From positions 1 to 42,224 of the IMG/VR virus record IMGVR_UViG_3300046096_000573: a stretch of DNA of 42,224 nucleotides. The stretch is one strand, 5' to 3'. This document shows, one piece after another, positions 1 through 42,224 of this stretch. Positions within the stretch are counted from its first letter, which is position 1; each line of letters begins with the position of its first letter. Below the pieces are notes generated by a model. The model made no database searches, had not been told where the DNA came from, and worked only from the letters and a program-made list of their open reading frames with translations. The DNA comes from a virus. The translations under genes and the position numbers were made by a program.

Positions 1-412
1 CTTTTTGAATTATTTCTCGAATTTCCCGCATTTGCCACCAATAAAATCTCCTATCGGCGTAAACACCAACTTGTTCAAGGGTTAAGCCGTTTTCTAAACC
101 TACCCGAATTTCCATCATTTCATTACCATCACGTATCGGATCGGCGTAAACACCAACTTGTTCAAGGGTTAAGCCGTTTTCTAAACCTACCCTAATTTCC
201 CACATTTGCTCCCAATAAAATCTGGGATCGGCGTAAAAAACAACCTGTTCAAAGCTTAAACCATATTCAAGACCTGTCCTAATTTGCCACATTTGATTTT
301 TATCAAATCGCCCGTCAGCATATAGATTAACCTGCTCCTCAGTAAGCCCGTTTTTACGCCCCCGATAAATTTGTTCTTGTTGTTTTTCATTAAACCGATT
401 GGTCGATCTCAT
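1..412 (-). CDS. Partial 29-residue tandem-repeat protein (QM-x-x-IR-x-GL type)
   Basis: The ATG is at 412-410 and the frame stays open for 137 codons to the left edge, so the C-terminus is missing. After an N-terminal cap (FNEKQQEQIYRGRKNGL) come at least three full repeats of about 29 residues and the start of a fourth. The pattern is a QM, then an EIR or QIR, a GL, an NGLT-type turn, EQV and YADP. The N-terminus closely matches the 159-residue protein at 29068-29547, and the 173-residue protein at 6274-6795 is a more distant relative. Repeats of this style are known from many phages and bacteria, but I know of no established function. The likely fold is an alpha-helical solenoid used for binding, which is inference. 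It is the last gene of the minus-strand array in this window. Confidence 0.85.
   Translation of the reverse strand, partial: MRSTNRFNEKQQEQIYRGRKNGLTEEQVNLYADGRFDKNQMWQIRTGLEYGLSFEQVVFYADPRFYWEQMWEIRVGLENGLTLEQVGVYADPIRDGNEMMEIRVGLENGLTLEQVGVYADRRFYWWQMREIREIIQK
54..200 (-). repeat. Tandem 87-bp coding repeat with a near-identical 60-bp core
   Basis: Positions 54-113 and 141-200 are 60-nt copies that differ at one base. They are spaced 87 nt (29 codons) apart, in frame with the repeat protein. Such high identity in an otherwise diverged array points to recent duplication or gene conversion inside the gene. Confidence 0.9.
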
Positions 413-459
413 AGTAAATATTACCGAGCGGGATTATTTAACAGGGTGGATTAATAAAA

Positions 460-705
460 TTAGCTAATTCTTCCCGAGCGGGAAACTTTTGATAGGATAG
501 AGTAAGTCCCTGAGGTGACCAAACACGCCGCCCGAGCAAGTAAATACCCTAAAGTCCAGCACCCAAAGAAATATACTATGAAATGGAAAAGACTTGTTTT
601 AGACGCGCCGTCTAATATGCCTAACTCTATAATGGTAAAAAATAAACATCCATAGGTAGATAAACCGACTAGAACAGAAAAAATTAATCTATAATTATTC
701 GTCAT
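460..705 (-). CDS. Small membrane protein, 81 aa
   Basis: The ATG at 705 overlaps the last codons of the methyltransferase gene, so translation is probably coupled; a GTG one codon upstream is a less likely start. Two hydrophobic stretches (residues about 8-30 and 40-60, the second rich in aromatics and Gly) suggest two membrane segments, followed by a short basic tail ending in SRSGRIS. No family is recognised. The 3' end contains the palindrome TTCCCG-CT-CGGGAA (472-485), and a related CCCGCTCGG motif recurs about 48 nt downstream at 426-434, so this spot may also fold as RNA. A membrane-acting accessory role is possible but unproven. Confidence 0.6.
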   Translation of the reverse strand: MTNNYRLIFSVLVGLSTYGCLFFTIIELGILDGASKTSLFHFIVYFFGCWTLGYLLARAACLVTSGTYSILSKVSRSGRIS

Positions 706-1705
706 CACTAAAAAAATCCTCTTTTATTTTACAAGCAATATGTCGTCCCAAATTAACCGGAACGGCATTACCAATCATTTTATATTTTGCAGAAACAGAC
801 GTGCCGATAAATTTAAAATCATCCGGGAAAGATTGAAATCTTGCAATTTCTCTAACTGAATACCGCCTATGCTCACATGGATGTAAAATACCGGAGTTTT
901 CAGGAGTGGAAGCGGCGGTAATCGTTCCCATAATTTCATTTCTATCAAACCGTCTATAAAAATTCGGAGATCGATATTTTTGAATATTATCCCTAATTTT
1001 TTTTAAACGTTCGGGAAGCTCTTTATAAGGTACATTCTTCCACGATCCGCCTTCCGGAATATACTCGGCTAAAGATAAAGATTGCGGTGAAAGTTTCCAA
1101 ACTTCTTCCGCTTCGCCAAGCGGTCTTTCAGAAGCTAAAACAGCGCCTACCGTTAGGCTCGATTTATCTTTAATCGGCAAAGGAAAATTAAAAGGCTTTT
1201 TAATATCATCTCTTACGCCTATCATTATGACCCTGTACCTATTTTGCGGAACACCGTAATCTGCGGCATTCAAAAGTCTATAATATAAATTATAGCCATG
1301 TTTTTTTAAGTCATTTTCCAATCGTTGCGGCATAGAAATCCCTTTATCATCTTTAGATGAAAGAAAACCGCGAACATTTTCAAACAGAACTATCTTAGGC
1401 TTTTTAAGATCAATAATTTTAAGAACTTCCGTAAAAAGATTACCGCGACTATCTTGCATTGACCCTCTATTACCTGCATTAGAAAAGGGCTGACAAGGAA
1501 TCCCCGCAAGAACGACATCACAATCAGGTAGAGATTTTTTATCAACGGTACATATATCCTGAATATCAATTTTCCCTAGGTTATATTCATAAGTTTCACG
1601 CACAGAATCGGCTATATCATTCGCATAAACAATTTGAAATCCGGCTTTATGAAAACCTAAATCCAGACCGCCACAACCTGCAAAAAGAGAAATACAATTA
1701 ACCAT
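695..1705 (-). CDS. DNA (cytosine-5) methyltransferase
   Basis: Transfers a methyl group from S-adenosylmethionine to C5 of cytosine in DNA. All main C5-methylase motifs are present: motif I SLFAGCGGLDLGF (residues 6-18), motif IV GIPCQPFSNAG with catalytic Cys71, motif VI FENVRGF (about 108), motif VIII QNRYRVIMIGVR, motif IX RRYSVREIARFQSFPDDF and motif X MIGNAVPVNLG near the C-terminus. At 336 aa it has typical monospecific length, with a compact target-recognition region between VIII and IX. The ATG is at 1705 with GGAA upstream. No restriction enzyme gene is adjacent, so it is probably a solitary methylase that protects phage DNA from host restriction. The target site cannot be read from sequence. 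Confidence 0.95.
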   Translation of the reverse strand: MVNCISLFAGCGGLDLGFHKAGFQIVYANDIADSVRETYEYNLGKIDIQDICTVDKKSLPDCDVVLAGIPCQPFSNAGNRGSMQDSRGNLFTEVLKIIDLKKPKIVLFENVRGFLSSKDDKGISMPQRLENDLKKHGYNLYYRLLNAADYGVPQNRYRVIMIGVRDDIKKPFNFPLPIKDKSSLTVGAVLASERPLGEAEEVWKLSPQSLSLAEYIPEGGSWKNVPYKELPERLKKIRDNIQKYRSPNFYRRFDRNEIMGTITAASTPENSGILHPCEHRRYSVREIARFQSFPDDFKFIGTSVSAKYKMIGNAVPVNLGRHIACKIKEDFFSDDE

Positions 1706-1723
1706 AAAAAATTCCGTATAAAA

Positions 1724-2023
1724 TTAAATTAATAAACTTTTAAAAACCGCCTCGAGATCGTCGTCCCAAGACACAATAATATACGCGCCGCCATTTTCTT
1801 CACATACACGGCGCCACTCCCTTTGAGCGACCCTCGTAGCGGAATTACTGTTTACGGCTTTTGAATCTTTTTTCAGCTCAATAAAAGTAACTACTCCGCT
1901 ACGGATAAAGATACAATCCGGAAAACCGACCCCGACACCGTTTTCTACACGCATATAGAAACCGTGCGGGGATAACCGTTTATGGAATAGTTTTGCTAGC
2001 GCGGCTTCGTTTTTAAAAGTCAT
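1724..2023 (-). CDS. VRR-NUC domain nuclease
   Basis: A 99-residue VRR-NUC protein of the PD-(D/E)xK superfamily. Hallmarks are GVGFPDCIFI, the catalytic TFIELKK strand, and QREWRR followed by the GGAYIIVSWDD strand. The frame is open up to a TTG at 2071, next to the helicase stop, but family alignment favours the ATG at 2023 (MTFKNEAALAK); an ATG at 2062 is also possible. Small stand-alone VRR-NUC proteins next to an SNF2-like helicase and a family A polymerase are a standard phage replication arrangement. Junction-resolving or structure-specific nuclease activity is known for the family, but the exact role here is inferred. Confidence 0.9.
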   Translation of the reverse strand: MTFKNEAALAKLFHKRLSPHGFYMRVENGVGVGFPDCIFIRSGVVTFIELKKDSKAVNSNSATRVAQREWRRVCEENGGAYIIVSWDDDLEAVFKSLLI

Positions 2024-2071
2024 CGCTTGGATACCTATTTTTTCAATTAATAACAAATACATATGATGCAA

Positions 2072-3472
2072 TTATAATGCCAAATCCCGCAAAGTTTCAA
2101 TTTCCCGCTCCGCCTGCCCGGATAGATTATTTAATATCGCGTCATCAACGCCCCCGCAAGTCAACCGATAAACCTTTACCGTGTCACGATCTAAGGAGCT
2201 AGCCCGAGCCAATGCCTGCTCAGACGCAAAAATATTTTCTGTATAGGAATACTCAATCATTACGTCTGCGCGGCTCATATCAATACCCGCCCCTGCGGAA
2301 ACCCGATGAGCTAATATAACTCCGTTTTCCTCTGTAGACACCGCGTTAAAAATCTGCCTGCATTTCTCCCGTTCTGCGTCGGTCGAGTCCCCGTTGAATG
2401 TGATCGGTGTGATACCTATACTTTTTAACCATTTAGTAATAATTTTAAAATCCTCTTTAAAATGAGCCCAGACGATTACTCTTTTATCCGCTTCGGCGAG
2501 GAAAACTTTTTTGAAAGCTTCCAGACGAGACGGCGATCCTTTATTGATATGAGCGATAACCCCGTTTTTATCAATCACGAAACCTGATCCGGCTTGCTGG
2601 AGCTTAATTCTTTTTGTCGCATTCAGGTTAAGATTGTAATTTTCCCCCTGCGCGTTGAAGGAAAATGTTTTTAAAACCTCCTTGTAAACTCTTTTTTCAT
2701 CTTCGGTTAAAGAAAATTTTACCGTTTCAGTATCTATATTAGTCACCTTCCTAATTATAACGGAAGAAAACGGCGCGATACTTTTTTGAAATAGGTCAAT
2801 ATTTCTATAACCGGTTATCACCGGGAATGATTTAGTTTTTGATTTATTTTCTCGATACTCTTTTATAACATACTCAGCGGAAAAAGCCGTGATGTTTTTG
2901 AAACCCAGACACCCTTCCTTTAAAATTTGAAATTGAGAAAATGCATTTATTGGTGACTTCGATATAGGGGTGCCGGTAAGTATTCTTTTATATGCCGCGC
3001 CGCGAGCGAAGATAATAATGTTTTTTGTTTTTATTGACGAGGCGTTACGGAAATCGTGACTTTCATCAACAACCAATAAATAACGCCGCCCGGAGGTATT
3101 TAGGGTTTTAAACATTTCTTTTATATTAGAGTTTATCATGGCGTGCGAAGGGTATAAATAATATTGTAACTTCTCGGGAGTTTTTATTTTTTCATAGAAA
3201 TCGGTTATTTTATTTTTATCGGATTGAACCCATTTATAAATCTCGTAATCGGTTTTCGCGTGTTTAGGTAATTCATTTTCTGACCAATTCAGATACACGC
3301 CATTCGGAGCCACCACCACCACACTATCTATTAAACCTTCAATATATAATTTTTCCGCTATCTTTATGGTTGTGGCGGTTTTACGCAATCTTGGCGACCA
3401 TAAAATAGCCCGATAGGGTTCTTTATATCGTTCTATTTCCGCAACCTGCCAGTCACCTAGCTCAAAAGTCAT
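2072..3472 (-). CDS. SNF2/DEAD-like superfamily 2 helicase
   Basis: A 466-residue DNA-dependent ATPase. Visible motifs are Walker A-like SPRLRKTATT (about 25-34), Ia VVVVAPNGVYLNW, DESH (motif II), LTGTPIS (motif III), a helicase C region with IVWAHF, AGAGIDMSRAD (motif V) and EQALARASSLDR (motif VI). The usual Gly before Lys-Thr in Walker A is Arg (RKT). The ATG at 3472 overlaps the polymerase stop as ATGA, so the two proteins are probably translated together. It likely remodels or unwinds DNA for the adjacent polymerase and VRR-NUC nuclease. Confidence 0.92.
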   Translation of the reverse strand: MTFELGDWQVAEIERYKEPYRAILWSPRLRKTATTIKIAEKLYIEGLIDSVVVVAPNGVYLNWSENELPKHAKTDYEIYKWVQSDKNKITDFYEKIKTPEKLQYYLYPSHAMINSNIKEMFKTLNTSGRRYLLVVDESHDFRNASSIKTKNIIIFARGAAYKRILTGTPISKSPINAFSQFQILKEGCLGFKNITAFSAEYVIKEYRENKSKTKSFPVITGYRNIDLFQKSIAPFSSVIIRKVTNIDTETVKFSLTEDEKRVYKEVLKTFSFNAQGENYNLNLNATKRIKLQQAGSGFVIDKNGVIAHINKGSPSRLEAFKKVFLAEADKRVIVWAHFKEDFKIITKWLKSIGITPITFNGDSTDAEREKCRQIFNAVSTEENGVILAHRVSAGAGIDMSRADVMIEYSYTENIFASEQALARASSLDRDTVKVYRLTCGGVDDAILNNLSGQAEREIETLRDLAL

Positions 3473-5457
3473 TTGGAATACCTCTCCATAAATTTAGCCG
3501 TGACAATCACAGGTATGGTCGCCGCCCAATCGGATTTTGGAAGCATAAGATCGGAATATTCTTGCAAATCCGCCCCCGGCGCTGTTTCGGAGATTATTTC
3601 ATCGTGTACCACAAGAACAGGCTTAAAATTTTCAGACTTAGTTATTTGTATTAAAGCCGTCATGGTTATATCTCTTGCGATTGCTTGGACGATATTTTGA
3701 AAGATTAAGGAGCTGTAAACCGTTTTTGTAACCGGTTTTGATATTTTCGTTTTTAAACCCTCTCCACCGAAGGATAAATATGTTAATTTATCCGGTTTAT
3801 AAAAATGTAAAATACGTCCGGAAGGTAATGTTATTTTTAGGAAATCCCCGTCTTTTACAAAAGGAACACCGCGTACAGAGTAAACCCGCCCGGGATTAGC
3901 CACCGCATATATCCACGCATCCTCGCACTTCTTCCACATAACACGAATATTCTCATTGGTATTTCTGTAGATGTTCACAATTTTTTTACATAGTACAAGA
4001 TCATCTATTATGTCTTCGGGCTTCTCGTTAAATTGAACACAAAAATCGTCTAACGCTTCACCACGCTCTATTTCAGACCTTAAATAATCATAATCATCAC
4101 CGACGATAGTATCTAATTGTTCACGGGTAGCTTTATTCTTACCCCTATAAAAAGTACCGTAAAACTTTGCGTATCCGGCGCCGAAACCCAGACCAAGCAC
4201 GGCGGCTTTACCCAATTGTCGTTCCGGCGGGTCTTCTTGATCTTTTATTTTCTTTATTGGTTTGTTAAAAATTACGCTAGCCATAGCGCAATATACACAG
4301 TCACCATGCGCAAAGGTATCTAACATAGATTTCTCATTAGCGAACCACGCGGTTACTCGGGCTTCAATAGCGTTATAATCCGCTTGCGCAAATATGTAAC
4401 CGGTCTTCGGAACCACCATGCCGCGCGAACATGATGACGCTTTCAATAAGTCTTCCGGGGTGTAGTCACCCTTTGTGTTTTTCAAATATTCTATATCCGA
4501 ATGAATATTTTTCCCGTTACGAGCCATATTCTGGACTTGTAGACCTTTAGAAGACATTCTCCCGGTTATAGCGGCGTGATAGATAAGGTTATCATGCACA
4601 CGACCTTTATAAACCCTGTTTTTAGCGTTGCCGTACTTGTCTACCGCTCGGGAAGATGTGAAGTCTAAAAGCTCTAGGGTTTTTCTAATGTCACTAGGGA
4701 TATTACCTTCCAAGATAACTTCGCGAGCCGATCTACCTAACGACTTAGTTTTTATACCTTTATCATTCACCCATTGAAGTAGTTTAGCCGATTGTGTCGG
4801 TCGGTAGCCGCACATATTTAGGAACACATCGGTTAATTTTGGGGCTACCGCGTCTTTTATAATAACACCTTTTTCAACTAAATCTTCGTCAATAGCCACA
4901 CCTATTTCATTCATGGCGAAAGTTGCTCGCCAAACTTCCAATTCCGTTGGCGGTAAAGCCCCTAAAGTATCATATAACTCCCTTGCTGTGCGTACATCTT
5001 GTAGGCAATATTCACGCATGTTTTTAAAATCTACAGGTGACATTTTAGGTATTAAGCCGGTCGTTTTATCCGGCATAGAGAATTTAGCAAGAATATCGAC
5101 TTCCTGTTTTTTACTATATAGATTAAGTAACCTACAAGCGTCTTTTAGTGATGCGGATATATTATGATAATTGCAGATAGCGTATGTGCATTCTATTTGG
5201 TCAATTTTAAGAGGTTTAAAAGGAGATAAAATATTCCAGATTGTATAATCAAAGAACATATTATGAGCTATAAAACTAGTCGCGGTATTGAAAACCTTTG
5301 GGATTTCTTCACCGGGAACCCATAAACCTTCGCGACCGTCTTCAGCAACCCAACCAAGCATTATAATCTCGGTACTTGGGTCATTAGCATATTTTACAGT
5401 GCCGACGGTTTTTAAGTCAGCTAGGGATTTTGTTTCAAAATCTATGAAAAGTTTCAA
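3469..5457 (-). CDS. DNA polymerase, family A, with 3'-5' exonuclease
   Basis: Replicative polymerase of 662 aa. The exonuclease domain shows Exo I FIDFET (Asp6, Glu8), Exo II FIAHNMFFDYTIW (Asp70) and Exo III YCLQDVRTARELY (Asp154). The polymerase domain shows motif A ADYNAIEARV (about 358), motif B RQLGKAAVLGLGFGAGYAKFYG-type helix O (split here at about 410-430) and motif C VVHDEI (about 617). There is no 5' nuclease domain, as usual in phages. The start is TTG at 5457, preceded by GGAG at good spacing; no ATG is nearby. It lies downstream of SSB behind a strong hairpin and overlaps the SNF2 helicase. Confidence 0.96.
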   Translation of the reverse strand: MKLFIDFETKSLADLKTVGTVKYANDPSTEIIMLGWVAEDGREGLWVPGEEIPKVFNTATSFIAHNMFFDYTIWNILSPFKPLKIDQIECTYAICNYHNISASLKDACRLLNLYSKKQEVDILAKFSMPDKTTGLIPKMSPVDFKNMREYCLQDVRTARELYDTLGALPPTELEVWRATFAMNEIGVAIDEDLVEKGVIIKDAVAPKLTDVFLNMCGYRPTQSAKLLQWVNDKGIKTKSLGRSAREVILEGNIPSDIRKTLELLDFTSSRAVDKYGNAKNRVYKGRVHDNLIYHAAITGRMSSKGLQVQNMARNGKNIHSDIEYLKNTKGDYTPEDLLKASSCSRGMVVPKTGYIFAQADYNAIEARVTAWFANEKSMLDTFAHGDCVYCAMASVIFNKPIKKIKDQEDPPERQLGKAAVLGLGFGAGYAKFYGTFYRGKNKATREQLDTIVGDDYDYLRSEIERGEALDDFCVQFNEKPEDIIDDLVLCKKIVNIYRNTNENIRVMWKKCEDAWIYAVANPGRVYSVRGVPFVKDGDFLKITLPSGRILHFYKPDKLTYLSFGGEGLKTKISKPVTKTVYSSLIFQNIVQAIARDITMTALIQITKSENFKPVLVVHDEIISETAPGADLQEYSDLMLPKSDWAATIPVIVTAKFMERYSK

Positions 5458-5476
5458 TGTCGATCTCCGATAAATA

Positions 5477-5506
5477 TACCCCCTAGACGGGACTGACTAG
5501 GGGGTA
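5477..5506 (-). terminator. Strong hairpin between SSB and polymerase genes
   Basis: TACCCCCTAG (5477-5486) pairs perfectly with CTAGGGGGTA (5497-5506) around a 10-nt loop. On the transcript it follows the SSB stop and is followed by TATTTATC, not a clean U-tract, so it is better seen as an attenuator or a 3'-end stabiliser than a full terminator. The polymerase ribosome-binding site lies directly below it. Confidence 0.6.
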
Positions 5507-5521
5507 GTTATTAGACGCTTT

Positions 5522-6154
5522 TTAGTTATCGAAATCGGTTTCGTCGGCTTCGTCATCTTCACCGGCAAGGCTGGTTTTAGGTTTAGCCTTTTCGACCAAA
5601 CGCATACCATTGAAATATAAAACTATACCGTCTTTACCGTCATTATCATAATACCGGCAACCTAATTTAATTTTGACTTTTGCCCCCGGTTTAAAAGCTT
5701 CGGAAATATCTTCCAAGCTTTCTAATGGGGACTTATCAATATTTAAAAAAGGTATATCTTTAAAGGTTTTTGACGCATAGTCAAATTGTTTTTCAGGTAT
5801 AGCGATATTTAGGTAGTAGTTATTCTTGTATTCCACTGGGGTCTCCCCCTCGGGTTTTATGATAGCGCTACCGTCTTTAAAAGGGATATTTTTAGGTGAT
5901 AAATCGAAGTCTGTTAAATAGCTTTGGTACTTGTTAAAAGCGGCAACTGATTTTGCGTTGCTTTTGGGGAACCTGAAACCCATTTTAAAAGATTTTATAA
6001 CAACTTTTTTTTCAGTTTTATGCTCTTGGAGCTGGGTTATATCCCCATATGTAATAAATCCGTAGGGGAGATCAAATTCCCTAGCGGAGTAATCCGCTTT
6101 TACCATGGATTCCCATTTTTCCATCTTTTCGGCGTTGGTCATTTTTTTAGTCAT
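5522..6154 (-). CDS. Single-stranded DNA-binding protein, DUF2815-like
   Basis: A 210-residue protein matching the phage DUF2815 single-strand-binding type by layout: mixed beta-rich core, many aromatic and Lys residues, and a highly acidic C-terminus (AGEDDEADETDFDN), the tail SSBs use to recruit polymerase and other partners. No catalytic motif is seen. The ATG at 6154 has AAGGA at good spacing. It has its own promoter just upstream (6189-6217) and a hairpin just downstream, which fits high expression. It should coat single-stranded DNA during replication by the adjacent polymerase. The family call is from pattern recognition, not a search. Confidence 0.8.
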   Translation of the reverse strand: MTKKMTNAEKMEKWESMVKADYSAREFDLPYGFITYGDITQLQEHKTEKKVVIKSFKMGFRFPKSNAKSVAAFNKYQSYLTDFDLSPKNIPFKDGSAIIKPEGETPVEYKNNYYLNIAIPEKQFDYASKTFKDIPFLNIDKSPLESLEDISEAFKPGAKVKIKLGCRYYDNDGKDGIVLYFNGMRLVEKAKPKTSLAGEDDEADETDFDN

Positions 6155-6188
6155 ATTAAAGTCCTTAATTAAAAAATATTAATAGTTT

Positions 6189-6217
6189 AGTATATTATAG
6201 TTTTTTGATTTCTTCAA
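6189..6217 (-). promoter_or_regulatory. Sigma-70-like promoter for the SSB-polymerase operon
   Basis: On the minus strand TTGAAG (6212-6217) and TATACT (6189-6194) are separated by 17 nt, and a TATAAT lies inside the spacer. It sits in one of the few real intergenic gaps, 35 nt upstream of the SSB start. Confidence 0.6.
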
Positions 6218-6248
6218 CCGGAACTAAGAAAACATTTGTGTAAACATT

Positions 6249-6284
6249 TGCATAAAAAGCCTGATATTAAAAGTTACGGATATT
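6249..6284 (-). repeat. 36-bp direct repeat, downstream copy
   Basis: This copy overlaps the last codons and stop of the 173-aa gene. It matches 6791-6826 at 34 of 36 positions. The two copies bracket the gene. Confidence 0.9.
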
Positions 6285-6795
6285 GAAATTTACGGCTATC
6301 TAATCTTGTCTGTATATCAAACTGCTCAATTGAAAGTCCGTTTTTGAAAGCTTCAAAGACAGCCTTCATATTATACCCCATTAGGGTAGCCCGTCTTTTT
6401 TGTTCAAAAGATAAATCCGATTGCAATATTTCAAAAAAGATTTCATATTCACGGGTATATAAATAACCCCATGCAAATTCCTTTAAATAACCTAAATTAA
6501 ATCCCCGGCTGAGAAATTGAAAAGCTGTACGAGAACTCTCACACACGCGTACAAGATTACCTGCGATACGATTAAAATCCGCATTAGCTATGGATTTTAC
6601 ACTAACCATAGGCAATCCTAACTCGTACGCCGCTATTATATATTCCCACCGGTCTTGGTGAAAATTTAGTATTTTAAATGTGGGGTGGAGGGCGTTAAAT
6701 TTACATACTTTATCTTCTAGACTAGGTAAAAAGGTAAGATCACTACGCGGTTCGTATACCGATTTTTTGTACTCTTTGGGGGGAAACCTATGCAT
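6274..6795 (-). CDS. Hypothetical helical protein, 173 aa, distant repeat-protein relative
   Basis: Function unknown. The second half (residues about 50-165) shows degenerate helical repeats reminiscent of the 29-residue repeat proteins at 1-412 and 29068-29547, for example YELGLPMVS, GFNLGYLKEF and KNGLSIEQF, so I regard it as a diverged member. The ATG is at 6795 in the context GGCTTTTTATGCA. The gene is framed by 36-bp direct repeats (6249-6284 and 6791-6826), the upper copy carrying the start codon, which suggests it moved in or could be lost as a cassette. Its neighbours are the DUF2800 nuclease and SSB, but nothing links it to replication. Confidence 0.65.
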   Translation of the reverse strand: MHRFPPKEYKKSVYEPRSDLTFLPSLEDKVCKFNALHPTFKILNFHQDRWEYIIAAYELGLPMVSVKSIANADFNRIAGNLVRVCESSRTAFQFLSRGFNLGYLKEFAWGYLYTREYEIFFEILQSDLSFEQKRRATLMGYNMKAVFEAFKNGLSIEQFDIQTRLDSRKFQYP

Positions 6796-6826
6796 AAAAA
6801 GCCTTATATTAAAAGTTACTGATATT
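6791..6826 (-). repeat. 36-bp direct repeat, upstream copy, with an extra partial copy
   Basis: This is the leader copy and includes the start codon of the 173-aa gene. A further partial copy (gatattaaaagttact, 6821-6836) follows directly, so the leader holds an ATATCAGTAACTTTTA-type tandem repeat on the minus strand. Confidence 0.85.
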
Positions 6827-6867
6827 AAAAGTTACTGATATTATATAAGCAAATTGTATGCCAATTA

Positions 6868-7935
6868 TCAGTCGTCGTCATCGCTGAAATCAATCGTAGA
6901 TATTTTTTTATACACCAATCTCATTGTGGACGGCTCCCGAATAATGTATTCTTCCACACGCTCACCTAATTTTTTTATAGCTTGTGAAGCGGTCATAACT
7001 TTAGTTTCTTTTATTTCATCACCAAATTCCTCTAGCAAGGCTTCTTGGTCAACCGCCCACCTTCGGTTGGTATACCCTTGTTTTAATTTCCATTCCCGAT
7101 CTTCAGTTACCGCTTTACCACCGGCGGACAGATGATTTATCATGAAGCGTTCGCAGTCATTTATTAAACGCTCTAAAGATTCCTTTTTAAGTAAAATCTC
7201 CTCCGCTTTTGATTGGTCGATTTGGTAAGGTCTTTTTTCGGCGAAATTTAAAATATCTTTCACAGCTTTACTCTCGATTTTAAATGGACTGTATTTACAA
7301 GTTTCACTTAGTTCGCATTCCCCGACCTCCCCGGTGTGGTACGCGGTGTGTAATTCTTTAAGCCGCGAACTAAGTCGCTCTTTAAAAGCCGTTAATTGGG
7401 TATGTGAAAATTCCCATGACGATATACCGCCGTTCCTATGGCGGGGCTGAATAATTGTGATCCGATAGGTTTCATATTCACGCCCTTCTGAAGCGCCTAA
7501 AGCGTACCCCATAAGTTGCTCATTCTCGTGAACATCAACAAAACTGAACTCACCGTGTTTATAATCGACAACTTCTAGGCATTTAGGGAAATTATCACTT
7601 ATTATATCCGCAGTCCCGTGACACATTTGACCCTCAATAGTATCCTGCGGGAATAAATAAACCCGCCTTTCATAAGAGCAATTAGGTAGCGCGCTGGCAT
7701 AATCATATGCCATAGTGACAGCGTTTTTCATATCATCATTGTCATCACCCTTGAAAGACATCTTTCTAGGGTCGGTTTTCGTTGATAGGCAAGTTTCTAA
7801 GTAGCCATGAGCCACAGTACCTAATTTAGAGAATTTATTATCGTCATCAAATGCAAACTTTAAATGTTTTACCGCGCAGGAGGTGCACTTAAAGGCGCGT
7901 TCAAGAAATGACGGCGATATTGGCGAGTGAGCCAT
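6868..7935 (-). CDS. DUF2800 family PD-(D/E)xK nuclease
   Basis: A 355-residue protein of the DUF2800 type, related to Cas4/RecB nucleases. The core shows GTADII, then LEVVDYKHGE (catalytic Asp and Lys of the PD-(D/E)xK fold) and ENEQLMGYALGA (QxxxY motif). Cysteines at 17 and 20 (CTSC) and later CELSETC could hold an iron-sulfur cluster as in Cas4, although the spacing is not canonical. DUF2800 commonly accompanies DUF2815-type SSB, family A polymerase, SNF2 helicase and VRR-NUC in phage replication modules, as here. A role in recombination or end processing is inferred. It starts at ATG 7935. Confidence 0.85.
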   Translation of the reverse strand: MAHSPISPSFLERAFKCTSCAVKHLKFAFDDDNKFSKLGTVAHGYLETCLSTKTDPRKMSFKGDDNDDMKNAVTMAYDYASALPNCSYERRVYLFPQDTIEGQMCHGTADIISDNFPKCLEVVDYKHGEFSFVDVHENEQLMGYALGASEGREYETYRITIIQPRHRNGGISSWEFSHTQLTAFKERLSSRLKELHTAYHTGEVGECELSETCKYSPFKIESKAVKDILNFAEKRPYQIDQSKAEEILLKKESLERLINDCERFMINHLSAGGKAVTEDREWKLKQGYTNRRWAVDQEALLEEFGDEIKETKVMTASQAIKKLGERVEEYIIREPSTMRLVYKKISTIDFSDDDD

Positions 7936-7958
7936 AAGAATAGTCCCTTTTTTATTAC

Positions 7959-8471
7959 TTAAGAACGGAATATTATTTCAACGCGAGAGCGTAAATCACG
8001 GATGGTATCTTCGTCGTGATCAAAAAATGAAGATAAAAAAACCCTCGACTCCACTTCCCGGCGAATCACTAACCCACGCAAAATTTTTCCTCCGGATAAC
8101 CTAAACCGCCCAAAACGGGAAGCCGCATACTTAAAATCCCCTTCCCGGACACTCTTAGTCACAGACGAGCGTTTGAGAGCCGGCAGTCCTATATTATAGC
8201 TTAAGGCTAACAACGCCGCCTTTTGGTTCTTATTCAAATTACCTAAAGTATTAATAAACAGAAGGTCTTTTTTGACGTAGTCCGCAAGTAAAAAATCGGC
8301 GTATTCACGGGTGATTATGTCACCATCTTGTATAGGTCGCCCATCTTCGTATTTGGTTGAGCCCCAACCGATAGTCCACACGCGACCGCTTGCGTCCCAA
8401 TATGCTTTAGGAATAAATTTTTCAAATTCTTTAATTATGATGTAATAATACGGGTCAATATGGTCGTTCAC
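7959..8471 (-). CDS. Endolysin, T4-type lysozyme (GH24)
   Basis: A 170-residue muramidase that cuts the MurNAc-GlcNAc bond of peptidoglycan. The catalytic triad is recognisable: Glu17 (KEFEKF), Asp26 (AYWDASG) and Thr33 (WTIGWGST), with the fold motif KAALLALSYNIG further on. No signal peptide or signal-anchor is seen, so release should depend on a holin; the best candidate is 11 kb away (19324-19470). The start is GTG at 8471, preceded by GGAG. It sits among replication genes, away from the holin-like cluster. The C-terminal 30 residues carry an acidic and Arg-rich tail beyond the usual domain. Confidence 0.93.
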   Translation of the reverse strand: MNDHIDPYYYIIIKEFEKFIPKAYWDASGRVWTIGWGSTKYEDGRPIQDGDIITREYADFLLADYVKKDLLFINTLGNLNKNQKAALLALSYNIGLPALKRSSVTKSVREGDFKYAASRFGRFRLSGGKILRGLVIRREVESRVFLSSFFDHDEDTIRDLRSRVEIIFRS

Positions 8472-8472
8472 G

Positions 8473-8895
8473 TTATATAACTCCTAATTTCGATTTAAAG
8501 CAATTTCCCGACGGGTAGCAATCAACACTATTACATACAAAGCATCTATTCGCCGTATACTGTTTCGGGTAAACTACCGGACTTTTCGGATATAAATAAC
8601 TATGCAAATATGATGCCGGGTAAGGCAGTAAAAGTTTATATTTACCGGTTATATTATAATACGGGTTTCCAACGAAAGTAACGTCTTTTATCCTATCGAA
8701 AGACGGTAACACAACCGGTACATCTACATAATAATGGAAAGCCCCGATAGGTAAACCCAAACATTCTATCGCTTCTCGGTCGATCATGAAGGTGTTCAGA
8801 GACTCTTGATCCGTAATGTCAAAGTTAGTACGTTTCCTGAATTGTGGAAATATAGAAAAATACGCATGCCGTACACGTTTTTTATTAAAATTCAT
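8473..8895 (-). CDS. Hypothetical protein with C-terminal zinc-binding cysteines, 140 aa
   Basis: No family recognised. The N-terminus is basic (FNKKRVRHAYF) and the middle is rich in Tyr and Pro (PYPASYLHSYLYPKSP). The C-terminus has four cysteines in the order CFVCNSVDCYPSGNC, which looks like a small zinc knuckle. The ATG at 8895 touches the stop of the primase-helicase gene and the stop is followed directly by the endolysin gene, so it is co-translated with both. A nucleic-acid-binding accessory to replication is possible, but nothing proves it. Confidence 0.6.
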   Translation of the reverse strand: MNFNKKRVRHAYFSIFPQFRKRTNFDITDQESLNTFMIDREAIECLGLPIGAFHYYVDVPVVLPSFDRIKDVTFVGNPYYNITGKYKLLLPYPASYLHSYLYPKSPVVYPKQYTANRCFVCNSVDCYPSGNCFKSKLGVI

Positions 8896-11066
8896 TAGAA
8901 GCCCGAAGGTATCAATATTTCAGGGTCTTGACCGTGCATAGGCGAAAATTGCAAAAAACCTTGAATAATAAGAAAACTAATTAAATCACGCTCTTTTATA
9001 CGTCGGTTCATTAATACATAATCTTTTAATGTTGAGTAGGATATTATTGTGTCTTGTTGTGTACGCATTTTCTCACCAAGACCGCAAGCAAACGCGACTT
9101 CTTTATAAACTTCAGACTGCCACTCGTATAAAGCCATACAATAAGCTCTAGTTTCCGGTATTCGTGTGGTTATATACTCAAGATACTCGTCTCGGTTATT
9201 TTCGTAGTCGCGGGTATAGAAGTACAATAGCGTATTCATCGTATCTACAAAAGAATCCCCGGCAGTTTCTTTTATTAGCGACGAGAAAAAGGCTCGGATA
9301 CTTGATATTTCTAGGTCAGATTTACCTTGGCATTGATAACGGTCTGTTGGCGCGAAAACAGCGATACGGCGGTTTGTATTATCTAAATAGATGCCTTTAT
9401 AGTTATTTGCGGCAAAAAGCATAGCAAAACTGGCGCGGGTTTGTTGATCTTCTTTCCACTTACCGGTGGTTTCGATATACTCCCCGGTGATCCACTCTTT
9501 GAGTAAGCTATCGTCTTTAAACTCCGCTTCTTCGCACGATAGGAAAAGTTTATCCCGTAGATACATTGTGTAATTATCTTTAGTTACCCGGTTAGCGGTA
9601 ATATTACCGGTAAAATTTTTACCCCCGGTAAATTCCGTTATTATAGACGCTAATGTGGATTTACCGGTTCCGGACTTACCCACTAAGGAAACCGCCGTAC
9701 GCGGCTTAACCCCGCGCCTTAAACCGACAATACAAATTGTTAGCCAACGATGTAGCCACAGATACCCCTCTTCGTGGTCGCCTGATAAGTGCATTACGAA
9801 ATCCTGAAATTTACCCCAAAGTTTTTTTGCGGCGCGAATATCATCTATCTTCGGGGTATAAATACTTGGCGGTAGTATGTTATATGTGTTTATATCTTCT
9901 TGCCCGTCAAAAACAATACCGCGTTTCGTATAAACTTTTTGGAAACTTTTCGCGAAGTTAAAAAATTCATATTTCTTCTGCCCGGCGTAAATAGTTGTGT
10001 CCCCAAACATTTTCAATGGGTTATTTACGGGGGTTTCTATTATTTTATTATCCCGTTTATCATGGTATATATAACTTACACCGGCGGCTCCATTATCTAT
10101 AATTATAACTTTATTTACGAACTCTTGCAGTACATTTTCGTTAATATTAATATCAAACGTGTCACATAAAGAACCCTTACCCGCGTGATTTACAAACGTA
10201 ACCCCGTCTTTAATATGGTCTCTATCAATGAATGTGGGGCTTTGATTTCCTCGATTACCGGGCATCTTAGCAGGGTCTGGTATATGCGAATCCCACTGCT
10301 TCGTATTGGTTTCCCTATGGTCTTCTCGATCTCCGGCATCAGTCCAATCTAAAAACGGTTTTTTTAAATGTTCACCTGTCTCTTTAAACTTAAAAAGTAA
10401 TTTAACCCATTCCTCTCGGGTGTCTACGGGTTTTAACTTAGAAAAATCCTTACAAAGGTCTTTACTAAAATAATACTGCAAATCTCTTTGCGATAAAGTT
10501 TTTTCATGAGAAATTTCGTAAATTGCGTAAGGTTCCGCTTTATCAAATATTATATCCGATGCAAATCTTTTTACAAAGTCTTGTACTTCAACCACTATTT
10601 TAAAACCGGAGGTATCGTACACGCCGGCTAAAACCGTACCGGTTAATAATTCTATTCTAGTCGATAAAAAACAGGTTTTACTTAAATTAAGGGGTAATTT
10701 ATAGTCTAGATCATAATACAGGTGTAAACCGCCACGTTTTGAGAAACAAAAACGATTGGGGGTGGGTAATTGGCTTGCCGCACGCAGTATAAACGAGGTA
10801 TCATCCTCATCGCTATGATTTAGGTCAATATCAATCACCACCATGCGTCTTGGCAGTAGTCTTTTAACCGCGGTCTTTACAGCCCAGAAGGCTGAGTCAG
10901 TTCCGGCAAACGAAGCCTTTTCCTGATCAGTTAATTCAGGATTAAACAAAAATTTATCTGCGTGGTGAGATAGTTGAGCTGATCCGGTTAAATTAACACC
11001 TATAAAACAATATCCGCTAACCGGGTCTTTGTAGTTATGCGGTATTTTTTGGATAGTGTAACTCAA
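8895..11066 (-). CDS. Primase-polymerase / SF3 helicase
   Basis: A 723-residue fusion. The N-terminal archaeo-eukaryotic primase-like domain shows VVIDIDLNHSD (metal-binding DID, residues 79-81) and KRGGLHLYYDL with His115. The C-terminal ATPase (DUF5906-type superfamily 3 helicase) shows Walker A VGKSGTGKST (about 465), Walker B LFLSCEEAEF, and the sensor/arginine-finger region AANNYKGIYLDNTNRRIAVF. It should make primers and unwind DNA at the fork. The start is TTG at 11066 with GAAGG upstream, overlapping the end of the DHFR-deaminase gene by 32 nt. Confidence 0.92.
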   Translation of the reverse strand: MSYTIQKIPHNYKDPVSGYCFIGVNLTGSAQLSHHADKFLFNPELTDQEKASFAGTDSAFWAVKTAVKRLLPRRMVVIDIDLNHSDEDDTSFILRAASQLPTPNRFCFSKRGGLHLYYDLDYKLPLNLSKTCFLSTRIELLTGTVLAGVYDTSGFKIVVEVQDFVKRFASDIIFDKAEPYAIYEISHEKTLSQRDLQYYFSKDLCKDFSKLKPVDTREEWVKLLFKFKETGEHLKKPFLDWTDAGDREDHRETNTKQWDSHIPDPAKMPGNRGNQSPTFIDRDHIKDGVTFVNHAGKGSLCDTFDININENVLQEFVNKVIIIDNGAAGVSYIYHDKRDNKIIETPVNNPLKMFGDTTIYAGQKKYEFFNFAKSFQKVYTKRGIVFDGQEDINTYNILPPSIYTPKIDDIRAAKKLWGKFQDFVMHLSGDHEEGYLWLHRWLTICIVGLRRGVKPRTAVSLVGKSGTGKSTLASIITEFTGGKNFTGNITANRVTKDNYTMYLRDKLFLSCEEAEFKDDSLLKEWITGEYIETTGKWKEDQQTRASFAMLFAANNYKGIYLDNTNRRIAVFAPTDRYQCQGKSDLEISSIRAFFSSLIKETAGDSFVDTMNTLLYFYTRDYENNRDEYLEYITTRIPETRAYCMALYEWQSEVYKEVAFACGLGEKMRTQQDTIISYSTLKDYVLMNRRIKERDLISFLIIQGFLQFSPMHGQDPEILIPSGF

Positions 11067-11817
11067 TTAAGTTAATACCTTCTTGTTTCAAAAATATTTT
11101 AGCCCACGCTTGTTTAGACTTCCACATATCTGAGACTCCCATATTAGGCATATGGTGAACAGTTACGCTTTTTAACAACGGTAGCCGAGCTAATAACTTA
11201 GCGCAGGTATCGCAGGGTAGCGCGTTCATGTGTATATGCTCTACGTCCGGTTCAGCATCAAATAACATTTGCTCGGCGTGAATATCTTTGATCTTACATG
11301 ACGTATACACGCCTTGTAAAGTATTAATAATAACTTTAGTGTTCTCGGTATAATATTTTTTAAATTCAGGTTTTTTATAGTTTATAGTCGTAAACTCCGG
11401 GTGATAGATTAACTCATCACGAATATAGAACTCCGGGCTGAATGAGGGAAAATATGTATCCCCTATATAATCTCCTTTTATATGAGATATAAATATGTTA
11501 TCTACTTTTTCAATAAAATAATTATATACTAGTTGCCCGCCTGCAATCCATATATCGGTGTTATAAGTCTTAGCAATTTCTAATGCGGAGGTTATGTTAT
11601 CTACATAAGTATGCATTTCACCGGTGTCATTCTTGCGGCTAACTACAACCGCTTTTCGGTGTTGCACTTGTGTCGCAGTTTTACGACCTACGATGAGCAC
11701 ACCATGCTTCGTCATTCGATTGAAAAAAGCCAATTCTTCAGGGATGCGCCATGGTAGATCGCCTTGATTTCCGATAACACCGTTTGAAGCCACAGCGGCA
11801 ATTAAATTAATTTTCAT
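11035..11817 (-). CDS. Dihydrofolate reductase fused to a dCMP-deaminase-like domain
   Basis: A 260-residue bifunctional protein. Residues 1 to about 158 are a dihydrofolate reductase: MKINLIAAVASNGVIG, LPWRIPEELAFF with Glu28 at the usual catalytic Asp/Glu, VGRKT, and WIAGGQLVY for NADPH. The loop after VGRKT is shorter than in E. coli FolA. Residues about 165-260 carry the zinc deaminase signature, His180-Ala-Glu182 and Pro-Cys202-x-x-Cys205, with only a short N-terminal part of the fold. DHFR regenerates tetrahydrofolate and dCMP deaminase makes dUMP, both feeding thymidylate synthesis. The ATG at 11817 forms an ATGA overlap with the transporter stop; an upstream start at 11832 is less likely. 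Confidence 0.92.
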   Translation of the reverse strand: MKINLIAAVASNGVIGNQGDLPWRIPEELAFFNRMTKHGVLIVGRKTATQVQHRKAVVVSRKNDTGEMHTYVDNITSALEIAKTYNTDIWIAGGQLVYNYFIEKVDNIFISHIKGDYIGDTYFPSFSPEFYIRDELIYHPEFTTINYKKPEFKKYYTENTKVIINTLQGVYTSCKIKDIHAEQMLFDAEPDVEHIHMNALPCDTCAKLLARLPLLKSVTVHHMPNMGVSDMWKSKQAWAKIFLKQEGINLIELHYPKNTA

Positions 11818-12065
11818 TTTGAAATTTTCCAAAGGATAAATATTAAAACAGATAATGTTATAGTATTTGCAATTATAACCGGGTACAAAGTGTTTAACAC
11901 CCCGTATAGCAACCAGAAATAAACCCCTAGAATAAGTAAAACATATGTATGCTTAGATAAGGCGGCGGTGTCTATGTCACCTTTATATATCTTATAGGCT
12001 TGAGGCAAATTAGCCACGGTTGTTAAAACCGTAGCTATATAACCTATTATGTCTGTGTGTGTCAA
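11814..12065 (-). CDS. SemiSWEET-type (PQ-loop) small transporter
   Basis: An 83-residue three-helix membrane protein of the MtN3/SemiSWEET family, whose bacterial members dimerise to move sugars down their gradient. Key signs are ANLPQAYKIYK in helix 1 (PQ motif), GVYFWLLYGV in helix 2, and PVIIANTITLSVLIF in helix 3, with the binding-site Asn. Length and start fit the family when the TTG at 12065 is used: AAGGAG (12076-12081) is ideally placed, while upstream in-frame ATGs would add an N-terminus lacking in the family. It overlaps the DHFR-deaminase gene as ATGA, so it is expressed with nucleotide genes. The substrate cannot be predicted. Transporters of this kind are rare in phages, to my knowledge. 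Confidence 0.88.
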   Translation of the reverse strand: MTHTDIIGYIATVLTTVANLPQAYKIYKGDIDTAALSKHTYVLLILGVYFWLLYGVLNTLYPVIIANTITLSVLIFILWKISK

Positions 12066-12066
12066 A

Positions 12067-12369
12067 TTATATATACTCCTTAATGTCGAATTGTAAATTC
12101 TTACCGAATAATTTAGTAAACTCCTGATCTTTATCAAAAATAACTTTACCGGTGTCCAGTACTGTAACCGAGTATCTTAATCTTGGGTTGACAACAGATA
12201 TAGTAAAGCCCTCTGATACCTCAGCAATTTTAATTATTTGCGGGTTACATATCCTAGAAAAAAAATTTAGTGACGTTTCTTGGTATCTACGTCTTTTGAC
12301 GAGTATATGTTTCAAAATTTTTAATATTAATTTTTTTGTAGGTTTTGGGGTTTCAACCGTAGAAATCAT
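12067..12369 (-). CDS. Hypothetical basic protein, 100 aa
   Basis: Not recognised. The N-terminal 35 residues are strongly basic and helical (TKKLILKILKHILVKRRRY), then a beta-rich region follows (GFTISVVNPRLRYSVTVLD). The ATG at 12369 overlaps the preceding stop as ATGA, and its own stop is followed after one base by the TTG of the SemiSWEET gene, so three small genes form one tightly coupled unit. The basic helix might bind nucleic acid or lie on a membrane. No function can be assigned. Confidence 0.55.
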   Translation of the reverse strand: MISTVETPKPTKKLILKILKHILVKRRRYQETSLNFFSRICNPQIIKIAEVSEGFTISVVNPRLRYSVTVLDTGKVIFDKDQEFTKLFGKNLQFDIKEYI

Positions 12370-12596
12370 AAGGCGCCCCCGACTTGGTGATTTAAAGGGT
12401 TATTCGGGTAAAACTTTTTTAAAAATCTTTCCGCTAGGTCATATTCTTGGTCAGTCAATAACTCCCCATCCCCGTAATAATAGTCTTGTTTAGCGGCGAT
12501 AATTAATCGCGCTAAAGGTTGTTCAAAATCCGGAGGTGGAGCTGCCCCTGTCGACAAATAATTTCTAATACTTGGTAAAACAAAACTTTCGATCAT
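12366..12596 (-). CDS. Stand-alone NAD-dependent DNA ligase Ia-like domain, 76 aa
   Basis: Residues 36-74 match the N-terminal Ia subdomain of LigA: AKQDYYYGDGELLTDQEYD, then LKKFYPNNP and QVGG. Compared with the E. coli LigA NMN-binding residues, Tyr39 (Tyr22), Asp49 (Asp32), Tyr52 (Tyr35) and Asp53 (Asp36) are kept, and His23 is replaced by Tyr40. No adenylation domain follows, so this cannot be a ligase. Small proteins of this type occur in other phages without known role. Binding NMN or NAD is a plausible inference. It is co-transcribed with the thymidylate synthase homologue above and overlaps the next gene as ATGA. Confidence 0.7.
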   Translation of the reverse strand: MIESFVLPSIRNYLSTGAAPPPDFEQPLARLIIAAKQDYYYGDGELLTDQEYDLAERFLKKFYPNNPLNHQVGGAL

Positions 12597-12647
12597 TATA
12601 TGCCCCTAATATTGTTAGTATAAATAGTATCGCAAAAACCGTGCCGG

Positions 12648-13424
12648 CTATAAAAATAATTCCGGTTTCGGGTTGTAATGGTGTTTATGGTAGTCGGTAG
12701 TTTGATACGCTTTCGCCTCATCTATGGACAAATCTATAGGGAAGCAGTAATCGCCGGAACCGAACGTAACCATAGGTATATGTTTTTCGTACAAATGGGT
12801 ATGTGATGTGGTTATTGATAAAACGCCTAATTGTAGCAAAGGGTCTATTTCTTGGCGAAATTTTTCTAATAGAACCGAATAAGTCATAATGTCATAGGGC
12901 AAACCAATAAACACATCAGAAGACCTAATGAATACACTCATATATATCTTATTTTTCACAATATATAAGTGGCAGAAAGCGGGACACGGAATGTTTTTAG
13001 GTTGGTTGCCCCCTAACCCATCTTCACCCGGGTGCCATGCGGATATACATATTTGACGATTTGACGGATCGTCTTGTAAAGCTTTTATCGCTAAAGCTAT
13101 TTGATCACGCCCGAATGCGTGCCGCCAACGGTATCCATAGGCGGCTTTAATTTCGCCGTCTTCGATAAAATCACCCCAAACTTTCGGATAATGAGCCATC
13201 ATCAAAGCCGGGTCTTTGGTGCCTAACCACTGCCACTCCGCCTCTACGATAGCGATAGCCGGAAAATATCGTCTATTATTAGGCACCGGTATGGCGCGGT
13301 TCGATAGGTCATAGGTTAAATGCTTAGGGGTAGGGCTTATTAATAAGTACTCCCCTGTGCGTTTGTTTAACTCCCTAATACCTGTATTTTTTATTTCATT
13401 TAATAGTTGGTTATAGGTTTCCAA
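12648..13424 (-). CDS. Thymidylate synthase / dCMP (hydroxy)methylase family enzyme
   Basis: A 258-residue thymidylate synthase family protein that uses methylenetetrahydrofolate to modify C5 of a pyrimidine deoxynucleotide. Conserved parts are KRTGEYL (phosphate loop), AAYGYRWR, SNRQICISAW, the catalytic Cys147 in IPCPAFC, FIRSSDVFIGLPYDI and HTHLY (His210, Tyr212). The residue aligned with E. coli TS Asn177, which selects dUMP, is Asp178; Asp at this place is the mark of dCMP-specific enzymes such as T4 dCMP hydroxymethylase. The usual His after the catalytic Cys is Pro148. The start is TTG at 13424 behind AGGA, inside the end of the upstream gene. The product could be TMP, methyl-dCMP or hydroxymethyl-dCMP; sequence favours a dCMP substrate. 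Confidence 0.85.
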   Translation of the reverse strand: METYNQLLNEIKNTGIRELNKRTGEYLLISPTPKHLTYDLSNRAIPVPNNRRYFPAIAIVEAEWQWLGTKDPALMMAHYPKVWGDFIEDGEIKAAYGYRWRHAFGRDQIALAIKALQDDPSNRQICISAWHPGEDGLGGNQPKNIPCPAFCHLYIVKNKIYMSVFIRSSDVFIGLPYDIMTYSVLLEKFRQEIDPLLQLGVLSITTSHTHLYEKHIPMVTFGSGDYCFPIDLSIDEAKAYQTTDYHKHHYNPKPELFL

Positions 13425-13689
13425 AATCTAATCCTGTAATATCTTCTAAAGCTATAAGGTCGTTTTCAAATTGTTTTTCTAAAATCTTCAGTTTTGATAC
13501 GTCGTCCTTCGTTAAATCTCGTTCATGTAAGAAACCTATAAAAAAAACTACTGAAAACACTATTTCAGAATCAAAATCAAGCTCCTCGTGCTTTCGGATT
13601 ATTTGGTGCGCTAATTCTTCAACACGCCCTAGTAATAAAAGAGCGTCTATTTGAGTAATATCTAATAATTCTGATTCATCAATATACAA
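13411..13689 (-). CDS. Hypothetical acidic helical protein, 92 aa
   Basis: Not recognised. It is acidic and mostly helical (DESELLDITQIDALLLL, RVEELAHQIIRKHEEL, VSKLKILEKQFENDL). The start is TTG at 13689 with GAAAGGG at ideal spacing. It lies between the ribonucleotide reductase and the thymidylate synthase homologue and overlaps the latter's start, so it is co-expressed with nucleotide genes. It could be a small binding partner, but there is no evidence for a specific function. Confidence 0.6.
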   Translation of the reverse strand: MYIDESELLDITQIDALLLLGRVEELAHQIIRKHEELDFDSEIVFSVVFFIGFLHERDLTKDDVSKLKILEKQFENDLIALEDITGLDFGNL

Positions 13690-13716
13690 AATATTACCCT
13701 TTCGAGGTGTTAAAAA

Positions 13717-15405
13717 TTATGTGTCACAACTTCTTTGACCGGTTTCCGGGTCGTATTTACATTCAGCGGCGGTATCCTGTTCTTTATCCACTAGTATACC
13801 CATGCGTTTTCCCGTCGAGTTAAAGGTTGTGCAACCCTTAGCGCCACCATAATACGCTTTCAAGTAAATATTCTTAAAGTCATCAAAAGACATTTTAGTG
13901 CCGTCCATATTGATAGTCTTTGAGATTGAGCTATCAACATAATATTGGCAAAGGTTAAGCACCCCAATATGTTCGTCAACCGTGCAGTCAGCGGCTTTTT
14001 TACCTTTGAAACCATGTACCCGATACATATAGTCTGAAACGTCAACCTCTTGTTGTTTATTTTGAAAAAACATTTTTCTTTTAACTTCATGAGCAAACAC
14101 CGGTTCAATACCGCTAGATATGTTTCCTGCGGTTGACGAGATCGTACCTGTCGGGGCAATTGATGTCAAATGAGAATTACGGATACCATGTTCCGATATA
14201 TGCTCTCTAACATCATCATCAAGATGCTTAATAAAATTACCGTTCAAATATTTTTCTTTATCAAATAGGGGGAAAGAACCTTTTTCCTTAGCTAATTTAG
14301 ATGACGCAAGAAACGCGCCGTTTGTAAGGGCGTGCATGATTTTTTCTAACGCAGATAAAAAAACTTTATCACCATACATACAATCGTGCATATACTCAAT
14401 CGCGTTAGCCACGCCGGTTAAACCCAAGCCCATGCGTCTTTTTTGTTCCGCTTCATGCTTTTGTTCCGGTAGTGGGAATTTTGAAACGTCAATAACCATA
14501 TCCATCGCGCGGACAATATATGGAATGTCCGATTTTAAAGCTTTCAAATAGTCAATACCGTAAGTCTCAACATAGCGTACCAAGTTGAAACTCCCAAGTA
14601 AACAAGCGCCATTGGGTGGTAGCCCTTGTTCACCGCAGGGATTAGTAGCGGCGATAGTTTCACAATAATATAGGGGGTTATAATCGTTAATCCGATCTAT
14701 AAAAAGAACACCCGGCTCCGCCCAGTCGAATGTGGACTCCATGATTTTATTCCAGAGGTACGCCGCCTTTACCGTACTATAAACAACCCCGTCAAAAACT
14801 AAATCAAAATCACCATCGGATTTTAACGCCTTCATGAATTTATCAGTTACAGCGACGGATACATTAAAATTAGTCAACACCCCCGGTTGTCTTTTAGCAT
14901 CAATAAATTCTTCTATATCGGGGTGATCTATGCGGAGTACACCCATTTGAGCGCCGCGACGATGTCCTGATGATCTAATGGTTGCACATATAGCGTCAAA
15001 TATATTCATAAAAGACACCGCACCCGATGAGTGCGAGTTAAGTTTTTTAATCAAAGCATTTTTAGGGCGTAAAGTTGAAAAGTCATAACCGATACCACCA
15101 CCCGAACGTAAAGTCATGATCGCCTTTGTCGCAACGTCCATGATTGAGTTTTCCGGGCAGTCCGCGCCGTTCACCGTACTATCAATAATACTGGGAGATA
15201 CAAAACAATTAAACGCTGTGACTTCTTTAGAAGCTCCGATTGCCGCTTGAATACGCCCTGCCGGCAGGAAAAAACGTTCTTTAAGCAAATAATTAAACTT
15301 TTCACAACCGCCTAAACCGTTACTGATACGGTCGCAAGCTTGGGAGAAGCTTTCCCCCTCCGCACGGTATTTTTCCGCGTGCAGATTATCAAAATAATCA
15401 AACAT
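13717..15405 (-). CDS. nrdJ: Ribonucleotide reductase, class II (adenosylcobalamin-dependent)
   Basis: A 562-residue enzyme that converts ribonucleotides to deoxyribonucleotides. It has the 10-stranded barrel signatures: FLPAGRIQAAIG, FNCFV (first redox Cys), SGGGIGYDFS, SGHRRGAQMGVL, the NPCGEQ motif with catalytic Asn, thiyl-radical Cys and Glu, and NGACLLGSFNL (second redox Cys). The C-terminal tail ends CKYDPETGQRSCDT, giving a Cys pair for re-reduction. No N-terminal ATP cone is present and no small subunit gene is nearby, which with the motif pattern supports the B12-dependent class. It supplies dNTP precursors for replication. The ATG is at 15405. I see no cobalamin riboswitch upstream. 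Confidence 0.92.
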   Translation of the reverse strand: MFDYFDNLHAEKYRAEGESFSQACDRISNGLGGCEKFNYLLKERFFLPAGRIQAAIGASKEVTAFNCFVSPSIIDSTVNGADCPENSIMDVATKAIMTLRSGGGIGYDFSTLRPKNALIKKLNSHSSGAVSFMNIFDAICATIRSSGHRRGAQMGVLRIDHPDIEEFIDAKRQPGVLTNFNVSVAVTDKFMKALKSDGDFDLVFDGVVYSTVKAAYLWNKIMESTFDWAEPGVLFIDRINDYNPLYYCETIAATNPCGEQGLPPNGACLLGSFNLVRYVETYGIDYLKALKSDIPYIVRAMDMVIDVSKFPLPEQKHEAEQKRRMGLGLTGVANAIEYMHDCMYGDKVFLSALEKIMHALTNGAFLASSKLAKEKGSFPLFDKEKYLNGNFIKHLDDDVREHISEHGIRNSHLTSIAPTGTISSTAGNISSGIEPVFAHEVKRKMFFQNKQQEVDVSDYMYRVHGFKGKKAADCTVDEHIGVLNLCQYYVDSSISKTINMDGTKMSFDDFKNIYLKAYYGGAKGCTTFNSTGKRMGILVDKEQDTAAECKYDPETGQRSCDT

Positions 15406-15416
15406 TATAAACCTCT

Positions 15417-16625
15417 TTAGTTATTTAATAGATGTAGTCTTCTTACCATAAAACTCAATTCTAAGGTTGTAAAAGAGGTTAAACCTCGTATATTCAAGAA
15501 CATACGTTTACCTCGATTATTAGTCGGGTCATTTATAAACCAACCGGTCTGGTTATTAGAGAACCCACCCCCTAAAGGAAAAAAAGCCACCCTATCTGTA
15601 CCGCTAGATTGTAAGATACCGGTTATACTCGTTATATCTTTCGCAGGTATAGGAAAAGCTACATCTGCTGTACAAGGTGCAACACCCAATGCGATCTCTG
15701 TAGGGGCTGTTGCGGAATTAAGGTAAAGTGATACCATATCAATATGTATTATTTCCGTAGACTTGGAAAGGGTACTTGTAGCTAATGACGCGGGATTAAC
15801 AATTGCGTATGATACAAATGACGGTAAATCGGTAACTCCCGCCACACGTAGTTTTATTCGGTATTCTTTAATTTCCTCTATTTCTACCTGCTCCATCTTT
15901 AAGTCAGGGGAATATATATTATGGATATTTTTTTCAGTATTTTCTTTTTCCGCTAAAGGTTTAATTACTTTAGGGTAATAATTAGCGTGCGGATTAACAT
16001 TTGTTGCCGGTGATGTTACAAACTCATACCGCGCGGTTATCCCACTTTGTTGATCGGATAGGAGAACCTTATCATCTATCACCCCTATGTAATTTCCAAA
16101 AGAAGCGTTAAAAAGCGGAGACCCGTAAATACGCAAGGTAATAAGTGATTTACTTATTTTTTCAGCTTCGAAAAAGAAATTTATTCTCCCTTCAGAGTTT
16201 ATTTTTAAACCGGTGTTTGGAGCTAACTGCCCGGCATTAGTTATGGTGTCAGAATCACCAATAGGATTTTCAAAAACGATGTTAATATTTTTTATTGACC
16301 GGTCGTTTTCTTTTGTAGCAGAAAATTTTCCGGTAATTTTTACACCATCGAAATTAGAAAAGATGGCTTTGGCGTTTAATCTAATGGTATAAGTACTAAA
16401 ACCACCTATAGTCTCTTGGGTACTAGAGATAAAATAAGGCAATAAATATGGTAAATTATTTGAATCCGGTATAACTTCCTGAACCAATACACTAGCAGGT
16501 ATCTCTAATAGAGATACTGCAGGCGACCCCCCAATGGGGGAGCCATCTTCTAAAACCGAGTCGGGTTTTAGAATAAGCTTGACAGGTGTTTTTTGTAATC
16601 GATTAATGATTGATGAGAATAACAT
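15417..16625 (-). CDS. Tail fibre-like structural protein, 402 aa
   Basis: A beta-rich protein with low Cys content and many Ser, Thr, Asn and Ile residues. Its N-terminus carries KLILKPDSVLEDGSPIGG, which parallels KLNPDTILSDGSLTG in the neighbouring protein at 16628-17494, suggesting a shared attachment or oligomerisation motif. The C-terminus ends in a beta-strand (TSFTTLELSFMVRRLHLL) typical of fibre tips. No enzyme motif is seen. The ATG at 16625 lies just after the upstream stop; a TTG at 16640 is possible but unneeded. It probably belongs to an adsorption structure with its neighbour. Receptor unknown. Confidence 0.65.
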   Translation of the reverse strand: MLFSSIINRLQKTPVKLILKPDSVLEDGSPIGGSPAVSLLEIPASVLVQEVIPDSNNLPYLLPYFISSTQETIGGFSTYTIRLNAKAIFSNFDGVKITGKFSATKENDRSIKNINIVFENPIGDSDTITNAGQLAPNTGLKINSEGRINFFFEAEKISKSLITLRIYGSPLFNASFGNYIGVIDDKVLLSDQQSGITARYEFVTSPATNVNPHANYYPKVIKPLAEKENTEKNIHNIYSPDLKMEQVEIEEIKEYRIKLRVAGVTDLPSFVSYAIVNPASLATSTLSKSTEIIHIDMVSLYLNSATAPTEIALGVAPCTADVAFPIPAKDITSITGILQSSGTDRVAFFPLGGGFSNNQTGWFINDPTNNRGKRMFLNIRGLTSFTTLELSFMVRRLHLLNN

Positions 16626-16627
16626 TA

Positions 16628-17494
16628 CTAAGCGCCCCAACCTGATATGGGATATGAAAATGTTCCTGATACGGAAAAAGACGTAGCCCCCGTCATATCA
16701 CTAAATTCGAAGCCGTTTGTAGTATTTGCTCGCATAAACCTGATTCTAGGTGTCTGAGGAGTACCGCTCATCTCCATAACCGCGAATACAGTAGAAGATA
16801 ACGTATTTATTGACGGCATAGACGGTAGTTTATTTAAGTTTACAGTAGCAAAGAAACCGGAGGTGTTGGCTATACGAGGCATTCCGGGTAAACCAATTCC
16901 GACAACACCGGAACCGCCGGTAAAAGGTACGTCTAAGTCAAACTCCCCATATACGATACCCCGTTCACCAACGTACCAGCGACAATATGTTACGTTCGGG
17001 GTGCCGGTTGGGTTAGTCCCGTTAATACTGATAAATTCCGGTACAGAGGAAAATTTCGCACGTAAATTAGGAAATTGAGAACCTATTTTAGCAATTTTTG
17101 AACCGATACCACTTAGTAGTGGAAAATCCGCTACAATAGTGGCAATTTCTCCGGGGGCTACATAGGCTATTACAGCGGGGGTTGCGTGTTGAACTTGAAC
17201 CATTTGGCTTGAGCGGTTTTCAATAGTGAATAATCTTTTTGGTAAATCCGTCGGCATTATGATTGCCGGTAATGTTAGTGTTGACCCGCCTTGGATAGTA
17301 TAAATGATCTTAGTAACATCTATCAATTGGGAGGTTGAAGGTGTGGTTTCATTTACCGTTGCGCTTATTGAAAGGGTTTTATCCGAACCTGTTAATGATC
17401 CATCACTTAATATTGTATCAGGGTTTAATTTAATATCAAGATCACCTGAAGATAACAAAGATAAAAGTTTATTAAAAATATTTCGGCTAGACAT
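16628..17494 (-). CDS. Tail fibre-like protein, 288 aa, with fibre-tip beta domain
   Basis: The N-terminal motif KLNPDTILSDGSLTG is shared with the next gene. Residues about 60-135 resemble one unit of the repeats in the big fibre at 20811-23045 (a FTIENRSS-type strand, then APGEIATIVAD). The C-terminal half looks like the jelly-roll tip common in phage fibres (VTYCRWYVGERGIVYGEFD, then GLP, ending SVSGTFSYPISGW). The ATG at 17494 has AAAGGAAA upstream and a strong promoter 45 nt above, so this gene and the next probably form their own transcription unit. Host-recognition is the likely role. Confidence 0.7.
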   Translation of the reverse strand: MSSRNIFNKLLSLLSSGDLDIKLNPDTILSDGSLTGSDKTLSISATVNETTPSTSQLIDVTKIIYTIQGGSTLTLPAIIMPTDLPKRLFTIENRSSQMVQVQHATPAVIAYVAPGEIATIVADFPLLSGIGSKIAKIGSQFPNLRAKFSSVPEFISINGTNPTGTPNVTYCRWYVGERGIVYGEFDLDVPFTGGSGVVGIGLPGMPRIANTSGFFATVNLNKLPSMPSINTLSSTVFAVMEMSGTPQTPRIRFMRANTTNGFEFSDMTGATSFSVSGTFSYPISGWGA

Positions 17495-17539
17495 ATATTG
17501 TTTCCTTTTAATTTATGAAATGTTTATATAAGAAGAATA

Positions 17540-17568
17540 AGTATATTATGCTTTATATTTATTGTCAA
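17540..17568 (-). promoter_or_regulatory. Sigma-70 promoter upstream of the fibre pair
   Basis: On the minus strand TTGACA (17563-17568) and TATACT (17540-17545) are separated by exactly 17 nt, a near-consensus promoter. It overlaps the last codons of the HTH-phosphoesterase gene and lies about 45 nt above the ATG of the 288-aa fibre gene. Confidence 0.75.
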
Positions 17569-19093
17569 AGATTATAACAGTTGTTCGGAAGCCGTTTTTG
17601 TAAGTAACTATGAAACCGATTGAATGACTATGCGCGCCTTTCATATACGGGAAAGATAACCGGCAAGCCCCGGCGGAATAGACATTATCCATGATTTCGA
17701 CGATGTGAGAATGACCTTTGTTTAATGGCACCGATAACTTAGTCAATACTTTCGTATTCCCGTATGAACCATTCACGCCAATATGCCCATGAATTATATT
17801 TTCCACACCGGCAACCACATAAGATGAATTAGTACCGGGAAACTCTATTTTTTCGTCTAAGCCGCAAGATTGCATAGCGGTCTTCATAATTTTAAAGTTA
17901 GCATCATTTTTGATACCTTTTACATATTCATGTTGCATCTGAGTAAGAAATTCCGCATTGGTAAAATCTTCACGGAAATCATTCTCTAAAATCCAACGGT
18001 CAAAATGATCGTCGTGATTTGACGGAACCACAACGGTTGTTATTTCGGGGCGTGTTATGAAATTTAACACCGCTACCGTTGCGGTAAGTTCGTCCTTGAC
18101 TATATCGGTTTTGTTTAAATGTTTTATGTACGCATTGCGAAAATTTTTCCTATCATGGTGGTTTTTTGAACACATAGATAGAACATCACCTACGAATTGA
18201 TATTCAGGTTTTATCCGGTCGATTATACCGCCTTGACCCCAGCAAAGCTCTTTTATTTCTTTTGACATTTCAACGGAATGGAGGTCGAACCAATATATAG
18301 ACGCGGCTACATCATCTTGTATCACCTGACCGTTATGAACCCGAATATTGGGTAAGTCATAAAAACTACCGTTTTCAGGCTCTATGTTTATTTGGCGACA
18401 CCACCAATTACCTTTATGGTTCACCTCAACAATAAGAAAGCCTAAATTATGAGCTTGTTCAGCAAGTAGACCGGCTTTTTTGGCTATATAATTTGGCGTT
18501 GTTAGCGTGCCGGTTGTGTAATTGAGTTTAGTACTGCTATCCGCCATAGCCGGCACGCTAGCCAGTTCAAACTTAACGTGAGGGATAATATTAGAAGCCG
18601 CTAGATTGTAGTTTTCAAAACCGGAAGTGGGTCTTTTCGCGGTAGGTATTATGTTTTGCTCCCCGCACCAGAATAGTGATTTGGCTAATAATACTGAGGT
18701 GTCCTGAATAAAATCTGTGGCTCTTTCATCATAGGTTATATCTTCGGCTACTTTTTCTTTACCCTTTTTGACATCAATGTAATCGGTTTTGTAAGTGAAG
18801 GTGCCTAATAATATTTCCGCATCAAGATACTGCGCATACGCACACATATTTTCCCATCCGGCGGTGTGCATAGGGGTGTTGTTTTGAATGGAAGATAATA
18901 AGTAATATTTTTTGCCGTTTTTAGGCGGTAACGGACGCGACTCTTTTTGTTTTATAGTTTTAACAGATTTTGTAGCTTTTTCAAGTAACTCCCGAAAAGT
19001 AGAGCGCGGCATGCCTAAACGTCTAGCCGCTTCCGTTTTGTTAAAGCCGGATAGCCTATAGGTTTCCAAAATATCCAAGAAATTATCTTTCAA
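17546..19093 (-). CDS. Helix-turn-helix / metallophosphoesterase protein
   Basis: A 515-residue protein with two parts. Residues about 8-35 form a Fis-like helix-turn-helix (LSGFNKTEAARRLGMPRSTF). The rest holds calcineurin-type metallophosphoesterase motifs: FDLHS (DxH), FVGDVLS (GD), VPSNHDDHF (NHD) and IIHGHIGVNG (HxH). Together they suggest a DNA-targeted phosphoesterase or nuclease, which is inference. Phage T5 A1 is a known phage metallophosphoesterase, but I see no close similarity. The start is TTG at 19093, overlapping the small membrane protein upstream; no good Shine-Dalgarno is seen there, so coupling is likely. It ends in the promoter for the fibre genes. Confidence 0.82.
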   Translation of the reverse strand: MKDNFLDILETYRLSGFNKTEAARRLGMPRSTFRELLEKATKSVKTIKQKESRPLPPKNGKKYYLLSSIQNNTPMHTAGWENMCAYAQYLDAEILLGTFTYKTDYIDVKKGKEKVAEDITYDERATDFIQDTSVLLAKSLFWCGEQNIIPTAKRPTSGFENYNLAASNIIPHVKFELASVPAMADSSTKLNYTTGTLTTPNYIAKKAGLLAEQAHNLGFLIVEVNHKGNWWCRQINIEPENGSFYDLPNIRVHNGQVIQDDVAASIYWFDLHSVEMSKEIKELCWGQGGIIDRIKPEYQFVGDVLSMCSKNHHDRKNFRNAYIKHLNKTDIVKDELTATVAVLNFITRPEITTVVVPSNHDDHFDRWILENDFREDFTNAEFLTQMQHEYVKGIKNDANFKIMKTAMQSCGLDEKIEFPGTNSSYVVAGVENIIHGHIGVNGSYGNTKVLTKLSVPLNKGHSHIVEIMDNVYSAGACRLSFPYMKGAHSHSIGFIVTYKNGFRTTVIIFDNKYKA

Positions 19094-19319
19094 AAAATTT
19101 CATAAAAAGTGTTAATAACAACCCGATAGCTCCGGTTATTACGACACCTATAGCGGTTTTTAGGCTTTGGTCTTTTACCTGCTCGCAAGATTTACGCCAA
19201 TTATGTAAATGTTGGAAGTCTTTCTGCATCTCAATAGGGTCTATCGTATTTAGACCCAGTCGCTCGAATGACCGGCGTATAATATCATCTACTTCATCAT
19301 CAGTAACATTATGCTTCAA
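19083..19319 (-). CDS. Small C-terminally anchored membrane protein, 78 aa (holin-region protein)
   Basis: The first 50 residues are soluble and charged (DDEVDDIIRRSFERLGL, DPIEMQKDFQHLHNWR) and a single membrane segment follows (AIGVVITGAIGLLLTLFMKFF). This layout, with the DPIEMQxDFxHLxxWR pattern, is familiar from small proteins of proteobacterial phages that lie beside lysis genes. It follows a 48-aa holin candidate and could be an accessory holin or antiholin. The start is TTG at 19319 in a weak Shine-Dalgarno context. Confidence 0.65.
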   Translation of the reverse strand: MKHNVTDDEVDDIIRRSFERLGLNTIDPIEMQKDFQHLHNWRKSCEQVKDQSLKTAIGVVITGAIGLLLTLFMKFFER

Positions 19320-19323
19320 AAGA

Positions 19324-19470
19324 TTAGTCTTTCTTTAAGAAGATCATGATAAAAGCGTAAATTACCCCAACGGCTTGTATAATTACTTCTTGCATTTCCG
19401 GTGAAACTGAGGCGCCTAAAACGCCGGCTAAAATTGTTAACCCTTGATAGGTCGACGGTTGTTTAAACAT
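19324..19470 (-). CDS. Holin candidate, 48 aa
   Basis: A short gene that is easily missed. The ATG at 19470 is preceded by AAAGG at good spacing and the stop is TAA at 19326-19324, 5 nt before the next gene. It has two hydrophobic stretches (GLTILAGVLGASVSP and VIIQAVGVIYAFIMIFL) separated by a short polar SPEMQE turn, with KKD at the C-terminus. This is the pattern of the small two-helix holin-like proteins often found in siphophages. It could let the GH24 endolysin out of the cytoplasm. The function is inferred from size, topology and neighbours only. Confidence 0.7.
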   Translation of the reverse strand: MFKQPSTYQGLTILAGVLGASVSPEMQEVIIQAVGVIYAFIMIFLKKD

Positions 19471-19499
19471 ATAAGTAGCCTTTCTATTTGAATAGAAAT

Positions 19500-19528
19500 A
19501 GTATACTTCAAAATTAATTAATAGTAAA
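19500..19528 (-). promoter_or_regulatory. Possible sigma-70 promoter before the holin candidate
   Basis: On the minus strand TTTACT (19523-19528) and TATACT (19500-19505) have a 17-nt spacer. The -35 box is only a fair match. A small hairpin TTCTATT-CA-AATAGAA follows just before the holin ribosome-binding site. Confidence 0.4.
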
Positions 19529-19726
19529 TACTTGTTTTATACTGTAATATGCTAACTTAATTCGGTAATTGTTTTGGGTACTTTTTTCGTTTTCGTATGC
19601 GGAGATAGTATTTTGTATTTCGGTTAATACCTTTGGCTGGTTCGCTAATTTGTATTTTTCCGGTTTTTTAGTCCAATTAACAAGGGCTTTGTACGCTTGC
19701 GCGGGAGTAATAGGGTTAATAGCCAT
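19514..19726 (-). CDS. Hypothetical protein, 70 aa
   Basis: Not recognised. It is a small basic soluble protein (ITPAQAYKALVNWTKKPEKYK, read in two parts, then a helix TEIQNTISAYENEKS). The ATG at 19726 is 4 nt below the previous stop. It lies in the short cluster behind the sigma-54 promoter together with the holin candidate. No function can be assigned. Confidence 0.55.
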   Translation of the reverse strand: MAINPITPAQAYKALVNWTKKPEKYKLANQPKVLTEIQNTISAYENEKSTQNNYRIKLAYYSIKQVFTIN

Positions 19727-19730
19727 TTAA

Positions 19731-19979
19731 TTACACCGACTGTAAAAGTCTATCGTAGATTTGTTGCCAATCAACGCCTTCAAGGGCTCTCTCCATAATA
19801 TCCCCGTAGTTTCTTTTATAATCGTGGATTAAGTCAAGTATGATCGGTATGTCCGATTGTAATGCGTATTTTGAACCTCTTAGAAGTTCATATGCGGTTT
19901 CCATTTTAGGGGTGATGTTTTCGCCGCCATCGTAGAAAGCGTCGTAGTTTTCCATCATTTCGATTAATTCGGGCTTCAT
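19731..19979 (-). CDS. Hypothetical acidic protein, 82 aa
   Basis: Not recognised. Helical and acidic (LIEMMENYDAFYDGGENI, then TAYELLRGSKYALQSD and LIHDYKRNYGDI). The ATG at 19979 has AAGGA upstream and is the first gene below the sigma-54-type promoter (20016-20032), about 26 nt from the predicted transcription start, so its expression may follow the host's RpoN-dependent state. Confidence 0.55.
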   Translation of the reverse strand: MKPELIEMMENYDAFYDGGENITPKMETAYELLRGSKYALQSDIPIILDLIHDYKRNYGDIMERALEGVDWQQIYDRLLQSV

Positions 19980-20015
19980 TTTAGAGTTCCTTATATTAGT
20001 GGTTTGTTAATATAT

Positions 20016-20032
20016 AGCAATTAGCGTGCCAG
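20016..20032 (-). promoter_or_regulatory. Sigma-54 (RpoN) -24/-12 promoter
   Basis: The minus strand reads CTGGCACGCTAATTGCT. The known RpoN consensus is YTGGCACG-RNNN-TTGCW; only the R position differs. GG and GC are separated by the required 10 nt. It lies in the 133-nt gap between phoH-like gene and the 82-aa gene. Upstream, at 20045-20073, is an imperfect inverted repeat (GATCGGCGGGTTT ... AAACCGATC) of unknown role. Confidence 0.75.
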
Positions 20033-20112
20033 AAGTTTTTTTATGATCGGTTTGCTAATGAAACCCGCCGATCCCCGCGAATAAATCCGCAAATTTTACC
20101 AATTTCTAAACC

Positions 20113-20784
20113 CTATGTGTGAAACGCTTGCAAATACTGCTTGCATAACTCCGAACGCACTACATCTTCCAATCCGAAATCGACTACGTCCATATATTCG
20201 CAAGCTTTATGTTGCAATAATTGAGCCAACCCGCAATTAGATAGAGCGGTCTGCCTAGTATCCCCGGAAAAAACTATCTTACTATTATATCCTCGTCGAG
20301 TTAATAATAAATATATCTCTTTCATAGAGCAATTCTCAGCTTCATCCACGATAACATATGAGTGATTAAACGTGATGCCCTGAATAAACTCCAAAGGTAT
20401 GATTTCTATTTTCCCCGCTTTAATATCGTTTTCCATTTTACTTTTACCGAGTATCGGCTCGATTATGTTAGTAAAAGGCTTCAACCAAAATAACATTTTA
20501 TCATTAACATCACCGGGTAGAAGCCCGATGGTCTTACTGAGCGACACCGCCGGGCGTATCAAGATTATCTTTTCAACATCACCTTTCAAATATTTTTGAA
20601 GAGCTACATTGACGGCTAAAAATGTTTTACCTGTACCCGCGTAGCCTACCCCTAAGGTATCTATGGACATATCATTTAATGAGCGGAGATAATTACGTTG
20701 ATTTTCGGTCTTCGCTTTTACGGTTACCTCTGAACGATTAATTTTTTCTTGTTTCTCGGTATCAAATCTCTTAGCTCGTTTCAA
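20113..20784 (-). CDS. PhoH-like P-loop ATPase
   Basis: A 223-residue PhoH-family ATPase. It shows the N-terminal TENQRNYL helix, Walker A VGYAGTGKTFLA, the PhoH signature IRPAVSLSKTIGLLPGD, Walker B YVIVDEAEN and FSGDTRQT. The family, related to superfamily 1 helicases, is common in phages and often linked to RNA metabolism or phosphate stress, but its job in phages is not settled. The start is TTG at 20784 with AAGGA at 9 nt. It follows the large fibre gene and is separated from the next gene by the sigma-54 promoter region. Confidence 0.9.
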   Translation of the reverse strand: MKRAKRFDTEKQEKINRSEVTVKAKTENQRNYLRSLNDMSIDTLGVGYAGTGKTFLAVNVALQKYLKGDVEKIILIRPAVSLSKTIGLLPGDVNDKMLFWLKPFTNIIEPILGKSKMENDIKAGKIEIIPLEFIQGITFNHSYVIVDEAENCSMKEIYLLLTRRGYNSKIVFSGDTRQTALSNCGLAQLLQHKACEYMDVVDFGLEDVVRSELCKQYLQAFHT

Positions 20785-20810
20785 AGGGGTGTTCCTTCGG
20801 TTATGGGTTA

Positions 20811-23045
20811 TTATGTTATAGAGTATTCAAATTCAGCTTCAAGGGTTATGGGTGTAACAAGCCCGTTTGAAGCTATTCGTATTAATGATGTACTTGAAGT
20901 TAGTAATTGTATCTGCGCGGAGGCGGGTAACACCGCGCCTATTTTATATATGCTTGCTCCGGTTACTCCGGCATAGTCGTTTAATATAGCCCTGCCGCGA
21001 TAGGTGCCGTTACAGTTCGGCAGTCCGGTAAGCGCAATTCTCGCATCCCCGGTTCCGGCGGTATAAGCTGCTGTTACGATCCGAAGAAAACCTTCTATCT
21101 TGTCCCCGCCGCTATAACGATAACGACCCGTTTGGATGGTATAGGTTACCGAAGGATTAGTCGTTGCTCCGATTATGGTCGGGGTGAAAGCAATCCACGC
21201 TTGGTTATTAATAGCGGTAACCGATAATAGTCTTAATACTGTACCATCAGCAAAGAACGTGCCGATATTACCGGGGCGGAGTATAAATTCAGTAGGTATG
21301 TTACCGTTTGCCCTTACCGTACAGTTTACCGTAGTGGTGTTTACTACTGAAAAGGTTCCTATATTTTGAGTTGTAGGGGTGATAAATTGGAACGGGGCGG
21401 GGGTGCCGGATAATATAAAAACGCTATACGCCCTAAATTGCTCTATTGATATAATAGTATTACCGGTTACTGTTATCGGTAAGGCATAGTCGCGCATTTT
21501 AGTTAACTGGATCAGGTCATTATTAATTGTTTTTTCAATATATGCAATAGCCGATGCGGTAGGCGGTAATAGAATATTTGTAGTCCCTGTAGCTATAGAA
21601 AATGTTTCCGCTTGTGAAGAAGTGTTTTGTATAGCTATTAATTTAGGGTTATCGGTAGCCGCTAATTGTTTTGTATATGCGGACGCGGGAGAGCCGCTTG
21701 AGGTGAACACACAATTAGCCTCTGTTTGCGCTTCCGTTATCGTAGTTGCCCCGATAATAGCGGAATTTAATTTATTTATTTTTTCCCCTGCGGATATGGC
21801 GGTAATATTGTCCCCATCGAAGTAGAACGTAACAGCCTCTAAAGGCTTAACGTCAACGGTAAAAGAAGAACTACTACTTTTTACAGCCCAGTTGTTACTT
21901 GGGTTATTATTTATCACAGTAAAATATTTAGCGATACCGATACCCCCGGGCAGAGATAGAAATTGAGTGGAGGTAGGTACACCGTCTAATCGGATAGCAG
22001 AGTAACCTTTAAGCACCCCGGCATCCAAGAATAGGTTTGTGGTAGCCCCGCTGATAACCATGTTGGACTGTTTTGATGATATTTCAAATAAAGAAGTACC
22101 ATCGGAGTAAAACTGCGTGGTTGTTCCAATACCTAATCTGGTAGGCCCGCCTGGACCGACCCGTAAACGCCACCCGCCCACTGATGTATTAGCTGAGGTT
22201 CTTACTACAAATGTCTTTGCTATCCCGGTAGGTATCGTCATAATTTGGTCGGACTCGGTTACCCCGGTAAGGTCATAGAAGTTAAAACGATTAAAATCGT
22301 CATCAGTTATTGTAAAGTCTGTGGTATCCGTACGCACTATATTACTCTCTAATTTCTCAAGTGAGTAAATCAAAGTACCATCGGTATATAACACGCGGTT
22401 TTGGAGCGCAGGTACTAAGTACGAAGACGCGCCTACCCGTATTTCTAAGTTGGACGTTGTTGTATTTCTTATAATTAATATTTTAGGAGACGCGGTAGGG
22501 AAATTAATTTGACGATCCGCTCCGGAAGCATTACCGACAATATTGAAAGCTAGATTTGAAGTGAAAACCGCCGATGTGGTAAGTACCGGTATATTTCCTG
22601 CGGTTATATTAAGATCAGTCTTATCCTGTAAGAATGACCCGCCGCCCCCGCCTCCACTACCGACCCCGGCGACCACTCGGGTAACCCCGCTAGAATCCCG
22701 GTGGCATATTGAATATTCACTGGGTAGATGCGGAGGTACTATTAGTGAGGCGCCTGCGCCTAAATCCAGAGTTAAATCCCCGCCCAAAGCGTTATGAACT
22801 GCAAAACTACGACTAGCGTTTGTCGATATATTAACTTCGTAGTTACCGACAAAAGTACCGGTAAACTTAAACATAAAAAAAGATCGAAATTGCGTATTAG
22901 TCAATGTTGTTTGCGCGGCGGTTATGGCTACTTCTAAAACACCTTGTGTAGCGGTGTCTAATTTCTCAAGCGCGTCGTTTATGGTAGTTGTTTTGTTGTT
23001 TTGAGAGGTCGCTACGGTGGTTATGTTGAGATTTGTTGTAGGCAT
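20811..23045 (-). CDS. Large repetitive tail fibre protein, 744 aa
   Basis: It lies directly after the J-like tail hub, where phages encode the central or side fibre. The N-terminus (MPTTNLNITTV, then a helix around INDALEKLDTATQG) is followed by about six repeats of about 90 residues. Each ends in a pattern like FVVRT or FSVVNT, a hydrophobic PxL/PG turn, and YSDGT or FFADGT. The last 125 residues form a fibre-tip beta domain (AWIAFTPTIIGATTNPSVTY, then a TGRYRYSGG turn and GLPNCNGTYRG). No enzymatic motif is seen. Predicted function is receptor binding. The ATG is at 23045. Confidence 0.78.
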   Translation of the reverse strand: MPTTNLNITTVATSQNNKTTTINDALEKLDTATQGVLEVAITAAQTTLTNTQFRSFFMFKFTGTFVGNYEVNISTNASRSFAVHNALGGDLTLDLGAGASLIVPPHLPSEYSICHRDSSGVTRVVAGVGSGGGGGGSFLQDKTDLNITAGNIPVLTTSAVFTSNLAFNIVGNASGADRQINFPTASPKILIIRNTTTSNLEIRVGASSYLVPALQNRVLYTDGTLIYSLEKLESNIVRTDTTDFTITDDDFNRFNFYDLTGVTESDQIMTIPTGIAKTFVVRTSANTSVGGWRLRVGPGGPTRLGIGTTTQFYSDGTSLFEISSKQSNMVISGATTNLFLDAGVLKGYSAIRLDGVPTSTQFLSLPGGIGIAKYFTVINNNPSNNWAVKSSSSSFTVDVKPLEAVTFYFDGDNITAISAGEKINKLNSAIIGATTITEAQTEANCVFTSSGSPASAYTKQLAATDNPKLIAIQNTSSQAETFSIATGTTNILLPPTASAIAYIEKTINNDLIQLTKMRDYALPITVTGNTIISIEQFRAYSVFILSGTPAPFQFITPTTQNIGTFSVVNTTTVNCTVRANGNIPTEFILRPGNIGTFFADGTVLRLLSVTAINNQAWIAFTPTIIGATTNPSVTYTIQTGRYRYSGGDKIEGFLRIVTAAYTAGTGDARIALTGLPNCNGTYRGRAILNDYAGVTGASIYKIGAVLPASAQIQLLTSSTSLIRIASNGLVTPITLEAEFEYSIT

Positions 23046-26000
23046 TAAATAACCTCTGTTTCTGTTAATTTTTCAAAGCCACGACCGACTTGGGTAGACT
23101 TTTGGTATATATAGAACCGCAATCGGGTTGGCACCGCTGTAAAATCACTCAAGATAGTCATATTATTATATTGATATGTGGTGGTTGTCAAGTCTGTTAT
23201 TTGTCGCGGCACGGTTAAATATTGCCACACCCCGGATACAAAACCTTCGGTTATGACTATGTCGTATAAGGACGCGCTCTCCTCCAAAGCTTCGGTATCC
23301 GTACCGTCTAATAGGTCGTCGTTTCCGGTTCTTGACCTTCGTTCCCATGAAAAATTAATATTTCCGCCTATATTATCAGTTTTTATAGCCGTAGGAGCGT
23401 ATGGCATTAATGATCTTCGATATATAGGTGTTTCTGTTACGAGCGCTTGGTTTAGAAGCTCTCGTTCGGTTACAAAACCGAATTTAGCGTTGGTAGCGGT
23501 TATAGGCATTTGAAATTTGGAGTAATATGAACGGCTATTCAATAATAATATGCGTCTCCCCCCGGTAGCGGGTATATGGTTTATAAACGTTTCCGTCCCT
23601 TTACGCCCACGAAGCAAAATAGATAATTTTAATTCAGAATCGGAAAGCGGAGTTACGGTTTGAAATTGTAAAAGCTCCCAACCTTGTTGTGCACCGTTAG
23701 TTGTGTTTATAACGCTCTCAATAGCGCATAGATTATAACCGTCCATTAACTGCGGATAGGAGCATGAACTGAATTTATCAATACCGGAAACCACGCGAAT
23801 ATTCATCTCGCCGGTTTCTTGAGTAATAAACGGGTCAGCTACAGCTTGCGGGTTGGTTTTTAGAAAACCCCACGGTGTTTCATTTTGAACGGCTTTCAAA
23901 AATTCAACCGGATCAGGGGTCATATCATAGAGCAGACTACCCTCCCAACGGGAGTTTTCTTTGTATGGTGAAGCCGCAAAATATTGTGTATGTGTACGCC
24001 TATTATCGTCATCATTGGGCGATAATAACGGTATATCTAAATAGTGGGCTTTCGCTTTTTCGATAATAGGCGGTCTTCGGGTCTTTATGATTGTGGGGGA
24101 CTTTGCTTTAACACTTGTAAATTGCTCTTCTTCTACAACCCGTACGGTAAATTCTATGGTTAGATCAGCGCCGATAACCATTTTTTCGATACGGCAATCA
24201 ACGAGAGCGCCGGTATTGAAAGTTATACGAACTACATCGCCAACATCTAAGTTAATATATCTCCATGTAGTTGAAAAAGTATAAGATGTACGCTCCAACC
24301 ACGCAGTTGATAATAATATTTCAGCTTGTTTTGCCACTAAAGAGCCGTCCAAAACCATAACAGTTTTATATTCTTCTTTCCTATTGGACTGCATGGTGGT
24401 TACTTCGCCTCGCGCCCGTGAGGCTCTTTGCACACTACTATCGTAGTTTCCTTCACGCTCTGTGTATTCTATTTCAATAGTGTGCGGTATCTCAGCTTCT
24501 TGTACACGGCTCTCCACATAGTTTTCTTCTTGCTCAATAAAACCCGCTTCAGTAATAGAAGCTTCGTGAACACCTGTACGTTTTCTGATTTTAATAAGGC
24601 CGTCGCTTTCAACAAGGTCAAACCTAAAAAGTTCCGCGAGAGGCGTTATATACTCCCTAACCGAGCTACCGTCATCGCATAAATACCCTTGGATCGGGAA
24701 AACCGCATTTGATGTAACCGCAATATCGGTCCAAGGTTCTAAACCTGCGCGTTGAAGTAAATCAATAGTGATCTGAGCGGCTGAGGATTCTTTTCTTGCA
24801 GTAGTTAATTGTATTTTATTAAGGGATTGATTAGTACCTAGAGTGTACACCACGCCTTCTTGCCCATCGTAAAAACCGGATTGAGAAGTCATAGAGGGGG
24901 TGTTAAAGCCCGGGTCACGTTTAATAGTTGAAAAATCACCGGTTATTAAATTAAGCACACCGGCGGTGATGTTGTCCCCACCTGCCATTATGTAGGTATT
25001 ACCGCTAAGACGCTCATTATAACCTTGTTTGTTAAATACTTGCCACCCTAAAAGAGTTTCAGGAAAATCATCATCATCGAAAGTAACCCCCCATAATATT
25101 TTTTTTAACAATGCAAACCGGCTCTCACCCAAGACAACTTTATAAGCAAATGCCGGGGTTAGAGAAAATCCTTGATGAACGGTTAATATCTCTCCGGAAG
25201 GGGTATGATACCCTAATGTGGGGGGGTATCGCCACATTTCGGAGGTGTTTATACCGGAAAGTTCCGACTCATCAGAATATACAGAGCCTCTATCCTCAAG
25301 TGCCGTGCCTCCATCGGTGTTAATAAATATTTTGAAATATGAATTTGCCGATCTTGTTGCGCTTATTTTTCTGCAAAAAGAAACCAGCATCGCGCCGCTT
25401 TCTAAATTTATCGGATTTGAAACCTCTACGATACTGTTATCAGAGCTGACACCGAGACTAGTAACAAAAACAAACTCATCGTTAAGGTTTCTACCGAAAG
25501 TATGCGCTATACTGTTTGTACTTCTACGATCCACCGTTAGTATCAAATCTCTCCGCACCCCGTCTTGAATGGCGTAGGCTTGAGCGCATTGACCAAAGAA
25601 TCTGGTCTCCCCGGTTACCCCGGAAAATTCAACCGCACCGGTATTTGCGTTGATTATATATGGGCGACCTGAAACATTACCGATTAAATGCCCTTCCGGC
25701 TCAAAAAGACCTTGTAGTTTAAAACCTGCAACCCCCGGCGCTAAGGTATCGACTATTTGTTGCGACCCCATGGATAAAGCATATATGGTATCCCCCCCGG
25801 AATTTCTCTGCCCGTAAACCACCCCGCGAGTGTAATCCGCAACCATCGTAGATAATCGCATTGCAACATTTGTGTCTTCCCCCTCCGTAACTTCTATACC
25901 GTCGTCTATAGAACCGGAGTTTGTAGTACCTTCATACACAATCTCAGCCGTAATAGCCGGAATACGGTTGCCAAAATCTCGAAGGTTTAATCTCTCGAAG

Positions 26001-26458
26001 ACCGCGTAAGTTAACCCTCTAAAAGCCGGTGTATTTTCAGCACCTTTTGCGTCAATAATTAGCGGGTCAGGTTTCTGATCTTCATCACCTGAATAGAAAC
26101 GAAATAAATCACCTTGCGCGGTGCCTCCGAAGTTTTCGTATATGACTTTGGTGTCCGCCCATAATTTAGTTATTTTGAAGGCGACGCCTTCACCGAAAGC
26201 CACGGCGAAGGAAGCGTAATAAGTCCACGTGACATTAGTAGTTTTTTGTGTCGCGCCAATACCCTTACCCCCGCTGTTAGACGTAGTGGTCTCTTTTTCT
26301 TCTTCAATCTCAGCCGCCCATATGACGTTACCCGGCACGCGAACAGTACCGTAACCAAACGGTATCATTTTACCGTAACGGCTTTCACCTAGTTTGAACT
26401 CGTTGGTTTTACCTTTGTCAACAACTTGATCCGGGGTTTCTGCGGCTAAAAAACCCAT
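23045..26458 (-). CDS. Tail tip hub / host specificity protein, RcGTA gp15-like
   Basis: A 1137-residue baseplate hub of the J-like family. The N-terminal part has the hallmark of GTA-type tail tip proteins (LGESRYGKMIPFGYGTVRVPG, read in parts, then VIWAAEIEE) and YYASFAVAFGEG. The middle has a hub-like section (IEYTEREGNYDSSVQRASRA). The C-terminus has a fibronectin-III-like strand pattern (INFSWERRSRTG, then YDIVITEGFVSGVWQ). It should form the tail tip and carry the fibre coded next. A Gly/Ser-rich NSGGKGIGATQ loop near residue 45 is typical. The ATG is at 26458, next to the 92-aa gene's stop. Residues about 230-560, roughly 330 residues of repeated strands, may be a propeller-like insertion. 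Confidence 0.85.
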   Translation of the reverse strand: MGFLAAETPDQVVDKGKTNEFKLGESRYGKMIPFGYGTVRVPGNVIWAAEIEEEKETTTSNSGGKGIGATQKTTNVTWTYYASFAVAFGEGVAFKITKLWADTKVIYENFGGTAQGDLFRFYSGDEDQKPDPLIIDAKGAENTPAFRGLTYAVFERLNLRDFGNRIPAITAEIVYEGTTNSGSIDDGIEVTEGEDTNVAMRLSTMVADYTRGVVYGQRNSGGDTIYALSMGSQQIVDTLAPGVAGFKLQGLFEPEGHLIGNVSGRPYIINANTGAVEFSGVTGETRFFGQCAQAYAIQDGVRRDLILTVDRRSTNSIAHTFGRNLNDEFVFVTSLGVSSDNSIVEVSNPINLESGAMLVSFCRKISATRSANSYFKIFINTDGGTALEDRGSVYSDESELSGINTSEMWRYPPTLGYHTPSGEILTVHQGFSLTPAFAYKVVLGESRFALLKKILWGVTFDDDDFPETLLGWQVFNKQGYNERLSGNTYIMAGGDNITAGVLNLITGDFSTIKRDPGFNTPSMTSQSGFYDGQEGVVYTLGTNQSLNKIQLTTARKESSAAQITIDLLQRAGLEPWTDIAVTSNAVFPIQGYLCDDGSSVREYITPLAELFRFDLVESDGLIKIRKRTGVHEASITEAGFIEQEENYVESRVQEAEIPHTIEIEYTEREGNYDSSVQRASRARGEVTTMQSNRKEEYKTVMVLDGSLVAKQAEILLSTAWLERTSYTFSTTWRYINLDVGDVVRITFNTGALVDCRIEKMVIGADLTIEFTVRVVEEEQFTSVKAKSPTIIKTRRPPIIEKAKAHYLDIPLLSPNDDDNRRTHTQYFAASPYKENSRWEGSLLYDMTPDPVEFLKAVQNETPWGFLKTNPQAVADPFITQETGEMNIRVVSGIDKFSSCSYPQLMDGYNLCAIESVINTTNGAQQGWELLQFQTVTPLSDSELKLSILLRGRKGTETFINHIPATGGRRILLLNSRSYYSKFQMPITATNAKFGFVTERELLNQALVTETPIYRRSLMPYAPTAIKTDNIGGNINFSWERRSRTGNDDLLDGTDTEALEESASLYDIVITEGFVSGVWQYLTVPRQITDLTTTTYQYNNMTILSDFTAVPTRLRFYIYQKSTQVGRGFEKLTETEVI
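23165..23191 (-). promoter_or_regulatory. Candidate sigma-70 promoter for the large fibre
   Basis: TTGACA (23186-23191) and TATAAT (23165-23170), both exact consensus, are separated by only 15 nt on the minus strand, inside the end of the hub gene and about 120 nt above the fibre ATG. The short spacer weakens the case. Confidence 0.4.
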
Positions 26459-26736
26459 TAACGTAGCCCGCCGGTTTTATATATGGTTTCGAAATACATA
26501 ACCATATCCGATAGGTTTTCTAAGTTTTGTAAATATTCCGCCGGGTTGGGTCTAAATTTTATATTCTCGGTATGGAACCAAGTTTTTACATTTTCACCGG
26601 CAACCGAGCATATGGCTAAATACAACCGCACAGCTAATATGGGGTTATCGTAAAGCAATAAATTAGGTTCTAAGCCTAAACACTTATGTACGTTCCGTAC
26701 GGCTTTTCTCATGATGTTGATTTTTATGCCCTCCAT
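26458..26736 (-). CDS. MbcA/ParS/Xre antitoxin-domain-like protein, 92 aa (copy 2)
   Basis: It resembles the 97-aa protein at 28772-29065: both share a helix with ILA(V/I)(R/K)LYL, then KTWFHTEN or KQWLLEDN-like segments, an F-x-P-x-P turn and a Y-x-x-x-x-E helix. This fits the DUF2384 toxin-binding fold (WL, N, P, EG pattern) of MbcA/ParS/Xre antitoxins, although this copy is more diverged (TWF and ENLS in place of WL and EGMS). There is no DNA-binding HTH and no RES-type toxin gene here. It lies between the tail hub and the NlpC/P60 gene. The start is ATG 26736 or, with GAGGG upstream, ATG 26712. Confidence 0.55.
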   Translation of the reverse strand: MEGIKINIMRKAVRNVHKCLGLEPNLLLYDNPILAVRLYLAICSVAGENVKTWFHTENIKFRPNPAEYLQNLENLSDMVMYFETIYKTGGLR

Positions 26737-26742
26737 TACTAT

Positions 26743-27150
26743 TTATAGTATATCAGGAAATCGAAAAGCCGCAACGATTTTATCCGAAAGATCGGTATTC
26801 ATGTATTCGCGCACGACCCTTCTACGCGCCGCGTATGCGTGTATAAGGTGACCGTCTTCGGCAAGTATACCGCAATGACACGGATATATGTTATCTTTGA
26901 AAATAACAACATCTCCGGTAGTAGCGTCAATAACGGAAATTTGCTTTAGAGGGGAGTTTCTAAAATTCTGTAGGAATGTTTTACCGTCCGGGTATCTGGA
27001 ATATGTAATATCATCATACTCAAAGAGCTTTAAATCTTTTGCTACCAAAGTTACTAAACCTACGCAATCTACACCTAGACGGCTACGCCCCTGATGCCGC
27101 CAAGGTACGTCAATATAAGACATCGCGGTATTTACAATGGGGTTACTCAA
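26743..27150 (-). CDS. NlpC/P60 tail peptidase, RcGTA gp14-like
   Basis: A 135-residue cysteine peptidase domain. The catalytic residues are Cys29 (GVDCVGLV), His92 (CHCGIL) and a third His at 104 (HLIHAY). WRHQGRSRLGVDC is the usual start of GTA-type NlpC/P60 tail proteins. It cuts peptidoglycan peptides during DNA entry or is a tail-tip assembly part. The TTG at 27150 overlaps the preceding stop (TTGA), so translation is coupled. It lies in the conserved order DUF2163 - NlpC/P60 - hub, here interrupted by the small 92-aa gene. Confidence 0.92.
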   Translation of the reverse strand: MSNPIVNTAMSYIDVPWRHQGRSRLGVDCVGLVTLVAKDLKLFEYDDITYSRYPDGKTFLQNFRNSPLKQISVIDATTGDVVIFKDNIYPCHCGILAEDGHLIHAYAARRRVVREYMNTDLSDKIVAAFRFPDIL

Positions 27151-28772
27151 CGGCGTGCGTCCGGATACAGGTTAATCTCTTCACCGGGTAAGAAAGGCTC
27201 ACCACGAAAATTACGAATATTCCCGGTATCGAAATCTTTACTATTAGTAATACGAAATTTATTTATACAGTTCTCTGTGGTTTTGTCACATCCCGGGATA
27301 ATTGTTAGTTTTGCACCGACGGTGAGATCATATGGTAAATTAAAAGCTAATTTTATATCCCCTCCGGCGGTATGTGTTTTAATTTCCATAGCTGTACCTT
27401 CATTCGCGCCGGTGTCAAAAGTTACTGTACCCCCGGAAAACCAACCGTCAGGTAGTGGTGTGGAAATAGAAAACCTATTGCGTGGGTTTGTTATTGTTAC
27501 TACACTGCTATATAGCGCGGTAGCCTTTCGTGTGATGAACACCGCCGAACCGTCTGTATTGATAGTACCCGTCACAGTAGAATAGGTGATCTCAGACACA
27601 TCGGTTACTCCGGTGGTCGTACACTCATGTATATCATTGTTAAACGCTTGTGTGACTGTAGTTGTAGGCTTAACAATAGATAAATGTACGTCATCGAAAG
27701 CAACTTCGCACGTTACACCGGAAACCGTCCTGCCCTCGAGAAAAAAACGAATGGTTCGAGTGCCTTTAGGTAATTTGGACGCACGACAATGTAATCTTTT
27801 CCATTTTTTTAACGGTTTTATTTGCTGAAATTTAGAATTATAAAAGGTTTCTAATTCCGCACCGGAGCCGTCAAGAGCCTGTAACCGGAATCTTGCTTGG
27901 TCGCGCTGGTATTCACCACCTGTTATCGCCATGACGGATGCATAAGCGTACACATTACCCGCGTCTATATCTTCAAGAGTCATCCCTGAAGCTAAGGAAA
28001 TCGGCACGTCTTGGTATAAACTCATATATTCGGTTATGGATAGGAAAGGTGTTCTAGCCATATGGGTATTTCGGAAAGCCGGAGCATGCGCTTTAGTTGC
28101 AGGGAAGTCATTTACATTACCGGTTAAAACCGACCAACTACCGGGTAAATCGGTTTCAAAACCCCCGTTTATTACACTCTGTTTTTTTATCACACTTTGA
28201 GAAGGGTTAATAACTTGTATGTACTCCCCAACATCGTATTTACAATTCTGTTGTCTTATCGGTGGGAATACCGGAAATTTACATCGACTGTCACCTAATT
28301 CCGCGCGGCACCCGGGTGAATACACCTCTCCGGGTTTATGGTTTAGTTTCTGGAGCATACCTCGTAGCTCCATATTAAAACGCCCGGTGGATTTTGAAGT
28401 AACCTCCCCGATATACCCTCGTCTAAGGCTTATCTTCCCGTTGGTATTGGGTGACTTGTAATCAAGTAAGAAAAACTCCACCTCAGCGTAATCGAAAAGA
28501 CCGATTTTTATATCTTCTTGAGTTATATTACCCGTAGAGAAAAAACCTTCCAGTTCAAGATTATCAGTTTCCAATGACAAACTTGAAGATATTGCGGTTT
28601 TAGAGTACCCCATATCAGCCTTGTATGTTTTGTTTTGAAATTCAATATCTCTATCAAGATCGGTGAAAAGAAATTCTTTACCGTCACGACGTTTTATTCG
28701 CCAACAAGTGGTTAAGTGTGTAGTTTCGTTCGCAAGACCGATTAGCATGTCTGAATCAAGTGTTTTTGACAT
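27147..28772 (-). CDS. DUF2163/BR0599-type tail tip protein with inserted carbohydrate-binding-like domain
   Basis: A 541-residue homologue of RcGTA gp13, which is much shorter (about 300 aa). Residues 1-190 are the DUF2163 part, with YSPGCRAELGDSRCKF. Residues about 400-541 are the C-terminal BR0599 part with GCDKTTENC and NFRGEPFLPGEE. Between them (about 195-372) is an extra domain beginning NGGFETDLPGSWSV and ending EVAFDDVHLSIV, the classic pattern of a jelly-roll carbohydrate-binding module. The domain probably lets the tail tip touch surface glycans, which is inference. The ATG is at 28772, adjacent to the 97-aa gene. Confidence 0.85.
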   Translation of the reverse strand: MSKTLDSDMLIGLANETTHLTTCWRIKRRDGKEFLFTDLDRDIEFQNKTYKADMGYSKTAISSSLSLETDNLELEGFFSTGNITQEDIKIGLFDYAEVEFFLLDYKSPNTNGKISLRRGYIGEVTSKSTGRFNMELRGMLQKLNHKPGEVYSPGCRAELGDSRCKFPVFPPIRQQNCKYDVGEYIQVINPSQSVIKKQSVINGGFETDLPGSWSVLTGNVNDFPATKAHAPAFRNTHMARTPFLSITEYMSLYQDVPISLASGMTLEDIDAGNVYAYASVMAITGGEYQRDQARFRLQALDGSGAELETFYNSKFQQIKPLKKWKRLHCRASKLPKGTRTIRFFLEGRTVSGVTCEVAFDDVHLSIVKPTTTVTQAFNNDIHECTTTGVTDVSEITYSTVTGTINTDGSAVFITRKATALYSSVVTITNPRNRFSISTPLPDGWFSGGTVTFDTGANEGTAMEIKTHTAGGDIKLAFNLPYDLTVGAKLTIIPGCDKTTENCINKFRITNSKDFDTGNIRNFRGEPFLPGEEINLYPDARR

Positions 28773-29065
28773 TACAAATATCCGTAATCAATTGGTATTC
28801 GTCGACTGGACAGTAATAATTCTAACCGCGACATACCCTCTACCGTAGAAATATATTGTAGCGGCGTGGGTGGGAAATTAGGGTTATCTTCAAGTAACCA
28901 TTTCTGTATTTTATTTTCATTACCGTTAAATAAGAACTCTATTTGTAAGTATAGTTTTATAGCTAGTATTTTATTTTCGAACCATATAGGGATAGGCTCC
29001 ACCCCCCATAGAGCGAAAATACGAGTAACCGCCTCACTGGTTAATTCGGCATCTGAAAGTTCCAT
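28772..29065 (-). CDS. MbcA/ParS/Xre antitoxin toxin-binding-domain-like protein, 97 aa (copy 1)
   Basis: Residues about 35-90 follow the DUF2384 pattern of Xre/MbcA/ParS antitoxins: KLYLQIEFLFNGNENKIQKW read as a helix, then WLLEDNPNF, PTPLQYISTVEGM and a final hydrophobic helix. There is no HTH domain and no partner toxin in the window. A diverged paralogue lies 2 kb downstream (26458-26736). The ATG at 29065 is next to the repeat-protein stop and its own stop runs into DUF2163. It could be a structural protein that borrowed the fold, or an anti-toxin decoy used against a host toxin-antitoxin system; the second idea is speculative. Confidence 0.6.
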   Translation of the reverse strand: MELSDAELTSEAVTRIFALWGVEPIPIWFENKILAIKLYLQIEFLFNGNENKIQKWLLEDNPNFPPTPLQYISTVEGMSRLELLLSSRRIPIDYGYL

Positions 29066-29067
29066 AG

Positions 29068-29547
29068 TTAAAATATCTCCTTTGATAGCGCCTCAATATA
29101 CATCCTAGTAGATTTACCTGAAGGGTCTGCCTTGAATAATTTTTGCGCTTCCCGCACCTCATCATGACTAAATTTAGGGTTAGCTATAATATAAATTAAA
29201 GACATAGGGGCACCCACGCATGCAGTAATCATTATAGCACTCATTTGGCTATCTGAAAATTCCGGGTTGGCACATAACAAAGCTAATTCAAGCGAATAAA
29301 AACTGTGGTATAGACACCCCCTAATAGCCTCCATTTGGTCACAATTGAAATGGCGTTTTGCGTAGATATGCACATTATCAAGCAGCTTACTTCTCCAACT
29401 ATCGTCACACAGACCTAATCGTATCTGCCTCATTTGACGATAATTGAATCCTGCGTCGGCGTATAAGGCAATTTTATCTTCCGGCAAACCAAATCTTCGA
29501 CCCATATCAATTTGTTTTTGCTGTTTTTTATTAAATTGGGTTATCAA
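29068..29547 (-). CDS. 29-residue repeat protein, 159 aa
   Basis: Paralogue of the protein at 1-412. The N-termini align closely: FNKKQQKQIDMGRRFGL and FNEKQQEQIYRGRKNGL. Further repeats carry YADAGFNYRQMRQIRLGL, YAKRHFNCDQMEAIRG and ANPEFSDSQMSAI. They are more degenerate than in the left-edge copy. The start is TTG at 29547, overlapping the previous stop (TTGA) as a coupled pair. It is inserted in the tail-tip operon between DUF2460 and DUF2163, where related phages have none, so it looks like an accessory insert. Function unknown; a binding solenoid is the likeliest structure. Confidence 0.78.
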   Translation of the reverse strand: MITQFNKKQQKQIDMGRRFGLPEDKIALYADAGFNYRQMRQIRLGLCDDSWRSKLLDNVHIYAKRHFNCDQMEAIRGCLYHSFYSLELALLCANPEFSDSQMSAIMITACVGAPMSLIYIIANPKFSHDEVREAQKLFKADPSGKSTRMYIEALSKEIF

Positions 29548-29771
29548 AATATCACCACATATTCTATTTTATCTATTTCAAAGATACGCCCGAAGCGTTC
29601 TTCTCGTAGATTTTTTTCGCATTCCTCAGGGGTTAAATCCGGGATAATCTCAAAAAAATAATTCATTACATCTGTTAAATATGCGACTTGTAAGTCATGT
29701 GATATAGTTTCTTTATATAGACGATTTATTTCATTTATAATATATGTGTTATCAGATAAGATTTTCAACAT
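29544..29771 (-). CDS. Hypothetical protein, 75 aa
   Basis: Not recognised. It is a small helical acidic protein (IINEINRLYKETISHDLQ, then TDVMNYFFEIIPDLT and EECEKNLREERFGRI). The ATG at 29771 is 12 nt below the stop of the small membrane protein. It overlaps the repeat protein TTG start. It belongs to a run of four small accessory genes between DUF2460 and DUF2163. Confidence 0.55.
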   Translation of the reverse strand: MLKILSDNTYIINEINRLYKETISHDLQVAYLTDVMNYFFEIIPDLTPEECEKNLREERFGRIFEIDKIEYVVIF

Positions 29772-29782
29772 TTTTCAACATC

Positions 29783-29938
29783 CTAAGTAAGATAAGTAAC
29801 CGTAGCCGCGGCAATAAAAGACGCGATTACGAATATAATTTTAACTTCGTATACAAAAAAATCACCGTCCCTATAATGTGAAGATGAGATAAACAATAAG
29901 AATAAAAATATTCCTATAAAAATAATACTATCAATCAA
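29783..29938 (-). CDS. Small two-helix membrane protein, 51 aa
   Basis: A short gene with a TTG start at 29938 that overlaps the DUF2460 stop as TTGA and has GAGG six bases upstream; it ends with TAG at 29785-29783. Two hydrophobic stretches (IDSIIFIGIFLFLLFI and VKIIFVIASFIAAATVTYL) flank a polar loop (SSSHYRDGDFF). It fills the only sizeable gap in this part of the tail operon. No family is recognised. Possible roles include membrane disturbance or superinfection control, but there is no evidence. Confidence 0.5.
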   Translation of the reverse strand: MIDSIIFIGIFLFLLFISSSHYRDGDFFVYEVKIIFVIASFIAAATVTYLT

Positions 29939-30534
29939 GGTAGCCTCAGCTCTATTAAAGTTAATTCAGGTATCGTCATAGCGTCCGCCCATAAGACGCT
30001 AATATCTATGAAGTCGGTATCGAAACGAACAGGTACGTCAAATTCACCCTCTATTTCGATTATAGCCCCAACAGGTCGCGCAGTATTAAAAACCACAAGT
30101 CCGGTGTTTCTAAAAACTGTGTAATTTGCGGGGTTAACTAATAAACCGTCTTGATAGACGTTTATTGATCCGTTTACAAACTTCTTTATAGTCCTTGCAA
30201 AAGTCACGCCGGAAACGTATCTTTTTATTGCTTGGTAAGTTTTTAAATCTCCTGAAGGGTTCAGCGCTTCACTGCGGAATTGGTAATCACTCCAATCTTT
30301 GAACCGAAAACCTGTCAAGCGACCTTGTCGCGCCATGAAAAAAGCTATAACCGTTTCCATTTGTTCTTTAGTACGGATACCATAGCTTATATTATATTGG
30401 TATCGCGGCATGTCCCAGTTTGCATTTCTTTTCTCAAAACCGCCTACTGTGGTCGCGATGGTGGTATTAAAATTCGCTCCACCCGAAGCTCCACGCTCAA
30501 TATCTACAGGTAAGCGAATTTCAACAAAGGACAT
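29935..30534 (-). CDS. DUF2460 distal tail protein, RcGTA gp12-like
   Basis: A 199-residue protein with the DUF2460 hallmarks: SFVEIRLPVDIERGASGG, GGFEKRNANWDMPRYQYN, then FFMARQGRLTGFRFKDWSDY. It links the tail tube to the tip hub. The ATG at 30534 follows GGTGG at good spacing; the longer frame up to TTG 30549 is unlikely. It follows the tape measure and a 56-aa gene that overlaps its start. With the next tail genes it forms the GTA-like tail tip module. Confidence 0.92.
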   Translation of the reverse strand: MSFVEIRLPVDIERGASGGANFNTTIATTVGGFEKRNANWDMPRYQYNISYGIRTKEQMETVIAFFMARQGRLTGFRFKDWSDYQFRSEALNPSGDLKTYQAIKRYVSGVTFARTIKKFVNGSINVYQDGLLVNPANYTVFRNTGLVVFNTARPVGAIIEIEGEFDVPVRFDTDFIDISVLWADAMTIPELTLIELRLP

Positions 30535-30691
30535 TTGTATCCACCGCAAACAGTTTTTTTATGGCGATAAAATCAGCGTACCCTAAGGTCTCGTTTTCAT
30601 AAACCTCATCAATACTTTTAGCTTTGACGGTTTTAAAATCGGAAATTTCCCGGTCACGAACGTAGGTGACTGCGTATAAATAAGTACTCAA
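30521..30691 (-). CDS. Hypothetical small protein, 56 aa
   Basis: A gene that is easy to overlook: the start is TTG at 30691 with AAGGAG at ideal spacing right after the tape measure stop, and the stop TGA is at 30523-30521. The protein is beta/alpha with charged residues (STYLYAVTYVRDREISDF, then KAKSIDEVYENETLGYADF). It overlaps the DUF2460 start by 14 nt, so it is part of the coupled tail operon. A short gene in this position occurs in some siphophage tail operons, but I recognise no family. The Shine-Dalgarno and coupling make it credible. Confidence 0.6.
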   Translation of the reverse strand: MSTYLYAVTYVRDREISDFKTVKAKSIDEVYENETLGYADFIAIKKLFAVDTNVLC

Positions 30692-30693
30692 AG

Positions 30694-33600
30694 TTATCTC
30701 CTTCGGTTAGCTCTGTTTATAGCCATAGCGGTTTCCTTAGCTATTTGACCCTTTGACTTATTAAACGACGACGCATCGGGTGTATTCACCGTAATATTCA
30801 CATTATTCATATTACCTTGCCCTGCCGGTTTGAGCAAGTTTTTAATTTCTCCGCCGTTATTCATGTATTCTAACGCGCTTCTATTCCTATTAGTCGCTCC
30901 GGCGTTCATAACATACTCACCATTGGAAACACGCGCTATCATACTATCGGAAGTACCTGACCCGGCGCCCCTAATTAGACCGCCGTCTTTGAAACTACCT
31001 GCAAATAACGTGCCGGCGGCTACCGCGATTGCCGATAACGCGGCTAGACCTATAACTGCGGACGAACCGAAAGTTGCGGCTGATGACGCGGCGGCGGCTG
31101 GAGCATACGCGGCGGCAATAGTCGCGCCTTGCGCGGTAGCTTGCGCGGTAGCCGCCGTACCTAACGTCGCGGCTAGTGCTTCTTGAGCTACGTATTGTAC
31201 GCCCAATTGTATAAGCCCGGTGACCAATTGAGATATACCGTCGCGAGCTACCGCTTTAAAACTTTCAGTCAAGCTATCAGTCGAAAATATAGCATCCCCC
31301 ATAGTCTGAGCGAAACCGTCGCCGATAGTGGAAAATAAAGTACCGAAAGTGCCACCCGCCGCACTGGCAAAGCTTTCAATGCGTTGTGAGCTATTATCAA
31401 GCGATAGCGCAAAGCCGTCTTCAAAAGTACCGGTTCCATTGTCAACATTTAATTGTCGTTGCGCTAAGTCATTCTCACGGTTGCCTTTTTCCTGTTCACC
31501 GGAGGTAAGTTTACCGCTAGCTGATAACTCGTCAAAAGTCTTTTTACGCTCGTTAAGCTTCTCTTGCGGATCACGCAGTTCAGCTAGTATATCTTGCTGG
31601 CTTTTAATCGAAGCGTTGATGGCTAATTCGTTAGCAATACGCTGTTTTTGAGCGTCGTTTAAACGGGCAAGGCGTTCGATTTCCGCTTCACCGATAGAAG
31701 CGTCTTCACGATATAGTTCTCGTAATTCTGACCGAGTTTGCTTTTCGATAGCCAAAATAGCGTTGTTGATTTCACGCTGTCCGGCGGTCTGAGTTAATGC
31801 CTCACGTTCCGCTTGCAAGTCGCTTACGTCCTGTTCAAAACGGGAATTACGCTCCTTAACCGCGTTTTCTAAACCTATACGTTTCTCAATTAAAGCGTTC
31901 TGCTCAATAGCTGTACGAATAGCTTGTTTTTGCGCATCGTTTAAACGCGCCTGAGCTGTAATATCCGCATCGGAAACCGACGGATCATCTTTATATAACT
32001 CTCTTAAGCCGTTACGGGTTTGCTCCTCTTGATCAAGAATAGTCTGCTGTACTTTTCTTTCCGTTGCGGATACTGATAGCAGTTTATTTTCTTGAGATAA
32101 CCCTTCTGTGGTGTCTTTAAAGCTTTGTTGTTGTTCTCTTCTAAGTTCATTGTATTTTTTTTGGTTCTCAATAGCTTCTTTTTGAGCGGTTAAATTTTTT
32201 ATGGTATCCTCTTGAAAGGGGGATAATTTATCTTCACCTAGTTTAGAGTTTACATTATTAATAGTGGTTTGAGCCTCCGCTCGGCTACCGGAGAGAAAAC
32301 CTGTTTTAATACTTTCCGATAATTCTTGAACAGCGTCGTTGAAAGGGTTTACCTGCTCTTTTAAACCTTCTGAATATCTAGGAGTTCCGGGAGCCGCTTG
32401 AGATGCAAATAACTGACCTTTTGATGCCGGGGGGTTTGCGGCAATTATTTTATTTATTACATCAAGTTTCTCAGGGAATTTATCCGTAAGATTTCGTCTA
32501 TATAGCTGCGCATTTGTCTCTACGAATTGCGCGGAAGTCTGCTTAAGATTACCGCCGTTTTGGGTGATAGCTTTCTGAGCCACACCGGGTTTTTTTTGGT
32601 AATATTTTAATGTATTTAATGCTTCTGCGGCATTAAGGTTTGGGTTTTTAAGTAACGCTAAACCACCGCCGTACCCTTGTTGGTGAATAAGGTAGCGTTC
32701 TTCGTTAGTGATGGGTCTGCCTAATTCTTTTTCAGCGGAAGCTCTTTGTTTAGCCTCTACTTTACGCACCGCGTCAAATGACTTAACCGGGTTGTATGTG
32801 TCCGCTTCTGATAGACCGTAAGATTCGCGGCTTGATGGAAGAATTTGAAATAGTCCTGAGGCTTTTGAATTTTTATTTAAAGCATTTGGGTTAAAATTAC
32901 CGCCGCTTTCGATCCGAGCTTTTGTAGCGAAAAATTGTTGCTCGTTTGCGATAGCCTTTTGAGTTGCCGAACCTAACTTTTTAAAAGCGTCAACCAAATT
33001 ATCAGCTTCTTTGGTTTTTCCAGCTTCATCTTCCACCTCTTTTTTAGATTTTGCCAAGCCCTCAAGAAAACCGCCTTTTACCCCCGGTTTGGTATTTTCT
33101 TCTAATACTTGCCGAGTTACAACGGCTCTTTTTTCCGCTTGTTTGATCCGATCTTCGTCACCTGTAATAGTACCTGCAACTACCTCATAAATGCCTTTAG
33201 AGCTTTCTATACCGCCAACAATACCGTTAGTAATACCTCCGGCTATACTGTCACCTATACCGGCGATGCCTATAGCAAGCGTTTCGAACATTTTACTAAA
33301 ATCTAAATCAGTATCATCTAACCCTAAAATGGCATTACCGAGGTCGTTTACTTTTTCTAAGATATTTTTAAACGCTTTAGTCCCTACATTCTCTATCAAG
33401 TCGAAGGCGGTAGCCCCGCTATCACCGGATAACTTAATATTTTCGGCAAGTAGTAACGCCGTACCTGCAATCGGTAACATGGCGCTACGCAAGCCGTTTG
33501 CGAGAAAGATATTTCGCGTCAACGCGCCGGCTAGTCGAACACCGTATACACCGGCGATAATAATACCAACTTTTACTATCGGCTCTAAATTTTGGGATAT

Positions 33601-35073
33601 TTTTTCAATCGCATTTGCCAGCCCGTTAAAAATACCTGATTGAGAGCCGATCTCACCGAAGGATTTTATAAAAGAGTTTCGTAGTAATGTAAGGCTTTCT
33701 TCCACTCGTAAATTTAAATTTTTAGTAATCTCTTGTATTTCCGATTTGACTTTTTCAGTGCCGAGAGCTTTAAAAATAACTTCGTTGCTGATACCTCTTT
33801 CTTTTTCGGCAAATATCCGTACTTCCGTTCTATCAAATTTTCTAGCTTGCCCTTTCGCGGCAAAGTCCCGCTCTAATTGCCGAGCTAAAGCGTCTACGAT
33901 AATAGGCGCTTGTTCAATAATAGAGTTAAGCTCTTCCCCGCGAAGTACCGAACCCAAACCTTGTGAGAATTGAAAGAAAGAGGCTTCTAATTCTTTAGCG
34001 GTACTACCGGAGATACGACCTAATGCGGATAGGTTTTCTATCAAGGTAAATATTTCTTTATTAGTTCTACCTGCGGATTTAGCATTCTGAGCAATTCGCG
34101 TATACAATGTCCCCACGGTATTAACAGGCTGTTTTGTACGTTCGGCAATATCGAATATTTCTTTTAAAACCGTTTTTTGCTCTTCTAATGACGAAACGGT
34201 AATCCGTATCTTTTGCTCTAAAGATTGATATACTTTAACAGCATTGAATACTTCAAAAGCTAAGCCTCCGGCTCCGGCAGTCTGAGCGAGTTCCTGTTGC
34301 AAACCGCCTTGTCGTAAATTTCTACCACGATTGTTATTTGACGCGCTAGATGTACGCTCACGGGTAGGCGCTCGTTCTTGAGTAACCTTGACCCGACTCG
34401 ACAAAGCGGGAGCTTTAAGAGCCGCCAATTGGCTTTTTGCTTTTAAAATACCGGCTTGTAACCCCATAGGGGATTTATTAAGGGCAGCGGTCAGTATTCG
34501 AGTTTCATTAATCGCGGATTTTATACCTGAGCCTAATTCTAAAGATTTCTTTAGGGTGTTTGCTGATTTACCCGCTTGAGTAATGCCAAGGGTAAATTGT
34601 TTTACACCGGTGTCACTCAATTTTATCTTTGATATTTGGCGGCTTAATTGATCGCTTTTTCCTGTGGCGGTTCTAATAGCCGAAGTAAAATTATCAATCG
34701 AGTTACGATTTATTTTAACCGAGTTTAAGTTATTTTTTAAACTTGAAGCGGATTTACTACTGTTATTTATATTTTTAGTAAGCCCGTTTAAGGCGTTACC
34801 GGTTTTACTAACAGAAGCTTCAATAGTTTTAAACGCAGTGTTTATACTTGAAACACTGTTTCTCACCTTTTTTGCGTTAATGTCTATGGCATTAAGAGCG
34901 TTCGATACTTTTGAAGCGTTCCTAGCGATTGATAAGACCGCCTTATTTATAGACGCAAATGACGTTAAAGATGAGTCAGCCTTCTTAGGTAGCTTAGCTA
35001 ATTCCCTATCAACGGCTTTTATTTGGCGTAAAGCGGTTTCAGCTTTAACCTTGATCTCAAATTCAAAAGTCAT
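30694..35073 (-). CDS. Tape measure protein with lytic transglycosylase domain
   Basis: A 1459-residue tape measure that sets tail length and enters the periplasm during infection. It has a helical N-terminus (KAETALRQIKAVDRELAKL), the tape measure N-terminal domain (FDIAERTKQPVNTVGTLYTR, then GRISGSTAKELEASFFQFSQ), a hydrophobic segment (VGIIIAGVYGVRLAGAL) and, at about residues 710-850, a soluble lytic transglycosylase domain (KARIESGGNFNPNA with catalytic Glu, GLFQILPSS). Two long helical repeats follow (LRELYKDDPSVSDAD and LRELYREDASIGEAE), then a hydrophobic Ala-rich stretch. The ATG at 35073 overlaps the GT stop as ATGA. Confidence 0.95.
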   Translation of the reverse strand: MTFEFEIKVKAETALRQIKAVDRELAKLPKKADSSLTSFASINKAVLSIARNASKVSNALNAIDINAKKVRNSVSSINTAFKTIEASVSKTGNALNGLTKNINNSSKSASSLKNNLNSVKINRNSIDNFTSAIRTATGKSDQLSRQISKIKLSDTGVKQFTLGITQAGKSANTLKKSLELGSGIKSAINETRILTAALNKSPMGLQAGILKAKSQLAALKAPALSSRVKVTQERAPTRERTSSASNNNRGRNLRQGGLQQELAQTAGAGGLAFEVFNAVKVYQSLEQKIRITVSSLEEQKTVLKEIFDIAERTKQPVNTVGTLYTRIAQNAKSAGRTNKEIFTLIENLSALGRISGSTAKELEASFFQFSQGLGSVLRGEELNSIIEQAPIIVDALARQLERDFAAKGQARKFDRTEVRIFAEKERGISNEVIFKALGTEKVKSEIQEITKNLNLRVEESLTLLRNSFIKSFGEIGSQSGIFNGLANAIEKISQNLEPIVKVGIIIAGVYGVRLAGALTRNIFLANGLRSAMLPIAGTALLLAENIKLSGDSGATAFDLIENVGTKAFKNILEKVNDLGNAILGLDDTDLDFSKMFETLAIGIAGIGDSIAGGITNGIVGGIESSKGIYEVVAGTITGDEDRIKQAEKRAVVTRQVLEENTKPGVKGGFLEGLAKSKKEVEDEAGKTKEADNLVDAFKKLGSATQKAIANEQQFFATKARIESGGNFNPNALNKNSKASGLFQILPSSRESYGLSEADTYNPVKSFDAVRKVEAKQRASAEKELGRPITNEERYLIHQQGYGGGLALLKNPNLNAAEALNTLKYYQKKPGVAQKAITQNGGNLKQTSAQFVETNAQLYRRNLTDKFPEKLDVINKIIAANPPASKGQLFASQAAPGTPRYSEGLKEQVNPFNDAVQELSESIKTGFLSGSRAEAQTTINNVNSKLGEDKLSPFQEDTIKNLTAQKEAIENQKKYNELRREQQQSFKDTTEGLSQENKLLSVSATERKVQQTILDQEEQTRNGLRELYKDDPSVSDADITAQARLNDAQKQAIRTAIEQNALIEKRIGLENAVKERNSRFEQDVSDLQAEREALTQTAGQREINNAILAIEKQTRSELRELYREDASIGEAEIERLARLNDAQKQRIANELAINASIKSQQDILAELRDPQEKLNERKKTFDELSASGKLTSGEQEKGNRENDLAQRQLNVDNGTGTFEDGFALSLDNSSQRIESFASAAGGTFGTLFSTIGDGFAQTMGDAIFSTDSLTESFKAVARDGISQLVTGLIQLGVQYVAQEALAATLGTAATAQATAQGATIAAAYAPAAAASSAATFGSSAVIGLAALSAIAVAAGTLFAGSFKDGGLIRGAGSGTSDSMIARVSNGEYVMNAGATNRNRSALEYMNNGGEIKNLLKPAGQGNMNNVNITVNTPDASSFNKSKGQIAKETAMAINRANRRR

Positions 35074-35833
35074 TTACGGGGTTTCTCACTCGATCTTATA
35101 TATTCGCCGTCCACATATCGTATTATATACTCAAAAATATCAAACGACAAGCCGAAGTTTTGTACATTATCGGCGTATTCTTTTATGGCAGTCCACGGTA
35201 TCGGAGTTAATCCGAAACCCGGTATGCGGCATGAGGATAGCGCAAAGAAAGCGGACACAAACTCAGCAATTACAGGGTTGGATATATCCGGTTTTTCTAA
35301 CATAGGTGTAGGCGGCGGCATACCGCGTTCTTTTAGTATTTCCGCCGCTATATGAATGTCGGGGTTGTTCTTTGACCATAGAATATAGTCAAGAACTACT
35401 TTCCCAACTTTTTAGCTTTAGCGTATGTTACTTCAATCGCTTCTTCAACATAGTTTTCTTGTCTAGCTGAAAAATCAAACATGTCATTAAGGGGGTTTAC
35501 GCCTAGAAGATCGTATATCGCGGTTAAAAATTTCTTAATATTTTCGGGTGTACATGCTACATCTTCAGCTTTATCGTCTTTGATACCTTGCCATGATTGG
35601 ATACCTACTTCTGAAAGCATGTTGATTGTGTAATCTAAAACAGCTTTTTCATCACCCGCTTTTATTTTCTCTAGGTTCTCTTGATTATCGAAATAAAATT
35701 TAAAAGCTTTTTTGTTTAAAGACGCATTTGTTGAGGCGATATTTATTACCGGGAACTCACCATCGGACTTGAAATACTTAAAAGTAAACGGTCTGGTGTT
35801 ATTCTTATGTTTTAATTTCAAATGATTAAACAT
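35070..35833 (-). CDS. Tail assembly chaperone GT fusion by -1 frameshift
   Basis: A 254-residue product: the 145 residues of chaperone G, then a 109-residue T part reached by -1 slippage on GGGAAAG (35399-35405). The T frame has no usable start until an internal ATG at 35321, and it is open right down from the slip site, reading VVLDYILWSKNNPDIHIAAE after the junction. The T part contains FGLTPIPWTAI, typical of tail chaperone C-terminal domains. As in lambda G/GT, the fusion should recruit tape measure and tail tube protein at a fixed low ratio to G. It ends in ATGA with the tape measure gene. Confidence 0.88.
35396..35833 (-). CDS. Tail assembly chaperone G
   Basis: The unshifted product, 145 aa, ends KKLGK then TAG at 35398-35396. 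It is a mainly helical acidic protein (NIKKFLTAIYDLLGVNPL, then RQENYVEEAIEVTYAKAKK), lying between tail tube and tape measure genes, the fixed place for chaperone G in long-tailed phages. The ATG is at 35833. The slip site is in the last codons, so most ribosomes stop here. Confidence 0.85.
   Translation of the reverse strand: MFNHLKLKHKNNTRPFTFKYFKSDGEFPVINIASTNASLNKKAFKFYFDNQENLEKIKAGDEKAVLDYTINMLSEVGIQSWQGIKDDKAEDVACTPENIKKFLTAIYDLLGVNPLNDMFDFSARQENYVEEAIEVTYAKAKKLGK
35399..35405 (-). promoter_or_regulatory. Programmed -1 frameshift site GGGAAAG
   Basis: The minus strand reads TTG-GGA-AAG-TAG in the G frame. G GGA AAG is the X XXY YYZ heptamer used in the lambda G/GT gene pair. After -1 slippage reading continues GTA GTT CTT without a stop for 109 codons. 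The in-frame TAG follows directly. Confidence 0.9.
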
Positions 35834-35856
35834 TGTATACCTATAAGTTAGATGTT

Positions 35857-35886
35857 AAAAACACCCTAGGGATAGCTCCCTAGGGT
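35857..35886 (-). terminator. Rho-independent terminator after the tail tube gene
   Basis: ACCCTAGGGA and TCCCTAGGGT form a perfect 10-bp stem (arms 35877-35886 and 35863-35872) with loop GCTA, followed on the minus strand by GTTTTT. It lies just downstream of the tail tube stop and upstream of chaperone G, so it should cut the transcript partially and keep tail tube mRNA high. Confidence 0.85.
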
Positions 35887-35898
35887 CAGAAAAGACTA

Positions 35899-37482
35899 TT
35901 ATTCCGGTAATGGAGCAGAGAAGAACGATAAGATAGCAGACGATCCGAAACGTAAATCCGGGAAAGAAGTAGATGTAACATTCAACTCCACAAATTTGTT
36001 TTCGATCAATTCTACGCTGTCATCGCCGAGTGTAAATTCCGGCAGGTCAATAACGACTAAACCGTCATTTGAAGATAGTACAAAGTCGGCGGTTAGAGAC
36101 ACGTTATTTCTAACCGCGTCTAAGATAGTAGCGTCCGTGAATAGCATTTTTAACGTTGCTGATATTGAGATCGGAGCCGGGGAAATCGCATAGGAGGCTA
36201 ATTGACCGAGAACATCCGTTTGTGTCATACCGTTATCAATTGTTAATTGTAAGTCAGTCAATACAATAGTATCGCCCGATTCATCTAACTTAGTAACACG
36301 TACACGTCGCATTGATGCGGCGGCGCTCATAGAGCTGTCTTTTGCAGGTTGCAAGGAGTTTACCGCCCCGGGTTTTAGTGTGGGTGTCGCAGGTTCACGA
36401 TCCAAACTTACGAAGTTCAAATTAATATTTCCTAACGACGCGGCGGTAAGACTCAAAGCCAAGGAGTTAGGGTAGCAACCTTTTTGGTAGAAATATACGG
36501 GAGTATTACCTACGCCTAACGTGGGGTACGTCGCTTGAATTTGGTAGGTCTCTCGTAGGTAGTTTGCGTCATCAATAGGGACATTCATAACCATTTTACC
36601 GATCTGGATATAAAGGTCAGTTGGGAAAGTCACCGTTCTTTGAAGTTTTGTAGATATTTTATCCAGTTCCAAAATGTTTCCGACAATCCCGGTAACACGA
36701 GCCACCCCGTAGCTGTCATTAGGTACAGTGTTTTGCCCTGCCCCAACCACAGTACCGTCCGGAGCTTGTCCGCCGATAGCAATAAATTGCCCCACTTTTA
36801 CGCCTGCCCCCGCCCAGTTAAAAGTGGAACCGCGATTAAGAGTGGCTTTTTTAGTTGATACGTTATAAGTCCAAACCGGCTTTGTACCAATAAGCCCGGT
36901 AAAACCTACACCTGCGTACTCTAAAACCGCTCCACGTTTAACGTTAGGTGTTTCAGCGGCTAAAGGGGACGCGCTAACTAAAGTTAATTCTGTAGCCCCT
37001 GCAGTGACCGAATTAGCTATTGTTTTAAAGCCGTTATTAGCCGGGTTAGAAAAGTTACGGGTATAAAATATAGCTAAATCGTTGGCACCCGCGGTGCCTA
37101 TGTTTATTTTTGCGGCTTGGGCGGCGGTTATCGCCGGTACTTGATACCGTAAAATTCCCGGGATGGTGACATCGTTAATAGCCGTTGAAGGGATATACAT
37201 GTCGGAGTTTGTCGAGCGGTTGTGCATCAAACCCTCGATGAAATGTTGCAGGCTAGCAATCGTCGCGGGTACTTCACCTTCAGCCGATGCCGAAAGGCTG
37301 ACCGGGATTTCACGTTGTTGTTGACGTGTTTTCGATAACACATTGGGTCGTTCTTTAGTAACGGTAGCTCCTACCGTGAACGAAGACGACGTAACTAAAT
37401 CCTTCCACGCAGTTGACGGCACGCCGGGGGCGGCCTCCACACAATAAGCGTAGTTTACCTCATTGGTATTCGTTGTAGGCAT
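35899..37482 (-). CDS. Major tail tube protein
   Basis: A 527-residue beta-rich protein located between the neck genes and the tail chaperones, the position of the tail tube protein. The N-terminal part (VEAAPGVPSTAWKDLVTSSS, then RQQQREIPVSLSASAEGEVP) matches large phage tail tube proteins, and the C-terminus (GDDSVELIENKFVELNVTSTSF in two parts) ends in tube-like strands. At over 500 aa it is longer than lambda gpV, which suggests an added surface domain or duplicated barrel (residues about 330-500). The ATG at 37482 has AAGGA upstream. A strong terminator follows the gene. Confidence 0.82.
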   Translation of the reverse strand: MPTTNTNEVNYAYCVEAAPGVPSTAWKDLVTSSSFTVGATVTKERPNVLSKTRQQQREIPVSLSASAEGEVPATIASLQHFIEGLMHNRSTNSDMYIPSTAINDVTIPGILRYQVPAITAAQAAKINIGTAGANDLAIFYTRNFSNPANNGFKTIANSVTAGATELTLVSASPLAAETPNVKRGAVLEYAGVGFTGLIGTKPVWTYNVSTKKATLNRGSTFNWAGAGVKVGQFIAIGGQAPDGTVVGAGQNTVPNDSYGVARVTGIVGNILELDKISTKLQRTVTFPTDLYIQIGKMVMNVPIDDANYLRETYQIQATYPTLGVGNTPVYFYQKGCYPNSLALSLTAASLGNINLNFVSLDREPATPTLKPGAVNSLQPAKDSSMSAAASMRRVRVTKLDESGDTIVLTDLQLTIDNGMTQTDVLGQLASYAISPAPISISATLKMLFTDATILDAVRNNVSLTADFVLSSNDGLVVIDLPEFTLGDDSVELIENKFVELNVTSTSFPDLRFGSSAILSFFSAPLPE

Positions 37483-37493
37483 CTATAAAATCC

Positions 37494-37898
37494 TTATTTG
37501 TTTAAATAGTGGTTAAAATCGAGTTTAGCTAAAGCCGCAAAATAACGCTCATCTTCCCGTAAGGATACGGAGGAACCGATAAACATAATTTCGGGGTTTT
37601 GAAAATATTTTCCTTCAAATAAATTAACCGCGAAGTCCGCTTGTTCAGAACATATTTTAGACCCTTTTGTTAATAAAGTAAATACTTCAATAAAAAAAGT
37701 ACCTTTATATTCATATTTACGGAAACCTGCAGGGGCTAAACTTATCTGTCTTCCGGTATCAACGGATAAAGAAAGCCTAACCCAATCCGTTTTAGGCGCG
37801 TCGTGTTTTTCGTTGGGTAATACAATCTTGGAACCGGTAAAAGACCAGTTATCAATAAAATGTTTAAATATCTTTGTGTTTACACCGGATAAATCCAT
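37494..37898 (-). CDS. Tail terminator-like protein, 134 aa
   Basis: A small beta/alpha protein between the gp10-like protein and the tail tube gene, the usual place of the tail terminator (lambda gpU-type). The pattern YKGTFFIEVFT, then a charged turn, then a helix ICSEQADFAVNLFEGKYF fits such proteins, possibly of DUF4128 type. It would cap the tail tube once it reaches full length. The ATG at 37898 directly touches the preceding stop. The call is by position and pattern. Confidence 0.65.
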   Translation of the reverse strand: MDLSGVNTKIFKHFIDNWSFTGSKIVLPNEKHDAPKTDWVRLSLSVDTGRQISLAPAGFRKYEYKGTFFIEVFTLLTKGSKICSEQADFAVNLFEGKYFQNPEIMFIGSSVSLREDERYFAALAKLDFNHYLNK

Positions 37899-38246
37899 CT
37901 ACTTAAACCTATTAACAATTGGGCGAATAAAGCCGTTTGGGGCTTGGTCAGATTTGCCGTCTTCAAGTTCTTGTATATACTCCGCATTATTAACAAAAGA
38001 AAAATTTTTAATAGGTGAAGAAAGAAATTGTTTAAAAGATTGCTCAGACATAGCTTTAGCTTTAGCAACCTCCGCTTTACTCGCAGTATTTTTTAAAGTT
38101 TCCACACGAGTAGGCGCGAAGGGGGCTATAGACCAGTTAGACTGAGCAAAAGTTGTATCGATAGGTGTTCTTGACACTAGAGTATCAAGCATACTTTTGG
38201 TAGTAGCCTTTACATGTTCCTCGAAAGCTTTTGATATAAAGGACAT
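37899..38246 (-). CDS. HK97 gp10-like neck/tail completion protein, 115 aa
   Basis: A small protein with the HK97-gp10 pattern: an N-terminal helix (SFISKAFEEHVKATTKSML), then SRTPIDTTFAQSNWSIAP and a C-terminal strand with NAEYIQELEDGKSDQAPNGF-type turn. It joins head and tail. The frame stays open up to a TTG at 38312, but that start lies inside the capsid gene and would put a hairpin in the coding sequence; the ATG at 38246 (MSFISKAF) is better. It lies directly downstream of the capsid gene and its hairpin. Confidence 0.75.
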   Translation of the reverse strand: MSFISKAFEEHVKATTKSMLDTLVSRTPIDTTFAQSNWSIAPFAPTRVETLKNTASKAEVAKAKAMSEQSFKQFLSSPIKNFSFVNNAEYIQELEDGKSDQAPNGFIRPIVNRFK

Positions 38247-38269
38247 CTTTCTATACCTATTAAGAGTTT

Positions 38270-38293
38270 GAAACCTGAATTTCTTCAGGTTTC
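38270..38293 (-). terminator. Perfect hairpin after the major capsid gene
   Basis: GAAACCTGAA and TTCAGGTTTC pair as a perfect 10-bp stem closing a GAAA tetraloop on the minus-strand transcript. It starts 12 nt after the capsid stop. No U-tract follows, so it is more likely to protect the capsid mRNA 3' end or to attenuate than to stop transcription fully. Confidence 0.6.
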
Positions 38294-38304
38294 CTGTAGC
38301 TTTT

Positions 38305-39402
38305 TTAGACAATATCTGTGAACAGATAACCCAATTGGTTGTCGATCATACGTTGATCGTACGACTGGTACACTGAGATACCCCACGATAACGATGCGGC
38401 ATCTTTATAGATATTATATGCGATACCCGTGCCTTGAGGATCAAGATTGGATCGTCGAGTAATATCAACAAAGGTTACGCCGGATTGCGGTTTCTGGAAA
38501 CCCATATCATCATTGTTAGGTGCGTATACCAACAACGCCGTTTTTGAGAATAAGAAATCAGTTGCGTCAACCGCGCCAACACCGTTGGGGTTCACCGTGG
38601 CGCCTGCTTCGATAACTTCATCTAAACCTAATTGATTAGCCAACAAAGCCATCGTAGCAATCGCCGGGCGGTCGGTAGTAGACCCGCCACCGATCAATTC
38701 GATAGTATCCGGGTGACGTAAAAACGCCGCTAGTACATCAGGCGCCAGAATTAATTTATTGGGTTTAAAGCCCGTTCTTCGTTGAACGGAGATTTTAGCG
38801 GCAATAATGTCATCAATCGGGCGACCTACGTTAGCGCCGGAGTAGGAACTCCAACGCGCGAGGCGGTTATTTGTTCCGGTTACATCGGAAGGGTCAAAAG
38901 CGGCGGATTTAGCAGTGTCGCCTTTTCCGGCGTACGCCCAAACACTACCCGGATTGGAAACCGTAGGCATAAATTTTTTAGAGAAAGAGGTTTCTCTTTG
39001 AATTAAAGCCTTCATGGTCAAATACATAGCTTTTTGAGATACGTCACCGCGAAGACCGCCGGTACGCGCTTCGAGGTCAATACCTGCCAAGAAAATATTC
39101 AATTCAGACTCATCAAAAGTATCGTTGACCGAGTATTCCCGAGTTAAATACGTTCCTTTGGTTTGCCCGGATTTGATACGGTTAGGGACGGTATTCGGTG
39201 AATGCTCCCGCATCTCATCACGCATAAAATCCGCTTTGGAATTTATGATATACTCTCCGGAAACTTGGGTTACTTTTTTAATCGGAAATACTTTATCGGC
39301 AATATAGTCTGTTTGGTCTTGCATATACGCAACAGACATGTTGCTTAAAAGTTTACGCGGAACCGTTAAATCTAACGGGGTGTCAATTGTAGAGAAAACC
39401 AT
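38305..39402 (-). CDS. Major capsid protein
   Basis: A 365-residue protein in the fixed place between the decoration protein and neck genes. The N-terminal part reads VAYMQDQTDYIADKVFPIKK, then REYSVNDTFDE; the middle has NKLILAPDVLAAFLRHPDTI, typical of phage major capsid proteins with the HK97 fold. The C-terminus (VYQSYDQRMIDNQLGYLFTD) matches the same group. The ATG at 39402 has an AAGGA ribosome-binding site. A hairpin follows the stop, in keeping with high expression. The exact capsid subfamily was not resolved. Confidence 0.9.
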   Translation of the reverse strand: MVFSTIDTPLDLTVPRKLLSNMSVAYMQDQTDYIADKVFPIKKVTQVSGEYIINSKADFMRDEMREHSPNTVPNRIKSGQTKGTYLTREYSVNDTFDESELNIFLAGIDLEARTGGLRGDVSQKAMYLTMKALIQRETSFSKKFMPTVSNPGSVWAYAGKGDTAKSAAFDPSDVTGTNNRLARWSSYSGANVGRPIDDIIAAKISVQRRTGFKPNKLILAPDVLAAFLRHPDTIELIGGGSTTDRPAIATMALLANQLGLDEVIEAGATVNPNGVGAVDATDFLFSKTALLVYAPNNDDMGFQKPQSGVTFVDITRRSNLDPQGTGIAYNIYKDAASLSWGISVYQSYDQRMIDNQLGYLFTDIV

Positions 39403-39414
39403 TTTTGTAAATCC

Positions 39415-39813
39415 TTATTTTGAAATTCTAGTTAAGAGAACCCGCACAGATTGCCCTGCGGCGGTAGCGGCGGATAACGCAACACCGATAGCGGAAACGT
39501 TAGCGGGTAAAGCGGCGGCGTTAGCCACACCGACTACGCGACCTGCAGTAGTCGTCGGATGAACCAAAGAACCGGCGGTAATAGCCGCATCAGCCACAAC
39601 GGTAAAAGTACCTTGTAATTGTGCGATAGTAACAGCGGTTCCCAAGGCGTTTTCACTGTCGTAGGGTTGCACGGATACAACACCGGCTACTGTATCGGTA
39701 GTGGCGGTGGTTCTTACAACGCGACCGGTGTTGTCGACCCGAACGAGTAAACCGAGAGAGTTTCTTAAGTCCTCTCCGGCTGTCATCGGTAAATTAACAA
39801 TCATATTAGCCAT
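39415..39813 (-). CDS. DUF2190-type capsid decoration protein
   Basis: A 132-residue Ala/Thr/Val-rich beta protein next to the capsid gene. The order of strands (VAGVVSVQPYDSENALGTAV, then a FTVVADAAITAGSLVH strand and VGVALSAATAAGQSVRVLL) matches DUF2190, a family of capsid stabilising or head fibre proteins. It should bind the outer capsid. The ATG at 39813 overlaps the scaffold stop. The call is confident for the family, less so for exact role. Confidence 0.82.
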   Translation of the reverse strand: MANMIVNLPMTAGEDLRNSLGLLVRVDNTGRVVRTTATTDTVAGVVSVQPYDSENALGTAVTIAQLQGTFTVVADAAITAGSLVHPTTTAGRVVGVANAAALPANVSAIGVALSAATAAGQSVRVLLTRISK

Positions 39814-40490
39814 TATTTAGTTCCTTTTAAATAATTAATTACTGTCTTAGATTTATTAGGTGACATAAAAAGCTGTACACGAGCTTTTTCAATCGAGATA
39901 TTTTCTTTATTGCTTAACGCGGTAGCCTCTTTTTCAAAAGCGGTTTCTAAATCTTCAGGGTCATTAGAAATCTCCTCTTTAACGTCCGCGCCTTTTTCCT
40001 TATACATTTCCCCAAGGGTTGCATTTTGAGAAAGTAATACTTGCATGACCCCTTCACGAACTTCGGCGTTAGGGATATTAACAACTTGTTCGCTAAGAGC
40101 AGTCAAAACTTCATCCGGCGCGGGTAAATTAGATAATTGCGCTTTGAAAGTTTTAATGGCGGTTTCTTTTTCCGCATTTAACGCGGCGGTAGCCAGAGCG
40201 TCTTTTTCTTTGACCATATCGATAAGTTCTTCACTATCGGTGTCAAAATATTTTTTACCGGATAACGCGGTATACACCGGCACCGGGATAGGTTTCGTAG
40301 CTTGGGCTAATTGAGCTTTGAGGTTTAAAACTTCCGCTTCTTTATCCGCTAATTGTTGTTTAATTTCTTCAATCATGTTTTGGTCGTCCTTATTGTTTAG
40401 GTAAGTTGTTACAGTGGCGAGTTCATCCGCCGGGTCGTCAGTTAATGATATTTCTAAAAATTCTACATCTGTATATGAGTATTTAGTCAT
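39813..40490 (-). CDS. Scaffold-like protein with a protease-derived N-terminus
   Basis: A 225-residue helical protein before the capsid gene. Residues 40 onwards form a coiled-coil, acidic scaffold (MIEEIKQQLADKEAEVLNLK) with a C-terminal basic helix. Residues 10-25 (EFLEISLTDDPADELA) look like the final strand of an XkdF-type prohead protease, whose other part is the upstream gene. A second possible start, ATG 40376 (MIEEIKQQ), has AAGGA nine bases upstream, so a short scaffold may also be made. The first ATG at 40490 lies inside ATGACTAA at the upstream stop. Confidence 0.75.
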   Translation of the reverse strand: MTKYSYTDVEFLEISLTDDPADELATVTTYLNNKDDQNMIEEIKQQLADKEAEVLNLKAQLAQATKPIPVPVYTALSGKKYFDTDSEELIDMVKEKDALATAALNAEKETAIKTFKAQLSNLPAPDEVLTALSEQVVNIPNAEVREGVMQVLLSQNATLGEMYKEKGADVKEEISNDPEDLETAFEKEATALSNKENISIEKARVQLFMSPNKSKTVINYLKGTK

Positions 40491-40881
40491 GTTTTACTAT
40501 CCTAGTCATAAAGCCTACAGAGAACCCCGGTAAATTATTCAATTTAACGTCACTAAAAGCTTCTATATTATTCAATTTAATACCGACGATTAAACCGGTT
40601 TTATCTGTAGGGAGATTAAACGACGCGCCAATCTCTTTAGTCATCGGCAATGCAAATAATATTTTACCTGAGGGTTCTTTACCATACTCATGCTCTAAGT
40701 ATACCGGGCGGTAGTCACTTTCCATTAATTTCACAGACGCTTTTAACATTTCCAACTCCGGAAAATGCCCACCTTTACTATTAAAATGCGGCTCCCCGTT
40801 GATATTACATATAAAAGCATAGCCGAAAACTAATCCTAGTTCACGATCCATGCTTAAAGTTTCAATAGTTAGCTTTTCCAA
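40483..40881 (-). CDS. XkdF-like prohead protease
   Basis: A 132-residue serine-protease-type protein. It has LGLVFGYAFICNINGEPHF and GGHFPELEMLKA, then VYLEHEYGKEPSGKIL with a likely catalytic His, and LPGFSVGFMTRI, in the order seen in XkdF. It cuts scaffold and capsid during head maturation. The frame opens at GTG 40902, but the TTG at 40881 with AAAAGGAT at good spacing fits better with the promoter just above (start site near 40904). The last strand expected for the fold is coded on the next gene. Confidence 0.8.
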   Translation of the reverse strand: MEKLTIETLSMDRELGLVFGYAFICNINGEPHFNSKGGHFPELEMLKASVKLMESDYRPVYLEHEYGKEPSGKILFALPMTKEIGASFNLPTDKTGLIVGIKLNNIEAFSDVKLNNLPGFSVGFMTRIVKHD

Positions 40882-40910
40882 GTAAAAATCCTTTTTATTC
40901 ACTAGGGTTG

Positions 40911-40938
40911 ATTATAAATTGTATTATATACTTGTCAA
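40911..40938 (-). promoter_or_regulatory. Consensus sigma-70 promoter for the head-tail operon
   Basis: TTGACA (40933-40938) and TATAAT (40911-40916), both exact consensus on the minus strand, with a 16-nt spacer. It is the best promoter seen. Transcription would begin near 40904, giving a leader of about 23 nt before the TTG of the protease. It follows the only long stretch without a normal gene. Confidence 0.88.
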
Positions 40939-40946
40939 GTTTTTAT

Positions 40947-41192
40947 TTAAAAAAATTTTTGCCACCATCCGGTACTTCGTATTTTTTGTATAGCCGCCGT
41001 TAATTTTTTATCCATACGATCTTCAGCGTCCCCTATTATATTACACCTATTCATCACCTTGGCTACCGCTTTGCGGTTTGCTTCCCTATCCAAATCACTA
41101 AGGTAATTAGCAGATTTCCCATTAGCGAACCACGCGGCGGCTACCGCTTTGCGGTTTGCTTCGCTATTCGAATCACTAACTTTCTCCTCTAT
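40947..41192 (-). pseudogene. Start-less 81-codon open frame after dUTPase
   Basis: Directly after the dUTPase TAG the same frame stays open for 81 codons to TAA at 40949-40947. Its translation contains two imperfect repeats (SDSNSEANRKAVAAAWFANG and SDLDREANRKAVAKVM) and ends GWWQKFF. It has no ATG, GTG or TTG with a good ribosome-binding site; an AGGAG lies near the top but points to a GTG in another frame that stops after 11 codons. It is either a gene remnant or a readthrough extension of dUTPase. The composition looks protein-like. Confidence 0.45.
41061..41177 (-). repeat. Two 39-bp direct repeats with internal dyads
   Basis: 41061-41099 and 41139-41177 match at 36 of 39 positions and are spaced 78 nt. 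Each contains ACCGC-AAA-GCGGT, a short perfect hairpin. The copies lie in the start-less frame, in phase with it. Confidence 0.88.
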
Positions 41193-41633
41193 CTAAGCTA
41201 GAGTGCCCGAGCTACCGAATCCGGAACTACCACGTTCAGTATAGTGTTTATTACGCTCGTAAGACCTCCGAATAGTATATGATGGTACATGAGCTATAAC
41301 CGCTTGAGCGATACGCTCATACGGTTCGACAATATATACTTCTTTTGATAAATTAAATAAACAAACTTTTATTTCCCCGCGATAATCAAAATCAACAGTG
41401 CCTAAAAAAGTGGTAATCCCCTTATTGAACAACAATCCTGACCGGGGTCGTATTTGTAATTCTAAATTTGGTCTACGAAACCTCGAAACTTCAATACCGG
41501 TAGGTATACTTACGCTACTCCCCGGTAGTAGCTCATGTTTTTCAGGTATCCTAGCGTGAAGGTCGAAACCGGAAGCATATTCCGACCCTCTAAACGGGGC
41601 GCATTTTTCATCTAATAAATAATATTCAAACAT
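41193..41633 (-). CDS. dut: Trimeric dUTPase
   Basis: A 146-residue dUTP diphosphatase: dUTP to dUMP and pyrophosphate. The five motifs are visible: SGFDLHA (1), RPRSGLLF (2), GTVDFDYRGEIKV with catalytic Asp (3), ERIAQAVI (4) and ERGSSGFGSSG (5, Gly-rich arm). It keeps uracil out of DNA and makes dUMP. The ATG at 41633 overlaps the DUF6378-like gene. The TAG stop is followed in the same frame by an 81-codon open stretch, discussed separately. Confidence 0.95.
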   Translation of the reverse strand: MFEYYLLDEKCAPFRGSEYASGFDLHARIPEKHELLPGSSVSIPTGIEVSRFRRPNLELQIRPRSGLLFNKGITTFLGTVDFDYRGEIKVCLFNLSKEVYIVEPYERIAQAVIAHVPSYTIRRSYERNKHYTERGSSGFGSSGTLA

Positions 41634-41874
41634 TGTATTTATCGGCTAAAACGGCGTAACCTACAAGATCGCGTAAACTGTCTTCGTGATCGGGGTTAGC
41701 CGATAACCTTGCCATCTTCAAATCCATCATCAATAAAGCGACTATTTTAGGTGTTATTTTGGCGCCTAAAATTTGCGACCAACGGACTGCGATACGCTCC
41801 GGAATATCGTCTTTGCCGTATTCTTCGTAGCGTTGCGTTAATATATCGTCAACCGCTTTCAAAAAATTATTCAT
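41626..41874 (-). CDS. DUF6378-like phage protein, 82 aa
   Basis: A small helical protein matching the DUF6378 pattern common in phages: YEEYGKDDIPERIAVRWSQI, then LGAKITPKIVALLMMDLKMA and NPDHEDSLRDLVGYAVLAD. Such proteins show some likeness to MazG-type nucleotide pyrophosphohydrolases and are usually near nucleotide genes, as here next to dUTPase. The exact reaction is not established. The ATG at 41874 follows a short gap, and the stop overlaps the dUTPase start. Confidence 0.8.
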   Translation of the reverse strand: MNNFLKAVDDILTQRYEEYGKDDIPERIAVRWSQILGAKITPKIVALLMMDLKMARLSANPDHEDSLRDLVGYAVLADKYNV

Positions 41875-41929
41875 TATTGTAACTCCAATTTAAATTTTAA
41901 GTTAGTTAAAAGCTCTCTAATCTGATTAC

Positions 41930-42224
41930 CTAACAGGGTAGTATCTCCTTTTTGTAAAACTCCGCTAACTGTTGTCTTTGTAAAACATTATAAATTAAGG
42001 CGGAAAAACTATCCACTAAACTGTTTAGTTCTTTTAATTGCCCGTAAGGTATGTTTTCTGTCTTTGTTACGACTAAAAGCGTTTTTAAAGCCTCCTTGGA
42101 CATTACGGATACTTGAGGGTAAATATAGCATAACGGTTGGGTTATTTGAGACGATAAAGCCAATAATCCCGATAAACGATGTATAATATTTTCTTTTGAG
42201 AGACCTACGGTAATATATTCAGGC
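41930..42224 (-). CDS. Partial hypothetical protein, cut by the right edge
   Basis: The frame ends at a TAG at 41932-41930 and is open without a stop to the right edge (97 codons visible), reading PEYITVGLSKENIIHRLSGL at the edge. A TTG at 42163 or an internal ATG (MSKEALKTLL) could be starts, but the open frame suggests the gene continues beyond the window. It looks helical and has no recognised domain. The 55-nt gap before the DUF6378-like gene holds no clear feature. Confidence 0.5.
   Translation of the reverse strand, partial: PEYITVGLSKENIIHRLSGLLALSSQITQPLCYIYPQVSVMSKEALKTLLVVTKTENIPYGQLKELNSLVDSFSALIYNVLQRQQLAEFYKKEILPC

Follow-up and report, generated by a model that had tools for sequence, protein, structure and literature searches.

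The viral contig IMGVR_UViG_3300046096_000573, a partial contig from a virus record that was analysed over all of its 42,224 nucleotides (hereafter the window), encodes a thymidylate synthase (TS) family protein that is, judging from its sequence, quite likely a dCMP C5-methyltransferase of the Xp12-like kind, with part of its 5-methyl-dCMP probably being deaminated. Residues, phylogeny and cassette context give good support to an enzyme of the dCMP type; most likely it converts dCMP to 5-methyl-dCMP and not to 5-hydroxymethyl-dCMP. The preliminary description had proposed an enzyme acting on dCMP and left both products side by side; the first part was strengthened, and of the two products the methyl form is favoured through the genus of Xp12. 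The 5-methyl-dCMP would probably serve as a precursor of methylated DNA, as a detour to thymidine, or as both.

The class to which the protein belongs, marked by Pro147 and Asp177 in E. coli numbering (Pro/Asp), was already indicated by MetaGPA (PMC8670742) and by the biochemistry of Xanthomonas phage Xp12, and the window TS is a genuine and clearly marked addition to it. Taken alone it is moderately interesting; the two-output pathway and the lead to CPR bacteria weigh more. Members of this large and cleanly separated phage class, many of them annotated as 'thymidylate synthases', are probably dCMP methylases, and the class predicts which phages escape restriction through methylated DNA. It also offers a proposed gene behind the Xp12-type 5-methylcytosine, the genetic mechanism of which was called unknown by the authors of the study on Stenotrophomonas phage AXL1 (PMC9206674).

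Key residues and fold

The reading frame of the window TS is complete (Table 1). Its start codon is TTG, preceded at seven bases by AGGA, and the frame overlaps with the end of the ORF before it. It was matched by PF00303 in the Pfam profile search (E=5.8e-36; 124.4 bits against a curated cut-off of 24.3) and by PHROG 160 (E=1.4e-44). The AlphaFold2 model, built with 29 natural relatives, had a pLDDT of 88 and a pTM of 0.88, and its top PDB matches in Foldseek were all TS (best E 6.8e-20). The fold, the catalytic Cys, the dimer Arg and other substrate-binding residues are shared with canonical ThyA, the positions kept being Arg21, Glu58, Trp80, Tyr94, Arg126, Arg166, Ser167, Asp169, His207 and Tyr209. 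In contrast to ThyA, which uses dUMP and has His147 and Asn177 as its signature, the window protein carries Cys147-Pro148 where E. coli ThyA has Cys146-His147, and Asp178 at the position of E. coli Asn177. Both replacements had been proposed before and were borne out by the alignments. The C-terminal tail KAPVAI, which closes the E. coli active site, is not conserved.

Table 1. Features of the window discussed in the text, with positions counted from its first nucleotide
Feature	Position	Strand	Basis and remarks
DNA cytosine-C5 methyltransferase	695..1705	-	Profiles; nearest solved structures M.HaeIII and M.HhaI
DHFR (residues 8-137) fused to a C-terminal zinc-deaminase-like domain	11035..11832	-	PF00186, 5.4e-30; HAE185, PC..C206-210, W237
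Trp237 of the deaminase-like domain	11122..11124	-	Aligns with Trp128 of the Xp12 deaminase
Zinc motifs HAE and PCDTC of the deaminase-like domain	11203..11280	-	Sequence and profile match
Probable dCMP C5-methyltransferase (TS family, Pro147/Asp177 class)	12648..13424	-	258 aa; profiles, alignments, tree, model
Codon of Asp178 (E. coli Asn177, pyrimidine-selecting position)	12891..12893	-	Sequence and alignments
Codons of catalytic Cys147 and Pro148	12981..12986	-	Cys147 12984-12986; Pro148 12981-12983
B12-dependent ribonucleotide reductase NrdJ	13717..15405	-	TIGR02504, 3e-140; upstream of the TS gene
dUTPase	41193..41633	-	Profile matches; 28 kb from the TS gene

Residues 147 and 177 were compared in 103 homologues from named phages, IMG/VR contigs, genome contigs and CPR genomes. 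Pro/Asp was found in 56 sequences, His/Asn in 40, Thr/Asp in three, Asn/Asn in two, and Val/Asn and His/Asp in one each. All 56 sequences with Pro147, from phages and CPR bacteria alike, had Asp177, and all 56 Pro/Asp sequences had Phe at position 83. Because of this co-occurrence, and because Cys147, Pro148 and Asp178 were invariant among the 29 aligned relatives at a mean column identity of 39%, the pairing is not due to chance. The Thr/Asp rows were dCMP hydroxymethylases of the T4 gp42 type, and the Asn/Asn rows came from the Yuavirus/Abidjanvirus group with its dUMP hydroxymethylase type (annotated in phage Lydia as deoxyuridylate hydroxymethyltransferase). When 433 TS proteins were compared in MetaGPA, positions 177 and 147 took the first two ranks by their association with cytosine-modified DNA, and the modified contigs mostly had Asp at position 177 (PMC8670742). 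The Asn-to-Asp exchange confers dCMP activity on the TS of E. coli and of L. casei according to the studies as cited there (PMC8670742), in agreement with the L. casei precedent invoked in the preliminary description.

It is improbable that the window protein is an ordinary dUMP-dependent TS with Asp and Pro as neutral replacements. The coupling of Asp177 with Pro147 is without exception in the 56 phage and CPR sequences, Asp disfavours dUMP according to the mutational literature, and the window TS scored below the cut-offs of all NCBIfam thymidylate synthase equivalogs (for TIGR03284, 64.8 bits against 108.35). What speaks for such an enzyme is the presence of DHFR, deaminase and dUTPase, the usual partners of TMP synthesis, together with the only His/Asp row, Td of the T4-like phage VR7 (L057:1001-1861), which has Asp177 in an otherwise ordinary TS sequence, unlike T4 Td (1tis) with its Asn. 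The dUTPase and the deaminase had been regarded earlier as fitting ordinary TMP synthesis, with the dUTPase as a neighbour of the TS gene; the dUTPase gene actually lies 28 kb away, and as the Xp12 deaminase yields dTTP from 5-methyl-dCTP the pair is a weak sign.

Two single residues were also considered as markers and rejected. Asp177 by itself is no proof of dCMP specificity, since VR7 Td combines it with His147, and Trp80 does not discriminate methylases from hydroxymethylases, since it is shared by T4 gp42.

Phylogenetic position

A phylogeny among TS, dCMP hydroxymethylases and dCMP methylases, which had been suggested as a check, was obtained by maximum likelihood from 57 sequences and placed the window TS in a Pro/Asp phage clade, apart from gp42 and ordinary TS. 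It sits in a set of 15 RDJL-type rows (support 100/99), its long branch leaving the exact place within these 15 rows unsure. This set is nested in a phage clade of 34 rows (97/89), all 34 of which are Pro/Asp, and outside that clade fall the T4 gp42 types, the dUMP hydroxymethylase types, ordinary TS and the CPR Pro/Asp proteins. The clade includes AXL1, a member of Bosavirus as is Xp12; as the sequence of Xp12 itself was absent from the collections searched, AXL1 gp63 was used as a sequence proxy for the Xp12 TS. Single-sequence searches of viral and genome contigs revealed no close relatives of the window TS, and homologues were found with an alignment query.

The nearest relatives are the roseophages RDJL Phi 1, RDJL3 and their kin (Xiamenvirus and relatives), with identical key residues and 44-45% identity; identity was 35% to AXL1 and 19% to T4 gp42. 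The latter shares with the window TS the family and, as had been stated in the preliminary description and was confirmed by alignment, Asp at the selecting position. It differs in having Thr after the catalytic Cys and 5-hydroxymethyl-dCMP as its product, and the gp42 types form a separate branch (100/99).

A hydroxymethylase of the T4 type, where the exocyclic methylene is attacked by water and not by hydride to give 5-hydroxymethyl-dCMP, has the shared Asp in its favour, and as the E. coli-type closing tail is missing, hydroxymethylation is still conceivable. A tail of like kind is present in AXL1, from the genus of Xp12, however, and the T4 types make up a distant clade with Thr instead of Pro. 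The linked DHFR suits a reaction that produces dihydrofolate, and the scan of ORFs showed neither a glycosyltransferase nor a carbamoyltransferase. This reading is considered improbable. Methylation is favoured for two reasons: 5-methylcytosine is what the DNA of the only chemically characterised relatives, those of the Xp12 genus, contains, and the ORF scan showed no gene for decorating hydroxymethylcytosine.

Apart from the window, TS of Microbacterium phage Eleri (L059:971-1735) showed Thr/Asp as in T4 gp42, with a glycosyltransferase gene close by. Glycosylated hydroxymethylcytosine is possible, from these genes, in this actinophage group.

Proposed reaction and the neighbouring genes

From the sequence, the residues, the fold, the clade and the gene neighbourhood of the window TS, we infer its substrate, its product and the fate of the product as follows. 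Asp178 in place of Asn would allow the proper seating of cytosine instead of uracil, and Pro148 would take the place of His147, the residue with which ordinary TS makes a water-mediated contact to O4 of uracil. Cys147 would attack C6, and the one-carbon unit and the hydride would come from methylene-tetrahydrofolate, so that dCMP and methylene-tetrahydrofolate would be turned into 5-methyl-dCMP and dihydrofolate. The dihydrofolate would be recycled by the DHFR half of ORF 11035-11832. The 5-methyl-dCMP would pass through 5-methyl-dCTP into DNA, and part of it would probably reach the dTMP/dTTP pool via the other, deaminase-like half of this ORF, which may convert methylated cytosine nucleotides to thymidine nucleotides.

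This ORF lies three small ORFs downstream of the TS gene. DHFR and deaminase had been described as two neighbours of the TS gene; the linkage stands, and the two turned out to be a single fused ORF instead of separate genes. The expectation that a nearby DHFR would suit a folate-consuming methylase agrees with a linked DHFR and a reaction that yields dihydrofolate. The deaminase-like domain forms the C-terminal third of the fusion and is short at its N-terminus. A profile built from the cassette deaminases matched this domain (E=9.5e-5) and nothing else in the window significantly, and the deaminase half alone gave no deaminase match in the Pfam (E up to 1) or PHROG scans. A single-sequence AlphaFold2 model of the ORF was poor (pLDDT 40) and supports nothing. 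The deaminase of Xp12 converts 5-methyl-dCTP to dTTP (Wang and Ehrlich 1982; Kuo et al. 1982, both as cited in PMC12088426), and an aromatic contact near the 5-methyl group was proposed for its Trp128 (PMC12088426). Trp is also found at position 128 of the AXL1 deaminase and is kept in 32 of 35 cassette deaminases.

Several minor observations were made on these genes. The fusion had no close relative in viral contigs in a single-sequence search. A small PQ-loop repeat membrane protein is encoded between the TS and DHFR-deaminase genes (11814-12137, minus strand), which is odd in a cluster for nucleotide metabolism. The dUTPase gene is overlapped by that of a DUF6378 protein of 82 residues (41626-41874, minus strand); the PHROG label of this family, 'phosphofructokinase', looks doubtful at such a length.

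Cytosine modification in relatives and possibly in the phage

The DNA of Xp12 has all of its cytosine replaced by 5-methylcytosine (100% by LC-MS; PMC7653180), and that of AXL1 was cut by only five of the 31 restriction enzymes tested, mainly those with A/T-only sites (PMC9206674). In MetaGPA, TS co-occurred with PRA-PH and deaminase domains, often in modified contigs only (PMC8670742). The gene cluster of the Pro/Asp phages is of this cassette type: a deaminase was found in 34 and PRA-PH in 32 of 35 records, and in the annotated loci a pyrophosphohydrolase or 'Cof hydrolase' gene adjoins those for TS, deaminase and DHFR, the last missing in JWX. The 5-methylcytosine of Xp12 may be tied to the Pro/Asp TS family by this cassette and the residues; no assayed enzyme of the class was found in the literature consulted. 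Nor was a report found there on the DNA chemistry of RDJL-type phages; a paper on Rhodobacter phages had nothing on modified DNA.

With the Xp12 type, for which AXL1 gp63 stood as proxy, the window shares a Pro147/Asp177 TS of one clade and a linked DHFR, and it has a linked deaminase-like domain with the Trp. The two differ in that the DHFR and the deaminase are fused and in opposite order in the window, and in the ribonucleotide reductase, which is B12-dependent in the window and class I in the Xp12 type. The RDJL types have the PRA-PH/TS/deaminase/DHFR cassette, with deaminase and DHFR as separate genes, and a ribonucleotide reductase in the corresponding region (B12-dependent by annotation in RDJL3). 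Neither PRA-PH, which the Xp12 type has, nor a nucleotide kinase was found on the window contig, which is partial; PRA-PH/MazG in the cassette is a habit of the group and not a catalytic requirement. As no terminase or portal gene was seen in its 42,224 bases either, partner genes may lie outside the contig.

The window differs further from the Xp12 type in its additional DNA C5-methyltransferase, for which a search of 37 other phage records, including 35 from Pro/Asp phages, found no counterpart. Such an enzyme would have no substrate if all cytosine were methylated beforehand, and its gene therefore argues against complete replacement of cytosine. Modification of cytosine in this phage's DNA is put in doubt by its own C5-methyltransferase. 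The cytosine may be replaced in part, the methyltransferase gene may be a leftover, or the TS may serve chiefly to supply thymidylate.

The last of these could be taken further, in that the enzyme would act in thymidylate synthesis only, nearly all 5-methyl-dCMP being deaminated to dTMP/dTTP and the virion cytosine remaining ordinary. The enzyme activity would be identical to that proposed here and only the fate of the product would differ. The conversion known from Xp12, the fused deaminase-like domain with its zinc motifs and Trp kept, and a C5-methyltransferase that is sensible only on unmodified cytosine are in line with it, as are the CPR bacteria described below, which imply a supply of thymidylate by this type of TS. 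However, the characterised relative Xp12 does both and has 100% 5-methylcytosine, the activity of the N-terminally short domain is uncertain, and the C5-methyltransferase could be a recent or unrelated acquisition. This alternative is considered rather unlikely, and a dCMP methylase that feeds both DNA and, in part, the thymidine pool is preferred.

Pro/Asp thymidylate synthases in CPR bacteria

The Pro/Asp pair also marks a CPR group whose sole TS is of this class, where a methylate-first route in cells is directly testable. The 22 CPR genomes with Pro/Asp TS, from Uhrbacteria and class relatives, comprise nine MAGs (L041-L049) and 13 class genomes (L092-L105 without L097). The nine MAGs are mostly titled Candidatus Uhrbacteria; the Pro/Asp protein is the sole TS in eight of them, and the ninth has a second, partial match. 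A TS was present in 77 of 144 genomes sampled from the class of one of these MAGs, and among the 46 TS-bearing genomes examined 33 were His/Asn and 13 Pro/Asp, none being mixed. No ThyX was found in the nine MAGs or in the 13 class genomes, and no PF00265 thymidine kinase in nine of the 22, absences that are to be read for MAGs, which are incomplete.

As a hypothesis, this gene content points to cells that make thymidylate by a methylate-first route, one reported so far for Xp12 infection. As a tentative proposal, which we hold to be less probable than its opposite, Pro/Asp TS and deaminase could form a second thymidylate route (dCMP to 5-methyl-dCMP to dTMP/dTTP), used by this phage, whose cytosine would be ordinary or only partly methylated, and by CPR bacteria without another TS. 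In genome L045 the genes for TS, DHFR and deaminase follow in that order with overlapping ends, and dUTPase- and dCTP-deaminase-like genes, recognised by eye from the translations, lie nearby and would also fit dUMP-based synthesis. Most other Pro/Asp CPR genomes have a divergent deaminase downstream of TS on the same strand; the His/Asn genomes of the class mostly have high-scoring deaminases, several of them directly upstream of TS.
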